Origin: Halomonas sp. LR3S48
Lineage (GTDB): Bacteria; Pseudomonadota; Gammaproteobacteria; Pseudomonadales; Halomonadaceae
Length of the DNA: 64,000 nucleotides
Direction of reading: 5' to 3'
Assembly (NCBI RefSeq): GCF_025725665.1
Contig: NZ_CP107009.1
Span: 2,480,001 to 2,544,000 of the forward strand
This document shows positions 1-64,000 of this stretch, one piece after another; position 1 is the first letter of the stretch, and each line of letters begins with the position of its first letter. The translations under genes were made by a program, and so were the position numbers. The notes below the pieces were generated by a model that worked only from the letters and a program-made list of their open reading frames with translations, searched no databases and was not told where the DNA came from.

Positions 1-42
1 GCCGCACCCTTCAGCGCAAGCTGCAGAAGCGACCGGTGCGGC
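1..42 (-). terminator. Possible terminator hairpin after bdhA
   Basis: GCCGCACC at 1-8 pairs with GGTGCGGC at 35-42, and the intervening bases can extend the stem (CTTC near 9-12 with GAAG near 26-29). It lies just past the stop of the minus-strand dehydrogenase gene. Any T-tract would lie beyond the window edge, so it cannot be confirmed as a terminator. Confidence 0.35.
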
Positions 43-47
43 GGTAA

Positions 48-821
48 TTATTGAGCTGTCCAGCCCAAATCGATATTCCAACTCGAGCCGGTCACCGCAC
101 CCGCCGCGTCAGAGGCCAGGTAAGCGACCAGCCCCGACACCTCCTCGGGCTCGATCAGGCGCTTGACCGCGGCGTTCTTGAGCATGACCTGCTCCACCAC
201 GTCCTGTTCGTTCATGCCGTGCAGCCGGGCCTGATCGGATATCTGATTCTCCACCAGCGGTGTCTTGACGTAGGCCGGGCAGATGGCATTGGCAGTGATC
301 CCCTGGGAGCCGCCCTCCAGCGCCGCCGTCTTGGTCAGCCCGATCATGCCGTGCTTGGCGCTGATGTAGGCCGACTTCCCCGGCGAAGCGACCTGGGCAT
401 GCACCGAGGCGATATTGACGATCCGCCCCCAGCCATTCTGGCGCATCGAGGGCCACGCCGCCTGGGTCAACAGGAAAGGCGCCGTCAGCATCAGGTCGAT
501 GATCTGGCGCCACTTGGCCTCTGGAAAATCCTCGATCGGCGACACGTGCTGGATGCCGGCATTGTTGACCAGAATATCGACCCGGCCGAAGCGTTTGATG
601 GCCTCCGCCACGGCGGCCTTGCATGCCTCGCCGTCGGTGAGATCGGCCTGGAAGAACGCCGCACCGACGGCATCGGCCTTCTCCTTGGCCTGATCGTTGA
701 AATCGACGCCCAGCACTTGATGGCCGAGCTCGCGAAACTGGCGAACCACTGCCTCGCCGATACCGCTGGCGGTTCCCGTCACCAGAGCGACGCGTGGCAC
801 GGAGTTCGTTGCATTGGTCAT
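48..821 (-). CDS. bdhA: 3-hydroxybutyrate dehydrogenase (SDR family)
   Basis: A 257-residue short-chain dehydrogenase, probably oxidising (R)-3-hydroxybutyrate to acetoacetate with NAD+ in PHB/ketone-body use. The N-terminal Rossmann motif TGTASGIGEAV is near residue 16, the NNAG motif near residue 86, and the catalytic Ser-Tyr-Lys triad follows (IASVHA, then YISAKHG). C-terminal NIDLGWTAQ is typical of the BdhA branch. The ATG at 821 has an AAGGA ribosome site 7 bases upstream. The scoAB CoA-transferase genes about 3 kb away would act on its product acetoacetate. Another SDR specificity cannot be excluded from sequence alone. Confidence 0.88.
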   Translation of the reverse strand: MTNATNSVPRVALVTGTASGIGEAVVRQFRELGHQVLGVDFNDQAKEKADAVGAAFFQADLTDGEACKAAVAEAIKRFGRVDILVNNAGIQHVSPIEDFPEAKWRQIIDLMLTAPFLLTQAAWPSMRQNGWGRIVNIASVHAQVASPGKSAYISAKHGMIGLTKTAALEGGSQGITANAICPAYVKTPLVENQISDQARLHGMNEQDVVEQVMLKNAAVKRLIEPEEVSGLVAYLASDAAGAVTGSSWNIDLGWTAQ

Positions 822-904
822 GGGTAAATCCTTCTACACGACGTTGGGAAAGCCGCCTCCAGCATAAGCCCGGGGCGGCGACCAGAGCCAGCCAGACCAT
901 GGCC

Positions 905-1351
905 TCACATTGCGCCTTCCGGCGTCATGACCCTATCCATCAAGCGCTGTGCCAGACGGCTTCCCTCCTCGCGGGACTCGAGATCGGAGAGATCGTCGAG
1001 CAGTTCGCAGCGCCACAGCCAGAGGCCCTCCTCCAGCACTTCGGCGACGAAGGGATAACGGCCCGAGGGCAGCGCGAAGGCGCGTCGCTCCCCCTCGGCG
1101 GGTGCCGCCGCACTACCGAAGATCGGGAACAGCACCAGCGACAGCGAAACGGGACTGATCAGGGCACCGACCAGGTAGTCGCGCCCCGCCGACCCGATGC
1201 CATCGTCGGGACAAGCCTGAAAGCACAGGGCATCGGCATCGAGATGGGGGTTGGCGTTCGGTGAGGTCTCGAGCGCAGCGCCAAACCGCTGCTTCCAGGC
1301 CTGGGTCATCTCGAGCAGGCGCCGGTACTGCTCGGGCGTCGGGGCCAGCAT
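905..1351 (-). CDS. HybE-like ([NiFe]-hydrogenase assembly chaperone family) orphan protein
   Basis: A 148-residue soluble protein. Its layout matches the HybE family: an N-terminal helix, a segment NPHLDADALCF followed by LVGALISPVSLSLVLFP, then FALPSGRYPFVAEV and a C-terminal WRCELLDDLSDLESREEG helix. In hydrogenase operons HybE proteins help mature or dock the large subunit. No hydrogenase, hyp or hup gene is visible here, so this copy is separated from its classical context and its substrate is unknown. An AAGGAG ribosome site lies 6 bases before the ATG. The family call rests on pattern recognition of these blocks. Confidence 0.6.
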   Translation of the reverse strand: MLAPTPEQYRRLLEMTQAWKQRFGAALETSPNANPHLDADALCFQACPDDGIGSAGRDYLVGALISPVSLSLVLFPIFGSAAAPAEGERRAFALPSGRYPFVAEVLEEGLWLWRCELLDDLSDLESREEGSRLAQRLMDRVMTPEGAM

Positions 1352-1445
1352 GACACACTCCTTCTAGGCTAATGAGCAGGGATCCATTCGGCATGACGCC
1401 CCACGACTGCTATTCTGGCAGGTCCATGCGCGACGAGGAATGCCC

Positions 1446-2267
1446 ATGCTGCCCCAGCGACGCCTAGAGCTGGCCGTCTCCATCGCCCGGGAAGCCGGGG
1501 AGCGAATCGTGGAGGCCAGGCAAAGCCAGACCTTCAACCAGCAGTTCAAGAGCGGCCAGGAACTGGTCACCGACGTGGACGTGGCCGTGGACACCCTGAT
1601 CAGTGAACGCCTGGAGGCCAGCCTGCCCGGTGAGCAACGCCTCAGCGAAGAGCTCGCACCGGACCGCGAGGTGATGCGCACGGCCGATGCGCTCTGGGTC
1701 ATCGACCCGATCGACGGCACCGTCAACTTTGCCCATGGTTTGCACCATGTGGCCGTGTCCATCGCCTGGGTCAGCGAGGGCAAGACCCGCCTGGGGGTGG
1801 TGCATGCCCCCTTCCTTGGCGAGACCTACACCGCGCTCTACGGACAAGGGGCCTGGCGCAACGGCAAGCCGATTCACGCCAGCCGTACCACCAACCTCGA
1901 GCGGTGCCTGGTGGGCACCGGCTTCCCCTACCGACGCGACAGCCGCCCGCCATTGATGCGCCGCCTGGTGGCCATCCTGGAACACTGCCAGGATGTACGG
2001 CGCAACGGTTCGGCCGCCCTCGACCTGTGCGACGTGGCTTGCGGCCGCCTCGATGCCTACTACGAAAGCGTGTCGCCCTGGGACTTCGCCGCCGGGGTGC
2101 TGATCGCACGCGAGGCCGGCGCCCGTACCGGACATTTGTACCCTTGCCCGGAGGGTATTCCAGGCGATCTCTACGGTGAGAACCTGCTGGTCAGCGCCCC
2201 CGAGATACATGCCGAGCTCGGCGACCTGCTGCGCGCGGCCGATGCCAACGAACTCAGGTCGTACTGA
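1446..2267 (+). CDS. Inositol monophosphatase family protein (SuhB-like)
   Basis: A 273-residue Mg2+-dependent sugar-phosphate phosphatase of the inositol monophosphatase superfamily. The metal-binding motif DPIDGTVNFAHG is near residue 86 and the second motif SPWDFAAG near residue 215; the acidic LSEELAPD supplies the upstream Glu. Two in-frame ATGs occur at 1440 and 1446. GAGGA directly abuts the first and is 6 bases from the second, so 1446 is preferred. Substrate could be inositol-1-phosphate, 3'-phosphoadenosine phosphate or another phosphate ester. The gene stands alone on the plus strand, divergent from the HybE-like gene. Confidence 0.88.
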   Translation: MLPQRRLELAVSIAREAGERIVEARQSQTFNQQFKSGQELVTDVDVAVDTLISERLEASLPGEQRLSEELAPDREVMRTADALWVIDPIDGTVNFAHGLHHVAVSIAWVSEGKTRLGVVHAPFLGETYTALYGQGAWRNGKPIHASRTTNLERCLVGTGFPYRRDSRPPLMRRLVAILEHCQDVRRNGSAALDLCDVACGRLDAYYESVSPWDFAAGVLIAREAGARTGHLYPCPEGIPGDLYGENLLVSAPEIHAELGDLLRAADANELRSY

Positions 2268-2384
2268 TTCATTCGGCGGCAGCGCGATAGCATCCCCCAA
2301 TCGGCCCCCTAGCAGCCTGCTATTGGCCCCTTGTCCTTCCATCCGTCACAATAGCGCCAGGAAAATATCTTCAGGAGAGTTTTT

Positions 2385-2645
2385 ATGTTCGTGGTCATCT
2401 TCGGTCGTCCCGGCTGCCCCTTCTGCGTTCGTGCCCAGCAGCTCGCCGAGAGCCTGGAACGTGCCAATGTCATCGAAGGGCATCGCTACGTGGATATCTG
2501 GGCCGAAGGTATCAGCAAGGCCGATCTGGAGAAGACCATTGGCAAGCCGGTCTCGACCGTTCCGCAGGTGTTCATCGACCAGACCCACGTCGGTGGCTTC
2601 ACCGAGTTCGACCAATATGTCCGCGAGAATGCCCTCATGGCATGA
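2385..2645 (+). CDS. grxA: Glutaredoxin, GrxA family
   Basis: An 86-residue glutaredoxin with a CPFC active site at residues 11-14 after the first beta strand (VVIFGRPG). The cis-proline motif TVPQVFID and glycine motif HVGGFTEF bind glutathione. Length and the GrxA-specific insertion fit GrxA (E. coli Grx1, 85 residues), which reduces ribonucleotide reductase and protein disulfides in the cytoplasm. A strong AGGAGAG ribosome site precedes the ATG. It appears to be a single-gene unit. Confidence 0.92.
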   Translation: MFVVIFGRPGCPFCVRAQQLAESLERANVIEGHRYVDIWAEGISKADLEKTIGKPVSTVPQVFIDQTHVGGFTEFDQYVRENALMA

Positions 2646-2723
2646 CCCGCACCGCCTGCCTGAGCCGGGGCGCTGCCTCGGCCTGCCGTCATCGTTCATT
2701 TCCCGTTTAACGTTCTTCCCGCG

Positions 2724-2754
2724 TTGAAAGCCGTTCTCGGCCAGCCCCTATACT
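2724..2754 (+). promoter_or_regulatory. Weak candidate sigma-70 promoter before the DUF1338-like gene
   Basis: TTGAAA at 2724-2729 and TATACT at 2749-2754 resemble -35 and -10 boxes, but the 19-base spacer is long. They lie 44 bases upstream of the next start codon. Confidence 0.3.
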
Positions 2755-2797
2755 GAGGTCTAATGCGCAAGCGCATCTGGACAAAAGGAACGGCACG

Positions 2798-3565
2798 ATG
2801 CAAAGGGAAGAATTCCTTCAGCAACTCTGGCTCGACTACATCCATCAGCACCCGGACGTGGGGATGCTGCGCCTGTGGCCGACGGATGCACCGGCAGAGT
2901 ATCTGACGCTTCTCACCCTCAATCAGCCTCCCTTTGCCGCCGAGGACCTGCTGCCGACGCTGGGCCATCTCGGCTATCGTCCCGTGCACCGCTACGCCAT
3001 GGCCGACCGCGGGCTGCTGGTGTCCCTGCTGGCGCCCCCCGACAGTGGCACTTGGCTGGTGCTGGCAGAACTGCAGCTCAGCAGCCTGTCGCGAGTGCCG
3101 CATGACGAACTCGCCGAATTGGTGAGCCGCACCCACCCCCGGGATACCCGCGGCAAGAACCTGCTGAGCCGCGGCCGCCCCTGGCCCATGCCCAGTTGGA
3201 ACGTCTATCGCTCGTTATATGATGCCCACCCCCTGGCGGCCTGGTTCGCCGTCATGGGGCCGAGCGTGCATCACGCCGGCTTCGACTGCGAACGCCTCGG
3301 CAGCAGCTTCGAAGCCCTTGATGCCGCCCTGGCGGCTGCCGGCCTCGAGGGCAGCGAAGATCGTCATCAGGGGGTCTTCCCGGTATCGCCGCTGCTCAAG
3401 TATCGCTTCTACCCCACCTGCTCGCAGCGCCTGGCCTTCTCCGAGGGGGATGAGCATCGCATCTGCCTGGGCGGCCTGGCCCTGATTCAGAAGCGCCTGA
3501 GCAGCGACCACGAGCGTGCCGTAGAGCTGTTGTTACCCCATCATACGCGCTGCGAGCTCACCTGA
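2798..3565 (+). CDS. DUF1338-like protein (short form)
   Basis: A 255-residue cytoplasmic protein resembling the DUF1338/HglS family (metal-dependent 2-oxoadipate dioxygenase/decarboxylase and relatives). The N-terminal LQQLWLDYIHQHP block, the LVLAELQLSSLS block and the AAWFAVMGPSVHHAGFD block line up with family landmarks. Members usually carry a metal-binding His in an early NDHxAFRTF motif; here the corresponding stretch reads EYLTLLTLN, so that His seems missing. The protein may therefore be inactive or use other ligands. The ribosome site AAAGGAA precedes the ATG. Family assignment is by motif recall only and is moderate. Confidence 0.5.
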   Translation: MQREEFLQQLWLDYIHQHPDVGMLRLWPTDAPAEYLTLLTLNQPPFAAEDLLPTLGHLGYRPVHRYAMADRGLLVSLLAPPDSGTWLVLAELQLSSLSRVPHDELAELVSRTHPRDTRGKNLLSRGRPWPMPSWNVYRSLYDAHPLAAWFAVMGPSVHHAGFDCERLGSSFEALDAALAAAGLEGSEDRHQGVFPVSPLLKYRFYPTCSQRLAFSEGDEHRICLGGLALIQKRLSSDHERAVELLLPHHTRCELT

Positions 3566-3695
3566 ACCGATCTGCTGGCGTTATCCACAGAAACTGTGGA
3601 TAACGCTGTGCAAGACACCGTGACAAGCGCCAGCGGCCCCAATAACGACGCCCTTCACTTTACGCTGATCATAAAACCATCACGTATTGAAACGT

Positions 3696-3722
3696 AAAGG
3701 CCCGGGCAGAACCCGGGCCTTT
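3696..3722. terminator. Bidirectional terminator between the DUF1338-like gene and scoB
   Basis: AAAGGCCCGGG at 3696-3706 pairs perfectly with CCCGGGCCTTT at 3712-3722 across a 5-base loop. The stem ends in A/T runs that supply a short U tract in either direction. It lies between two convergent genes. Confidence 0.75.
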
Positions 3723-3740
3723 GCTCTACCTCTGATTGCC

Positions 3741-4400
3741 TCAAGCGAAGTTCATTTCCGGCACGTGATCGGGCACGATCAGCTTGCCGGCGGTCTTCTC
3801 GACGATCTCCTCGACGCTGACCCCCGGGGCACGCTCCTTGAGGATGAAAGTGCCGTTCTCGATTTCAAGGTAGGCGAGATCGGTGAGTACCCGGTTGATG
3901 CAACCGGCACCGGTCAGCGGCAGCGTGCATTTTTCGAGCAGCTTGGATTCGCCATGCTTGGAGGCATGGGTCATGGTGCAGATGATGTTTTCGGCGCCGG
4001 CCACCAGGTCCATGGCGCCGCCCATGCCCTTGATCAGCTTGCCGGGCACCATCCAGGAGGCGATATTGCCCTCCTGATCGACCTCGAAGGCGCCGAGCAC
4101 GGTCAGGTCGACGTGGCCGCCACGGATCATGGCGAAGGATTGGGCCGAATCGAAGATGGCCGCCCCCAGGCGCGCGGTCACGGTCTGTTTGCCGGCGTTG
4201 ATCATGTCGGGATCGACCTCGTCCTCGGTGGGAAAGCGTCCCATCCCGAGCAGGCCATTCTCCGATTGCAGCATCACATCGATGCCCTCCGGCACATAGT
4301 TGGCCACCAGGGTGGGAATGCCGATCCCCAGGTTGACGTAGAAGCCGTCCTTCAGTTCTTGCGCCACACGCTGTGCCATCTGTTCACGAGTCAGTGCCAT
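3741..4400 (-). CDS. scoB: 3-oxoacid CoA-transferase subunit B
   Basis: A 219-residue beta subunit of succinyl-CoA:3-oxoacid CoA-transferase, which moves CoA from succinyl-CoA to acetoacetate. The catalytic-glutamate motif is SENGLLGMG near residue 86 (Glu forms the CoA thioester). The glycine-rich GIGIPTLVANYVP segment is at residue 26 on. The gene follows subunit A by 69 bases and has an AGAGGC ribosome site, so the two are co-transcribed. AtoA-type specificity for other acyl-CoA is possible, but the pairing with a hydroxybutyrate dehydrogenase nearby supports acetoacetate use. Confidence 0.92.
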   Translation of the reverse strand: MALTREQMAQRVAQELKDGFYVNLGIGIPTLVANYVPEGIDVMLQSENGLLGMGRFPTEDEVDPDMINAGKQTVTARLGAAIFDSAQSFAMIRGGHVDLTVLGAFEVDQEGNIASWMVPGKLIKGMGGAMDLVAGAENIICTMTHASKHGESKLLEKCTLPLTGAGCINRVLTDLAYLEIENGTFILKERAPGVSVEEIVEKTAGKLIVPDHVPEMNFA

Positions 4401-4469
4401 CTTTTTTGCCTCTTGTGTTCGGTGGAGAAGCGAGACCGGCCTCAGCCGGCGTGGGAAGCGGCGTCGGGT

Positions 4470-5171
4470 TCAACCCTCGCGCACGGTGCGCTTCTCGATA
4501 CGCTTCTCGAAAGTGCCCTGAATGATGCGGTCGACATAGATGCCCGGGGTGTGGATCTGATCGGGGCGAAGCTCGCCCGGCTCGACGATCTCCTCGACCT
4601 CCACCACGGTGACCTTGCCGCAGGTGGCGGCCAGCGGGTTGAAGTTCTGGGCGGTATCGCGGTAGATCACGTTACCGTAGCGGTCGGCCTTCCAGCCCTT
4701 GACGATGGCAAAATCGGCGTGAAACGCCTCCTCGAGAATGTAATGGCGTCCGTTGAACTCGCGCACTTCCTTGCCCTCGCCGATGGGCGTGCCGTAACCG
4801 GTGGCGGTATAGAAGGCGGGAATGCCGGCCCCACCAGCGCGCATCTTCTCGGCCAGGGTCCCCTGCGGCGTCAGGATCACCTCGATCTCGTCGTTGAGCA
4901 TCTGCTGCTCGAACAGGGCGTTCTCGCCCACGTAGGAGGCGTAGAATCGCTTGATCTGCTTTTCTTCCAGCAGCACGCCCAAGCCGAAGCCATCGACACC
5001 ACAGTTGTTGGAGATGACGGTCAGGTCCTTGACGCCGCGGCGCTTGACCTCGGCGATCAGGTTCTCGGGGATGCCACACAGGCCGAAGCCACCGGCAACC
5101 ACGGTCATGCCGCTTTCGATGCCTGCCATTGCGTCTTCGTAGGAGTACACGCGCTTGTCGAATCCGGACAT
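4470..5171 (-). CDS. scoA: 3-oxoacid CoA-transferase subunit A
   Basis: A 233-residue alpha subunit of the CoA-transferase. The CoA-binding motif [13 protein letters not shown] is near residue 27, with the [11 protein letters not shown] block and [19 protein letters not shown] downstream, as in ScoA proteins. A GAGGC ribosome site lies 7 bases before the ATG. The promoter must lie in the 132-base AT-rich region shared with the divergent LysR gene, whose product is the likely regulator. Confidence 0.92.
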
Positions 5172-5263
5172 CGCAAAGCCTCGTCTTGTTGTGAATGGGT
5201 ACGGAAATGACGGTACCTGATCAGTGTTGACCTGCCCAATATATTTGTTAAGTTTGTTTTTTT

Positions 5264-5275
5264 TATCAATTGATA
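5264..5275. promoter_or_regulatory. 12-bp perfect palindrome in the scoA/LysR divergent region
   Basis: TATCAATTGATA is a perfect palindrome placed 28 bases before the LysR start and 93 bases before scoA. Its position in an AT-rich divergent region fits an operator for the LysR protein or another dimeric repressor. No binding data can be inferred. Confidence 0.4.
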
Positions 5276-5303
5276 TGAATCATTTATAAAACGGGCCACT
5301 CCT

Positions 5304-6197
5304 ATGACCGTCAAGCAGCTTCGCGCCTTCCTCGCCGTGGCCCAGACCCTCAGCTTCACCCAGGCCTGCGAGCGGTTGCACCTGTCGCAACCGGCCCTGA
5401 GCCTTGCCATCAAGGGGCTCGAAGAGACCCTGGGCGGCCCGCTGTTGATTCGCAGCACACGTAGCGTTCGCCTCACTCCGGAGGGCGAGATCCTGGTACC
5501 GCTGGCCAAGCGCCTGCTGGCCGACTGGGACAACGCCGAGGAGTTGCTGCGTCAGCGCTTTACCCTCCAGCTCGGCCGGGTGGCGCTGGCCGCCATGCCC
5601 TCCATCGCCTGCAATCGACTGCCCCGGGCATTGAGACGTTTTCGCGAGCGCTTCCCACGGGTCAACGTGACGGTGCACGATGTGATCAACGAACAGGTTA
5701 TCGACATGGTGCGCCGCCAGCAGGTCGAGCTGGGCATCGCCTTCGAGCCGGAAACCCGCGAAGGAATCGACTTCCTGCCGCTGTTCGACGACACCTTCGT
5801 TGCCGTGCTGCCCCCGGACTCGCCCCTCGCCTCCGCCGAGTCCGTCGACTGGAAGGCCCTTCTGGTGCATGACTTCATCACCCTGCAGCGCCCCTCCATG
5901 GTGCGCATCCTGCTGGAGCAGGCCCTGGCACGCCAGCACACCGAGCTGCCGGTCGCGTTCGAGAGCCACCAGCTCGCCACGGTCGGCCGCATGGTGGCAA
6001 GCGGCTTGGGCGTCAGCGCCGTCCCTTCACTGTGCCGCGAGCAGATGCATGAGCTCGGCGCCCGCTGCGTACCGCTCTACGACCCGCAGATACGGCGCAC
6101 CGTGGGTGTGGTGCTGGGCGCCGGCCAGGAGCTCTCGATCGCCGCGCGGGCGATGCACGAGGTGCTGCAGACAACCCTGTGCGAAACGTCAGCGTGA
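5304..6197 (+). CDS. LysR-family transcriptional regulator, divergent from scoAB
   Basis: A 297-residue LysR-type regulator. The N-terminal winged helix-turn-helix spans about residues 1-60 (TVKQLRAFLAVAQTLSF, then LHLSQPALSLAIKGLEE). The effector-binding periplasmic-type fold follows from about residue 90 to the C-terminus. Divergent placement next to scoAB is the classic layout for a LysR protein that controls its neighbour, probably in response to a short-chain acid or ketone body. The effector is unknown. No strong ribosome site is visible; a CGGGCC stretch lies about 8 bases upstream. Confidence 0.9.
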   Translation: MTVKQLRAFLAVAQTLSFTQACERLHLSQPALSLAIKGLEETLGGPLLIRSTRSVRLTPEGEILVPLAKRLLADWDNAEELLRQRFTLQLGRVALAAMPSIACNRLPRALRRFRERFPRVNVTVHDVINEQVIDMVRRQQVELGIAFEPETREGIDFLPLFDDTFVAVLPPDSPLASAESVDWKALLVHDFITLQRPSMVRILLEQALARQHTELPVAFESHQLATVGRMVASGLGVSAVPSLCREQMHELGARCVPLYDPQIRRTVGVVLGAGQELSIAARAMHEVLQTTLCETSA

Positions 6198-6294
6198 GTG
6201 CTGGCACTGGGCAGCCTGAGCCTGATCCATTAGCATGTGCGGCTATCGTCAAGAAATGTCACGACGTCGTTGTCGCTATGTCGAGGAGTCAGGA

Positions 6295-7164
6295 ATGTCG
6301 ACCCTGAGAGGGCTCGTCAGCGTACTGCTACTGGTGATCACCACCCTGTTCTGGTCGGTTCCCCTGATCCTGTTGACCTTGCTCAAGCTGATCACGCCGA
6401 CACGTACCCTGCGCCTGGTCGTACTGCGCGGGCTCAATGGCGTTGCCCTGAACTGGATCGGCTGCAATCTGTGGTGGATGCGCCACTGGCTGCAGCCCGA
6501 GCTCAGCGTAACCCTGCCCGAAGGGTTGTCGCCCGATCAGCGCTGGTTGGTGATCTCCAATCACCGCAGTTGGACCGACATCTTCATGCTGCTCATGGTC
6601 CTGCATCGGCGCATACCGATGCCGCGCTTCTTCCTCAAGCAGCAACTCATCTGGATCCCCATCGTGGGGCTGGCCTGGTGGGCACTCGAGTTTCCCTTCA
6701 TGCGCCGCTACAGCCGCGAGCAGGTCGAACGCAACCCACGGCTTGCGCACATCGATCGCAAGGCGACAGAGCGCATGTGCGAGCGCGCCCGAGAAATGCC
6801 GCTGGCCATCTTCAACTTCGTTGAAGGCACGCGATTTACCCCGGCCAAGCGCGACGCGCAAAATAGCCCCTTCCGCCACCTGCTTCGCCCCAAGGCCGGC
6901 GGTGTCGCGCAGGTGCTGAGTCAGCTCGGCGACCAGCTCGACGGTATCCTCGACGTTACGTTGCACTATGCAAACCCGGACCCGACCTTCTGGGGCTTCT
7001 TGTGCGGACGCGAAGGATCGATAACGCTCGAGGCTCGCCGTCTCGAGGTACCGGGCTGGATGCTCGACAGTCGCTACCATGACGACCCGCACTACAAGGA
7101 ACGCTTCCACTCATGGCTCAACGCCCTGTGGCAGGAAAAAGACCAGGCGCTCACATCGCGCTGA
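6295..7164 (+). CDS. PlsC-type acyltransferase (YihG-like)
   Basis: A 289-residue membrane acyltransferase of the lysophosphatidic acid acyltransferase family. One or two N-terminal membrane helices (LVSVLLLVITTLFWS and LILLTLLKLI) come first. The catalytic HX4D motif is NHRSWTDI near residue 81, and the substrate motif is VEGTRFT near residue 177. The YihG/YihE subgroup fits the length. ATG 6295 is preferred over upstream codons because AGGAGTCAGGA lies just before it. It overlaps the following lipoprotein gene by 52 bases, so the two are probably co-transcribed. Exact acyl acceptor is not clear. Confidence 0.85.
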   Translation: MSTLRGLVSVLLLVITTLFWSVPLILLTLLKLITPTRTLRLVVLRGLNGVALNWIGCNLWWMRHWLQPELSVTLPEGLSPDQRWLVISNHRSWTDIFMLLMVLHRRIPMPRFFLKQQLIWIPIVGLAWWALEFPFMRRYSREQVERNPRLAHIDRKATERMCERAREMPLAIFNFVEGTRFTPAKRDAQNSPFRHLLRPKAGGVAQVLSQLGDQLDGILDVTLHYANPDPTFWGFLCGREGSITLEARRLEVPGWMLDSRYHDDPHYKERFHSWLNALWQEKDQALTSR

Positions 7165-8066
7165 CACTGATTTGCGTACTGACGTTGCTGTCGCTCGCCG
7201 GCTGTGCCTCCCCTGGTGGCGAGGTCCAGCGCAGCGGTGATGCCGGCATCGCCGGCAATTGGGTCGTGGTACAGCGCGGCGACACTCTCGGCAGCATCGC
7301 TGCCCGCGCCGACGTGCCGCTCGCCCGGTTGCAGCGCTTCAATCCCGACGTCAACCCCAGCCGGCTGGCCGTCGGCCAGCGCTTGTTGATACCGTCCCAG
7401 CAGGAACGCGCACCCTCCGGCGGCCCCTATCGCTACCAGATCCGACCCGGCGATACCTATTCGGCGGTTGCCCGGCGCTTTGGCACCACGCCGGCGCGGA
7501 TCCAGTCGGCCAATCCCGGAGTCGAACCGACCCGGCTGCGTGTGGGCCAGGTCATTCAGGTGCCCCTGCGCGGTGCTACCGCAGTGGCGGCATCGACCCC
7601 GAGCAGTTCGGGCAACCGCTCGAGCGGCAACTCGACCAGCGCTCCGGCGCGCACCGCCACGCCACCGCCCGCGCCCAGTGCGGTGCCGAACTCGGCGCGC
7701 AACTGGCCCTGGCCGCTGGACGACTACCGCATCGTGCGCGCCTACGGCACGGATACCCATGGCACCCTGCAGCCGATGCTACTGGCCACCAGCCGAGGCG
7801 CTCGAGCCAAGGCCGTCGCCGACGGAGACGTACGCTTCGCCGGCAGCATGCGCCAGCTCGGTCGCGTGGTGATCGTGCACCATGCCGACAACCTGCAGAG
7901 CGTCTATGCCTTGTGCGATACGCTGCTGGTAGACGACGGCGCACGTGTCGCTCGTGGCACACCGCTCTGTGAAGTCGGCTTCAGCAATGCCACGGAGCGC
8001 TTCGACCTGCTGTTCGACATGCGGCTCGGCGGCAAGCCGATCGACCCCCGGCGCGTGCTGCGTTAG
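7113..8066 (+). CDS. LysM/LytM-domain lipoprotein (NlpD-like, degenerate peptidase)
   Basis: A 317-residue outer-membrane lipoprotein. A signal peptide ends in the lipobox LAGC near residue 30. Two LysM repeats (VVVQRGDTLGSIAARADV and YRYQIRPGDTYSAVARRFG) bind peptidoglycan. A Ser/Thr/Ala-Pro linker joins them to a C-terminal LytM (M23) domain. The metal ligands are not conserved: the usual YAH is YALC and the HxH-type end is DLLFDMR. It is probably not an active endopeptidase but an activator of amidases, as NlpD and EnvC are. Its start lies inside the acyltransferase gene. Confidence 0.85.
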   Translation: MAQRPVAGKRPGAHIALTLICVLTLLSLAGCASPGGEVQRSGDAGIAGNWVVVQRGDTLGSIAARADVPLARLQRFNPDVNPSRLAVGQRLLIPSQQERAPSGGPYRYQIRPGDTYSAVARRFGTTPARIQSANPGVEPTRLRVGQVIQVPLRGATAVAASTPSSSGNRSSGNSTSAPARTATPPPAPSAVPNSARNWPWPLDDYRIVRAYGTDTHGTLQPMLLATSRGARAKAVADGDVRFAGSMRQLGRVVIVHHADNLQSVYALCDTLLVDDGARVARGTPLCEVGFSNATERFDLLFDMRLGGKPIDPRRVLR

Positions 8067-8070
8067 TGCC

Positions 8071-8685
8071 ATGACATCGGCATGGGAACGACTCCTGGCG
8101 GAGCCACCGCTGTCTCGCTACCGGGGTGTCCTCGGCGAACCTGCGGCCAGCGAGGCCTTGGCCAGGCTGGACGCAGAGCTCGATTGGCAGCGCCCCAGCC
8201 TGCGCCTGTACGGACGCGAGCATCCGATTCCCCGGCGTCAGGTATGGATGGGTGAGCCCGAGGCGCGTTATCGCTATTCGGGACGTGATTTCCAGCCGCA
8301 GGACTGGCACCCGGATGTCGCCGACATACGCGAGCGAATCCGCACCCTGCTGGCATCACAGGGTATCGCCGCCGACTTCAACAGTGTTCTGCTCAACCGC
8401 TATGCCGACGGTGACGAACGCATGGGCTGGCACAGCGACGATGAACCCGAACTCGGCCAGGCCCCCGTCATCGCCGCCGTAACGCTGGGCAGCGAACGGC
8501 CGCTGCGATTTCGCTGGAAGCAAGGCAACGGCGAACCATTCAACGTCTGGCTACCCCATGACAGCCTGTTGTTGATGGGGCCCGGCTGCCAGGCGAGCCT
8601 GCAACACGCCCTGCTGCCCCGACGCATCCCCGGGCTGCGCATCAGCCTCACCTTTCGCCGCGTCTTGCCGCTTGCCGAGCGATAG
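8071..8685 (+). CDS. AlkB-like 2-oxoglutarate/Fe(II) dioxygenase
   Basis: A 204-residue AlkB-family oxygenase, expected to remove N-methyl lesions from nucleic acid bases by oxidative demethylation. It shows LNRYADGDERMGWHSDDE near residue 110 (His and Asp of the iron triad), ALLP after the distal His (LQHALLPRR), and the 2-oxoglutarate motif RISLTFRR at the C-terminus. Length fits ALKBH2/3-like bacterial proteins. ATG 8071 lies 4 bases past the lipoprotein stop, so translation is probably coupled. A longer reading from 7945 would sit inside the lipoprotein gene and is not supported. Confidence 0.87.
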   Translation: MTSAWERLLAEPPLSRYRGVLGEPAASEALARLDAELDWQRPSLRLYGREHPIPRRQVWMGEPEARYRYSGRDFQPQDWHPDVADIRERIRTLLASQGIAADFNSVLLNRYADGDERMGWHSDDEPELGQAPVIAAVTLGSERPLRFRWKQGNGEPFNVWLPHDSLLLMGPGCQASLQHALLPRRIPGLRISLTFRRVLPLAER

Positions 8686-8696
8686 TGAGGCCAGAC

Positions 8697-9971
8697 TCAG
8701 CGCGCCTGGCGATAGAGTCCCCACAGAATCGTGATCAGCAGGGCATATACCAGCCCGCCGACAGGATATGTGAGGAAGCTGTAAGTCAGGCCGAAGTCGA
8801 TGAAGGCGACCGGCACCAGGGTACCCGCCACCGCCAGTGCTCGTTGTTCGCCCGAACCCGCACCGACACCGCGAGCGAACAGCCACAGCGGGGTGAAATA
8901 GAGCGCCAGCAAGGCCAGCAGCCCCGGCACCCCTCGCTTGACCCAGGCATCGAGAATATCGTTATGGGCGTGCCAGAAGCGCCCAAGTGCCGGGTCCTGC
9001 ACCCCTTCTGCGCCGCGCTCGCGCATGGCGGTCTGGTAGCCCTTGGCGCCCCAGCCAAGCAACGGGCGCTCCAGTATCAGTTGCGAAGAGCCCCGCCACA
9101 TCTCCAGCCGGGCACTGACCGAGGTCATCTCGTCATCGCCCGCCACGTACTGTCGAAGGCTGTTGACCGCGTTGTCGACCCGCGTGGCCACGCCGGTCTG
9201 CGGCATGGCATACAGGCTACCCAGCAGCGCCATCAAGGCCGCCACCAAGGTGACCCGCCAGCCCAAGGACAGTCGGCGACCGTGTCCCCGATAGAGCACC
9301 CAGATGGCCAACGGCAGCCCGATCCAGCCTCCGCGTGAACCGGACAAGGCCGAGGTGAGCAGGCCCGCCAGGCCACCGACGATCAACAGCAACGACCAGG
9401 GCCAGCGCTCACGGCGGGCAAACGACCAGCTCAAACCCGCGAAGCACAGCAGCCCCATCAACAGCCCCAGGTTGCCGAACAGGATGGCGTGCAGCGGCTC
9501 GTGGCCGTTGGCTCGCGCCGTACCCTCGATCACGCGCTGCCAGAGCGCCCAGGTGCTCGCCGCCAGGCTGCCCAGCGCCAGGCCGGCCCATAGCCAGGTG
9601 GCAGGAACCCTGACCCTGGCGAATGCCATCAGGGCGACCACGGCAAGGGCGAAGGGCCAGGCATTGAACAACCCTGAGGCCCCTTCGCCGTGTAGCCAGA
9701 GCATGCCGGCCCAAATCAGGCCCTGCAGGCCCATGGCGGCCACGAGCAGCAGATCCTCGCGCCGCGGAAATGCATCGACCTGCCCCTCTTCGCCAAGCCA
9801 GGCTGCCGTCAGTAACAGCAGTGGCACAACGACGAGAACCCCCCACGGCAGCACCAGCATCGACGCCCCCAGGGTAAGCATGGCCAGCGCCGACAGCCAG
9901 GCCTGACACAGCCCCTTGAAGTTACGCGACATGGCCCTGGGGAGCGGTCGACAGGAATTTTCTTCGATCAT
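8697..9971 (-). CDS. O-antigen ligase/polymerase family membrane protein (Wzy_C)
   Basis: A 424-residue polytopic membrane protein with about 10-12 hydrophobic helices and a large periplasmic loop. The loop holds WGAKGYQTAMRERG and FWHAHNDILDAWVKRGVPG, matching the conserved HN(D/E) block of the Wzy_C/WaaL superfamily. Such proteins join undecaprenyl-linked glycans to lipid A core or to proteins, or polymerise them. It stands apart from the polymerase-like gene at 18.9-20.3 kb, so one could be ligase and the other polymerase. The start is uncertain: 9971 or 9932 (MSRNFKGL). Confidence 0.8.
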   Translation of the reverse strand: MIEENSCRPLPRAMSRNFKGLCQAWLSALAMLTLGASMLVLPWGVLVVVPLLLLTAAWLGEEGQVDAFPRREDLLLVAAMGLQGLIWAGMLWLHGEGASGLFNAWPFALAVVALMAFARVRVPATWLWAGLALGSLAASTWALWQRVIEGTARANGHEPLHAILFGNLGLLMGLLCFAGLSWSFARRERWPWSLLLIVGGLAGLLTSALSGSRGGWIGLPLAIWVLYRGHGRRLSLGWRVTLVAALMALLGSLYAMPQTGVATRVDNAVNSLRQYVAGDDEMTSVSARLEMWRGSSQLILERPLLGWGAKGYQTAMRERGAEGVQDPALGRFWHAHNDILDAWVKRGVPGLLALLALYFTPLWLFARGVGAGSGEQRALAVAGTLVPVAFIDFGLTYSFLTYPVGGLVYALLITILWGLYRQAR

Positions 9972-10110
9972 GGCAATGGCTCATCCGTTGATACGCTGCC
10001 GTCAACGACGCCCGGAGGAACTGCCCTCCTGGCTCCCCCTGGCGCCGTACTGAAAAACACCTCTCATAGAATAGTGGAGTCGACGCCCCCCGAACGGTTC
10101 CCTTGCTCTC

Positions 10111-11961
10111 TCACTCGACGGTGACGGACTTGGCCAGGTTACGCGGCTGGTCGACATCGGTATCGCGTGCTACCGCCACATGATAAGCCAGCAGCTGCAG
10201 TGGCAAGGTGTAGACGATGGGGGCCAGGAAGCGGCAGCATCCAGGCACCTTGACCACCGTCATGCCCTCCTCCTGCTCCAGGCCGCTCTCGGGATCGGCA
10301 AACACCAGCAGTTGGCCGCCACGTGCGCGCACCTCCTGCAGGTTGGACTTTAGCTTGTCGATCAGCTCGTCCTTCGGTGCCAGTGCCACCACCGGCATGC
10401 TGTTGTCGATCAGCGCCAGGGGGCCATGCTTGAGCTCTCCGGCGGGATAGGCCTCGGCATGGATGTAGGAGATCTCCTTGAGCTTCAGCGCCCCTTCCAG
10501 GGCGATCGGCATCTGCGCACCGCGCCCCAGGAACAGCGTATGGCGATAGTCGACGAAGCGCGGAGCCAGAGCCGCGATCTCAGCATCGAGCTGCAGCGTG
10601 TCGCCCAGCAGTGTCGGCAGATAGCGCAGGCGATGCACCAGCTTGGCCGTCAGGTCCTGATCGCCGCCACGCAGTTGGCGCAGTGCCAGCGTTACCAGCA
10701 TCAGTGAGGTCAATTGGGTCGTGAAGGCCTTGGTCGAAGCCACGCCGATCTCGGGGCCGGCATGAGTCATCAGGCTGAGGTCGGATTCGCGCACCAGCGA
10801 GCTGCCCGGCACGTTGCAGATCGCCAGCGCCCCGACGTAGTTGTCGCCCTGGCGCTTGCGCGCGTGGCGAAGGGCGGCCAGGGTGTCGGCCGTTTCACCC
10901 GATTGCGACAGGGTCAGCAGCAGCGTGCCCGGGGGAGCGACCACGTCGCGATAGCGGTATTCGGAAGCGATCTCCACCTGGCACGGCACACCGGCCAACG
11001 CTTCGATCCAGTAGCGTGCCACCATGCCGGCATGATAGCTGGTACCGCAGGCGACGAGATGGATCTGACGGGTCTTGCCGAGGAGCTGGCGCGCCTGGGG
11101 ACCGAAAGCCTCGATCAGCACTTGATCGCTGCCCAGCCGCCCTTCCAGAGCGTTGGCCACGGCGACCGGCTGCTCATGGATCTCCTTGAGCATGTAGTGT
11201 TCGAATTCCCCTTTCCCGACCGCCTGATCGTCGTGCTCGTAGCGCAGCACTTCGCGAACCACCGGAGCGCGCCGTCCCGCTGCGTCGAGCCCATGCACGA
11301 CGCAGCCTTCCCGCGTGGCTTCCACCAGATCGCCATCTTCCAGATAGACGAAGCGATCGGTCACCGTGAGCAACGCCAGCGGGTCGGACCCCAGGTAGCA
11401 GCCCTGCTCGCCGATGCCCACCACGAGCGGACTGCCGTGACGCGCGCCAACGACGCGATCGGGCCTGTCGGCGTCGATCACGCCCAGGGCATAGGCACCT
11501 TCGAGCCGCGCGACCGCCGCCTCGACCGCCATCAGCAGCTCCCCATGATCTTTCAGCTCACGCTCGATCAGGTGAGCCACGACCTCGGTGTCGGTCTGGG
11601 AGGTAAAGACGTAGCCGTCGGCGGCGAGTTCGGCCTTGAGCGCGTGGTGATTCTCGATGATGCCGTTGTGCACGACGGCGACACGCCCCGACACGTGAGG
11701 ATGGGCGTTGTCCTGGCTGGGCTCGCCATGCGTCGCCCAGCGGGTGTGGGCCACCCCGGTCATGCCTGTCAGCGACGACGACGAAAGCAGTCGCTCCAGC
11801 GCCGCCACCTTGCCCACCTCCCGGGCACGGCCCAGCTTGCCAGGAGCCTCAACCAGAGCGACACCGGCTGAATCATAGCCTCGGTATTCGAGGCGCTTGA
11901 GACCTTCCATCAGGATGGGCAGGACATTGTCCGCCCCCACAGCAGCTACGATGCCACACAT
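10111..11961 (-). CDS. glmS: Glutamine-fructose-6-phosphate aminotransferase
   Basis: A 616-residue enzyme that makes glucosamine-6-phosphate from fructose-6-phosphate and glutamine, the entry to UDP-GlcNAc. The N-terminal class-II glutaminase domain starts with the catalytic Cys (CGIVAAVG) and contains RWATHG and NGIIENH. Two SIS domains follow (VACGTSYHAG, LSQSGETADT, GRGAQMPIALEGALKLKEISYIHAEAYPAGELKHGP read in pieces). The C-terminus DQPRNLAKSVTVE is canonical. GGAGAAGAG is the ribosome site. It lies 140 bases beyond the polysaccharide gene train on the same strand, linking precursor supply to the locus. Confidence 0.97.
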   Translation of the reverse strand: MCGIVAAVGADNVLPILMEGLKRLEYRGYDSAGVALVEAPGKLGRAREVGKVAALERLLSSSSLTGMTGVAHTRWATHGEPSQDNAHPHVSGRVAVVHNGIIENHHALKAELAADGYVFTSQTDTEVVAHLIERELKDHGELLMAVEAAVARLEGAYALGVIDADRPDRVVGARHGSPLVVGIGEQGCYLGSDPLALLTVTDRFVYLEDGDLVEATREGCVVHGLDAAGRRAPVVREVLRYEHDDQAVGKGEFEHYMLKEIHEQPVAVANALEGRLGSDQVLIEAFGPQARQLLGKTRQIHLVACGTSYHAGMVARYWIEALAGVPCQVEIASEYRYRDVVAPPGTLLLTLSQSGETADTLAALRHARKRQGDNYVGALAICNVPGSSLVRESDLSLMTHAGPEIGVASTKAFTTQLTSLMLVTLALRQLRGGDQDLTAKLVHRLRYLPTLLGDTLQLDAEIAALAPRFVDYRHTLFLGRGAQMPIALEGALKLKEISYIHAEAYPAGELKHGPLALIDNSMPVVALAPKDELIDKLKSNLQEVRARGGQLLVFADPESGLEQEEGMTVVKVPGCCRFLAPIVYTLPLQLLAYHVAVARDTDVDQPRNLAKSVTVE

Positions 11962-12101
11962 GTTCTCTTCTCCATGAACGGTGCCACGACCTCGCGCCGT
12001 GGTGCACTTGCTAAGGCAATGAATTCGCGGTGCGATGCGCCGGCTGCGATGAGGGCCGGCCAGCGGCCATCCCAGGCCGGCTGGTCATCGAATGCTGCTG
12101 T

Positions 12102-14069
12102 CTACTTGTGCCGTTCCAACACCGGTCGCAACGGCGTCACCGTCATCTTCGAGCCCGCCATCCGTGCTTCGCGACGGCGCTTCTCCAGCCATACCAGGTC
12201 GACGATCTCCCCCTCCGGCCGGTACGCCGTCGGTGCTTCCAGCAGCAGGCTGCGAATGCCGTCGTGATGGAAGTTGCGACACGCCTCGAACAAGCGGTCG
12301 AGGTAGGCCTCGAGGCGCGGCCACTCCCAGAACACTTCCTGGGCCGTCATGATGCGTGGGTGCGAGGTTGCCGAGACGTCGTCGCCCACCAGCAGTTCCT
12401 CGTAGAGCTTTTCGCCTGGGCGCAGGCCGCTGTAGGCGATGGCGATATCGCCATCGGGGCTGTACTCGTCGCGCACCCTCAGACCCGACAGCCGCACCAT
12501 CTGGCGCGCCAGGTCGGCGATGCGCACCGGCTCCCCCATGTCGAGCACGAAGACGTCGCCGCCCCGTGCCATGGCGCCGGCCTGGATCACCAGTTGGGCG
12601 GCTTCGGGAATGGTCATGAAGAAACGGGTGATGTCCGGGTGGGTCACGGTAATCGGCCCGCCCGCCTGGATCTGTTCGCGAAACAGCGGCACCACCGAAC
12701 CGCTGGAGCCCAGCACGTTGCCGAAGCGCACCATGCAGAAGCGCGTGGCATCCTGGTGCTGGGCAAAGGCCTGACAGACGAGTTCGGCCAGACGCTTGGT
12801 GGTACCCATCACGTTGGTCGGTCGTACCGCCTTGTCGGTGGACACCAGCACGAAGGTCTCGACCCCGGCCTCCATCGCCGCACGAGCGGCAGAGAGCGTG
12901 CCGAAGACGTTGTTCTGCACGCCCTCGACCACATTGTGTTCGACCATCGGTACATGCTTGTAGGCGGCCGCGTGATAGACGGTCTGCACCTCATAGGCCT
13001 TCATCACCGCGGTCAAGCGCTTGCGATGCTGCACCGAACCGAGCAGCGCCTCGATGCGTACCTCGAGCCCTTCAGCCTTGGCGATGCGGCGCAGTTCCTG
13101 TTCGATACGGTAGAGGGCAAACTCGGAGATATCGAGCAGCAGCAACCGTTTGGGGCCGTGACGCAGGAGCTGGCGGCAGAGCTCGGAACCGATGGAGCCT
13201 CCCGCCCCGGTCACCAGCACTTCCTTGTCGCGAATGTTGGCATCCATCAGGGTGGGGTTGGGCGGCACCGGATCGCGCCCGAGCAGGTCCTCGACCGCCA
13301 CGTCGCGCACCTCGCTGATCCTGGCGCGCCCGGTCACCATGTCGGCCACGCCGGGAATCGTCTGGACAGGGAAGCCCTGGGGCTCGAGCTCGGCGAGGAT
13401 CTCGCGGCGGCGTTCACGGCTCACGCTGGGCATCGCCAGCAGCACCCGTTCGGCACCATAGGTGTCGGACAGGTACCCGAGCTGGCGTGGCGGGTAGACC
13501 TTGAGCCCCTCGATGTAGGTGTTCTGCAGGCTCACGGCGTCATCGACGAAGGCGATCGGCAGGTACTCCTGGCCATGGCTGAGCGACACCGCCAGTTGGC
13601 GCCCCGCGGAACCGGCCCCGTAGATGACCACGCGCGGCTTGTGGCGAATCTGGCTGCGCAGATAGATGGCACGCAGACCGAAACGCACCCCACCGATGGT
13701 CAGCAGCGCCAGCATGGCGTAGATGAAGGGCACGCTGCGGGGAATCCCGAGGGCGAAGAGATAGCTCGCCAGCGGCAGCGACAGCGCCGACACCACGACC
13801 CCGATCACCACGGCACGGATCGCCTTGGGCCCCAGGTAGCGGATCACCGCGCGATAGAAGCCGAGGCGGATGTAGATGGCCAGGCTCAGCGGGATCATGA
13901 CCACCAGCGCCATCCAGGTGCGCACCTCCACCAACGGCGCCCAGTCCTCCAGGCGCAGCAGCATGGCCAGCAGGAAGCTCGCCGCGATCAGCACGCAGTC
14001 GACCACCAGCTGGATGGTGCGCTTCTGCCGTCTTGGCAGGCGGAACAGGGATTGCAGAAGATTTCGCAT
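12102..14069 (-). CDS. UDP-sugar 4,6-dehydratase, WbpM/PglF family
   Basis: A 655-residue membrane-anchored nucleotide-sugar 4,6-dehydratase. Four N-terminal membrane helices lead to a first Rossmann domain (VVIYGAGSAGRQLA) and a second catalytic SDR domain with VTGAGGSIGSELCRQ and the STDKAVRPTNVMGTTKR motif, where Thr-Asp-Lys and Met-x3-Lys replace the usual Ser-Tyr-Lys, as in WbpM and PglF. It converts UDP-GlcNAc to the 4-keto-6-deoxy sugar, the first step to bacillosamine or fucosamine sugars. ATG 14069 has GGAGAGA 6 bases upstream. Neighbouring aminotransferase and acetyltransferase genes favour a bacillosamine-type product. Confidence 0.9.
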   Translation of the reverse strand: MRNLLQSLFRLPRRQKRTIQLVVDCVLIAASFLLAMLLRLEDWAPLVEVRTWMALVVMIPLSLAIYIRLGFYRAVIRYLGPKAIRAVVIGVVVSALSLPLASYLFALGIPRSVPFIYAMLALLTIGGVRFGLRAIYLRSQIRHKPRVVIYGAGSAGRQLAVSLSHGQEYLPIAFVDDAVSLQNTYIEGLKVYPPRQLGYLSDTYGAERVLLAMPSVSRERRREILAELEPQGFPVQTIPGVADMVTGRARISEVRDVAVEDLLGRDPVPPNPTLMDANIRDKEVLVTGAGGSIGSELCRQLLRHGPKRLLLLDISEFALYRIEQELRRIAKAEGLEVRIEALLGSVQHRKRLTAVMKAYEVQTVYHAAAYKHVPMVEHNVVEGVQNNVFGTLSAARAAMEAGVETFVLVSTDKAVRPTNVMGTTKRLAELVCQAFAQHQDATRFCMVRFGNVLGSSGSVVPLFREQIQAGGPITVTHPDITRFFMTIPEAAQLVIQAGAMARGGDVFVLDMGEPVRIADLARQMVRLSGLRVRDEYSPDGDIAIAYSGLRPGEKLYEELLVGDDVSATSHPRIMTAQEVFWEWPRLEAYLDRLFEACRNFHHDGIRSLLLEAPTAYRPEGEIVDLVWLEKRRREARMAGSKMTVTPLRPVLERHK

Positions 14070-14118
14070 ATCGTCTCTCCATGACCGCGGGCGCCGACGC
14101 GCCCGCCGATTCCGAGCC

Positions 14119-15300
14119 TCAGGCGCTGGCCTGTGCCATGACCTCTTCGAGCACCGCGCAGGTTCGCGCGATCTCACTCTCCGTCAGCGTCGGATGACAG
14201 AGGAACATCAGACTGGTCTCGCCCAGTTCACGAGCCACGGGAAGAGGCTCTTCGGGGCGCCAGCCGGTGCCCTCGAAGGCTTTCTCGCGATACACCTCCG
14301 AACAGGAACCCGAGAAACACGGCACCCCGGCAGCATTGACCTCGGCCATGACGCGGTCGCGATCCCAGCCCGGCCCCAGCCGTTCGGGTTCGACGAAGAC
14401 GTAACACTTGTATGCCGCGTGGTCGCAATGAGGCGGCAGCTCGGGCACGCGCAGGCCGGGGCATCTGGCCGCTGCCCGCCAGATGCGCCCCGCATTGGCC
14501 TGCCGTGCGGCCTTCCATTGCGGCATGCGGTCGAGCTGGATACGACCGATCGCCGCCTGCATCTCGGTGAGCCGCCAGTTGGTGCCGAAACTCTCGTGCA
14601 GCCAGCGGAAGCCGGGCGGATGCTCGCGCTCGTACACCGCCTCCCAGCTCTTGCCGTGGTCCTTGAACGCCCACATGCGCTGCCACAGGCCGGAATCGTT
14701 GGTGGTGACCATGCCGCCCTCGCCACCTGTGGTCATGATCTTGTCCTGGCAGAACGACCAGCAGCCGACATGACCGATACTGCCCACGCTGCGCCCCCGG
14801 TAACGCGCCCCATGTGCCTGGGCGCAGTCCTCGATCACGTAGAGCCCGTGGCGTTCGGCCAGGGCCATGAGCGCATCCATCTCGCAGGGCCAGCCGGCCA
14901 GGTGCACGGCGACGATCGCCCGAGTGCGTGGAGTGATCTTCTCGGCCACGCTCGCGGCAGTGACGTTCTGCGAGTCCCGGTCGACATCGGCGAATACCGG
15001 CCTGGCACCAGAGGTGACGATGCTCGAAGCCGAGGCCAGGAAGGTGCGTGACGTGACGATCACTTCGTCGGCCGGATCCTCGCCGATACCCAACCCGCGC
15101 AGGGCGAGGTCAAGCGCCACGGTGCCGTTGGCCACGGCAATGGCGTATTCGCTGCCGGCAAAGTGGGCAAACTCCCGCTCGAATTGACGGCACTCCTCAC
15201 CGGTCCAGTAGTTGACCCGGTTGGAGAGCAGCACGCGGGCCGCCGCATCGGCCTCTTCGCGGGTGTAGCAAGGCCACGGGGAAAAGGGTCCGTTGAGCAT
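14119..15300 (-). CDS. DegT/DnrJ/EryC1 sugar aminotransferase (PglE-like)
   Basis: A 393-residue PLP-dependent nucleotide-sugar aminotransferase. The cofactor-binding segments are NGTVALDLAL, IEDCAQAHGARY and the Schiff-base lysine motif SFCQDKIMTTGGEGG near residue 193. It probably aminates the 4-keto sugar made by the adjacent dehydratase. Its ATG overlaps the stop of the PglD-like gene by one base (TGATG), so translation is coupled. The start MLNGPFSPWP is typical of this branch. Regio-specificity (C4 versus C3) is inferred from the neighbours. Confidence 0.88.
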   Translation of the reverse strand: MLNGPFSPWPCYTREEADAAARVLLSNRVNYWTGEECRQFEREFAHFAGSEYAIAVANGTVALDLALRGLGIGEDPADEVIVTSRTFLASASSIVTSGARPVFADVDRDSQNVTAASVAEKITPRTRAIVAVHLAGWPCEMDALMALAERHGLYVIEDCAQAHGARYRGRSVGSIGHVGCWSFCQDKIMTTGGEGGMVTTNDSGLWQRMWAFKDHGKSWEAVYEREHPPGFRWLHESFGTNWRLTEMQAAIGRIQLDRMPQWKAARQANAGRIWRAAARCPGLRVPELPPHCDHAAYKCYVFVEPERLGPGWDRDRVMAEVNAAGVPCFSGSCSEVYREKAFEGTGWRPEEPLPVARELGETSLMFLCHPTLTESEIARTCAVLEEVMAQASA

Positions 15301-16013
15301 CAGGTTCTTCCTTGCGGTGAAATAAGGTTGAAGCGCAGCACGTTCGAGGCGTTGGGAGGCGGATCATCGTCGTCGTTCTGCGTTGGCGACAGCGGCCGTG
15401 CCGGTACGCCGGCCACGACGAGATGGCCATCGATGTCGGAGACCACGGCCGCTCCGGCACCCACCATCACGCCCTCGCCGATGGCGACCCCTTGACGCAC
15501 CACTGCGCCGGCCCCGATCCAACTGGTACGGCCGATCTCCACGTCGCCGGCCACATTGGCCCCCGGGGAGACGTGCACGCAGGCGCCCAGCCGGCAGTCA
15601 TGGTCCACGGTGGCGGCGGTGTTGACGATGGTGCCCATGCCGAGTTCGGCAAAGGCATTGACGATCGCCCCGGCCATGACCACGCTCCCCGGTCCGATAC
15701 GGGCCATCGGGCTGACCGTGGCGCGTGGATGCACCAGCGAGACGACCCTGGCCCCCTGCGACAGCAGCGCGTCGAGCTTGGCTTCGCGGATGGCGTTATG
15801 GCCGATGGCCACCACCACGCCTTCGAAGTTCGCCAGGTCGTGAAGCAGCATCGGCAAGGTACCCACCACGTCCCAGTGCTCGTGACGCGTCTTCTCCGGC
15901 CAAGCATCGTCGAAGAAGACCAGGTCCTGCCAGCCGGCCTGGATGGCAATGTCCGCCACCACCTTGCCATGGCCGCTGGCGCCGAGAATGGCGAGACGAC
16001 GGCGATTACTCAT
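15300..16013 (-). CDS. Sugar N-acetyltransferase, PglD/NeuD-like
   Basis: A 237-residue acetyltransferase. The N-terminal Rossmann-like motif LAILGASGHGKVVADIA is followed by a left-handed beta-helix built of hexapeptide repeats (roughly residues 95-205, e.g. VVMAGAIVNAFAELG, VNTAATVDHDC). His in TVDHDCRLG is the probable catalytic base. It would acetylate the 4-amino sugar to give a diacetamido-trideoxy sugar. ATG 16013 starts 8 bases inside the PglC-like gene and is preferred to the longer reading because MSNRRRLAILG is the natural N-terminus. A C-terminal tail of about 25 residues rich in Asp is unlike typical PglD. Confidence 0.87.
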   Translation of the reverse strand: MSNRRRLAILGASGHGKVVADIAIQAGWQDLVFFDDAWPEKTRHEHWDVVGTLPMLLHDLANFEGVVVAIGHNAIREAKLDALLSQGARVVSLVHPRATVSPMARIGPGSVVMAGAIVNAFAELGMGTIVNTAATVDHDCRLGACVHVSPGANVAGDVEIGRTSWIGAGAVVRQGVAIGEGVMVGAGAAVVSDIDGHLVVAGVPARPLSPTQNDDDDPPPNASNVLRFNLISPQGRT

Positions 16014-16605
16014 GATGATGACCTCCGCGGAACCTCGGCATGGCGACATCGCCGTCGTGGGCGATGCCTTCGCGAACCAGCACTTTCTTCACCGTGAGCA
16101 GCAGGATGCGCAGGTCGAGCCACAGCGAGCGGTGATCGACGTACCAGACGTCGAGTTCGAACTTCTGCTCCCAGGAGAGCGCATTGCGGCCATTGACCTG
16201 GGCCCAGCCGGTCACGCCCGGACGGACTTCGTGACGCCGGGCCTGGCGTGGCGTATAGAGCGGCAGGTACTCCATCAACAGCGGACGCGGGCCGACCAGG
16301 CTCATGTCGCCCTTGAGCACGTTCCAGAGCTCCGGCAGCTCATCGAGGCTGCTGGCACGCAGCCGTTGCCCAAGCGGTGTCAGGCGCGCCGCATCGGGCA
16401 GCGGCTTGCCGTCGCGGTCGACGGCGTCGCGCATGGTGCGGAACTTGATCATCTCGAAGGCGCGGCCGTGACGCCCTGGCCGGGTCTGGCGGAACAGCAC
16501 CGGGGAGCCGAGCCTCAGCCGCACCAGTAGCGCCACCGTGAGCATCAGCGGCGAGAGCAATACCAGCGCCACCAGGGAAACCACGATATCGAACAGTCGC
16601 TTCAT
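16006..16605 (-). CDS. Initiating phosphoglycosyl transferase, PglC-like
   Basis: A 199-residue monotopic phosphoglycosyl transferase that moves a sugar-1-phosphate from UDP-sugar to undecaprenyl phosphate, starting repeat-unit synthesis at the inner membrane. A single N-terminal re-entrant membrane helix (FDIVVSLVALVLLSPLML) precedes the catalytic domain: KFRTMRD, the catalytic Asp-Glu in ASSLDELPELWNVL, and GDMSLVGPRPL. Length matches the small PglC/WecP-like type and not the polytopic WbaP type. It starts 4 bases inside the preceding glycosyltransferase gene. The likely donor is UDP-diacetamido-bacillosamine given the neighbours. Confidence 0.92.
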   Translation of the reverse strand: MKRLFDIVVSLVALVLLSPLMLTVALLVRLRLGSPVLFRQTRPGRHGRAFEMIKFRTMRDAVDRDGKPLPDAARLTPLGQRLRASSLDELPELWNVLKGDMSLVGPRPLLMEYLPLYTPRQARRHEVRPGVTGWAQVNGRNALSWEQKFELDVWYVDHRSLWLDLRILLLTVKKVLVREGIAHDGDVAMPRFRGGHHHE

Positions 16606-17852
16606 TGCTTCTCATCCATGACGTCGTTCATGATGCCGGCCAGGCGCTCGGCCAGGATCCGGTAGTCGTAGACGGCTTCCATATGGGTCCGCCCCGCCCG
16701 CCCCATGCGAGCACGCTCCTCCGGCGCCAGCGCCACCAGACGCTTGATCGCCTCGGCCAGCGCAAGCGGATCCTCGGGGGGAACGGTGATGCCGGCCCCA
16801 GCCTCGGCCACCGGGTCGTTGACCGCCGCCGAGGCGATGATCACGGGACGCGCGGCGGCCATGTAGTCGAACAACTTGTTCATGCTGATACCGAAGCGGT
16901 AGAGCTGCGGCAGGTCACGCACCGTGATCACGAAGGCATCGGCCTCGCGGGCCAGCGCCGGGATCTCTCGCTTGGACACCGGCGGCTCGAAGCGTATCCA
17001 GCGCCCATCCAGCCCGAGCCCACTGGCCTGACGCATCAGCGCCTGCTTGGCCGGCCCGTCGCCGATCAGGCGAAGCTGCACCGGCACCTCGCCATTGCGG
17101 CAGTCCTCCTTGACGATCGCCATGGCCTCCAGCAGGTCGGAGAGCCCGTTGGCATCGCCATGGCTGCCGAAGTACATCAGCGATAAAGGCATTTCGGGTG
17201 GTCGTGGAGCGGGCGGATCGGGCTCGGGAAACTCGGCGAGATCGACCCCGTTGGAGAGCCACACCACACGCTCCTCGGGCACGCCCAACGGGGCGATGTA
17301 GTCCACCGCCCGCGGCAACAAGGTGAGCACACGGCGCGCGCGACGATAGAGGAAGGCTTCCAGCGCGCGAAGCCCTCGTGTCATCGCCGCACCTTCCCGC
17401 AACCGCCCCATGTCGATCAGGGTCTGAGGCCACAGGTCGCGCACCTCGAACACGAACGGCACCCGATGGCGACGCGCCAACCACCAGCCGGCCAGGGCCG
17501 CGAAGGGATGCACGCTCGAGCCGATGATCAGGTCTGGACGTTCGAGCCCGGCCAGGCGCGACGGTCTCAACGCCTGCCAGGTGTACTCCAGCATGTTCTT
17601 CATTCGTCCGCCGCCGTTGCCGCGGTAGCTGGAGGTGCGCAGCCACAGGAAGCGCACGTCGCCGCAGGTCTCCTGCCGCCAAGCCTCGTCGCTAGCGAGC
17701 CTCTGCTCACCGCTGGGGTGATCGACGCTGGAGGCGATCAACGTGGCGCTCCAGCCGTGTGCCGGCAGGCGCCGGGCGAGTTGATAATGACGGGCCCCGC
17801 CGGCCGCATCGGGGTGCTTGGCATAGTGATTCAGGATCCAGACGTGTCTCAT
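16602..17852 (-). CDS. Glycosyltransferase family 4 (WbuB-like)
   Basis: A 416-residue GT-B glycosyltransferase. The N-terminal acceptor domain has HYAKHPDAAGGARHYQLARRL and the EVRDLWPQTLIDMG segment typical of WbuB/WcaI-type GT4 enzymes. The C-terminal donor domain has VWLSNGVDL, YFGSHGDANG and the FGISMNKLFDYMAAARPVI block with the retaining-enzyme Glu region altered to N/K-rich sequence. It probably adds the second sugar (perhaps an N-acetylfucosamine-like residue) to the lipid-linked primer. It overlaps the downstream PglC-like gene by four bases. Confidence 0.88.
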   Translation of the reverse strand: MRHVWILNHYAKHPDAAGGARHYQLARRLPAHGWSATLIASSVDHPSGEQRLASDEAWRQETCGDVRFLWLRTSSYRGNGGGRMKNMLEYTWQALRPSRLAGLERPDLIIGSSVHPFAALAGWWLARRHRVPFVFEVRDLWPQTLIDMGRLREGAAMTRGLRALEAFLYRRARRVLTLLPRAVDYIAPLGVPEERVVWLSNGVDLAEFPEPDPPAPRPPEMPLSLMYFGSHGDANGLSDLLEAMAIVKEDCRNGEVPVQLRLIGDGPAKQALMRQASGLGLDGRWIRFEPPVSKREIPALAREADAFVITVRDLPQLYRFGISMNKLFDYMAAARPVIIASAAVNDPVAEAGAGITVPPEDPLALAEAIKRLVALAPEERARMGRAGRTHMEAVYDYRILAERLAGIMNDVMDEKQ

Positions 17853-17863
17853 GCAGTCCTCGG

Positions 17864-18982
17864 TCAGCGGGAAAGGGCGCTGTAGGTGTCCAGCAGCTTG
17901 CGTTCCTCCTGCTGCCAGTTGTAACGCTCGATCACGGCCCGCTGGCCATTCTTGCCCATCTCACGAGCACGCTCGGGATGGGTCACGATGTAATCGATGG
18001 CCTCCGCGATCGCGGCGGGATCGAGAGGGTCGACGCACAACCCGCAGTCGCTGCCTTCGACGATCTCGCGCCAGAGCGGAAAGTTCGAGGCGATCACCGG
18101 CAGCCCGGCGCTCATGTACTCGAACATCTTCACCGGCAGAGCATCGAGGTAGTTGATGATGGGATGGAGCGTGACCAGGCCGGCAACCGAACTGGCCATG
18201 ACCCGGCGCACGCCGGCTCGATCTAGGTAGCCGTGCGCCTCGACCCGCGCCCAGCCGGCGTAAGTCATCACCTCCTGCTCCAGGGCGAGCGTCTTGAAAT
18301 CACCGGCGATCTGTAGCCGGCACCCCGGCTCGACCCTCTCCATCGCCCGTACGATTTCGCGAATGCCGCGAACCTCGGCGATGCCACCGACATAGCAGAC
18401 CGCCAGGGCATCGCCCGCGTCACCGGTCAGGCGTGCTTCGAGCGCACCGCCGAGTTCGCCAAGCATGGGAAAGTTGTTGACGTCCACGACCTCGGGATGG
18501 AACTCGCTGAAGCGATCGCGAATGTAGGGCGTCGCCGCGACGATGACGTCGAAATGGCGGCAGATTCGCCGCTGGTAGGCATCGACGCCGCGCGAAAGCA
18601 CTTGCCGCGTGACCTTGCCCAGATAGTGCTTGGCCAGCATCTGGCGCGGCAGGTCCTCGTGGGCGTCGTAGACCACGTGCTTGCCCAGCCGCTTGAGACG
18701 CCGCCCCACCGGCATCAGCTCGGGATCGTGCAGATGATAGAGGTCGGCATCCAGTTGCCTGGCCCGCTCAAAGACGCGACGCGTGGTCTTCACGACACGA
18801 TTGAGGCGTCCGGGTAAATGCCCGACATCGACGATGGATACTCCATCCCGCTCCTCGTCTCCCTCGCCGTCCGCGACGACCAGCGTCACCGGATAACCCT
18901 CGGCGGCCAGCGACCGGCACTGCTTGTGAAAGATGCGAGTGTCATAGCGCGGATGGGCGGAAGTCAGGTGTACCACTTTCAT
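17864..18982 (-). CDS. Glycosyltransferase family 4
   Basis: A 372-residue GT-B fold glycosyltransferase. The N-terminal half has HLTSAHPRYDTRIFHKQC and DLYHLHDPELMPVG. The donor half has VCYVGGIAEVRGI and the motif PVKMFEYMSAGLPVIASNF, where KxFEYM is the usual donor-contact block. ATG 18982 is preferred because MKVVHLTSAHP is the natural family N-terminus and AAGGA lies about 11 bases upstream; it lies 41 bases inside the polymerase-like gene. The sugar transferred is unknown. Confidence 0.87.
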   Translation of the reverse strand: MKVVHLTSAHPRYDTRIFHKQCRSLAAEGYPVTLVVADGEGDEERDGVSIVDVGHLPGRLNRVVKTTRRVFERARQLDADLYHLHDPELMPVGRRLKRLGKHVVYDAHEDLPRQMLAKHYLGKVTRQVLSRGVDAYQRRICRHFDVIVAATPYIRDRFSEFHPEVVDVNNFPMLGELGGALEARLTGDAGDALAVCYVGGIAEVRGIREIVRAMERVEPGCRLQIAGDFKTLALEQEVMTYAGWARVEAHGYLDRAGVRRVMASSVAGLVTLHPIINYLDALPVKMFEYMSAGLPVIASNFPLWREIVEGSDCGLCVDPLDPAAIAEAIDYIVTHPERAREMGKNGQRAVIERYNWQQEERKLLDTYSALSR

Positions 18983-20288
18983 TATCGTTGCGTCCTTGTA
19001 TATCCCTTGCAGCGTCAGGCTGCCCCGGTTCGTCATGATGGGAGTCGTCCGTGCCGGCCGGCTGCGTATCATCGTCGTCGCGCTCCTGACGGCTAGCGAC
19101 AATGGCATTGGCGAAGGCGCCCCAGCCGAGCGCCGGCAGCGGCCAGAACACCGGCTTGGCCAACGCCATCAGCAGCAGGCAGACGAAATTGATGGAAAAG
19201 GCGAACACCCACCTGGCGGCGCGATCGCCAACGAAGAGCAAGCGGTAGCCGGCACCGACAAAGGCGAAGAGCGTCAGGCCGATATAGAGAGTGAAGCCCA
19301 GCAGCCCGTAATTGACCCAGGCGGAGAGCATGCTGTGGGCATAGCCGCCGGTCACTTGCGCCGAAGCGATATGCCCGCCGAAGCGACCCAGCAACGGGCT
19401 GTCGAGGATCTGCTCCACGGCACGCTGACCCAGGTTCTGGCGCGCCAGCCACGAACTGGTCCCCGACAAGTCGAAGATCTGCAACTGACGACTGCCGGCC
19501 AGCGCCTCGAACTGGCTCACCACCAGCGCGATCAGGGCGGCGACCACCGCTAGCAGGGTGATCATGTACTTGACGCTCATGCCCGCCCATAGCATCAGCA
19601 GCAGCGCCGAAAGCGAGAGGAAGGCGTACAGCTCCGAGCGCGCGCCCAGCACGAACATGACGAAGGCCCCGAGCACGATCAGCACGGCACGCACCATGGC
19701 CCGTTCGCTGACCGCTATCAGAAACAGCAGCAGTACCAGGGCGCTGCGAGCATAGCCCTGATAGGTAGAGACGCTGTCACCCTCTATCTCGGCCTCGATC
19801 ATGCGCCGGGCGAAGAACATCCACTGGCCGGTGGTGGCCACATGGAAGATCAGATAGCCGGCGATCAGGACGAAGGCGATCCAGAAGGCACGCGCCAATC
19901 GCGGCGAAGCAAGTGGAACGCGATAGCCCAGCATGAACAGCACCAGCCACAGCACCAGCGTCTCGACGGTCTGGGTCAGCGCCGCCTGCATCACGCTGCC
20001 TCCGATCAAGCCGTAGTTGGCCACCGACCACAGCAGCACATAGGCGAAGAAGAACAGCGTCACCAGTGCATAGCCACGCGTCGAGGCCAGCAGGAGGTAC
20101 AGCTGGGATGGCAACAGCGCGCAGTAGACGATGAACATCAGCACCGACACCACCCCGAACAGGCCGCCCAGCAATGCCGGGATCACCCCCATCGCCACCA
20201 GGGTGTGGTAGAGGATGAACCCCGGGAACAGCACGAAGAAACCGATGGCTGAGACGCGTGTCGTCAGCGCATCACCGGACAGGACCAT
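18942..20288 (-). CDS. Polysaccharide polymerase-like membrane protein (Wzy candidate)
   Basis: A 448-residue polytopic membrane protein with about 10-12 hydrophobic helices and a periplasmic loop (LSGTSSWLARQNLG and LGRFGGHIASAQVTGGYAHSMLSAWVNYG) that resembles the O-antigen polymerase/ligase loop with its conserved His. It has a charged C-terminal tail rich in Asp and His (RQERDDDD onward) reaching into the next gene's start. Position in the middle of the glycosyltransferase set supports a Wzy polymerase. CAGGG is the ribosome site. Sequence divergence of Wzy proteins prevents a firmer call. Confidence 0.78.
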   Translation of the reverse strand: MVLSGDALTTRVSAIGFFVLFPGFILYHTLVAMGVIPALLGGLFGVVSVLMFIVYCALLPSQLYLLLASTRGYALVTLFFFAYVLLWSVANYGLIGGSVMQAALTQTVETLVLWLVLFMLGYRVPLASPRLARAFWIAFVLIAGYLIFHVATTGQWMFFARRMIEAEIEGDSVSTYQGYARSALVLLLFLIAVSERAMVRAVLIVLGAFVMFVLGARSELYAFLSLSALLLMLWAGMSVKYMITLLAVVAALIALVVSQFEALAGSRQLQIFDLSGTSSWLARQNLGQRAVEQILDSPLLGRFGGHIASAQVTGGYAHSMLSAWVNYGLLGFTLYIGLTLFAFVGAGYRLLFVGDRAARWVFAFSINFVCLLLMALAKPVFWPLPALGWGAFANAIVASRQERDDDDTQPAGTDDSHHDEPGQPDAARDIQGRNDNESGTPDFRPSAL

Positions 20289-20307
20289 GCCGATATCCCT
20301 GCGTCGC

Positions 20308-21765
20308 TCAGTCGGCCAGCACGCGCTCGTAGAGCTCGCGCTGGGCCGACGTTGTCAGTTCCGAGTTGTGCCACAGCAGGGTGAAGACACCACCCACGGC
20401 ACGGCAGCGCGCCTTTATCCTGCTGAAGCACTCGAACGCCTCCTCACCCGTGCCGAGCCCCAGGTAGAGCGGTGAGATCACCGACGCCTCCATGGCGATC
20501 AGCGGCCGGATGCGCAGCGCCAGCGACTCACCCTTGACCGGGTCGAAGGCCGGATAGTCGAAGCAGGTGCCACAGCGGAACCCGGGCGCTTCGGCGTAAC
20601 CCAGTGTGGTGTCGTAGTCCAGTCCGGCCTGTGCGTACCCCTGCAGCGTCAACGGCATCTGCCAGCGCAGGTAATGCATGCGCCCGCCCCACTGCGCCTG
20701 TTCGATACCCTCCTCGGCGCATACCCGCCGCAGGCGCCCGGCCTCGTTGGCCAACTCCTTGGGGTTGCGGAATGTGTGATAGCTGGGGTGCAGGCCGATC
20801 TCATGGCCGCGCTCGTGCATGCGCCGCATGAGATGACGTATGGCCGGATGCTCCGGCTCGTAGTCGGCGTCCTTGCGCGGGTCGGTTCGGCCGCAGATGA
20901 AGTAGAAGGCACTGCTCAGGCCGTGACGCTCGGAGACATCCATCAGCCAGTCGAAGGTGTTGAGCGGATCCAGCGAATGCAGCCGACGGCGGGTACACAG
21001 CCGAATCCAGGGCCCCACCACCAGCGCCTGTGGGCGGCGATGAAGCAGGACATCGCCCAGCATGACCCGCGCCAGCTTGATATCGCGGGCAAATCCATAG
21101 CGGCTGGGTCGGTCGACATCGTGGGTCGCACGCTGCGTGAACATATGCCGACGCAGCTCTACCTGCGGCCACTGGCGCTGGATGACCTGCCCAAGCACTG
21201 CCAGCCATTCATCGACTACGGGTCTGTCCAGGTAGCCGTGGCGGCCGGCATGAGAGGCGCTGGCAGGAAAGCGACCGTGGCGGTCGAGGACCTGGGCATC
21301 GACCTCCTCCTGCCGCGACAACATCCAGTAGGTCAGGCCGAGGATGTCGTAGTGAATAGCCAGCCCTCCCGCTACCGGCTCGACCAGCGGCTGCGGCAGG
21401 CTGGCGGCCCCCGGCGCCGGCAACGGCAGGTCGAGGGGCGTTCGGAACCCCTCGGCCGTCGCATCCCACTGGCAGTGCGGCAGATCCCCGCCGGTCAGGT
21501 AGAACTCCGGCTGCAGACAGTCGAAAAGGATATGCCCCGGCGCCTCGGCGTGGCGCAGATAGAGCCGTTCCGGCCCATCGCGCTCCAGTTGCAACGGCAG
21601 CCCGAAGCGTTCCAGCAGGATCCGCTCCAGCCAGCCAAGCACCGGCTCACCCGAGGTAGCGGTCGGCGTGACGACGGACAGGTTACCCGGCACGCAGGAC
21701 GGTTTCAGCGAGGCGTTCGGCCCCGCATGGGAATTCCGATCGTAAAGTGCAGTCATGTCATTCAC
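20308..21765 (-). CDS. Polysaccharide deacetylase family protein
   Basis: A 485-residue protein with an N-terminal domain of about 200 residues like those found ahead of deacetylases in polysaccharide loci, followed by a NodB-like catalytic region. The metal motif THDVDRPSRY lies near residue 215, and HEIGLHPSYHTF near residue 310 supplies the paired histidines. It probably removes acetyl groups from a sugar residue. No signal peptide is seen, so action may be cytoplasmic or on a lipid-linked precursor. The start is GTG 21765, overlapping the stop of the upstream gene, or ATG 21756. Confidence 0.8.
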   Translation of the reverse strand: MNDMTALYDRNSHAGPNASLKPSCVPGNLSVVTPTATSGEPVLGWLERILLERFGLPLQLERDGPERLYLRHAEAPGHILFDCLQPEFYLTGGDLPHCQWDATAEGFRTPLDLPLPAPGAASLPQPLVEPVAGGLAIHYDILGLTYWMLSRQEEVDAQVLDRHGRFPASASHAGRHGYLDRPVVDEWLAVLGQVIQRQWPQVELRRHMFTQRATHDVDRPSRYGFARDIKLARVMLGDVLLHRRPQALVVGPWIRLCTRRRLHSLDPLNTFDWLMDVSERHGLSSAFYFICGRTDPRKDADYEPEHPAIRHLMRRMHERGHEIGLHPSYHTFRNPKELANEAGRLRRVCAEEGIEQAQWGGRMHYLRWQMPLTLQGYAQAGLDYDTTLGYAEAPGFRCGTCFDYPAFDPVKGESLALRIRPLIAMEASVISPLYLGLGTGEEAFECFSRIKARCRAVGGVFTLLWHNSELTTSAQRELYERVLAD

Positions 21766-22688
21766 TTGGATTCCCTCTTCATCAGTGTGCGGGCCGTAAC
21801 GTACGCCTCACGCGCCAGCTGACGAATGCCTCGTTGGCTGATCGTGTAGTGGCAGACCAGTCGCCCGCCCCATGCCTCTTTCATCTCCGCCACCGGCGCA
21901 ATATTGGCGCCGATGAAGTCGAAGACGGTGCACCCCTGACGCTCGAAGAAATTCAATGCCTCCTCGGCGACCAGGTTGTTGACGCCATCCTTCATGGCTT
22001 CTGTCTTCATGCCCGCCGACCATGCCAGGGCATGGCCACCAGGCATGAACAGACAGACTCGTGTCCCCATCGCCTCACCCTCGGCGTTGCGCGCCAGAAA
22101 GCAGACGAAATGCTCCGGCCCCATCAGCTCGGCCAGACGCGCGAGCTCCGCCGCGTCGAGGCGATAGTCGAAGCCCTTGCGCGCTTCCGGGCCCGCCAGG
22201 CAGTCGGCCACCGCGTGGTAGTCCTCGGTGACCTCGCAGTGATAGCCGAGCCGGCCGCACTTGCGTGCCTTCTTGCGCGCGTTGGGGTCGATGGCTTCCT
22301 CGCGTGTGGCAATGTCGAGGTGATAGGTGAAGCGCGGACGCGCCGCCATGTTGGCCCACTCGAAGGGCCGCACGTCGTCCGCCACCGAGGAGAGGCTCAG
22401 ACTGCCGCCGAATTCGCACTGTTGCAGGTACTCGGCCAGGCGTGTCAGGGCCAGGCGCTTGCGCCGGTTGCGTGCGGCGGGCCGCTCACTGGCACACTGG
22501 AAGTCGATCGGCAGGTGGGGATTGCGCGGCGGCGTCACCAAGCGGCCATGGTGGTTGCGGTAGAGCACGGTATCGAGTCGCCAGCCGTCACCCTTGTCGG
22601 GCGTGAAGGCCAATGGCTCGGCCGTCAGGCCCCAGCGTTGCTCGTTGAACCGGATCCATCCGGGATGGAACAGGGGATCGTTCATCAT
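21762..22688 (-). CDS. GNAT/FemAB-like acyltransferase in polysaccharide locus
   Basis: A 308-residue protein resembling the BioF2-like/FemAB GNAT-fold acyltransferases often found in exopolysaccharide clusters. Supporting blocks are NARKKARKCGRLGY, VCFLARNAEGEAMGTRVCLF and the C-terminal DGVNNLVAEEALNFFERQGC with FDFIGANIAPVAEMKEAWGG. These are typical of enzymes that transfer an acyl or aminoacyl group to an amino sugar. It starts 4 bases inside the upstream GNAT gene and its stop overlaps the start of the deacetylase gene, so all three are coupled. The donor is not predictable. Confidence 0.72.
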   Translation of the reverse strand: MMNDPLFHPGWIRFNEQRWGLTAEPLAFTPDKGDGWRLDTVLYRNHHGRLVTPPRNPHLPIDFQCASERPAARNRRKRLALTRLAEYLQQCEFGGSLSLSSVADDVRPFEWANMAARPRFTYHLDIATREEAIDPNARKKARKCGRLGYHCEVTEDYHAVADCLAGPEARKGFDYRLDAAELARLAELMGPEHFVCFLARNAEGEAMGTRVCLFMPGGHALAWSAGMKTEAMKDGVNNLVAEEALNFFERQGCTVFDFIGANIAPVAEMKEAWGGRLVCHYTISQRGIRQLAREAYVTARTLMKRESK

Positions 22689-23341
22689 GGTACGGCTTTC
22701 CTTTCCGTCTCCGGAGGCTGCGGTTGGGGTTCCGGGGTCTGGCCCTGCGTCGCGTCATCCAGGTAGTCGTCGTCGAAGTCGCACACCAGGTAGTAGCGCA
22801 GCTCGCCGCTGACCGGATCGTGGTAGCGCTCGGCGATGCGAAAGCCGAGACGCAGGCTGGGCTTGAGCGAGGCAACATTGTCCGCCGAGATCCGTGAGGA
22901 GTAGCCCCGCACTCCGTTGGCACGAAAATGCAGAATGGCCGTACGCCGCAGCTCGGTGGCGAGCCCTTGCCCGCGGTGGGCCGGATCTACCCCACTGAAG
23001 CTCGAGTGCACCCTGCCCTCGAGCAGGTCACGACGACTGAAGCCATAGAAGGCCGCTCCCACGACGCGGTCCTGGGTGTCGAGGGCCACCACGCCGAGGC
23101 GATTCCCCGCCAGGCGATACAGCCAGCGCCGGGGCAAGTCCATCGCCCTGCCATCGTGCAGCTTGGCGTACAGTGCCAGCGCCCCGTCCAGATGCGCCCG
23201 TCGCATGGCGCACAGCCGGTAGCCGTTGTAGTGGCGCAGCGGCACGGTGGCGAAGCCCCGTGAGCGGCGCAGGTTGCAAGCGATCGACGCGGACGCTTCG
23301 AGAGCGACGCGCAGGTATCGACTCGGTGCGTTGACGTTCAT
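22685..23341 (-). CDS. GNAT N-acetyltransferase
   Basis: A 218-residue GNAT-family protein. The acetyl-CoA binding motif is SGVDPAHRGQGLATELRR near residue 118, followed by SADNVASLKPSLRLGFRIAE, which is the common motif B. A Pro/Glu-rich C-terminal tail (EPQPQPPETER) follows. It could modify an amino sugar of the polymer; protein or small-molecule substrates cannot be excluded. The gene starts 4 bases inside the asparagine-synthase-like gene, which supports a shared transcript and function. Confidence 0.82.
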   Translation of the reverse strand: MNVNAPSRYLRVALEASASIACNLRRSRGFATVPLRHYNGYRLCAMRRAHLDGALALYAKLHDGRAMDLPRRWLYRLAGNRLGVVALDTQDRVVGAAFYGFSRRDLLEGRVHSSFSGVDPAHRGQGLATELRRTAILHFRANGVRGYSSRISADNVASLKPSLRLGFRIAERYHDPVSGELRYYLVCDFDDDYLDDATQGQTPEPQPQPPETERKAVP

Positions 23342-24969
23342 GATCGACAGAACCTCTCGAGAAACAGCTGCGCCGCCACTCCGTTATGCGAATACCCCTG
23401 TGAGCGCAGGCGCTCCAGGGCTTCGGGAGGGAAGCGCCCGGTGGAAGCCAGTGTGTTGCCGCGTGCCAGCCTCGGCATCAGCCGCTTTGCCAGGCGCTTG
23501 ACGCTTGCCCCGGGGCCGCGCCGGAAGGCCGCCAGGCGGCTCAGGCGAGCGCGCAGGCTTTGTCGGGACTGCTGCGCGGCGTTGCCCAGCGGAGCCTGAT
23601 GACCGCTGACCTCGGCGAAGAGCTCCTCGACGAAGGAGACGTAGCCGGAACGGCTCTCCAGCCAATGGTCCGGCACCGACTGCCAGAAGGCCATGAAGTC
23701 GCGGTCGTAGAGCGGCATCGACCAGTCATGGCCGAAGAACTCGAAGCTGCGCACGGAGTTGACGATGAACTTGGCCTGGCGCTCCTGCCAGCCGAACAGC
23801 ACGAACTGACGGATGAATTCATCGGGCTCCAGGGCCTCGTCCAGCGGGTAGTCGAGGGCCAGGCGAGGCAGTACGCGCTCGCGAAAGAGCGCATCGCCCT
23901 CATCGCTGGCATTGAGCGTGAAATGACGCTGGCGAAGCGCTTCGGCCAGCTCGCCTGGCGGCATCGTTTGCCCTGCCCGCTTGGCCTCGAAGACGCTCGG
24001 CGGCACGAAGCCGGTCACGCAGCAGTGACCGGGTACGAACAGCGAGCCCGGCTCGACCTTGCCCTGTTCCGTCAGCAGCTTGACCGCCAGCCAATCCTGC
24101 ATGTTGGCGATGCCGTTCCAACCCGAGGACCACCGCTGGTAGCGCCAGTACTCCTTGCTATCGGCAACGCGGCTCCACGCCTCCTGGCTGTATTCGATGA
24201 AGGTCCACGGCAGCCCCAGGGCACGGGCCACCTCCCGGCTCACCTTGGCCTCATGATTGTCGCGATAACCATAGGCGTAGGTCAGCACGCGCGGGTATTG
24301 GCAGCGCGCCAGCAGCGTGGCGATCAAGCGCGAGTCATAGCCCCCGCTGAGCGGCACCACGATCTGGCGGCCGTTGGCTGTCTTGACCAGTTGATCGCAA
24401 GCGGCATCGAGGACTTCCTCGAGCCGGGCCAGGCGGCGGCTGTCGTCACGCTCCGCCACGGCGTGATAGTCGAAGCGATAATAGCGCTCCAATGACAGGT
24501 CCAGGCCCTGGCCGGAATCGCCCACGATCAGCGTCTCGCCGGCGCGCAGCTGCTTGACGCGGCGAAACAGCGTGTCGCGGCCTGTGACATAGCCGGCCAA
24601 CTCGAAATCGGCCGTGGCCTCATCGTCGACCTGCGTCTCGTCGGTCCGCTGGCGTACCCAGTCGGCATCGTCGCTGAGATAGCACTCGTTGCCGCGCATG
24701 CCATAAAACAGCGGAATCGAGCGCACGCGATCCACGGCTGCCACCATGCCGTTCCCCGTGCGGCGCACGAGGGCGTGAAAACCGTTGAGTTCCCCCATGC
24801 GCTGGCGCCAGGCACCGATGTCGTCGGCCAGTTCCAACTGCTTCAGGGCGGAGCCCGGCGACAGGCGCTGCCCGTCGAGCCACACGCTGCCGCAGACATG
24901 ACCACGTCCGTCCGGCAGCTCGCACTCCTGCCAGCGCGAGGAAGAAAAATGACAATGTATCGAACTCAT
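23338..24969 (-). CDS. Asparagine-synthase-like protein lacking the catalytic N-terminal Cys
   Basis: A 543-residue two-domain protein. An N-terminal class-II glutaminase-like fold (ELNGFHALVRR, AAVDRVRSIPLFYG) precedes an asparagine-synthase ATP-pyrophosphatase domain with the PP-loop VPLSGGYDSRL near residue 207. Glutamine-dependent enzymes need Cys as residue 2; here the mature N-terminus is Ser (MSSIHCHF), so glutamine hydrolysis is probably lost. The protein may use free ammonia, or activate a carboxylate for another nucleophile. In this locus the target could be the uronic acid carboxyl. ATG 24969 overlaps the flippase stop (ATGA). A longer reading from 25107 runs inside the flippase gene. 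Confidence 0.83.
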   Translation of the reverse strand: MSSIHCHFSSSRWQECELPDGRGHVCGSVWLDGQRLSPGSALKQLELADDIGAWRQRMGELNGFHALVRRTGNGMVAAVDRVRSIPLFYGMRGNECYLSDDADWVRQRTDETQVDDEATADFELAGYVTGRDTLFRRVKQLRAGETLIVGDSGQGLDLSLERYYRFDYHAVAERDDSRRLARLEEVLDAACDQLVKTANGRQIVVPLSGGYDSRLIATLLARCQYPRVLTYAYGYRDNHEAKVSREVARALGLPWTFIEYSQEAWSRVADSKEYWRYQRWSSGWNGIANMQDWLAVKLLTEQGKVEPGSLFVPGHCCVTGFVPPSVFEAKRAGQTMPPGELAEALRQRHFTLNASDEGDALFRERVLPRLALDYPLDEALEPDEFIRQFVLFGWQERQAKFIVNSVRSFEFFGHDWSMPLYDRDFMAFWQSVPDHWLESRSGYVSFVEELFAEVSGHQAPLGNAAQQSRQSLRARLSRLAAFRRGPGASVKRLAKRLMPRLARGNTLASTGRFPPEALERLRSQGYSHNGVAAQLFLERFCRS

Positions 24970-26411
24970 TGGTAGGCCCTTCGGAACAGGAGGAAATAAC
25001 GCAATCCCACCAGAGCGGCGCTGAGCAGCAGCGCGGCGTTCCATGGCAGCCACGCGGGAGCCAGCCACTCGACGACGAGTAGTGGCGCCAGCAATGCCAG
25101 CCCCCATCCCAACGCCGAGAGCGTGGATATCGCCAGGATTCGCGGCCGGTTGTCGGTCAAGTGAGCGATCCAGACCAGGAAGCCGACCCAGCAGGCGGCA
25201 CTGCCCAGCGAGAACAGCGCCACCGTCAGCAGCAGATCATCCAGGGCGGCGCCGATGGCGATGGCCGCCACGCGCACGCCGAGCAGCAGCGCCTGGAATG
25301 CCAGGCCCTGGCCCTGGCGTTCCATCACCGAGAACAGATGGCTCAGCGGCGAGGTGATGAACACCAGGTAGAGCCAGGGCGCCATCCAGCGAGCGAACTC
25401 ACCGGCCTCGCGCCAGCGCTCGCCGAAGACCAGGGCGAACAGGTCCGGGCCGATCGCCACCAGGACGATTGCCGGCGGCATGGCGATCTGCGCCAGCGTG
25501 GCGTGCACCTTGGCCACCAGCGGGTTCAGCTCGCCCCGCCGGTGCGCCTCGGCGGCGCTGGAGAAGAACACCTTGCCCACGGCTTCGCCGATCAATGTCA
25601 TGGGCATCGCCAGCACGCGATGCGCCAGGGCATAGAGACCCGCAGCCACGGGGCTGAACAGCGCGGCGAAGAGCAGCGGCGGGAGTTGCTTGCCGAGGGT
25701 GTTGAACAGCCCCGACCAGGAGGAGAACAGCGGAAACTTGCGGTAGCGACGCGCCGCCGCCCAGGCGCCGGCCGCGGTGACGCGATGCTCGCTGACGGCA
25801 CGCAGCGCCGGGCGCGCCAGTGTCAACGTGCCGGCCCCCTGGCCCGCGGCATGGCCGAGCAAGAGCCCGCCCCCGCCCAGAGGGCTTGCCACGAGCTGAA
25901 TCGCCAGCAGGGCCAGCGACTGCTTGATCCTCGTCGAGGCCAGCGCGGTGAATGCGCGCGTGCGTACTGCCCAGTGACTGACCGCCTGGTAGCCCCCGGC
26001 GAACGCGACGCCCAGCGGCAGCAGCCACAGCCAAGGGCTGAGCGACGGCACGCCCAGCGCCTCGGCCAACGCCCTTCCCCCCAGCAGCACCAGCAGCAGC
26101 GCGACCAGGGTGGTGAAGGCCACCACCGCCAGGCTCAACGCCAGCACCTCGGCCGCCTCGTGCTCCGTCTCCGGCAGCGGTATCGCCAATTGATAGCGAC
26201 CACTGGCCACCACGGTGAACAGCGCCAGCAGGCCGCCGTATACTGCCAGCAAACCGAAATCCTCCGGGGTATACAGCCGGGTCAGCAGCGGTGCCGCGGC
26301 GATTGTCAGCAGTTGCGCCCCCGCCGTGCCACCTACCAATACACTGACCCCACGGGCGAACCCCTGGGTCGGTAGCAGACGTCTTGCCGGTATGACGAGC
26401 CGATTCAGCAC
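24966..26411 (-). CDS. Polysaccharide flippase (Wzx/MATE-like)
   Basis: A 481-residue membrane protein with about 12-14 hydrophobic helices, of the polysaccharide exporter superfamily. It opens with the family signature RGVSVLVGGTAGAQLLTIAAAP and LTRLYTPEDFGLLAVYGG. It would flip undecaprenyl-linked repeat units across the inner membrane. GTG 26411 is chosen because GGGAGAGA lies about 8 bases upstream and the reading is then free of the upstream gene; a longer reading to 26543 would overlap the fused WbpD-WbpE gene and has no family match. Confidence 0.9.
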   Translation of the reverse strand: MLNRLVIPARRLLPTQGFARGVSVLVGGTAGAQLLTIAAAPLLTRLYTPEDFGLLAVYGGLLALFTVVASGRYQLAIPLPETEHEAAEVLALSLAVVAFTTLVALLLVLLGGRALAEALGVPSLSPWLWLLPLGVAFAGGYQAVSHWAVRTRAFTALASTRIKQSLALLAIQLVASPLGGGGLLLGHAAGQGAGTLTLARPALRAVSEHRVTAAGAWAAARRYRKFPLFSSWSGLFNTLGKQLPPLLFAALFSPVAAGLYALAHRVLAMPMTLIGEAVGKVFFSSAAEAHRRGELNPLVAKVHATLAQIAMPPAIVLVAIGPDLFALVFGERWREAGEFARWMAPWLYLVFITSPLSHLFSVMERQGQGLAFQALLLGVRVAAIAIGAALDDLLLTVALFSLGSAACWVGFLVWIAHLTDNRPRILAISTLSALGWGLALLAPLLVVEWLAPAWLPWNAALLLSAALVGLRYFLLFRRAYQ

Positions 26412-26436
26412 GTGATGTCTCTCCCTGACAGCTGGC

Positions 26437-28170
26437 TCAGGCCACCGCTTCCCCGAGCGCCGTGACGATGCGCTCCTGATCTTCGGCCGTGAGGTACGGA
26501 TGCATCGGCAGGCTGACCACCCGACGCGAGGCCGCATTGCCAACCGGCAGGTCGACGCCGGGGTCGGCCACCGCCGGCTGCTTGTTGAGCGGGATCGGGT
26601 AATGAACGGCGGTAGGAATGCCGGCCTCGGCCAGCCGCGCGATCACCACCTCGCGGTCATCCACTTCCACCGTGTACTGGGCATAGGCACTGGTGTTGTG
26701 GGGCTCGACATGGGGCGACGCGAAGCCGTGTGCACGCAGCAGGCGACCATAGCGCTCGGCGACCTGCTCGCGCAGCCTGAGCTCCTCGTCGAGGATGTCG
26801 AGCTTGGGCAGCAGGATCGCGGCCTGCAGCGTGTCCAGGCGGCTGTTGACGCCGATCCTGACGTGGTAGTAACGCCGTCCCTGACCGTGACGGGCGATCT
26901 GACGCAGCACCTTGGCCAGTTCGTCGTCATCGGTGAACAGGGCTCCGCCGTCGCCGTAGCAGCCCAGCGGCTTGCTGGGGAAGAACGAAGTCGTGGCAAT
27001 TTGCGACAGGCTGCAGGAGCGCCGGCCGCGATAGGTGGCGCCGAAGCTTTGAGCCGCATCCTCGATCACCGGGATGCCGTGTCGAGCGGCGATCTCGTTG
27101 ATGGCATCCATGTCGGCGCACTGGCCGTAGAGCGATACCGGGATGATCGCACGGGTGCGCGGCGTGATGGCTGCCTCGAGCTTCGCCGGGTCGAGCAGGT
27201 AGGTGCGCGGGTCAACGTCGACGTAGACGGGCCGTGCCCCGAGCAGGGCCACGGTCTCGGCAGTGGCGATATAGGTGAAACCCGGGGTGATGACCTCGTC
27301 CCCTGGAGCGATCCCCAATGCCATCTGGGCGATCTGCAGCGCGTCGGTACCGTTGGCACAGGTGATGCAGTGGCGCACGCCGGCATAATCGGCCAGGCGC
27401 GCCTCGAGCTCGTCCACTTCGGGGCCGAGAATGTACTTGCCGTGCTCCAGCACGTTGCGGATGCCGGCGTTGATGCGCTCGCGAATGCGCACCTGCTGTG
27501 CCTTGAGATCGATGAAGTCCAGGCGACGGGTGTCCTTGGCGTCGGAGGTGGAGCCTTCCTGCGCGGGGGTGCAGATCAGGGTGCTCCCTTCGAGCCGATA
27601 GCGATCGGCGGTGTGAGGGCAGATCACTTCGCCCTCTCCCTCCAGCGGCAAGTCGAGACGCTCGCCGTGACGGCTCATCCAGCCCTGCTGGCGAGCGGGA
27701 ACCCCCAGCATCAAGGCGAAATCGGGCACGTCGCGATTGATCACCGCGCCGGCGCCGATGAACGCATGACGCCCCACGGTCACTCCGCAGACGATGGTGC
27801 AGTTGGCCCCGAGGGTCGCACCCTCGCGTACCAAGGTGTCGCGGTACTGATCCTTGCGCTCGACCAGCGAGCGCGGATTGTAGACATTGGTGAAGACCAT
27901 GCTCGGGCCGCAGAAGACGCCCGCCTCGAGCGTGATGTTGTCATACACCGAGACGTTGTTCTGCACCTTGCAGCGATCGCCGATGACGACGCGGTTGCCG
28001 ACGAAGACGTTCTGTCCCAGCGAGACGCCACGTCCGATGCGAGCACCGCCACAGACGTGAACGAAATGCCAGACGCGGGACGATTCGCCGATCTCGGCAC
28101 CGTCGTCGACGATGGCACTGGGATGGATCTGTACGCCGGGGTAACGGTTATCGAGCATTGGGCTGTCCAT
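26437..28170 (-). CDS. wbpDE: Fused WbpD-like N-acetyltransferase / WbpE-like aminotransferase
   Basis: A 577-residue fusion. Residues 1-205 form a left-handed beta-helix acetyltransferase like WbpD ([36 protein letters not shown]). Residues 216-577 form a DegT-type PLP aminotransferase like WbpE, with [26 protein letters not shown] and Schiff-base lysine 400 in [17 protein letters not shown]. In Pseudomonas these are separate proteins catalysing C3 amination and C3 N-acetylation toward UDP-2,3-diacetamido uronic acid. Here one chain would carry both, with no stop between. The ATG at 28170 has GAGG 6 bases upstream and lies 8 bases past the WbpB-like stop. Confidence 0.92.
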
Positions 28171-28178
28171 GGCGAGCC

Positions 28179-30475
<2,297 letters not shown>

Positions 30476-30586
30476 GACGCTTCCATGATTTTCGAGTGAT
30501 AGTGATCGGCGCTCGGCCAGTTGGCCTCACGCCAGGGAACGGCCTGCACGGGCAGGCTCGGACAGAGTCTTTGGCGCATGCGGCGC

Positions 30587-32785
30587 TCAGGTCTGGGTGG
30601 TCTTGTAGGCATAGTGGTAATAGCCGTAGCCATAGCTGGTGGCGGCCTTGCGCTCGATGGCGTTGAGAATGCCGCCCTTGACCGTGACGCCACTGGTTTC
30701 GAGGCGACGAATGGCCACGTCGACCTCGCGCGGCGGGTTGAGCCCGAAGCGAGCCACCAGCAGCGTGGTACCGCAGTGGTGGCCGATCACCGCGGCGTCG
30801 GTCACGGCCAGGATGGGCGGGGTGTCGACGATCACCAGGTCGAAGCGCTCGCTCAGTGCATCGAGCATTCGCGTAAAGCGCTCGCTCATCAGCAATTCAG
30901 CAGGATTGGGCGGCGCCTTGCCGCGCGCCACGTAGCTCAATCCGTTGATCGGCGACTGCCGAATGACTTCGTCCAGCTCGGCCTTGTTGGAAAGCACCTC
31001 GGACAGCCCGCCCTTGCTGTCGGCATTGAAGGCGGTATGGATGTGCCCCTTGCGCATGTCGGCATCCAGGATGAGGACGCGCTGGCCACTCTGGGCGATG
31101 ACCGCCCCAAGGTTGATGGAAATGAAGCTCTTGCCGATGTTAGGGCTCGGCCCGGTGATCATCAGCCGGTTGTCATTGGCCTCGAGCATGGCGAAGTGCA
31201 GTGACGTGCGCAGGCCTCGCAGGGCTTCGATGGCGGTATCGTCGGGGGCGTTCTGGGCCAGCACCCCGTTGGAGACTGTGCGACCATGCCGCCGGTTGTG
31301 TCGTTTGACCCGCCTTACCAGTTTCTCCTGATCATCGGAGAGCGGCACGGTGGCATACACCGGCAGGCCCAGGTCCTCGATCTGATCGGCACTCTCCACG
31401 CCACGATGGAAGATGCTGCGTACGATGACGAATGCCACCGCCAGGAAGGCGCCGACCAGGGTCAGCATGACCACGGTGACCGGCTTGCGTGGTTCCACCG
31501 GCCCCGGCTGGGCGACGGCATCGTCGAGAATGCGCACGTTGCCCACGGTACTGGCCTTGGTGATGCTCATTTCCTGGATCTTGTTGAGCAACTGCACGTA
31601 GACCTGCTGGGTGACTTCGACGTCACGTGACATGCGTAGGATTTGCTGCTGGGTCTCGGGCAACCCTTGTATACGCTCGTTGAGCCGCTCGCGATCGCGC
31701 TCCAGGTTGCTGCGCTTCTCCATCATGGCGGCGTAGAGCGGGTGCGAGGAGTTATAGCGCTGGCTCAGCTCGGCCTGCTCCATCTCCAGCTCGCCGAGCT
31801 GCGTATCGAGCTCGACGACCCGATCCAGTACCGAGCGTGTCTCGAGGCTGAGGTCGAGGCTCTCATGCTCCATGCGAAAGGCGTTGAGGGCATCCTCGGC
31901 TGTGGCCAGATCGCTGCGTACCTGCGGCACCTGCTCCTCGAGGAACTTGAGACTCTGCTCCGCTTCGGCACTCTGACGCTCGACGTTCTGCGTCAGGTAG
32001 ATCTGGGAGATGACGCTCAAGGTGCGCTCTGCACGGCGCGGATCCTCATCGAGCAGCGTCATGTTGAACACGCCGCTGTCGCGACCGCGCTGACCAACGC
32101 TGAAACGCGAGCGCAGGCTGTTGATAGCGGCCAGGCGGGTACGGCGCACCACCGTGAACTCCGCCCCCTTGCCAGCCTCCAGCTCGGCCACGCGCAGTTC
32201 GATGCGGCCATCGTCGAAGCTTTCGGTGGTGCCGACGCGCCCCTCGCCGAGCAACTCTTCGCCGTGATAGAGCCGATAGCTTCCGGGGTCATCTGCCACC
32301 AGGCGCAGCGCACGTCCCAGCCACTCATGATCGACGCGCAGCTCGCCCACGTTGAGGTACTCGCCGGCCCAGACGCTGCGCTCGGCGAAACCGGGGCGCT
32401 CGATGCCAAGCCTGACCAGATAGTTCCCCACGAACGACAGGCGGGTCGGAATCACCTCGATGTCGAGGCGCTCCTGGTCCACGGCCTGCCCGAGCACCAT
32501 GCGGGAACGCAGGATCTCGAGTTCGGCTTCGGCCTTGGGCTCCTCACCGAGGATCGAGCGCACCTCGGCGAGCGGATTGCTGAGCCCGGTCTTGCCCTCG
32601 ACCTGCACGAGGGCATCGGCCCGATAGATCGGCGTGGCCAACTGCACATGAATCACGGCCGCCACGGCAAAGATCGCCGTCACCGACATGATCAGCCACT
32701 TGTTGTCCAGCAATACGCCGAACAACCTGCCCAGATCGATATCGTCATAGCCTGGGCGCGAGCCCGTCTTGATCTCTTTCACCAT
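30587..32785 (-). CDS. wzc: Tyrosine autokinase / chain-length regulator, Wzc family
   Basis: A 732-residue inner-membrane protein combining a Wzz domain and a bacterial tyrosine kinase. Helix 1 is near residues 29-50 and helix 2 near residue 450. The periplasmic part between them is largely coiled coil (residues 280-430). The cytoplasmic kinase has Walker A GPSPNIGKS near 545-553, Walker A' LILDAD near 572, Walker B VIVDTPPI near 651, and a Tyr-rich tail (SYGYGYYHYAY) that is the autophosphorylation cluster. It controls polymer length and export with Wza and is dephosphorylated by the adjacent Wzb. AGGA precedes the ATG by about 9 bases. Confidence 0.95.
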   Translation of the reverse strand: MVKEIKTGSRPGYDDIDLGRLFGVLLDNKWLIMSVTAIFAVAAVIHVQLATPIYRADALVQVEGKTGLSNPLAEVRSILGEEPKAEAELEILRSRMVLGQAVDQERLDIEVIPTRLSFVGNYLVRLGIERPGFAERSVWAGEYLNVGELRVDHEWLGRALRLVADDPGSYRLYHGEELLGEGRVGTTESFDDGRIELRVAELEAGKGAEFTVVRRTRLAAINSLRSRFSVGQRGRDSGVFNMTLLDEDPRRAERTLSVISQIYLTQNVERQSAEAEQSLKFLEEQVPQVRSDLATAEDALNAFRMEHESLDLSLETRSVLDRVVELDTQLGELEMEQAELSQRYNSSHPLYAAMMEKRSNLERDRERLNERIQGLPETQQQILRMSRDVEVTQQVYVQLLNKIQEMSITKASTVGNVRILDDAVAQPGPVEPRKPVTVVMLTLVGAFLAVAFVIVRSIFHRGVESADQIEDLGLPVYATVPLSDDQEKLVRRVKRHNRRHGRTVSNGVLAQNAPDDTAIEALRGLRTSLHFAMLEANDNRLMITGPSPNIGKSFISINLGAVIAQSGQRVLILDADMRKGHIHTAFNADSKGGLSEVLSNKAELDEVIRQSPINGLSYVARGKAPPNPAELLMSERFTRMLDALSERFDLVIVDTPPILAVTDAAVIGHHCGTTLLVARFGLNPPREVDVAIRRLETSGVTVKGGILNAIERKAATSYGYGYYHYAYKTTQT

Positions 32786-32821
32786 TGATAGGGTCCTGGC
32801 GTGAAAAGGTGGTCGTTCGCT

Positions 32822-33280
32822 TCAGCTTCGTGAACTACCGAGGCGCGCCTGCCACAGCCGCGCCGCTTCGGTAAGCTGACGATGTACGCGTACAAAGACC
32901 TCTTCGTTCCTGCGATAGGGGTCGGGGATATCCACCCCATTGCCCGTCTCCCCCGGCAGCCAGCGTCCGAAGCGCATGGTCTTGCCGGTGGCGAAGGGAA
33001 ATTGCTCGGCAATCGCCAGGCGCTGACCCTCGCTCATGACCAGCACCAGATCGGCCTCGCGAACCATCTCGGCTGTGACCTGGCGCGCCCGATGCCCGGA
33101 GAGGTCGAGCCCATCGGCTTCTGCAAGACGGACGGCCGAAGGATCGGCACCGTGACCGACCAGCGCCCCCAGGCCCGCCGAGGAGATACGGTGACCGGGC
33201 AAGGCCTGCCTGAGCAGCGCCTCTCCGACCGGGCTGCGACAGACATTGCCGATGCACACCACGAGTACTTCTTGAAACAT
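32822..33280 (-). CDS. wzb: Low-molecular-weight protein-tyrosine phosphatase (Wzb/Etp)
   Basis: A 152-residue cytoplasmic phosphatase with the CX5R active-site loop CIGNVCRSP near residue 9 and the general-acid Asp in DIPDPYRRNEE near residue 117. It is the partner phosphatase of Wzc. ATG 33280 is chosen because MFQEVLVVCIGNVC is the family N-terminus; a longer reading to 33409 would overlap wza. Wza, Wzb and Wzc genes are consecutive, as in group 1 and group 4 capsule operons. Confidence 0.94.
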   Translation of the reverse strand: MFQEVLVVCIGNVCRSPVGEALLRQALPGHRISSAGLGALVGHGADPSAVRLAEADGLDLSGHRARQVTAEMVREADLVLVMSEGQRLAIAEQFPFATGKTMRFGRWLPGETGNGVDIPDPYRRNEEVFVRVHRQLTEAARLWQARLGSSRS

Positions 33281-33290
33281 TCTTTTCCCT

Positions 33291-34427
33291 CTACTGGCCG
33301 ACTCGCTCGAACTCACGCCCGGTACGCGTGGTCTGGTAAAGGCTGCTGACCGTGGGCAGAAGCTGGCGTACGACGCGGTTCCAGCGCCCCAGCGGCGTGG
33401 TGGTGACATAGATCACGTCGGTCGGCTGCAAGGTGAATTCAGCACCCAGCATCAGCGCCGCGGCATTGCGGGCATCGAGCTGGTAGACGGTAGCGAGCTT
33501 GTCGCTGTCGGCCGGCGCCCGACGAATGACGAAGATGCCCGAGGCATCGGCATTGCTCTCCTCCATGCCGCCGGCCTCGGAAAGCGCATCGGTCAGCGTG
33601 AGCCGGCTCGCCCCCATCGGCAGGCTCTTCGGATCGCGCACCTCGCCCATGACGTAGACCTTCTGGTTGCTGTTGTCGGGCACGTGCAACACATCGCCAG
33701 CTTGCAGCAGCATGTTCTGGTCGAGCCGACCGCTGTTGAGCATGTCATGCAGGGACAAGCGGATCTCCTCGCCATCCCGCGTCAGCAGGACGTCGTGCCA
33801 GTTGGCATGCTCCGCCAGGCCGCCGGACAGGTTGATGGCATCGAGCACGCTCAACGGCACGTTGCGAATCGGCAGCGGGCCGGGCTCTTCCACTGCGCCG
33901 GTGACGTTGACCTTCTGTGAGTTGTACTGGGCGACCTGAACCTCGACCTGCGGCATGGCCACATACGGCTCCAGGCCGCGGGCGACGATCTCTCGCACCT
34001 CGCGCACCGTCTTCCCTTCCACGGGGATGCGGCCGATAAATGGGTAGAAGATGGTGCCGTCGCTATGCACGGTATTGCCCGACTCCGCGGCGCTACGCTC
34101 ACCTCCCGCAGGAATGGTCAGTTCTGGATGGCCATAGACGATGACGGTGAGCACATCGCCCTTGCCGATGTAGTATTCATAGCCGCTGATGCCCTCGCGC
34201 AGAGCCTCGCTCACCTCGCCGATATCCTCAGCTCCTTTGACATCCTGGCTCTGACTACGCACCAGGCCGAAGGTGATGGGTTCGATATCGACCAGATCGT
34301 CGATCGGGGCGGAATCCGCCTGGTAATCGATGTGCCCCCCAGGAGCGAAGGCGCACCCACCCAGGACGAACAGCCCAAGCATGCAGAGAAAGCGACCCGC
34401 TCGGGGCCGCAGAAAGTAGTAATTCAT
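33291..34427 (-). CDS. wza: Polysaccharide export outer-membrane lipoprotein, Wza/GfcE family
   Basis: A 378-residue outer-membrane lipoprotein forming the export channel. A signal peptide ends at the lipobox LGGC near residue 25. The PES domain (YYIGKGDVLTVIVYGHPELT near residue 86) and SLBB-type domains (VNVTGAVEEPGPLPI; VYVMGEVRDPKSLPMG) follow. A C-terminal region suited to the amphipathic channel helix (WNRVVRQLLPTVSSL) completes it. It opens the minus-strand gene train, about 300 bases downstream of the ops element. Confidence 0.95.
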   Translation of the reverse strand: MNYYFLRPRAGRFLCMLGLFVLGGCAFAPGGHIDYQADSAPIDDLVDIEPITFGLVRSQSQDVKGAEDIGEVSEALREGISGYEYYIGKGDVLTVIVYGHPELTIPAGGERSAAESGNTVHSDGTIFYPFIGRIPVEGKTVREVREIVARGLEPYVAMPQVEVQVAQYNSQKVNVTGAVEEPGPLPIRNVPLSVLDAINLSGGLAEHANWHDVLLTRDGEEIRLSLHDMLNSGRLDQNMLLQAGDVLHVPDNSNQKVYVMGEVRDPKSLPMGASRLTLTDALSEAGGMEESNADASGIFVIRRAPADSDKLATVYQLDARNAAALMLGAEFTLQPTDVIYVTTTPLGRWNRVVRQLLPTVSSLYQTTRTGREFERVGQ

Positions 34428-34725
34428 CGACTTTTCACTCGCGTGTCATTATTAACCTGAACCCTGTCGCCTCAAGCAGCCATTCCTTGTCGCTTTTATT
34501 ATTCATTAATGTCGCCACCGGGTGACACGGGAATAAACGAACAAATAACACCAACTGCACCCGGGTTTCTCATTCTGACACTGCAATAAGACAGTTTCGT
34601 TGTCGTTCGGCGACACAAGCCAATTTAAACTGTCTCTCAATTTCGACACCAGCGCTTTTAATACGAACCGAAGAATACTTTATTCCACCTTCGACATTTA
34701 TTTGACGGAATCACCACGGCGTCAG

Positions 34726-34738
34726 GCACGCTACCGCC
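34726..34738 (-). promoter_or_regulatory. ops element (RfaH recruitment site) in the wza leader
   Basis: Read on the minus strand the sequence is GGCGGTAGCGTGC, identical to the core ops sequence GGCGGTAGCGTG known from E. coli RfaH-controlled operons. It lies about 300 bases upstream of wza and in the transcribed orientation. RfaH loaded here would let RNA polymerase read through a long operon, which fits the 22-kb minus-strand gene train. Confidence 0.8.
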
Positions 34739-34951
34739 ACGAGGTTAGACGACAATCCCCGAAGCCACGTGCACTACCTTGATTTCAAGGCACAAAATGT
34801 CCCGCGGCATGGACCGCGACACGACGCGAACTCAAGGAAACTGACAAGACAGGGCCGCTGCTTCCATGCAAGGCACTAAGTAGACGAGGCCAGAATAAAC
34901 CTTTTTTGTGCTCGCCACTACCCCTTATTAGATTCTATACATTTTTTTACT

Positions 34952-34980
34952 CTTATATACACACGGACACCCTGAAACAA
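34952..34980 (-). promoter_or_regulatory. Candidate sigma-70 promoter for the wza operon
   Basis: On the minus strand TTGTTT (34980-34975) and TATAAG (34957-34952) are separated by 17 bases. Transcription from here would give a leader of about 520 bases that contains the ops element. Other AT-rich candidates exist in the same stretch. Confidence 0.35.
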
Positions 34981-35037
34981 GATAAGTTTCTTTCCTGTTA
35001 TCTAAAACTAGGTTATCAATTCACCACTCGAATCGAA

Positions 35038-35180
35038 CCCCCATGACATTAAAGCGTCACGGGGGCACACTCATGTAAGCCTGTCTGCATTGCCTGCCGA
35101 TGGCAGGCCGGCCAGATAGTAATCCAGAACCATTTAAGGATGCACTATCCGGCCAATCGCCCCGCCGGAGGTGTCCGGCG
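35038..35180 (+). promoter_or_regulatory. Structured leader: four consecutive hairpins upstream of yjbE
   Basis: Four helices follow each other. 35038-35065 has CCCCC and TGAC pairing with GTCA and GGGGG, one mismatch. 35092-35108 has GCCTGCC pairing with GGCAGGC across 3 bases. 35110-35154 has GGCC and GATAGT pairing with ACTATC and GGCC, with an inner ATCC/GGAT pair. 35163-35180 has CGCCGGA pairing with TCCGGCG across a 4-base loop, just before the AAAGGAG ribosome site. The set resembles a structured mRNA leader; I recognise no known riboswitch class. Confidence 0.55.
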
Positions 35181-35201
35181 CAATAAAGGAGTCATATCGA
35201 T

Positions 35202-35531
35202 ATGCTTGAACCATTGAAGTTACGACGAGGCGTCATCGCCCTGGCGGGCGTGACCCTGTTGGGCCTCGCGCCATTGGCGCTGGCACAGCAGGCCACGCTG
35301 CCCCAGGGCACGCCCGGGGCGCCAGGCAATTCAGCCAACACGCCTGCACCAGGCGCAGTGGCCAGCGGTGGGCTGGCCACTGGCGGCGGCGCCGCCGGCC
35401 AAGCCCCGGGCAACTCCGGCCAAGCGCTGGCCGGCGCCGTGAGCCGCGGCGCTGCGGGAATCGGCGTGGCGATCGGTGCCACTGGCACCGGTACCGGCAC
35501 CGGAACTGGAACCGGCACCGGAACGCGCTGA
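35202..35531 (+). CDS. yjbE: YjbE/GfcA-like small secreted protein
   Basis: A 109-residue exported protein. A signal peptide (GVIALAGVTLLGLAPLALA) is followed by a low-complexity Gly/Ala/Pro/Ser chain and a C-terminal run of Gly-Thr dipeptides ending in Arg. E. coli YjbE and GfcA are likewise tiny, exported and end in a Thr-rich run, and they are followed by the same genes. Function in the Yjb/Gfc operon is unknown. AAAGGAG precedes the ATG by 10 bases. Its stop overlaps the next start (TGATG). Confidence 0.75.
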   Translation: MLEPLKLRRGVIALAGVTLLGLAPLALAQQATLPQGTPGAPGNSANTPAPGAVASGGLATGGGAAGQAPGNSGQALAGAVSRGAAGIGVAIGATGTGTGTGTGTGTGTR

Positions 35532-36277
35532 TGAGCCACGACAGACGGTGCAGCAAGGTGCGTGCGCCGACACAGGGCCGCCGCAAGGCGGTCCTGCTTC
35601 GCTTATTGCTGGGCGGCCTGATCACAGGCCTGACGGCTTGCACTCAGGGCGGCCAGTTGACTCCCATGGGGGCCACCCTGATGGGTGGGGGGCACGGCGA
35701 GAACCTGTCGGCACAGGCCGATGCACTGCCCTACGCCACCCTGGTGGTACACACCCAGGGCAACAAGGCATTGCTGGTCATGGCGCATCGCGCCGGAGAG
35801 TACGGTCGCGACACCTACTGGCAGGCAGGCGACCGCGCCACGTTGCACTTGCGAGATGGCGTTCCCACGAGTACGGCCGGCTTCGAAGAGCTATTGCTGG
35901 GGCGCTGGCACTCGGCCGAAGCAAGCGCGGGCTACCGAGTCCACGCGCACTGGCGCGATGCCAGCGGCCAGGAGTGGCAGGACGTGGCCACGGCAAGCCT
36001 CGCCTGCGAATCGGCTCAGCCCGTCGACCTCCCGTTGACCCGGTTGCCGCTGGAGCGCTGTACCGAACGACTCGACTGGAAGAGCAGTAACACGCATAGC
36101 CGTGGGGTGTACTGGCGTGAGCCCGGCAGCCTGCGGATCTGGGGGGGTGACATGGAGCTCTGGCCGGACGGTCCACGCCTGCGCTGGCAGGTGGCGAGAC
36201 CCTGGTGGAGCGATGCCGAGGACACCGGGCGTGACAACGGGCAGACAACCCTGCCTGACACCGCGCCATCGTCGTGA
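35531..36277 (+). CDS. yjbF: YjbF/GfcB-family lipoprotein
   Basis: A 248-residue lipoprotein with a basic N-terminus, a hydrophobic signal (LLLGGLITGLTAC) and lipobox Cys near residue 37. The remainder is a beta-rich secreted domain; RGVYWREPGSLRIWGGDMELWPDG near the C-terminus resembles the conserved end of GfcB/YjbF. It lies between yjbE and a GfcC-like gene with overlapping start and stop, as in group 4 capsule loci. Precise role in polymer secretion is not established. Confidence 0.8.
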   Translation: MSHDRRCSKVRAPTQGRRKAVLLRLLLGGLITGLTACTQGGQLTPMGATLMGGGHGENLSAQADALPYATLVVHTQGNKALLVMAHRAGEYGRDTYWQAGDRATLHLRDGVPTSTAGFEELLLGRWHSAEASAGYRVHAHWRDASGQEWQDVATASLACESAQPVDLPLTRLPLERCTERLDWKSSNTHSRGVYWREPGSLRIWGGDMELWPDGPRLRWQVARPWWSDAEDTGRDNGQTTLPDTAPSS

Positions 36278-36291
36278 CAAAGAGAGCGAGA

Positions 36292-37074
36292 ATGACCCGA
36301 CGTCACCACCCCCTTGCCGGGCGCTGGCACACTGTCTGCGTGGGCGCACTGCTGGCTCTGCCCCTCGATGGCCAAGCCGACGCCCTCCGGCTCTCGGACC
36401 TATGGCTCGAGCAGCAGGCGTTGCCCGAACCACCCGCCTACAGTTATTACCTTCTCGAGCGGCAGCAGGAGCCCCAGCAACGCCAGGCCAGGCGTCTTCA
36501 GGAAGAGTTGGCGACATTGATCGACTGGTATGCCCTAGCTGGACGCACCGACATGGCCCGAGGCCTGGAGCAATGGCAAACCACCCTCGCCGAACTGCAG
36601 TCGACGCCGGGACGCACGGCGGCCAGGGCCGACCTAGCCGCCCTACTCGCCTCGCCGCGCCACGATCCACTACTGGACTCTTTGGCCGAAGTCGGTCATT
36701 GCGAACTGCCCGAATGGGTGGAGCTGTGGCATTTCGGCGGCGTGACTCGGCATCCCTGGACCCCGGGCCTGAGTCTGCGCGACCTGCTGCGCAAGCAACC
36801 CAGCTCCCAATGGTCCAGCGCCGACGAAGCGTGGGTGATCACACCCCAGGGCACCCCTCGCCGAGTCGGCGTGGCCGCCTGGAACGCTGGCGACGCGCCC
36901 CTGGTTGCCGGTAGCCGCGTCGCTCTCGCCCTTCCCGAACCGGTTCAGGAGGCCGACTGGGTCAATCGCGCCCTGTCCGGTTTCCTGGCGACCCGCCTTC
37001 CCGGCGATGCCTGTCATACCGTCGCCCTGCCTGATTCTTCGGGTCAAGCCGATTCGGGAGGGCCTGTCACATGA
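36292..37074 (+). CDS. yjbG: YjbG/GfcC-family capsule protein
   Basis: A 260-residue periplasmic protein with a signal peptide (WHTVCVGALLALPLDGQADA). GfcC proteins carry two beta-grasp (SLBB-like) domains and a C-terminal amphipathic helix. Here the middle part (ELPEWVELWHFGGVTRHPW; PGLSLRDLLRKQ; WVITPQGTPRRVGVAAWN) fits that plan. The helix-like end includes EADWVNRALSGFLATRL. ATG 36292 has AGAGAGCGAG upstream; an earlier GTG at 36274 overlaps the yjbF stop and is the alternative. Confidence 0.8.
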   Translation: MTRRHHPLAGRWHTVCVGALLALPLDGQADALRLSDLWLEQQALPEPPAYSYYLLERQQEPQQRQARRLQEELATLIDWYALAGRTDMARGLEQWQTTLAELQSTPGRTAARADLAALLASPRHDPLLDSLAEVGHCELPEWVELWHFGGVTRHPWTPGLSLRDLLRKQPSSQWSSADEAWVITPQGTPRRVGVAAWNAGDAPLVAGSRVALALPEPVQEADWVNRALSGFLATRLPGDACHTVALPDSSGQADSGGPVT

Positions 37075-39185
37075 AGCGGTCCGACCCCCGATCGCCACGC
37101 CTTGCCCCATTGGCGTTTGCCATCGCCATGGCCATCGCCGGGTCAGCGATGGCCGATCCGTCCCAGCCACGTCTCGGCAGCGGCCAGGGCGATTTCGGCG
37201 GTGTGGGATTGATGCAGGCACCCACCGCACGCATGGCGCCGCTCGGCGGCTTCGCCTTCTCGCTGTCGCGTACCGCGCCCTATCGACGTTATGGTGTCTT
37301 CTTCCAGCCCACCGATTGGCTGGAAGCCGGCTTCCGCTACGTCGAGGTGGAGAACAGGCGCTACCTGGCTGCCACGGATGATCGCAACAATCTGGACAAG
37401 GGCATTGACTTCAAGGTGAGGCTACGTGAGGAAGATCGCTACTGGCCACAGATCGCCCTCGGCGCCCGCGACATCGGGGGCACCGGTCTCTTCTCCAGTG
37501 AGTACCTGGTTGCCAGCAAGCGCTGGCACAACTTCGACTTTACCCTGGGGATCGGCTGGGGCTACCTGGGCAATAATGAGGACTTCACCAACCCGTTGGC
37601 CCGACTCGATGAGCGTTTCGAGCGACGCTCCGGGTTCAGCTCGGGCGGAGACGGAGGCGACTTCAACCTGGGCAGCCTGTTCAGCGGTCGCAGCGCCCTG
37701 TTCGGCGGCATCGAGTACCAGACGCCATGGGATCCGCTGGTGTTGCAACTGGAGCTGGAAGGCAACGACTACCAGCACGAGCCACAGCGCAACGACCAGG
37801 AACAGGATTCACGCCTCAACCTGGGTGCTCGACTGCGCCTGACCGACAGCATCGAACTCAAGGCCGGCTGGCAGCGGGGAAACACCGCCATGCTCGGGAT
37901 CACCATGGCGACCAACCTGGGCAGCATTTCCCAGGCCAAGCGCGACCCGCTTCCCGTCGACCTGGCGCCGGCTCCTGCCGAACACACCAGTGACTGGAAC
38001 GGGCTCAGCCGCGAACTGGGTGCCAACGCCGGGATCGGTGTCTACCGCATCCGCCAGGATGGTTCGAGCGTCATCGTCGAAGGCGAGCCCACGCGCTATC
38101 GCTCTCTCGCCGAGAGCGAGCTGCGAGCCGGCCGCCTGCTGCACAACCATCTCGGCAGCGATGTGGAGACTTTCCGTTTCCGCTGGCACGAGCGCGGCAT
38201 GGCGCTGCGCGAGAGCGTGCACCAACGCGAGGCCCTGGTCGCCGCGGCGTCTACCAGCGAGGAAACCGTGACGTATCGCCACGGGATCTACTCTCACGCC
38301 GCGCTGACCCCGAGCCAGGGCGAAGTGCTGCATGAATCCCCATCTCGCGGGTTCTTCTACAGCCTCGAGCCGCAGCTCGAGCAGAACTTCGGCGGCCCCG
38401 ACGGCTACCTCTACCGACTCTCCGCCAACCTCGACAGCGAGTATCGGCTGGGCGCCAATCACTGGGTGTCGGGCGCACTGACCTATACGCTGGCCGACAA
38501 CCTCGGCAAGTATCGCTATATGGGCCCCTCGGACCTGCCGCGGGTACGTACCCATATCGGCGACTATCTGGCCGAGACCGATGTCGGCATCAGCAATCTC
38601 CAGTACACCCGTACCGCCCAGCTCGGTAACGACTGGTATGCGATGGGCTATGGCGGCCTGCTCGAGACCATGTTCGCCGGGGCCGGGGCGGAACTGCTCT
38701 ATCGCCCCTTCAACAGCGACGTGGCACTCGGCCTCGATATCAACTGGGTCAAGCAGCGCGACTTCGACCAGCGTTTCGACATGCGCGACTACAGCACATG
38801 GACAGGCCATCTGACCGGCTACTGGCAGACCGACTACGAAGACGTGCTGGCCAAGGTCAGCGTGGGCCGCTACCTGGCCGGCGACCTCGGCGTCACCTTC
38901 GATGTATCACGGGAGTTCGATTCGGGTGTCCGCCTCGGCGGCTGGGCCACCTTTACCGATGCCGGCGATGCCTTCGGTGAAGGCAGCTTCGACAAGGGGG
39001 TCTATCTCTCACTGCCGCTGGACGCCTTCTTCGTGCATTCCACCCGACAGCGCGCCCAGCTCGCCTGGAGCCCGCTGACGCGCGACGGCGGCGCCCGCCT
39101 GGCTCGTCGTGAATCGCTCTACGACATGACCGAGGAGCGCAGCATGGGACGCTACTGGGACGACCAGGCCGAGCTGATGCGCTGA
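37071..39185 (+). CDS. yjbH: YjbH/GfcD-family outer-membrane beta-barrel protein
   Basis: A 704-residue exported protein with a signal peptide (LAFAIAMAIAGSAMA). It has the YjbH opening GQGDFGGVGLMQAPTARMAP, which in the family begins a beta-barrel, and a long series of alternating strands with aromatic girdles (e.g. WHNFDFTLGIGWGYLG) to the C-terminus. YjbH/GfcD proteins are very large outer-membrane barrels proposed to work with Wza in polymer secretion. There is no lipobox Cys, unlike some annotated homologues. It overlaps the yjbG stop (ATGA). Confidence 0.88.
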   Translation: MKRSDPRSPRLAPLAFAIAMAIAGSAMADPSQPRLGSGQGDFGGVGLMQAPTARMAPLGGFAFSLSRTAPYRRYGVFFQPTDWLEAGFRYVEVENRRYLAATDDRNNLDKGIDFKVRLREEDRYWPQIALGARDIGGTGLFSSEYLVASKRWHNFDFTLGIGWGYLGNNEDFTNPLARLDERFERRSGFSSGGDGGDFNLGSLFSGRSALFGGIEYQTPWDPLVLQLELEGNDYQHEPQRNDQEQDSRLNLGARLRLTDSIELKAGWQRGNTAMLGITMATNLGSISQAKRDPLPVDLAPAPAEHTSDWNGLSRELGANAGIGVYRIRQDGSSVIVEGEPTRYRSLAESELRAGRLLHNHLGSDVETFRFRWHERGMALRESVHQREALVAAASTSEETVTYRHGIYSHAALTPSQGEVLHESPSRGFFYSLEPQLEQNFGGPDGYLYRLSANLDSEYRLGANHWVSGALTYTLADNLGKYRYMGPSDLPRVRTHIGDYLAETDVGISNLQYTRTAQLGNDWYAMGYGGLLETMFAGAGAELLYRPFNSDVALGLDINWVKQRDFDQRFDMRDYSTWTGHLTGYWQTDYEDVLAKVSVGRYLAGDLGVTFDVSREFDSGVRLGGWATFTDAGDAFGEGSFDKGVYLSLPLDAFFVHSTRQRAQLAWSPLTRDGGARLARRESLYDMTEERSMGRYWDDQAELMR

Positions 39186-39207
39186 GCATCGGCATGCCAA
39201 CGAAAGC

Positions 39208-39243
39208 AACCAGGCCACCGCATCTGCATGCGGTGGCCTGGTT
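39208..39243. terminator. Bidirectional terminator between yjbH and gcvT
   Basis: AACCAGGCCACCGCAT at 39208-39223 pairs perfectly with its complement at 39228-39243 over a 4-base loop. A 16-bp stem between convergent genes is strong evidence of a shared terminator, although the T runs are short. Confidence 0.8.
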
Positions 39244-39266
39244 GGAAGATAACGGTATAAAAACGA

Positions 39267-40385
39267 TCAGCCGCGATGGTAGCCTGGTGCCACGAAAGGC
39301 ATCTTGCTCACCACCATGGGCAAGCGCTTGCCACGCACCTCGGCATGGACGGTCGAGCCGATCCCGGCATGCTCGATATCGACATAGCCCATCGCGACCG
39401 GCTGGCCGACACTGGGCCCGAAGCCACCGGAGGTGACCCGGCCTATGTGGCGGCCGTCCTCGCTGTAGAGTTCGGCACCCTCGCGCACGGGGGCACGCCC
39501 TTCACCCAGTAGGCCGACCCGCTTGCGACGGTGATCCTTGGCATCGACCTGATGCAGGATCAGGTCGGCCCCGGGGAATCCCGCCGAACGCTCTCCGCCG
39601 TGACGACGCGCCTTGCTGATGGCCCAGATCAGTCCCGCCTCCACCGGGGTGGTCTCGGAATCGATATCGTGACCGTAGAGGCACAGCCCCGCCTCCAGGC
39701 GCAGGGAATCCCGCGCCCCCAGGCCGATGGGCTCGACCTCCTCATCGGCCAGCAGGCGGCGGGCCAGCTCCTCTGCCTGGTCGGCCGCCACCGAGATTTC
39801 GAAGCCATCCTCGCCGGTATAGCCGCTTCGGCTGATCCAGACAGGCATGCCATCGATCTCGAAACGACCATGCTGCATGAACACCATCTCGCAGGCCTCG
39901 GGGCAATGCCGGCGCATGACCTCCGCCGCCTTGGGCCCCTGCAGGGCAAGCAAGCCACGATCCAGCACCTCGACCCGATGCTCATCGTCGACGAGCCCGG
40001 TCTCGAGCAGCGCCACGTCCTGCTCCTTGCAAGCGGCGTTGACCACCAGATAGAGAAACCCACCCCCCGGATTGACCACCATCAGGTCATCGAGGATACC
40101 GCCCTCCTGACCGGTGAACAGCGCATAGCGCTGCATGCCCTCGGGCAGGCCGACGATATCGGCGCACACCAGCGTTTCCAGCGCTTCGGCAGGACGTGGG
40201 CCATGCAGCAGAATCTGGCCCATATGGGAGACATCGAACAGGCCGCAGGCGGCACGGGTATGCTCGTGCTCCTTCTTGACGCCGAGCGGGAACTGCACCG
40301 GCATCTCGTAACCGGCGAAGGGCACCATCTTGCCCCCCAGCTCCAGATGCAAGTCGTACAGCGGTGTGTGCTTGAGTTGGCTCAT
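39267..40385 (-). CDS. gcvT: Glycine cleavage system aminomethyltransferase (T protein)
   Basis: A 372-residue tetrahydrofolate-dependent T protein that takes the methylamine carbon from lipoyl-H protein. Landmarks are LELGGKMVPFAGYEMPVQF, CGLFDVSHMGQI, the folate contact region ISRSGYTGEDGFEI, and the C-terminal YVDIEHAGIGSTVHAEVRGK. ATG 40385 has GAGGAAACC upstream; the longer reading to 40403 lacks support. In this genome it is on the opposite strand from gcvH-gcvP with a transporter between. Confidence 0.95.
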   Translation of the reverse strand: MSQLKHTPLYDLHLELGGKMVPFAGYEMPVQFPLGVKKEHEHTRAACGLFDVSHMGQILLHGPRPAEALETLVCADIVGLPEGMQRYALFTGQEGGILDDLMVVNPGGGFLYLVVNAACKEQDVALLETGLVDDEHRVEVLDRGLLALQGPKAAEVMRRHCPEACEMVFMQHGRFEIDGMPVWISRSGYTGEDGFEISVAADQAEELARRLLADEEVEPIGLGARDSLRLEAGLCLYGHDIDSETTPVEAGLIWAISKARRHGGERSAGFPGADLILHQVDAKDHRRKRVGLLGEGRAPVREGAELYSEDGRHIGRVTSGGFGPSVGQPVAMGYVDIEHAGIGSTVHAEVRGKRLPMVVSKMPFVAPGYHRG

Positions 40386-40435
40386 GAGGTTTCCTCGTGG
40401 CATGTGTAGGCAAGGGAGGCTCGATCAGGAGAAGA

Positions 40436-40459
40436 CGAGGCGCTCCCAAGGGCGCCTCG
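40436..40459 (-). terminator. Candidate terminator or processing hairpin between the symporter gene and gcvT
   Basis: CGAGGCGC at 40436-40443 pairs with GCGCCTCG at 40452-40459 over an 8-base loop. The following minus-strand bases are only weakly T-rich, so partial read-through into gcvT is likely. Confidence 0.4.
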
Positions 40460-40478
40460 AGCCACCAGGCAGGGTCGA

Positions 40479-41885
40479 TCAGGACTTGTCGTGGTCCAGA
40501 TCCTCGCCCGGTAGCACCTCCTTGCCGTCGAAGTAGTCGCGCGTCACCTTGAACACCACGGGCGACAGCAGCGCCAGCGCAATCAGGTTGGGAATCGCCA
40601 TCAGGGCGTTGAAGGTGTCGGCCATCAGCCAGATGAAGCCGAGCTGAGCCATGGCACCCAAGGGAATCGCCAGCACGAACAGCACCCGATAGAGCATGAT
40701 CGAACGCGTGCCGAACAGGAACTGGAAGCACTTCTCGCCGTAGAACGACCAGCCCAGGATGGTGGTGAAGGCGAATACCGCCAGCGCCAGCGATACGATC
40801 TGATTGCCCCAGCCGGGCAGCGCCGCATCGAAGGAGAGCGCGGTCAGCGAAGCACCCTGCTCCCCCTGCACCCACACGGTGGAAGTCAGGATGACCAGCG
40901 CGGTGATGGTACACACGATGATGGTATCGATGAAGGTGCCGAGCATGGCGATCAGGCCCTGGCGCACCGGGTTGCGCGTCTTGGCGGCAGCGTGGGCAAT
41001 GGGCGCACTGCCCAGGCCCGCCTCGTTGGAAAAGATACCGCGTGCCACGCCGAAGCGAATCGCCGCCATCACCGCGGCCCCGGCAAAGCCCCCTGCTGCC
41101 GCCACGGGGTTGAAGGCATAGTAGAAGATCAGACGGAAGGCCTCACCGATTTCGCCGGCGTTGACGATCAGCACCACCAGCCCCGCCGCCACGTAGGCGA
41201 TACCCATGATCGGCACCAGCTTGCCGGCCACCTTGGCGATACGCTTGATACCTCCCAGGATCACGGCGCCCGCCAGGACCATGATCACCACACCCGTCAG
41301 CCAATGGGGAATACCGAAGGTCGAATCGAGCGCGTCGGCCACGGAGTTCGACTGCACGGTGTTGCCGATGCCGAAGGCAGCCACGGCGCCGAAGAAGGCA
41401 AAGGCGCCACCCAGCCACAGCCACTTCCTGCCCAGGCCGTTCTTGATATAGAACATCGGCCCGCCGACGTGATACCCGGTACTGTCGGTTTCCCGGAAAC
41501 GCACCGCGAGAACCGCCTCGGCGAACTTCGTCGCCATGCCGACGAGTGCTGTGATCCACATCCAGAACACCGCACCCGGACCGCCCAGGGCGATGGCCGT
41601 TGCTACGCCGGCGATGTTCCCGGTACCGATGGTGGCCGACAGTGCCGTCATCAGGGCGTTGAAGGGGGAAATCTCACCTTCGTCTTCGAGCTTCTTCGCC
41701 TCGCCAGGTGCCGGCTTGGCATCACGACCCTGCCACATCAGCTTGAAGCCGGTGCCCAGCTTGCGGATGGGCATCAGCTTCAAGCCGATCTGCAGGTAGA
41801 GACCCACCCCCAACAGCAGGATGAGCATCAACGGCCCCCAGACCACACCGTTGATAGCGCTGAATATTGCTGTCAATGTTTCCAC
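40479..41885 (-). CDS. Alanine/glycine:cation symporter (AGCS family)
   Basis: A 468-residue sodium-coupled amino acid symporter with about 10-11 membrane helices. Family signatures are SATIGTGNIAGVATAIALGGPGA read in pieces, FWMWITALVGMATKFAEAVLAVRFR, and the ARGIFSNEAGLGSAPIAHAAA block. AGCS proteins import alanine or glycine. Placement next to gcvT and divergent from gcvH-gcvP suggests glycine uptake feeding the cleavage system. The start is GTG with AGAGGG about 9 bases upstream. Confidence 0.92.
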   Translation of the reverse strand: METLTAIFSAINGVVWGPLMLILLLGVGLYLQIGLKLMPIRKLGTGFKLMWQGRDAKPAPGEAKKLEDEGEISPFNALMTALSATIGTGNIAGVATAIALGGPGAVFWMWITALVGMATKFAEAVLAVRFRETDSTGYHVGGPMFYIKNGLGRKWLWLGGAFAFFGAVAAFGIGNTVQSNSVADALDSTFGIPHWLTGVVIMVLAGAVILGGIKRIAKVAGKLVPIMGIAYVAAGLVVLIVNAGEIGEAFRLIFYYAFNPVAAAGGFAGAAVMAAIRFGVARGIFSNEAGLGSAPIAHAAAKTRNPVRQGLIAMLGTFIDTIIVCTITALVILTSTVWVQGEQGASLTALSFDAALPGWGNQIVSLALAVFAFTTILGWSFYGEKCFQFLFGTRSIMLYRVLFVLAIPLGAMAQLGFIWLMADTFNALMAIPNLIALALLSPVVFKVTRDYFDGKEVLPGEDLDHDKS

Positions 41886-42362
41886 GAACGTTTCCCTCTG
41901 TTGTATGGACTGTTTTTAAGGACATTCTCGAGAGATCTACACGACCAGACGGCGTACCATAGCGGAAAACTCCAGAAAGGCGCCACCTGGGTCGTAATGC
42001 CTGCTGCGATTCGTTCGTCCTGCTTTCAACCGCGCAAGCTTAGCGCGTGTTTCGTATCGGAAACAAACGTCACGACACCGCTGACTTCCAATTTGGCGAC
42101 ACGCCCCGGACACAGCGTCACCGCCAAGCGGCATGCCTCACAGGTTAGTGAGCCGAGCCGACGGTGTCGAATGAGGCCTTGACCGTGGGAGGCCTACCCC
42201 ATATGAGCAAGTTGCACTGGACGCCTGCCGCCCTGCGCGCCACGCTATCGATGCGACAGGCCTGATCCCATCCATCGAAGGCGGCCCCTCGGGCTCGCCA
42301 AAAGCCGTCAATGGCGTTAGCATTCGCCCAGTCAGAAAACCTTTTTCTTATAGGAAAACATC
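41886..42362. other. 477-base intergenic region between the symporter gene and gcvH
   Basis: No gene is supported. It must hold the divergent promoters, but no clear -35/-10 pair stands out. I looked on both strands for glycine-riboswitch landmarks (an AGCAA bulge and CAGGCAAAAGGAC-type end) and found none. A short repeat AGGCCT appears twice near 42173 and 42191. Confidence 0.7.
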
Positions 42363-42755
42363 ATGAGCTCGATTCCTGCCAACCTGCGCTACAACGACAG
42401 CCACGAATGGGTGCTCGACAACGGCGACGGTACCGTCACCATCGGCATCACCGACCATGCCCAGGAAGCCCTTGGGGACGTCGTGTTCGTCGAGCTTCCC
42501 GAAGTGGGTCGCACCCTGGAGAAAGGCGAGGAGTTCGGCGTGATCGAATCGGTCAAGGCCGCCTCCGATCTCTACGCGCCGCTGGCCGGCGAGATCGTCG
42601 AGGTCAACGAAATCCTCGAGAACGCCCCAGAGACCGTCAACGAAGCGCCCTACGAGGGTGGCTGGATCATGAAGGTTCGCGTCGAAGATGCGGCCGCCGT
42701 GGAAGCCCTGCTGAATGCCGAGGCATACCAGGCCGTGGTCGACAGCGACTCCTGA
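42363..42755 (+). CDS. gcvH: Glycine cleavage system H protein
   Basis: A 130-residue lipoyl carrier protein. The lipoylated lysine is in GVIESVKAASDLYAPLAG near residue 64, with Gly-rich beta hammerhead sequence around it. The start MSSIPANLRYNDSHEWV is typical. The ribosome site is weak (ATAGGAAAAC). It precedes gcvP by 80 bases and is co-transcribed with it. Confidence 0.97.
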   Translation: MSSIPANLRYNDSHEWVLDNGDGTVTIGITDHAQEALGDVVFVELPEVGRTLEKGEEFGVIESVKAASDLYAPLAGEIVEVNEILENAPETVNEAPYEGGWIMKVRVEDAAAVEALLNAEAYQAVVDSDS

Positions 42756-42835
42756 TCACGACACAGCGACGCTCCCCGGCCCGGTGACCGCATTCGGCAT
42801 CGCCGGGCATTCCACATCGACTTACAGGGTTCTCC

Positions 42836-45730
<2,895 letters not shown>

Positions 45731-45753
45731 TTCGTGCAGCGTCTTGCCTCAGC

Positions 45754-45785
45754 GCAAACGGCCCGCCTTTCGGCGGGCCGTTTGC
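45754..45785. terminator. Rho-independent terminator after gcvP
   Basis: GCAAACGGCCCGCC at 45754-45767 pairs with its complement at 45772-45785 over a TTTC loop. It sits between gcvP and the convergent LysR gene and can serve both. Confidence 0.8.
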
Positions 45786-45818
45786 TTGGCGGATATCGAG
45801 CCGACAACTAGCCGGCAG

Positions 45819-46733
45819 CTACAGCGGCGAAACGACTTCCCCGTAGCCGAAGCGCTCGCGCATGCGCTGCTCGCGGAAGCCATCCAGCAACCGCGCATAA
45901 CGGCGCGGCATCTTGGCGCCAGAGCGGGTGACCAGATGCAGCGTCTCGTGCTCCGTTACCGCCAGGTCGAGCTCCTTGACCTGGCGCTGCCAGGGGGAGG
46001 TTTCCAGCACCAGCCGCGACACCACGGTGAAGCCGAGCCCGCGGGCCACGGCATCCATCACCATGCCCACCTCGTTGGTGAAGCCCTGGCGCCGGAACTG
46101 GCTCATGGAGCGAAACTCGTCGGGAAAGTTGCTGCGCAGCAGAGCTCCGGCATGGTTGACCCCATCGGAATAATTGAGAAAACCGATGCCCATCAGCTCG
46201 GCCAGCGAGGTACCGGCGAAGTCGGCCGGCACCACCAGGCACAGCGGTTCCTGGTGCCAGAGCCTGCAATCCAGCTCTGGGTGGCGAATCGGCTCGGTGA
46301 CGATTCCCAGGTCATGGCGGCCGGCCAATACGTCCGAGACGATTTCATGGCTGAAGGCGAAGCTGTAGTTGACCGTCAACCCCGGCGACATCTGCTGCTG
46401 GCCGAGAATGTAGGGATAGAACATCAGGCCGACGCTGCCTGGCGACGCAATGCGACACTCACCGGTATCGAGCGCATCGTCATCGAGCGAATGGCGGAAC
46501 TGTTCATGCTCGGCGAACAGGCGCAGGCCATAGTCGTAGGCCCGACGCCCGGCCTCAGTGAGCGTGAAGCGCCGCCCCTGCCGCTCCAGCAGCGGCTTGT
46601 CGAGGTACTGCTCGAGCTTGCGCACGTGCTGACTGACCCCCGGCTGAGTCATGTCGAGGTGATGTGCGGTACGCGTGAAACTGCCGGTTTCGACCAGGGT
46701 AATGAAGGTGCGGAAGTACTGGGCGTTGAACAT
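45819..46733 (-). CDS. LysR-family transcriptional regulator
   Basis: A 304-residue LysR regulator. The helix-turn-helix is in residues 1-60 (YFRTFITLVETGSFTRTAHHL, MTQPGVSQHVRKLEQ). The effector domain follows from about residue 92. ATG 46733 is the natural family N-terminus; the longer reading to 46961 overlaps the promoter region and start of ppnN. The sequence is not GcvA-like, so proximity to gcvP does not indicate control of it. Target genes are unknown. Confidence 0.87.
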   Translation of the reverse strand: MFNAQYFRTFITLVETGSFTRTAHHLDMTQPGVSQHVRKLEQYLDKPLLERQGRRFTLTEAGRRAYDYGLRLFAEHEQFRHSLDDDALDTGECRIASPGSVGLMFYPYILGQQQMSPGLTVNYSFAFSHEIVSDVLAGRHDLGIVTEPIRHPELDCRLWHQEPLCLVVPADFAGTSLAELMGIGFLNYSDGVNHAGALLRSNFPDEFRSMSQFRRQGFTNEVGMVMDAVARGLGFTVVSRLVLETSPWQRQVKELDLAVTEHETLHLVTRSGAKMPRRYARLLDGFREQRMRERFGYGEVVSPL

Positions 46734-46801
46734 GGCGCATCGCTTGCAGGTGCGGTCGAGGTCGCGACCGGTTGCTGTCATCCTACCACTGCAAGCCCGG
46801 C

Positions 46802-46817
46802 GGCGCAGCGCTGCGCC
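46802..46817. repeat. 16-bp perfect palindrome upstream of the LysR gene
   Basis: GGCGCAGC followed directly by GCTGCGCC. It lies 69 bases before the LysR start and 119 bases before ppnN, and could be an operator. Confidence 0.4.
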
Positions 46818-46844
46818 ATGGCGGCCGGCATGATAGCATCGGTT

Positions 46845-46872
46845 CACGACTCGATGACCACGACTCGATGAA
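46845..46872. repeat. 14-bp tandem duplication upstream of ppnN
   Basis: CACGACTCGATGAC at 46845-46858 is followed at once by CACGACTCGATGAA. Two adjacent near-identical units in the promoter region may be a slippage product or paired binding sites. Confidence 0.5.
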
Positions 46873-46935
46873 CATTGCACGATCCCCTGTCCAGCGTTCG
46901 ACAGGGCCGCAAGCCGACTCCACAAGGATCGTTTC

Positions 46936-48300
46936 ATGCCCGACACCATCTCCGCCACCATTTCCCCCCTGCGAAGCCTGGAAGTGCTCTCTCAGCACGA
47001 GGTGAACCGCTTGCGCGACACCTCCAAGGCCGGCCTGCACGACCTGCTGCGTCGCTGCTCGCTGGCCGTGCTCAGCTCCGGCAGCGTGACTGACGACAGC
47101 CTGGTGCTGATGGAGACCTATCACGATTTCGATATCGAAGTGATCCAGCAGGACCGCGGCATTCGGCTCAAGGTCAGCAATGCACCGGCCGAGGCCTTCG
47201 TCGACGGCAAGATGATTCGCGGCATTCGCGAGCACCTCTCTTCAGTACTGCGCGATATCGTTTACGTCTACAACGAGATCCAGCACCATCAGCGCTTCGA
47301 CCTCAGCACCGGCGAGGGTACCACCAACGCGGTGTTCCACATCCTGCGCAAGGCCGGCACGCTGAAACCCGGCCGCGACCCCGGCATCGTGGTGTGCTGG
47401 GGCGGACACTCGATCACCCGCGAGGAGTACGAGTACACCAAGGACGTCGGCTACCAGCTTGGCCTACGTGAACTGGACATCTGCACCGGCTGCGGACCCG
47501 GCGCCATGAAGGGGCCGATGAAGGGGGCCAACCTGGCGCATGCCAAGCAGCGCATCGGCGATGGCCGTTACCTGGGTATTTCCGAACCCGGCATCATCGC
47601 CGCAGAAGCGCCCAACCCGCTGGTCAACGAACTGGTGGTCATGCCCGACATCGAGAAGCGTCTCGAGGCTTTCGTGCGCCTCGGGCACGGCATCGTGGTC
47701 TTCCCCGGCGGGGTCGGCACGGCCGAGGAAATCCTCTATCTCCTGGGCATTCTGCTGCACCCCGACAACCACGACATGGAACTGCCGGTCATCTTCACCG
47801 GCCCCGCCAACTCGGCCGACTACTTCCAGCGCATCGACGAGTTCCTGGTCTATACCCTCGGCGAGGCGGCACGCAGCAAGTATCGCATCATCGTCGACGA
47901 CCCCGTCGAGGTCGCCCGCACCATGCGCCAAGGTATCGACAGTGTCACCGAGTTCCGTCGCGCCCAGCAGGACGCCTTCCATTACAACTGGCGGCTGACC
48001 ATCGCGCGCAACTTCCAGGAAACCTTCGAACCGACCCACGCGGCGATGGCGGGACTGGCCCTTCACCGCAACCAGCCGGTCCATGAACTGGCTGCCAACC
48101 TGCGCCGTGCGTTCTCGGGTATCGTGGCCGGCAACGTCAAGGAGCATGGGCTGCGTGCCATCGAGGCGCACGGTCCCTTCCAGCTGCACGCCGAGTCGGA
48201 GCTGATGCGTCGCCTGGACGACCTGCTCGGCTCCTTCGTCGCCCAGGGGCGCATGAAGCTGCCGGGGCGCGAGTACGAGCCCTGCTATCGACTGGTGTGA
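46936..48300 (+). CDS. ppnN: Nucleotide 5'-monophosphate nucleosidase (PpnN/YgdH)
   Basis: A 454-residue protein, the same length as E. coli PpnN, which hydrolyses purine and pyrimidine 5'-monophosphates to base and ribose-5-phosphate and responds to (p)ppGpp. A LOG-like Rossmann core carries the motif VVFPGGVGTAEEILY near residue 255 and CTGCGPGAMKGPMKGA near residue 183. N-terminal (VSPLRSLEVLSQHEV-like opening) and C-terminal regulatory domains are present. CACAAGGATCG precedes the ATG. It is a single-gene unit ending in a clear terminator. Confidence 0.94.
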   Translation: MPDTISATISPLRSLEVLSQHEVNRLRDTSKAGLHDLLRRCSLAVLSSGSVTDDSLVLMETYHDFDIEVIQQDRGIRLKVSNAPAEAFVDGKMIRGIREHLSSVLRDIVYVYNEIQHHQRFDLSTGEGTTNAVFHILRKAGTLKPGRDPGIVVCWGGHSITREEYEYTKDVGYQLGLRELDICTGCGPGAMKGPMKGANLAHAKQRIGDGRYLGISEPGIIAAEAPNPLVNELVVMPDIEKRLEAFVRLGHGIVVFPGGVGTAEEILYLLGILLHPDNHDMELPVIFTGPANSADYFQRIDEFLVYTLGEAARSKYRIIVDDPVEVARTMRQGIDSVTEFRRAQQDAFHYNWRLTIARNFQETFEPTHAAMAGLALHRNQPVHELAANLRRAFSGIVAGNVKEHGLRAIEAHGPFQLHAESELMRRLDDLLGSFVAQGRMKLPGREYEPCYRLV

Positions 48301-48340
48301 TCGGAAGGCAGAAAGTAAAGAAAGAAAGTACCGGCAAATG

Positions 48341-48368
48341 GCCGGGCGCAACCGCGCCCGGCTATTTT
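48341..48368 (+). terminator. Rho-independent terminator after ppnN
   Basis: GCCGGGCGC at 48341-48349 pairs with GCGCCCGGC at 48354-48362 over AACC, followed by TATTTT. It lies 40 bases past the ppnN stop and before the convergent membrane-protein gene. Confidence 0.85.
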
Positions 48369-48370
48369 CG

Positions 48371-48745
48371 TCAATCCTGCGGACTGACGGGACGCCACCA
48401 TAGCCACAGGGCATGCAGCAGCAGCCCCAGGGTAGCGCCATGGGCGATCAGCAGCTGCCAGCTGATCCAGGCGGTGAACAGCGCGTGCCACAGCCCCATC
48501 AACGCCAGGCCGGCCACGAGCGACGCCGCCAACCGCTTGCCCAGCCGGGGCAGCCGGGCACGCTCACCGGCTTGCAGCATACGCCAGTTCATGGCCGCCA
48601 CCACCGCCACCACTGCAATGGCGATGACGATCAGAGTGAGGCGGTTGTCGTGCCCGCCGGCCAGGTAACGCGGCACGGTGGCGAACATCAGCACCAGCAG
48701 GCCCGCCATCAGGCTCAGCCGTTCCGCAGTCGGCGCGGCATTCAT
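48371..48745 (-). CDS. Small four-helix membrane protein, unknown function
   Basis: A 124-residue hydrophobic protein with four probable membrane helices (LSLMAGLLVLMFATVP; LTLIVIAIAVVAVVAAM; LAASLVAGLALMGLWHALF; LLIAHGATLGLLLHALWL). I do not recognise a family. ATG 48745 is nearly adjacent to the MioC-like stop, so it is probably translated from the same transcript. The longer reading to 48922 lies inside the flavodoxin gene and is discarded. Confidence 0.7.
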   Translation of the reverse strand: MNAAPTAERLSLMAGLLVLMFATVPRYLAGGHDNRLTLIVIAIAVVAVVAAMNWRMLQAGERARLPRLGKRLAASLVAGLALMGLWHALFTAWISWQLLIAHGATLGLLLHALWLWWRPVSPQD

Positions 48746-48746
48746 C

Positions 48747-49211
48747 TCAGGCCACCTTGAGCTGCTGGGTTTCGATCCACTCCTCGGCCCAAGGCAGCGC
48801 GGCATCATCGGCCATGAAGGTCTCCATGGCGTCGACTTCCAGCCGCTCCCCCAGGCGAGTGGCACCAAGCCCCTCGAGCATTTCGTCGAGGCGGCGCCCC
48901 GCCCCACAGAAGGTATCGCCATAGGAGCTGTCGCCCAGAGCGATCACACCGTAACGCAACCCCACTAGCGAGGGGCTCTTCTCGTCGAGCGCCCGAGCGA
49001 AGGGGACGAAGTTGCCGGGGAAATCACCGCTACCGGTGGTAGACACGCAGAACAGCGCCAGATCGGGCCACTCCTCGGTCAGGTCCTCGAGCGTCGACTG
49101 CTCGAAGATGGCGGTGTCGTAGCCGGCCGCTTCGAACAGCGGTGCGACCTGTTCGGCGACATCGAGAGCACCGCCATACATGGTTCCTACGAAGATCTTC
49201 AGCATTGGCAT
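48747..49211 (-). CDS. mioC: Flavodoxin-domain protein, MioC-like
   Basis: A 154-residue short-chain flavodoxin. The FMN phosphate loop is KIFVGTMYGGALDVAEQ at the N-terminus; CVSTTGSGDFPGNFVPF and GVIALGDSSYGDTFCGAGR form the flavin-ring loops. E. coli MioC has this length and acts as an electron carrier linked to biotin synthase. No good ribosome site is seen; ATG 49205 is an alternative start. Confidence 0.85.
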   Translation of the reverse strand: MPMLKIFVGTMYGGALDVAEQVAPLFEAAGYDTAIFEQSTLEDLTEEWPDLALFCVSTTGSGDFPGNFVPFARALDEKSPSLVGLRYGVIALGDSSYGDTFCGAGRRLDEMLEGLGATRLGERLEVDAMETFMADDAALPWAEEWIETQQLKVA

Positions 49212-49316
49212 GTCGGGGATAAACCTGAACTATTCAACGAGATAATATCACGACGCAGGCTGCTGACGCAGTTCGGCAGCAAGCCCCGCCGCAGGGCGGC
49301 GAGGTGTCGCATGCAG

Positions 49317-49339
49317 CTCGGGTCATGCCCGAGTATAAT
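49317..49339 (+). promoter_or_regulatory. Promoter -10 box with palindrome before the DUF2788 gene
   Basis: TATAAT occurs at 49334-49339, directly after an inverted repeat CTCGGG-TCATG-CCCGAG (49317-49333) that fills the spacer. The placement would let a bound repressor block RNA polymerase. No good -35 hexamer is visible. Confidence 0.5.
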
Positions 49340-49366
49340 AGTCGGCCTTTCGTTCGAGGAGGCGAC

Positions 49367-49582
49367 ATGCTGCAGACGCAGACGTTCGAAGCCTGGATCA
49401 CTCCGCTGCTCATCGGCGGGCTGATCCTCTTCATGAGCTTCATCATCTGGGACCTGGCCAGAAAATCCCAGGCCGGTCGCTTTGGCACCATCATGCTCTT
49501 CGTGGTGCTCGGAGCGGGCATGATGGGCTACATCCTCAAGGTGGTCGTCACCTGGCTGATGGAGAGTGGCGGAGGCGTGTAG
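49367..49582 (+). CDS. DUF2788 family small membrane protein
   Basis: A 71-residue protein with two membrane helices (ITPLLIGGLILFMSFIIWDLA and IMLFVVLGAGMMGYILKVVV) separated by a short basic loop KSQAGRFG. It matches the DUF2788 family pattern. GAGGAGGCG is the ribosome site before ATG 49367; upstream in-frame codons to 49304 overlap the promoter. Function is unknown. Confidence 0.8.
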   Translation: MLQTQTFEAWITPLLIGGLILFMSFIIWDLARKSQAGRFGTIMLFVVLGAGMMGYILKVVVTWLMESGGGV

Positions 49583-49632
49583 CGTACAGGATGCCCCCTG
49601 AGCGGCACCCTGCCCGTCAGTTGGTGCGAACC

Positions 49633-49938
49633 CTAGCTGGGCGCCGAACCTTCGTAGCGCTCCACTTGGCTCTTGAGCTTCTGCCCGGGGCGGAACGTCA
49701 CGACACGACGTGCCGAGATGGGAATCTCCTCGCCGGTCTTCGGGTTGCGGCCGGGGCGCTCACGCTTGTCGCGCAGGTCGAAATTGCCGAATCCAGACAA
49801 TTTCACCTGTTCGTTCTCACGCAGGCACGCCCTGATCTCCTCGAAGAACGACTCTACCATGGCCTTGGCTTCGCGCTTGGTCAGCCCCAGCTCGGCGTGA
49901 AGATGTTCGGCCAGTTCCGCCTTGGTCAACGCTCCCAT
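49633..49938 (-). CDS. ihfA: Integration host factor subunit alpha
   Basis: A 101-residue DNA-bending protein. It shows [34 protein letters not shown] and the DNA-intercalating arm [22 protein letters not shown] with the key Pro. It heterodimerises with IhfB. It is last in the thrS-infC-rpmI-rplT-pheST-ihfA cluster, 60 bases after pheT. Confidence 0.97.
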
Positions 49939-49998
49939 GTCACCTCCTCAGAATGGCGGTCCAGCCCGCCGCCTTGATGGCATCCGCCTCTCGTGCGC

Positions 49999-52380
49999 TC
50001 ATCCGCGCAGCTCGGCCCCCAAATGCTGATGCGACTCGGCGACGATGGCATCGACCAACTGATTGATTTCATCGTCATTCAGCGTGCGCGAAGGATGCTG
50101 CCAGGTCAAGCCCAAGGCAACACTCTTGCTGCCGTCGGGTACGCCTTTGCCCTGGTAGACATCGAACAAGCTCAGTTCCTGCAGCCACTCCCCCGCCTGC
50201 TCGCGAACGCAATCCAGCAGCGCCTGCACGGGACGATCCTCTCCCAGCAGGAAGGCCAGGTCCCGACGCACTTCCGGATAGCGTGACAGCGGCTCGAACT
50301 TGGGCAAGACGCCGTGGGTCAGCGCATCCTGGCGCACTTCGAACAGGAACACCTCGACCTTGAGCCCCAGCTCGGCCTTCACGCCAGGGTGCAGCGCACC
50401 GATCCAGCCCACCGGCTCGCCACGGTATAGGATCCGGGCGCTCTGCCCCGGATGGAGCGCGGAGTGCTCACCGGGCTCGAAGCGCCACGCGCCCTCCTCG
50501 CCACCCAGCGCGATCAGACTCTCCAGATCGCCCTTGAGATCGAAGAAATCGACCTTCTCACGGCTACCGGTCCAGCCTTCGGGAAAGCGCTCGCCGCAGG
50601 CCAGCGCGCCGACCATCGGCGTCTGCTCCAGCTCATCCAGGTCGCCGCGGAAGATCAGGCCCGTTTCGAACAAGCGCACACGGGTCTGCTGACGGTTGAG
50701 GTTGTACTCGAGGGCGCGCACCAGTCCCGGGAACAGGCTCGCCCGCATTACCGCGAGGTCGCTGGAAATGGGATTGGCCAAGCGCGGCGATACCGCATCC
50801 GGCAGCAGCGTCTGCTGCAGCTCGGGGGCAACGAAACTGTAAGTGACGGCTTCCTGGTAGCCGCGCGCCACCATCTGGCGACGCAGGCGCGCCAGGGGCG
50901 TACGCGCCTCGTGGTCAGGGCGCAGCGCCAGGCGCGCCGCTGGGCGACGCACCGGCAAGCGGTTGTAGCCGTGGATGCGCGCCACCTCCTCGATCAGGTC
51001 TTCCTCGATGGAGATGTCGAAGCGCCAGCTCGGCACCCGTGCCTGCCACCCAGCCTCGACGGCACGCACCTGCATGCCCAGTCGCTCGAGGATCTCCTGC
51101 ACCTCCTCGCCGGGCAGCGCCTTGCACAGCGCCTGTTCCAAACGCGCGCTGCGAAGGGTGACCTCACGCTCGCCCGGCAGGTGCGCTTCGCTTGCCGCTT
51201 CCACCAGCGGCCCCGGCTCACCGCCGGTGATCTGCAGCAGCAGCGCCGTGGCACGCTCCACCGCGTCACGAGTGAGCTGCGGGTCGACACCGCGCTCAAA
51301 GCGATGGGAGGCATCGGTATGCAAGCCGTAGGAGCGCGCCTGCCCGGCCACCGCCAGCGGCGAGAAGAAAGCCGACTCGAGGAAGATATCGCGGGTCGCG
51401 GGGCTCACCCCGGAATGCTCGCCGCCCATCACGCCGGCAATCGCCAACGGACCGCGCTCGTCAGCGATCACCAGGGTAGAAGCCTCCAGGGTGATCTCCT
51501 GGCCATCGAGCAGGGTCAGTTGCTCGCCCTCCCGCGCCAGCCGTACCACCACCGCGCCGTGCAGATTCTCACGGTCGAAGGCATGCAGGGGCTGACCCAG
51601 CTCGAGCATCACGTAGTTGGTCACGTCGACCACCGGGTCGATCGAACGGATCCCGCTGCGCCGCAGTCGCTCGACCATCCACAACGGTGTCGTCGCGGTG
51701 ACGTCGACGCCCTTGATCAGCCGGCCGATATAGCGCGGGCAGCGCTCGGCGTCCTCGACACGCACCGGGAAGGTCTCGTCGTGGCTGGCGGTTACCGGCT
51801 CGATGGCAGGCGGCGTCAGCGCCAATCGATTGAGTACGCCGACTTCCCGCGCCAGCCCCTTGAGGCTCAGGCAGTCACCGCGGTTGGGGGTCAGATCCAC
51901 CTCGACGGTATGATCGTCGAGCCCCATCCAGGTGCGGAAATCCTCTCCGGTCGGGGCATCAGCGGGTAGCACCAGGATGCCCCCAGAGGTCTCCTCGGCC
52001 AGTCCCAATTCGGAGGCAGAGCAGATCATGCCGCGCGACTCGACGCCGCGCAGCTTGGCCTGTTTGATCTTGAAGTCGCCGGGCAGCAAGGCACCGACTC
52101 GGGCGAAAGGCACCTTCTGCCCTACCGCCACGTTGGCAGCACCGCACACCACCTGCACCGACTCGCCACTACCATCGACCACCTGGCAGACGTTGAGCTT
52201 GTCAGCATCGGGATGCTGCTGCTTGTCGACGACCTCGGCCACCACGACGCCGCTGAAGGCCGACGCCACGGGCTCGACGGCATCCACCTCCAGGCCGGCC
52301 ATGGTGATCTGGTCGGCCAACCCCTGTACGCCAAGCTGCGGGGAGACCCATTCACGCAGCCACTGTTCGGAAAATTTCAT
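49999..52380 (-). CDS. pheT: Phenylalanine-tRNA ligase beta subunit
   Basis: A 793-residue subunit of the alpha2beta2 PheRS. It has the N-terminal tRNA-binding (OB) domain at about 40-148 (VVDKQQHPDADKLNVCQV), the B3/B4 editing domain near 200-380, the B5 domain near 400-470, the catalytic-like core, and the C-terminal anticodon-binding fold (PLSRYPEVRRDLAFLLGE). ATG 52380 has AGGA 6 bases upstream; a TTG at 52386 is a less likely start. Confidence 0.98.
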   Translation of the reverse strand: MKFSEQWLREWVSPQLGVQGLADQITMAGLEVDAVEPVASAFSGVVVAEVVDKQQHPDADKLNVCQVVDGSGESVQVVCGAANVAVGQKVPFARVGALLPGDFKIKQAKLRGVESRGMICSASELGLAEETSGGILVLPADAPTGEDFRTWMGLDDHTVEVDLTPNRGDCLSLKGLAREVGVLNRLALTPPAIEPVTASHDETFPVRVEDAERCPRYIGRLIKGVDVTATTPLWMVERLRRSGIRSIDPVVDVTNYVMLELGQPLHAFDRENLHGAVVVRLAREGEQLTLLDGQEITLEASTLVIADERGPLAIAGVMGGEHSGVSPATRDIFLESAFFSPLAVAGQARSYGLHTDASHRFERGVDPQLTRDAVERATALLLQITGGEPGPLVEAASEAHLPGEREVTLRSARLEQALCKALPGEEVQEILERLGMQVRAVEAGWQARVPSWRFDISIEEDLIEEVARIHGYNRLPVRRPAARLALRPDHEARTPLARLRRQMVARGYQEAVTYSFVAPELQQTLLPDAVSPRLANPISSDLAVMRASLFPGLVRALEYNLNRQQTRVRLFETGLIFRGDLDELEQTPMVGALACGERFPEGWTGSREKVDFFDLKGDLESLIALGGEEGAWRFEPGEHSALHPGQSARILYRGEPVGWIGALHPGVKAELGLKVEVFLFEVRQDALTHGVLPKFEPLSRYPEVRRDLAFLLGEDRPVQALLDCVREQAGEWLQELSLFDVYQGKGVPDGSKSVALGLTWQHPSRTLNDDEINQLVDAIVAESHQHLGAELRG

Positions 52381-52441
52381 GATCAATCCTGTGTTCGGCC
52401 GAAGTTCATGTCACGCCGCCCGGGTTCGTACGGAACCCGCA

Positions 52442-53500
<1,059 letters not shown>

Positions 53501-53516
53501 TCAGTGGCATGAGGCC

Positions 53517-53544
53517 AAAAAACGCCAGGAGCGATTTTTGGCGT
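53517..53544 (-). terminator. Terminator-like attenuator hairpin before pheS
   Basis: On the minus strand ACGCCA (53544-53539) pairs with TGGCGT (53527-53522), followed by a run of T (53522-53517), 56 bases before the pheS ATG. Upstream CGTCGC/GCGACG can form a competing stem. This layout resembles the E. coli pheST attenuator, but no Phe-rich leader peptide is seen. Confidence 0.6.
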
Positions 53545-53590
53545 CGCGCCAGCGACGGCCCCTAGAGTGGCCGCCATGGAGGTTGGCCAC

Positions 53591-53625
53591 AAAAAAACAG
53601 GGGAAGAGCGGCTGCTCTTCCCCTG
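53591..53625 (-). terminator. Strong terminator after rplT
   Basis: CAGGGGAAGAGC pairs perfectly with GCTCTTCCCCTG (53598-53609 and 53614-53625) over a 4-base loop. On the minus strand it is followed by seven T (53597-53591). It separates the rpmI-rplT part from pheST. Confidence 0.92.
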
Positions 53626-53686
53626 CGACGGTCTGGCATCGTGGCGGACCGGCCTGGGCCGGCCCGACGCCACCGGCCGATGTCAC

Positions 53687-54040
53687 TTACTGGGCAGCCT
53701 TGGCCTTCTCGACGATGGCGGCAAAGGCAGCCTTCTCGTGAACGGCCAGGTCGGCCAGCACCTTACGATCGATCTCGATACCCGCCTTCTTCAGGCCGCC
53801 GACGAAGCGGCTGTAGGACAGACCGTGCTGACGGGCACCGGCGTTGATACGCTGGATCCACAGGGCGCGGAACTGACGCTTGCGCTGACGACGGTCGCGA
53901 TAGGCATACTGACCGGCCTTGATGACAGCTTGCTTGGCCACGCGAAAGACGCGCGAACGGGCACCGTAGTAGCCTTTGGCCAGCTTGAGGACTTTCTTGT
54001 GACGACGACGAGCGACGACACCACGCTTGACACGAGTCAT
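53687..54040 (-). CDS. rplT: 50S ribosomal protein L20
   Basis: A 117-residue ribosomal protein, basic, with the N-terminal extension [21 protein letters not shown] and [20 protein letters not shown] typical of L20. In E. coli L20 also represses its own operon by binding the rpmI leader. GGAGAAAGC precedes the ATG. Confidence 0.98.
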
Positions 54041-54076
54041 AGCTTTCTCCTGACGTTAAATTGGGCAACCAAAGGC

Positions 54077-54271
54077 TTACAGATTCGGCAGCATGCGCTG
54101 GATCAGTGCCTTGTCGGCGTCGTGGATCTGCTTCATACCGCGCAGCTGACGCTTCCGCTTGGTCGACTTCTTGGTCAGGATGTGGCTACGGAACGACTGC
54201 TTGTGCTTGAAGCCGTTGGCCGTCTTCTTGAAGCGCTTGGCAGCGCCGCTGTTGCTCTTGATTTTCGGCAT
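54077..54271 (-). CDS. rpmI: 50S ribosomal protein L35
   Basis: A 64-residue basic protein with the L35 sequence [20 protein letters not shown] and the [11 protein letters not shown] segment. It lies 36 bases before rplT and 84 bases after infC. Confidence 0.97.
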
Positions 54272-54355
54272 GAGAATAACTCCGCTCGAGATTTTTCAGA
54301 AAATCCGGGGCCGATGGTCGGCTTGCGCCGACCATCCGTTGGACTGGCCTTCGGA

Positions 54356-54895
54356 TCACTTCTTCTTGGGGGCAATGATCATGATCATCTGGCGCCCTTC
54401 CATCTTGGGGAAGGCCTCCACGGTCCCGATCTCATCGAGATCCGCGGCGATCCGCTCCATCAGCTTGCGGCCGAGGTCCTGGTGCGCCATTTCACGACCG
54501 CGAAACCGCAGCGTGACCTTGCCCTTGTCGCCACCTTCGAGGAAGCGGATCAGGTTCTTCAACTTCACCTGATAATCGCCCTCGTCGGTGCCAGGCCGGA
54601 ATTTGACTTCCTTGACCTGAATCTGCTTCGTCTTCTTCTTCTGGGCAGCCTTCTGCTTTTTCTGCTCGAAGACGAACTTGCCGTAATCCATGATCTTGCA
54701 GACGATCGGATCGGCATTGGAAATCTGGACGAGGTCAAGACCGGCCGCTTCGGCACGCTCGAGCGCTTCGCTGGTAGGTACGACACCCAGCTGCTCGCCG
54801 TCGCTGTCGATCAGGCGAACCTGATCCTCGGTTATCCGCTCGTTCATTGGGGGGCGCTTGTCCTGAGGACGTGCGCGCTGGCTGCTTCGCTTGAT
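54356..54895 (-). CDS. infC: Translation initiation factor IF-3 (AUC start)
   Basis: A protein of 179 residues when read from ATC 54895, close to the 180 of E. coli IF-3. The N-terminal domain has [16 protein letters not shown] and [13 protein letters not shown]; the C-terminal domain has [18 protein letters not shown] and [19 protein letters not shown]. The first ATG (54847) would drop 16 residues that fit the IF-3 leader ([15 protein letters not shown]). GGAG lies 8 bases before ATC, and none lies before the ATG. IF-3 discriminates against such codons, so a rare start gives autoregulation, as with AUU in E. coli. Confidence 0.9.
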
Positions 54896-54930
54896 CGTTC
54901 CGTCTCCGTTCCGGTAATTGACGATGTCGT

Positions 54931-54972
54931 TACCAACCTGTCTTTACCAACCTGTGCTCACCAACCTTCTGC
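54931..54972. repeat. Three 14-bp tandem units at the thrS stop
   Basis: TACCAACCTGTCTT, TACCAACCTGTGCT and CACCAACCTTCTGC follow each other. On the minus strand this repeats the final GGTTGGT of thrS, which includes its last Gly-Trp codons, twice past the stop codon. Confidence 0.6.
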
Positions 54973-56856
54973 CCGTATCCGCTCAATGAAGGCGTCAACG
55001 GTCATGGTGCCCAGGTTTTCGCCGGTGCGCGTGCGCACGGCAACCGAGTCGGCTTCAACTTCCTTATCTCCTACGACCAGGAGATAGGGAACCTTCTGCA
55101 ACGTATGTTCGCGGATTTTAAAGCCGATCTTCTCGTTCCTCAAGTCCGCCTTGACGCGAAGGCCAATTTTCTGCAAGCGACGCTCGAGTTCGACCGCATA
55201 ATCGCGCTGGGAGTCGGTGATGGTCAATACCACCGCCTGCTCCGGCGCCAGCCACAGCGGCATGGCTCCGGCATAGTGCTCGATCAGGATTCCGATGAAG
55301 CGCTCGAAGGAGCCCAGGATCGCCCGATGCAGCATTACCGGTGTCTTGCGTTCGCCATCCTCATCGACGAACTGGGCACCCAGGCGACCCGGCAGGTTGA
55401 AATCAAGCTGCAGAGTACCACACTGCCACACGCGATTGAGACAGTCACGTAGGGCAAATTCGATCTTGGGTCCATAGAAGGCCCCCTCGCCCGGCTGCAG
55501 CTCCCAATCGAGACCGGTGGCGTTCAACGCCGCCTCGAGGCCGGCTTCGGCACGGTCCCACAGTTCCGGCTCGCCCATGAAGTCCTCGGGGCGGGTCGAG
55601 AGCTTGAGCTCGACGTCATCGAAGCCGAGTTCCTTGTAGACCTTCAAGGTCAGCGCGATAAAAGCCTCGGCCTCGCTCTGGATCTGCTTCTCGGTGCAGA
55701 AAATGTGGGCATCGTCCTGGGTGAAACCGCGCACCCGCATCAGGCCGTGCAGCGAGCCGGAAGGTTCGTTGCGGTGGCAGCTACCGAACTCGGCCAGGCG
55801 CAGCGGCAGGTCACGGTAACTCTTGAGCCCCTGGTTGAACACCTGGACGTGGCAGGGACAGTTCATCGGCTTGATCGCGTACTCACGCTTCTCCGACTCG
55901 GTGGTGAACATCAACTCGCTGTAGTGCCCCCAGTGACCTGACTTCTTCCACAGCGACAAGTCGACGACCTGTGGTGTGCGAATCTCCTGATAGCCGTGCT
56001 CGATCTGGACACGGCGCATGTACTGCTCCAGTGCCTGGTAGAGAGTCCAGCCATTGGGATGCCAGAAGACCATGCCCGGGGCCTCTTCCTGCAGGTGGAA
56101 GAGGTCCATGCGCTTGGCCAGCTTGCGGTGGTCGCGCTTCTCGGCCTCTTCGAGCCGCTGCAGGTGAGCCTTGAGCTGCTTCTTGTCGCCCCAGGCAGTG
56201 CCGTAGATGCGGGTCAGCATCGGCTTGCTGGCATCGCCGCGCCAGTAGGCGCCGGCCAGCTTGGTCAGCTTGAAGGCCTTCAGGTGCCGGGTGTTGGGCA
56301 CGTGGGGGCCCCGGCACATGTCGGTGTATTCCTTGTGGTAATAGAGGCGAATGGTCTCGCCTTGCGGGATGTCGCCGATGATCTCCTGCTTGTAGGGCTC
56401 ATCGCGCTCCGCGAAGGTAGCCATTGCCTTGTCACGATCGACGTACTCGCGCACCACGTCGTATTCGCTGTCGATCAGCTCCTTCATGCGCGCTTCGATG
56501 GCGGCCAGGTCGTCCGGCGTCACCGAACGGCCGAAGTCGATATCGTAATAGAAACCGTCGTCGATCACCGGGCCGATGGCCATCTTGGCATCGGGGTAGA
56601 GCTGCTTGACGGCGTGCCCGATCAGGTGAGCGCAGGAGTGGCGAATGACCTCCAGCCCCTCGGAATCACGAGCGGTGATGATCGCCACTTCGGCGTCACG
56701 GTCGATGAGGTCGGCGGCGTCCACCAGTTCGCCGTCGATCTTGCCGGCCACGCAGGCCTTGGCCAGCCCAGGTCCGATGGACTCGGCAAGCAGCATAACG
56801 CTGATGGGTTCGTCGAAAGTTCTCTGGCTGCCGTCCGGCAGGGTCACGATGGGCAT
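54958..56856 (-). CDS. thrS: Threonine-tRNA ligase
   Basis: A 632-residue class II synthetase. It has the N-terminal TGS domain (residues 1-61), the editing domain ([16 protein letters not shown]; the SAD metal site with [25 protein letters not shown]), the catalytic core with zinc ligands ([41 protein letters not shown] in pieces) and the C-terminal anticodon-binding domain ([15 protein letters not shown]). AAAGGA precedes the ATG. The leader carries a hairpin resembling the tRNA-Thr anticodon arm, the probable site of autocontrol. Confidence 0.98.
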
Positions 56857-56877
56857 CTAAGCGTCCTTTGCGCAGTG

Positions 56878-56898
56878 GTGATCCATACCAGGGATCAC
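56878..56898 (-). promoter_or_regulatory. thrS operator: tRNA-Thr anticodon-arm mimic
   Basis: In the mRNA (minus strand) GUGAUCC pairs with GGAUCAC through 7 perfect base pairs and closes a 7-base loop CUGGUAU. Loop positions match a tRNA anticodon loop: U33, then GGU at 34-36, which is the tRNA-Thr anticodon, then A37. The hairpin ends 21 bases before the AUG, next to AAAGGA. In E. coli ThrRS binds such a mimic and blocks ribosome loading. Confidence 0.75.
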
Positions 56899-56907
56899 AT
56901 GTCGCGG

Positions 56908-56937
56908 TTAATAGCAGATTCGAAAATAGGTGATCAA
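56908..56937 (-). promoter_or_regulatory. Candidate thrS promoter
   Basis: Minus-strand TTGATC (56937-56932) and TATTAA (56913-56908) are 18 bases apart. Transcription would begin just ahead of the operator hairpin. Confidence 0.4.
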
Positions 56938-57070
56938 TCCGGAGTGCAGCCCACCCATTACCCTGGGCGATACGAGTACCGTGCCAAACGGCCTCGCTGC
57001 ACGTCGCGGCAGCCGACAAGACTAACAGAATCGAGCCCTTCTGCGCCACGCCAGGCAGGCTCCAAGAAAG

Positions 57071-57097
57071 CAACAGGGGCACTCGAAGGTGCCCCTG
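57071..57097 (-). terminator. Terminator after the OmpA-family gene
   Basis: CAGGGGCAC (57074-57082) pairs with GTGCCCCTG (57089-57097) over a 6-base loop, followed on the minus strand by T-rich TTGCTTTCTT. Confidence 0.7.
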
Positions 57098-57135
57098 CCG
57101 AAGACGCTAGCGGGCGAATTGCCCGAAACGCTTCC

Positions 57136-57831
57136 TCAATCCCAGTTCAGGATCTCGACACGACGGTTCTGCGCACGGCCTGCGTCAGTGTCGTTGGTCG
57201 CGATCGGCTGCGACTCACCGAAACCACGCGTGGTCATGCGCTGCTCGGCGATACCGCGAGAAACCAGGAAGTCGCGAACGGAGTCGGCACGACGCTGGGA
57301 CAGCCCCTCATTGTACTGATCGGAGCCCACGGAGTCGGTATGACCTTCGATGCGCACCCGCAGGTTCTGGTTTTCACGCAGAGTGGTGGCCACCTGATCC
57401 AGGGTCTGGTGCGCGCCGGGACGGATCTCGGCGGAGTCGAAGGCGAAGGTGACTTCGCTATCCAGCGTCACCGGCTCGAACTCGGTCACCGGAGCGGGCT
57501 CGGGTGCGGGCTCGGGCATCGGCTCGGGCTCGACTTGCGGTTCCGGCGTACGGTCGGCACACAGCAGAGCACCGATCGCGGAACCTGCGACAGCACCCGT
57601 TGCGGCACCGCTTTCCTCATCGGATTCACCGCTGGTTGCATAGCCGATGCTGCCACCGATCAGGCCGCCAGCGATACCGCACACCAGGGGCTGCTGATAC
57701 CAGGCATTGCCAGACGATGCCGTCGTGGCGCCACCAGCCCTCTCACCGCCCCGCTGGAAATCCGAGGCACAGCCGGAAAGGCCGATTACCAGTGCAGAAC
57801 CCAACAGCAAGCCAGTCGTTGATTTTTTCAT
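57136..57831 (-). CDS. OmpA-family lipoprotein (peptidoglycan-associated)
   Basis: A 231-residue outer-membrane lipoprotein. A signal peptide ends in the lipobox LSGC near residue 21. A glycine-zipper region (GIAGGLIGGSIGYATSG) and a Pro/Glu-rich linker (PEPQVEPEPMPEPAPEP) lead to a C-terminal OmpA domain with LRVRIEGHTDSVGSDQYN and SQRRADSVRDFLVSRGI, which binds diaminopimelate in peptidoglycan. ATG 57831 has GGAG 7 bases upstream. It is like YiaD/Pal-type proteins and serves envelope stability. Confidence 0.88.
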   Translation of the reverse strand: MKKSTTGLLLGSALVIGLSGCASDFQRGGERAGGATTASSGNAWYQQPLVCGIAGGLIGGSIGYATSGESDEESGAATGAVAGSAIGALLCADRTPEPQVEPEPMPEPAPEPAPVTEFEPVTLDSEVTFAFDSAEIRPGAHQTLDQVATTLRENQNLRVRIEGHTDSVGSDQYNEGLSQRRADSVRDFLVSRGIAEQRMTTRGFGESQPIATNDTDAGRAQNRRVEILNWD

Positions 57832-58079
57832 TGCAAGACTCCTTCTTGATTTCATCTCGGGGCTATGCAAAGCGAACTCCCCGAAGGTCAGGACACTCAT
57901 TGACCCAACGGCTCCAAGTGTAGGCCGTTATCGGCCTCGCTCAAAGCGCCTTCACACTCCATTCGTGGACCATTGTGCCGAATTTTGCCAGAAAAAACCC
58001 GAGGAATGATCATTGATTAGCTTTTTGGGAGTGTGATAAGCGTCGCCAACATACCTTGGCGTAAAGTATTTGTATAGCT

Positions 58080-58547
58080 TTAATGCAGGCCATCCGGCCA
58101 GCTGCGACGAAACCTCAATATCTCCTCCGCCGCCTCCAGCACCGGCTGACGCCACTCCGCCTCTACCTTGAGGCGCTCGCGGTCCTCGCGCATCCGGTCG
58201 CGCGGCGCCAATTGCTTGCGCGCGGAATGAGTATGCAGATGCTGAGTGCGGGCGTAAACCTCACCGATGGCCTGGAAACCGGGCCTTTCGATCAAGTCGG
58301 GGTCAAGGATATCGAGCAACAGCTTGCAGCGCCAGGCGCCCTCCGTGATGTCCACCTGCTCCTGAAGCAGCGATGAGGCGACAATCTCCAGGTTGGACAG
58401 GCAATTCTCGTGGGCACGCCGAAGCTCCTCCTCGCGAAAGGCGCTGCGACGCTTTACCTCCTGCCACAGGGTAAAGGCATAAGCCGCCAGGCCGGCCACG
58501 ACGGCCAGGCCCACGGCGAGCAGGATCAATGCCGTTGTCGTTGTCAT
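58080..58547 (-). CDS. DUF2489 family protein
   Basis: A 155-residue protein with one N-terminal membrane helix (LILLAVGLAVVAGLAAYAF) and a cytoplasmic domain with CLSNLEIVASSLLQEQVDITEGAWRC and LLDILDPDLIERPGF, matching the DUF2489 pattern. Function is unknown. It stands alone between the OmpA-family gene and the oxidase assembly genes. Confidence 0.78.
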   Translation of the reverse strand: MTTTTALILLAVGLAVVAGLAAYAFTLWQEVKRRSAFREEELRRAHENCLSNLEIVASSLLQEQVDITEGAWRCKLLLDILDPDLIERPGFQAIGEVYARTQHLHTHSARKQLAPRDRMREDRERLKVEAEWRQPVLEAAEEILRFRRSWPDGLH

Positions 58548-58736
58548 CGAATCTCCAGGCTGACGAATGAGCCCCGGAATTGTAACGCAGGCCGGGCGCT
58601 GGCACAGGCCCCGGACGATTCAGCACGCAAGATCCGCAGCGCTGCAGCCAGGAAGCGGTTGTTGAGCAAGGAAATATCGATCGGACCGACACGATGCGTT
58701 GGATGAGCCTGCTGACCGTTGCTGTTGGCGCAACGA

Positions 58737-58766
58737 CAAGCGCCCGGCATGAGATACCGGCGCTTG
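58737..58766 (-). terminator. Candidate terminator after ctaB
   Basis: A roughly 10-bp stem with one bulge (CAAGCGCC and GG pairing with CC and GGCGCTTG) lies about 33-62 bases past the ctaB stop. The T-tract is weak. Confidence 0.4.
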
Positions 58767-58798
58767 CAAGCATGAAGAACATGATAGGCACGCCAGAG

Positions 58799-59746
58799 CT
58801 ACATTGCCCAGAGTCCCGCATAGTGATCCAGCAACAGTACGCCGAACACCCCCAGGATATAACGGATCGAGAACCAGAAGGCCGCCAGGGGCGCCTTGGG
58901 GTCCGCGCCGCGCCATACCTTCCAGTTCCAGTACATGAAGCGCAGGTTCAACGCCATGACACCGAGCAGGTAGACGGCACCGCTCATGCCGATGACGAAC
59001 GGCAGCAGCGTCACGGCAACGGTCAGCCAGCCATACAGCCATACCTGCAGCCGAGTGAACGCCTCGCCATGGGTCACGGGCAGCATCGGCACGCCGGCCC
59101 GCGCGTACTCGTCACGCTTGTGAATCGCCAGCGCCCAGAAATGCGGTGGCGTCCAGGCGAAGACGATCAGCACCAGCAGCAGCGGCTCCGGCCCCAGCTG
59201 TCCGGTCACCGCCGTCCAGCCGAGCATGGGGGGAGCGGCCCCGGCCACACCGCCGATGACAATGTTCTGCGGCGTCGCGCGCTTGAGGAACGCCGTATAG
59301 ATGAGGGCATAACCGATCAACGACGCCAGCGTCAGCCACGCCGTTAGCGCGTTGACCTGCCACAGCAGCAGGACAATGCCGGCAATGGAGAGCAACGACG
59401 CCCAGCCCAGCGCCAGAACCGTGGGCATTCGCCGGGTCGCCAGCGGGCGCTGCGAGGTACGCAGCATCATCGCATCGAGCCTGCGGTCGACCACATGATT
59501 GAAGGCCGCGGCTCCGCCCGCCGCCATGCCGATCCCGGCCAGGCCGAACACTACCGTGGCTAGCGATGGCAGGGTCGGTGTCGCCAGCGCCATTCCCACC
59601 AGGGCGCATACCAGCATCACCACGACCACCCTGGGCTTGCATAGCGTGAGCAGGTCCTGCCACGTCCAGGTGGCCGACTCGTGCAAGCCCAGCTGCATCA
59701 ACAGCGCGCCCTTGCTCCCCTCACGCTTGGTCAGTGCGTTAGACAT
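58799..59746 (-). CDS. ctaB: Protoheme IX farnesyltransferase (heme O synthase)
   Basis: A 315-residue UbiA-type membrane prenyltransferase that makes heme O from heme B. About nine helices are present. The first Asp-rich motif is AAFNHVVDRRLDAMMLRTSQR near residue 70 (N-x3-D-x2-D), and the second loop has HKRDEYARAGVPMLPVTHG near residue 193. ATG 59746 has GAAGGAG upstream and lies 8 bases inside ctaA, so both are coupled. Confidence 0.95.
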   Translation of the reverse strand: MSNALTKREGSKGALLMQLGLHESATWTWQDLLTLCKPRVVVVMLVCALVGMALATPTLPSLATVVFGLAGIGMAAGGAAAFNHVVDRRLDAMMLRTSQRPLATRRMPTVLALGWASLLSIAGIVLLLWQVNALTAWLTLASLIGYALIYTAFLKRATPQNIVIGGVAGAAPPMLGWTAVTGQLGPEPLLLVLIVFAWTPPHFWALAIHKRDEYARAGVPMLPVTHGEAFTRLQVWLYGWLTVAVTLLPFVIGMSGAVYLLGVMALNLRFMYWNWKVWRGADPKAPLAAFWFSIRYILGVFGVLLLDHYAGLWAM

Positions 59747-60815
59747 GCACCCACTCCTTCTCCCTTCGTGTCGGATCATCGACTTCCGTAGCCGGCTCAC
59801 GCCAATGCCACACGGCCAACGCCAGCAACAGCACGAGCGACAAGGCCCCGGCCGTATGCAGGAGCGCCAGCCACAAGGGAAGCCACATCAGTACATTGGC
59901 GATTCCCAACCCGAGCTGAACACCATAAGCGATGACCAACCCACCGAGCCAGAGGCGCATGCGCGCCTGGCTCCAGTAGCACGCCGCCAGCGCCAGCAGC
60001 GCCATACCCAGCAGCAGCGCGCCGATGCGATGCCCTTGATGAATGGCAGTGCGCGCATCGGCGTGCAGCTGTCCATGCAGATAATTGGGGCCGACCGTCT
60101 GGGTCAAGTGGAACCCCTCGCTCCAGTCCATCTCGGGCCACCACTGCGCATTGCACGTAGGGAAACCCTGGCAGGCGATACCGGCGTAGTTGCTCGATAC
60201 CCATCCCCCCAGCGCCAACTGCAGAACCAGCAATGCCACGGCCGCCAACCACAGCGGCGTCAGCCGCCTTTTCGGCACAGCAGTTTCGGCACCCTTGGCG
60301 AAACGGCGCAGCCCGAGATGCAGCCACAGGAACAGCACCAGCACCGAGAGCCCTCCCAGCAAGTGCAGGGTCACGACCTGTGGCCATAGCTTGAGCGTCA
60401 CGGTAAAGGCGCCAAAGGCGCCCTGCAGCAGGATCACGCCCAACAGGGCCACACTGGTTTTCCACGGATAACCGGGCTTGCGGCGCAGCCCTGCCCCCAA
60501 CAACAACATACCGATCACCAGCAGCCCAAGCGTCGACGCCAGGTAGCGGTGGATCATCTCGACCCAAGCCTTGAAAGCCTCCAGCGGTACATGAGGAGAA
60601 TGGAGCGACGCACGCTCGACATCCGGCACCACCAGCGCACCGTAGCAGCCTGGCCAATCCGGACACCCGAGGCCGGCATCGACCAGTCGTGTCCAGGCGC
60701 CAATGAGGATCACGACACTGGTAAAGACGACACCCACCAGGCTGAGGGTCAACAGCAGACGTAACCGGCGCACATGCGCCTGGCCGTGAAGAGTTGGCAT
60801 CGACAAACCCTGCAT
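59739..60815 (-). CDS. ctaA: Heme A synthase (CtaA/COX15)
   Basis: A 358-residue membrane protein with eight helices that oxidises heme O to heme A. Family signatures are GAWTRLVDAGLGCPDWPGCYG, EMIHRYLASTLGLLVIGM with a heme-ligand His, and a second-half GHRIGALLLGMALL; the Cys pair CQGFPTCNAQW sits in the periplasmic loop. ATG 60815 (MQGLSMP) has AAGGA 8 bases upstream. Confidence 0.93.
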   Translation of the reverse strand: MQGLSMPTLHGQAHVRRLRLLLTLSLVGVVFTSVVILIGAWTRLVDAGLGCPDWPGCYGALVVPDVERASLHSPHVPLEAFKAWVEMIHRYLASTLGLLVIGMLLLGAGLRRKPGYPWKTSVALLGVILLQGAFGAFTVTLKLWPQVVTLHLLGGLSVLVLFLWLHLGLRRFAKGAETAVPKRRLTPLWLAAVALLVLQLALGGWVSSNYAGIACQGFPTCNAQWWPEMDWSEGFHLTQTVGPNYLHGQLHADARTAIHQGHRIGALLLGMALLALAACYWSQARMRLWLGGLVIAYGVQLGLGIANVLMWLPLWLALLHTAGALSLVLLLALAVWHWREPATEVDDPTRREKEWVHV

Positions 60816-60905
60816 GAATGGCGTCCTTGATCCTGTCATGTCTTAATCGACCATGTCATATCGCTCGTCTAACCGCGAGATGGCCGGGGTGGGACGGCTT
60901 CAACG

Positions 60906-61436
60906 CTAGGCGCCGTCGAACTCCTCGGCCTCGCGCGGATCGGGATTCCGTTTCAGCAGACGACTCAGGTCGTCCATCACGTCGCGCTCCGCGACGCTAC
61001 CATCGTAGCGCAACACCACCCGCCCCTGCGGGTCGAGCAGCCAGACTGCGCCCGCCGACTGCCACTCGGGCCTCTCCCGCCAATGAGTGACCGCCTCTCC
61101 GGGCAGGGCTTCGGCGTCGCCGCCGATTCGCAAGCGCGTGACACGCGGCGCCTCGCGGCCCAGCGCCCGATGCATGCGCCACCAGCGGTCGGCGTGGGCC
61201 TCGCAGTCGCGGGTACAGTCGAAGGCCAGCACCCAGTCGCCGCCATCAAACGAGGCCTGCCGCTCGGTCAGCGGCCATTCCATCAGCGATGGTACGGGGG
61301 GGGCCAACTCACCATGGGCGGTGTGCTGGTCGGGGATACCGATGCGCCAATGCAGCATGACCCAAGCCGAGAGCATCGGCAGGGCGAAGACGGCGATCAA
61401 GGCCAGCAGCTTCAAGCGCTGATAGCGGGCGTTCAT
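60906..61436 (-). CDS. Membrane-anchored thioredoxin-like oxidase-assembly protein, hypothetical
   Basis: A 176-residue protein with one N-terminal helix (LKLLALIAVFALPMLSAWVML) and a periplasmic thioredoxin-like domain. It shows WVLAFDCTRDCEAHADRWWRM with a Cys-x3-Cys, reminiscent of SCO proteins, and WLLDPQGRVVLRYDGSVAERDVMDDLSRLLK, the usual end of such folds. Comparable small proteins sit between ctaA and SURF1 genes in Pseudomonas-type oxidase clusters. A copper or thiol role is inference. AGGA precedes ATG 61436. Confidence 0.65.
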   Translation of the reverse strand: MNARYQRLKLLALIAVFALPMLSAWVMLHWRIGIPDQHTAHGELAPPVPSLMEWPLTERQASFDGGDWVLAFDCTRDCEAHADRWWRMHRALGREAPRVTRLRIGGDAEALPGEAVTHWRERPEWQSAGAVWLLDPQGRVVLRYDGSVAERDVMDDLSRLLKRNPDPREAEEFDGA

Positions 61437-61473
61437 GGCTTCCTGCACTGCAATCCCCCGTGAGTCTCACTCG

Positions 61474-62223
61474 TCATTCGTCACCTGCATCAGGGGAGCC
61501 GCCTGGCGCGTGCCGTCTGTCACTGGCCAGCCGGCGCCCCCCGATGATCATCACCGCCAAGGCCGCCAGAGCCAACCCCCACCATTGGACGGCATAGCCG
61601 ACATGGCGGCTGGGCGGCACCACACTGGGTTTCCACCACGAGTCCAAATGCCCGGGGCCCTGCTCGAGATGCAACCATCCATCGTGAGCGAAGCCGCCTG
61701 GCAGCTCCCAGGCGGAGAGATCGATGCGCTGCAGGCGCATCCCCTCCCGATTGGGCCCAAAGAGCGGAGGAGCATCACCGGCAGCTTGCCAACGCCCCCG
61801 CAGCCTGACCTCGCCCGACGGTGTCTCCACCTCGGGTGTCGCACGGGTCGGCCCTGTCGACAGAAAGCCGCGCTGCACCAGCCACAGCCGGCCCTCCTCG
61901 TCGCGTAGAGGAGTAAGCACGGCCACCCCCAGTTGCCCTTCATGGGTGCGGTTGTCGAGGAACAGGGTCTCGTCCGCCAGGTACTCGCCATGCAAGGTCA
62001 GACGGGCTCCCTCCGGCGGTGTCTCACGGGGCGACTCCAGCGTTGGCGCTGCATCCAGCCGGGCCAGATAGTCGCGCTTGTCGTCGGCCCGTTCCCACTG
62101 CCATAGTCCAAGGAACAACCCCAACACCGTCAGCAGCGACCAGAGCAGGTACCATATACTCAACCGCCAGCCGAGCAGACGCCTGTCACGCCTCGCCCCC
62201 TGACCCCCAACGGAGTAACCCAT
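61474..62223 (-). CDS. SURF1-family cytochrome oxidase assembly protein
   Basis: A 249-residue inner-membrane protein with the SURF1 plan: a first helix (WYLLWSLLTVLGLFLGLWQWERADDKRDYL in pieces), a periplasmic beta domain (LTLHGEYLADETLFLDNRTHEGQLGVAVLTPL in pieces) and a last helix near residues 218-238 after HVGYAVQWWGLA. It aids heme a insertion into subunit I. The start ATG 62223 shares bases with the divergent DUF2909 start; further upstream codons are inside that gene. Confidence 0.87.
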   Translation of the reverse strand: MGYSVGGQGARRDRRLLGWRLSIWYLLWSLLTVLGLFLGLWQWERADDKRDYLARLDAAPTLESPRETPPEGARLTLHGEYLADETLFLDNRTHEGQLGVAVLTPLRDEEGRLWLVQRGFLSTGPTRATPEVETPSGEVRLRGRWQAAGDAPPLFGPNREGMRLQRIDLSAWELPGGFAHDGWLHLEQGPGHLDSWWKPSVVPPSRHVGYAVQWWGLALAALAVMIIGGRRLASDRRHAPGGSPDAGDE

Positions 62224-62419
62224 GTTTCTCAAGACCTTGATAGCCGTCGTGTTCCTGGCCATGTTGGCCAGCCTGGCAGCTGGCGTCGGCTTCCTGTTGC
62301 GCGACGACAGCCAATCACGTCGGCTGCTGGTGTCGCTGAAAATCCGCGTCACGCTCGCCGCACTGCTTCTCGCCCTGTTGTTCTACGGCTTCTTCTTCGG
62401 CAGCCTGGGTGAAGCATGA
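62222..62419 (+). CDS. DUF2909 twin-transmembrane protein
   Basis: A 65-residue protein with two helices (LIAVVFLAMLASLAAGVGFLL and LAALLLALLFYGFFFGSL) around a basic loop, matching the DUF2909 family found beside SURF1 in oxidase clusters. CGGAGTAACCC precedes the ATG. Transcribed opposite to the surrounding oxidase genes. Function is unknown. Confidence 0.82.
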   Translation: MFLKTLIAVVFLAMLASLAAGVGFLLRDDSQSRRLLVSLKIRVTLAALLLALLFYGFFFGSLGEA

Positions 62420-62469
62420 CCCCAGGCCACCACGGCTAGCGCCTGCCGGACACGGCATGGCGCCAGCCA

Positions 62470-63327
62470 TCAGAATACGTAAACGGTGATGAACAGACCC
62501 ACCCAGACCACGTCGACGAAATGCCAGTACCAGCTGGCCGCCTCGAAGCCGAAATGCTCTTCAGGGGTAAAATGCCGGCGCACGATCCGCGCCAGCATCA
62601 CGATCAGAATGATCGTGCCGACGATCACGTGAAGCCCGTGGAAGCCGGTCAGGATGAAGAAAGTCGCGCCGTAGATACCGGCTTCCAGCGTAATGCCGTA
62701 GTGGGTATAGGCTTCGTAATACTCCACACCCTGTATGACGATGAAGCACAGACCCAGCAGCACGGTGCCGGCGAGCCAGTTACGGCAGACCTGGCGATGC
62801 CCCTCCTTGAGCGCCTCGTGGGCAACGGTCAAGGTGATGCTGGAGGAGATCAGGATCAACGTGTTGACCAGCGGAAGCTGCCAGGGGCTGAACACCTGAG
62901 CCGGGCCGGTAATGGAGGCGTCAGGCGGACTGAGCAGGGGCCAGTGAGCGGTGAACTCGGGCCAAAGCAGCGCCGTGGCACCCTTGGTCCCCTCGCCACC
63001 CAACCAGGGAATGGCAAAGAAGCGAATGTAGAACAAGGCTCCGAAGAAGGCGGCGAAGAACATCACTTCGGAGAAGATGAACCAGCCCATTCCCCAACGG
63101 AAGGAGCGGTCCATCTGGGTGTCGTAGAGGCCTCTCCGCGACTCGGCGATAACGTCGCGGAACCACAGGGCCATTACCGCCAGGACCCCCGCCAGGCCAA
63201 GCAGCATGACGATGCTGCCGCGGTCATGAACCAGCATCATGCCGGCGCCGATCATCATCACCCCAAGGGCCAGAGAGCCTAGCGCGGGCCACTTGCTGGT
63301 TGCCGGGACATAGTAACTGCCACTCAT
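62470..63327 (-). CDS. ctaE: Cytochrome c oxidase subunit III
   Basis: A 285-residue membrane protein with seven helices. Landmarks are GMGWFIFSEVMFFAAFFGALFY, LTVAHEALKEGHR, the TGFHGLHVIVGTIIL block, and the C-terminal FGFEAASWYWHFVDVVWVGLFI. It is part of the aa3-type oxidase; subunits I and II should lie past the right edge. Start overlaps the ctaG stop (ATGA). Confidence 0.96.
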   Translation of the reverse strand: MSGSYYVPATSKWPALGSLALGVMMIGAGMMLVHDRGSIVMLLGLAGVLAVMALWFRDVIAESRRGLYDTQMDRSFRWGMGWFIFSEVMFFAAFFGALFYIRFFAIPWLGGEGTKGATALLWPEFTAHWPLLSPPDASITGPAQVFSPWQLPLVNTLILISSSITLTVAHEALKEGHRQVCRNWLAGTVLLGLCFIVIQGVEYYEAYTHYGITLEAGIYGATFFILTGFHGLHVIVGTIILIVMLARIVRRHFTPEEHFGFEAASWYWHFVDVVWVGLFITVYVF

Positions 63328-63917
63328 GCCTCTTCTCCTTGTATGGTCTGGACAGCCGCCTGAAGCGGTTCATTCTTGCCCTCGATCGGATAGAGGGTAT
63401 AGACCAGGGTGACGGTACCGACCTCGGGGGGCAGGTCGCGGTCCAGCTGGAATACCAACGGTAGCTCCAGCCGCTCCCCCGCCTGCAACTGCTGTTCCTC
63501 GAAACAGAAACAGCTTGCCTTGCGCACGTGGCGCGTGGCCTTGGAAGGCGAGACGCTGGGAACCGCACGCCCCCAGCTCACCGCATCGCTCTGATTGACG
63601 AAAGTGAAGTTCACCTCCGAGGTCTGCCCCGGGTGCAGGCGAACCTGGCGGGTCTCCACCTCCATTCGCCATGGCAGCCCCGACCCACTGCGCGTGATGA
63701 ACTGCACGGTGACCGTGCGAGATTCATCGACGTTCTCGTGAACGAGCGCCTGCGCCGTGGTGTCGACCTTGCCGTTGAGGCCCGTCACCTTGCAGAAGAC
63801 GTCATACAATGGCACCAGGGCGAAAGCGAAGGCGAACATGCCGGCCAGCGCCGCCACGCTACGCCAGACCGTACGCTTGACCCCTGCCTGACGCTCATCC
63901 GACTCGTTACGCATCAT
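63324..63917 (-). CDS. ctaG: Cytochrome c oxidase assembly protein CtaG/Cox11
   Basis: A 197-residue membrane-anchored copper chaperone that delivers Cu to the CuB site of subunit I. One N-terminal helix (VAALAGMFAFAFALVPLYDVFC) precedes the periplasmic Ig-like domain with the copper-binding CFCFEEQ near residue 136 and LVYTLYPIEGK near the end. The start MMRNES overlaps an upstream open frame's stop. Confidence 0.95.
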   Translation of the reverse strand: MMRNESDERQAGVKRTVWRSVAALAGMFAFAFALVPLYDVFCKVTGLNGKVDTTAQALVHENVDESRTVTVQFITRSGSGLPWRMEVETRQVRLHPGQTSEVNFTFVNQSDAVSWGRAVPSVSPSKATRHVRKASCFCFEEQQLQAGERLELPLVFQLDRDLPPEVGTVTLVYTLYPIEGKNEPLQAAVQTIQGEEA

Positions 63918-64000
63918 GCGTTACTCCTGCTCTCGTCTCCGACCATGGCGCACTCGACCGGAAACCCACGCTCAATGCGCCGGACGATGGAACGTCGGCG
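63914..64000 (-). CDS. Possible partial small protein upstream of ctaG
   Basis: An open frame of 28 codons enters from beyond the right edge and ends in TGA overlapping the ctaG start. The visible end is basic then acidic (RRRSIVRRIERGF ... GDESRSNA). It may be the end of a small protein often found between coxI and ctaG, or the C-terminus of subunit I; too little is present to decide. Confidence 0.3.
   Translation of the reverse strand, partial: RRRSIVRRIERGFPVECAMVGDESRSNA

Follow-up and report, generated by a model that had tools for sequence, protein, structure and literature searches.

A tRNA anticodon-like arm in the thrS leader of Halomonas sp. LR3S48 is the probable counterpart of domain 2 of the E. 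coli thrS operator and, in some relatives, a phage attachment site

The leader of thrS in Halomonas sp. LR3S48 contains a hairpin with the geometry of a tRNA anticodon arm. We read it, with a probability of roughly 85%, as part of a translational operator through which thrS regulates itself, namely the arm next to the ribosome site, which corresponds to domain 2 in E. coli, with the same DNA serving as an integrase attachment site in some relatives. A review passage treats domain 2 in E. coli as the equivalent of the tRNA-Thr anticodon stem-loop (PMC9976931), and a figure legend describes free threonyl-tRNA synthetase (ThrRS) binding two hairpins and preventing binding of the 30S subunit (PMC3858243). 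The arm itself is a further member of a known operator type. The point added here, not met with in the papers searched, is that the tRNA mimic is also a phage attachment site and that phages bring copies of the operator with them.

The window, by which we mean the whole stretch of 64,000 nucleotides analysed, carries a full-length ThrRS whose residues 1-630 align with PDB 1qf6 (threonyl-tRNA synthetase). Downstream of thrS on the minus strand are genes which, reading by eye, we take to be infC, rplT and pheS, and the order thrS, infC, rplT, pheS is that of E. coli. The features of the leader are collected in Table 1. On the minus strand, 56898-56878 reads GUGAUCC-CUGGUAU-GGAUCAC, seven Watson-Crick pairs closing a seven-base loop with U33, GGU at positions 34-36, A37 and U38. 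The perfect stem, this loop and the position beside the ribosome site, with 21 nt separating the arm from the thrS AUG, are as originally predicted from the letters of the window, a prediction that named no strand. The foot of the outer helix (56905-56870) adjoins the sequence AAAGGA, to which we assign, from established knowledge, the role of ribosome site.

Table 1. Features of the thrS leader region, in window coordinates
Feature	Position	Strand	Basis
thrS, threonyl-tRNA synthetase, 632 aa	54958..56856	-	ORF; alignment with PDB 1qf6
AAAGGA, probable Shine-Dalgarno, 8 nt past the arm	56864..56869	-	sequence
Full proximal hairpin with outer helix (GCG/CGC, CA/UG)	56870..56905	-	RNAalifold on 42 genus leaders
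CACUG directly 3' of the stem	56873..56877	-	conservation in 109 aligned leaders
Anticodon-arm-like hairpin, 7-bp stem and 7-nt loop	56878..56898	-	sequence, genus conservation, RNAalifold, pair counts, uniqueness in the window
Loop CUGGUAU, anticodon-like GGU at 56889-56887	56885..56891	-	sequence; no change at G35 or U36 across the 109 aligned leaders
Distal three-way structure; hairpin 56950-56970 with loop GGGUAA; possible second ThrRS site	56943..57003	-	conserved in 8 leaders
Terminator-like hairpin between the upstream gene and the leader	57071..57100	-	consensus scan

An arm of this type (seven pairs, seven-nt loop, U33, G35-U36 and a purine at 37) occurs once in the 64-kb window, both strands considered. 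By chance, with G-U pairs allowed, such an arm was contained in 34 of 20,000 first-order random sequences of the length of the leader (279 nt). The folding energy is ordinary, with z scores of -0.57 for the 92-nt leader and -1.06 for a 201-nt stretch, and the case for the hairpin therefore rests on conservation. No tRNA gene was found in the window. The arm there is uninterrupted, with no tRNA or element seen in the leader. An attenuator or terminator was rejected as a candidate: no U-run follows the arm, and the hairpin between the upstream gene and the leader is the sole terminator-like site found in the region.

All 61 genomes searched in the genus have a ThrRS, and 49 of the thrS leaders were read. 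Seven pairs, G-U allowed, are present in 47 of these; one leader (L040) has six, and in Halomonas sp. NO4 (L011) the stem has been lost through an insertion. The hairpin is thus kept in close relatives. An alignment of 42 genus leaders (A1), from which six near-identical rows and the broken leader of NO4 were left out, has 39 distinct rows in which 99.8% of cells pair and three pairs vary on both sides, two of them in the outer helix. RNAalifold on A1 gives the same 12 pairs. A switch of a stem pair from A-U to G-C accompanies the switch of the loop from GGU to CGU; the loop is GGU in 35 leaders, NO4 included, and CGU in 14.

How far does the arm extend beyond the genus? A covariance model (R1) built from A1 alone finds the thrS leader of E. 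coli K-12 at 39.6 bits, with the match ending at the AUG and the next best score there being 6.4. That a model made only from the genus finds the E. coli leader, in the same place, makes the arm the counterpart of domain 2. R1 also finds a match in 94 of the 101 genomes of the family and, at E<=0.01, in 118 of the 370 of the class. The seven family genomes without a match are one genome on its own and all six sampled of a single genus (g277: G433, G454, G469, G480, G491 and G502), in a family where nearly all other genomes match. A second model (R2), built from 39 matches with the broken NO4 leader among them, matches 131 of the 370 class genomes at E<=0.001, and all 76 matches whose thrS position was among those listed are at the thrS start. 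The other 239 class genomes have no R2 match; when 60 leaders, of 74 mapped thrS genes without one, were scanned unfiltered, six weak matches were found in five. It is our impression, by eye, that several others of these leaders resemble degenerate arms. A sample of 199 genomes from the phylum, with the share of other classes unstated, yielded 35 with a match, each matching row being of the window's class. Separately, the window's own genome has a second, weak R1 match away from thrS, at G000:C1:4127573-4127626 (23.1 bits, E 4e-4).

The loop was compared in 109 leaders, picked by model score, comprising 108 from the class and that of E. coli; of the 131 R2 matches 23 were left out, namely that of the window's genome, one from the same family and 21 that were not fetched. 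G35 and U36 are invariant, and position 34 is C in 66, G in 27, U in 9 and A in 7. Position 33 is U in 101, and at position 37 there are 97 A and 12 G. In the CACUG directly 3' of the stem the two C and the U are invariant, with A in 104 and the final G in 108. Stem pairs vary on both sides in many class rows, and the innermost pair is often non-standard (12 of 57 and 31 of 52 rows). Compensatory changes in the stem are present in the alignments of both genus and class, and the RNA structure is under selection. The invariance of G35-U36 is partly a matter of ascertainment, since the model that selected the rows expects these bases; the freedom of position 34 is not so affected. The expectation that stem bases would covary around an anticodon-like loop is borne out, whereas the expectation of a fixed GGU is not. 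With position 34 free and G35-U36 fixed, the arm need not copy one isoacceptor, and the proposal that it has the form of the GGU isoacceptor was too strong: the pattern fits recognition of G35-U36 instead. This means that an operator studied in E. coli reaches, by its sequence, far into its class under a simple rule, with G35-U36 fixed and 34 free.

Read in this way, free ThrRS would bind the arm by its anticodon-binding domain, reading G35 and U36. Once bound it would deny the 30S subunit access to the ribosome site, which starts 8 nt past the arm, and uncharged tRNA-Thr would compete and so lift the repression. Autoregulation by ThrRS through a tRNA-like arm, the mechanism put forward in the original prediction, is well supported, and binding, repression and competition by tRNA in Halomonas sp. 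LR3S48 itself would be expected from the sequence comparison. The window's arm and domain 2 of E. coli are alike in their place before the ribosome site, the 7-bp stem, the 7-nt loop with U33, G35 and U36, and the flanking CACUG. They are unlike in that the E. coli loop is CGU and that of the window GGU. The window also has an outer helix with a sequence of its own, and the operators differ in their upstream part, the window's distal structure being a different one that is found in its subclade only.

This distal structure, at 56943-57003, raises the question of whether the operator is two-armed, as it is in E. coli, with a second ThrRS site acting through an N-GUA loop. We hold this only tentatively, at somewhat less than even odds. 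The structure is common to eight leaders of the window's subclade, and three pairs in two of its helices vary on both sides, a number reached by 6 of 500 shuffles. In the loop of the hairpin a fixed GUA follows G, A or C. None of the changes on both sides falls in the hairpin that carries the GGGUAA loop, however: its stem is invariant (7 of 7 pairs) and thus without support from covariation, and its loop has 6 nt. The reading also presumes that 56943-57003 is transcribed. A model of the structure (R3) gives 12 strong matches and one weak match in 61 genus genomes, with 11 of the 12 strong ones just upstream of thrS; among 101 family genomes only three have the structure, all of the window's genus. 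A scan across the genus for a second, upstream arm with a 7-nt loop gave no enrichment for GU (10 of 117 arms), in a scan that also misses the distal domain of E. coli.

The proximal hairpin might act through some other partner, affecting mRNA stability, pairing with a small RNA or simply obstructing the ribosome, so that the likeness to an anticodon would be incidental. We consider this unlikely in view of the homology with the E. coli leader region and the pattern of conservation in the loop. Rfam 15 returned no family for the window's leader or that of E. coli and gave no match anywhere in the window; its one match in the E. coli stretch is below cut-off and outside the leader.

Insertion at the arm was observed in two relatives, Halomonas sp. 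NO4 and E. coli NZ_CM182088.1. In NO4 (G005) the twelfth strong R3 match is 59 kb from thrS on the same contig. The element that separates them is inside the loop of the arm and has 59,067 bp between two copies of the 11-bp core repeat CCTTGGTATGG. When the flanks are rejoined they give GUGGGCC-UUGGUAU-GGUCCAC followed by CACUG, an arm of seven pairs. Neither junction retains the full stem, so that the arm is broken in NO4, the one leader of the 49 read from the genus in which this has occurred. As thrS persists in this genome, the arm is not indispensable, and NO4 is a natural operator knock-out in which the value of autoregulation can be tested. Between the integrase and the right junction, at L011 1343-1366, there is another close match to the loop of the arm (CCTGGTATGGATC), perhaps the trace of an earlier or tandem insertion.

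The integrase beside the right end of the NO4 element has the domains Arm-DNA-bind_3, Phage_int_M and Phage_integrase, in a frame cut at the end of the locus. Three of its four named relatives adjoin tRNA-Gly(CCC); the fourth starts 274 bases from a contig end, and no tRNA is present there. Nine further matches in 86 genus genomes (35-58% identity) are all flanked by a tRNA or tmRNA gene, namely three tRNA-Gly, three tRNA-Leu, two tRNA-Arg and one tmRNA. The thrS site resembles the tRNA-gene sites of P4-type tyrosine integrases in that relatives of its integrase lie mostly beside tRNA or tmRNA genes, and in the inverted repeat that encloses a loop of 7 bases; a single base distinguishes the NO4 core from that genome's own tRNA-Thr(GGU) gene. 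Unlike those sites, it is in an mRNA leader and not in a tRNA gene.

In E. coli the thrS leader was matched in 5,375 of 5,426 genomes, in 5,305 of them at a single place with at least 80% coverage. One of the other 70, NZ_CM182088.1, has a lambdoid prophage with an integrase between the host leader and thrS. On the host side the leader is 271/272 identical up to the last loop base, where phage DNA begins. On the thrS side phage DNA resembling the promoter-operator continues into the arm, with 232/278 identical when the shared part is counted, and the leader matches K-12 exactly from a point just ahead of the arm. The two junctions place the exchange within the left arm and loop and leave thrS with a phage-borne promoter-operator. 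In this phage-borne leader all 17 pairs of the domain-4 hairpin survive 8 substitutions, with one pair varied on both sides; 16 of the 17 are kept in phage Oslo and in three distinct viral-contig leaders. Folding of the phage-borne leader gives the domain-2 arm in the centroid structure and does not give it in that of minimum energy. The segment is present in 71 of 5,426 E. coli genomes, and a second of these that was inspected also has phage genes before thrS.

In phage vB_SosS_Oslo there is a 78% copy (140/180); it stops within the loop, and the integrase gene follows 181 nt later. Two records among 50,697 match this type of copy, both of them vB_SosS_Oslo. The repeats TTGTGTACCA are found in these phage-borne copies and are absent from the K-12 leader; they are plausibly integrase arm sites. 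Both enteric phages have a diverged thrS promoter-operator within the attachment region, so that their integration can replace the operator rather than break it.

Viral contigs support use of the same site and do not prove it. Two ThrRS scans of IMG/VR gave 48 loci; the thrS start has an arm of seven pairs in 39 of them and of six pairs in one (L472). The other eight (L469, L476-L482) have no arm there, the six-pair match in L479 being elsewhere. In the 40 arm-bearing loci thrS is at the contig edge with its 5' side facing viral DNA; in five whose genes were read by eye, those upstream are tail, tail-fibre, methylase, membrane-protein or unidentified genes. Viral pattern scans gave 94 and 61 stretches, with just six distinct loci having the arm at the thrS start. 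Of six viral records tested, four encode an integrase domain, located close to the end that is distant from thrS. In four of the records with the arm at the thrS start no second core copy was found at the far end and no exact junctions were found, so that insertion exactly at the arm is not established for them.

We think a broader reading probable, if less firmly so than the operator itself. In several lineages of the Gammaproteobacteria, integrases that target tRNA genes would use the thrS operator as attB, because the operator copies the tRNA anticodon arm at the level of DNA as well. Some phages would carry a diverged copy of the promoter-operator, its structure preserved, beside attP, so that ThrRS in the lysogen would be autoregulated through a phage-borne RNA. 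The study of autoregulation through tRNA mimicry and that of phage integration into tRNA genes meet in such an attachment site. If the phage copies work, the feedback loop of an essential gene is taken over unbroken. That the hairpin is kept purely as a DNA inverted repeat or phage recombination core, with no role as RNA, would suit its use for attachment in some relatives, but it is very improbable given that many genomes keep the arm with no sign of insertion, that its place just before thrS is fixed, that the 3' CACUG and the outer helix are conserved as well, and that 34 is free with 35-36 fixed, as recognition by ThrRS would predict.

Sites before thrS have been described previously. A passage on the Vibrio cholerae Aux3 element places att direct repeats in the intergenic region before thrS and describes a P4-like integrase (PMC7721734). 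For the Salmonella wzy locus, one passage proposes an att site before thrS and suspects that an attR deletion touches the thrS promoter (PMC12074656). Both are like the present cases in having direct repeats before thrS. The main texts of the two papers contain neither 'operator' nor 'hairpin'. A third paper names thrS once, in a table of plastic regions (PMC3091717), and these three were the only papers that an open-access library returned on thrS as a site of phage integration. In the open-access papers searched we found no statement linking the thrS operator arm with phage attachment, and we do not claim that none is in print.

Some of the leaders have features of their own. Two genus genomes have a second ThrRS, 60-61% identical to the first (G006:C1:1121901-1123784, with leader L050, and G024:C337:2358-4229), and by eye L050 has no arm. 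In L140, L147, L148 and L170 what appears by eye to be the end of a tRNA gene is directly before the thrS leader, and no arm was found. Two others, L122 (G261) and L163 (G354), seem by eye to have two anticodon-like arms in tandem, and the start codon in L122 is GTG.
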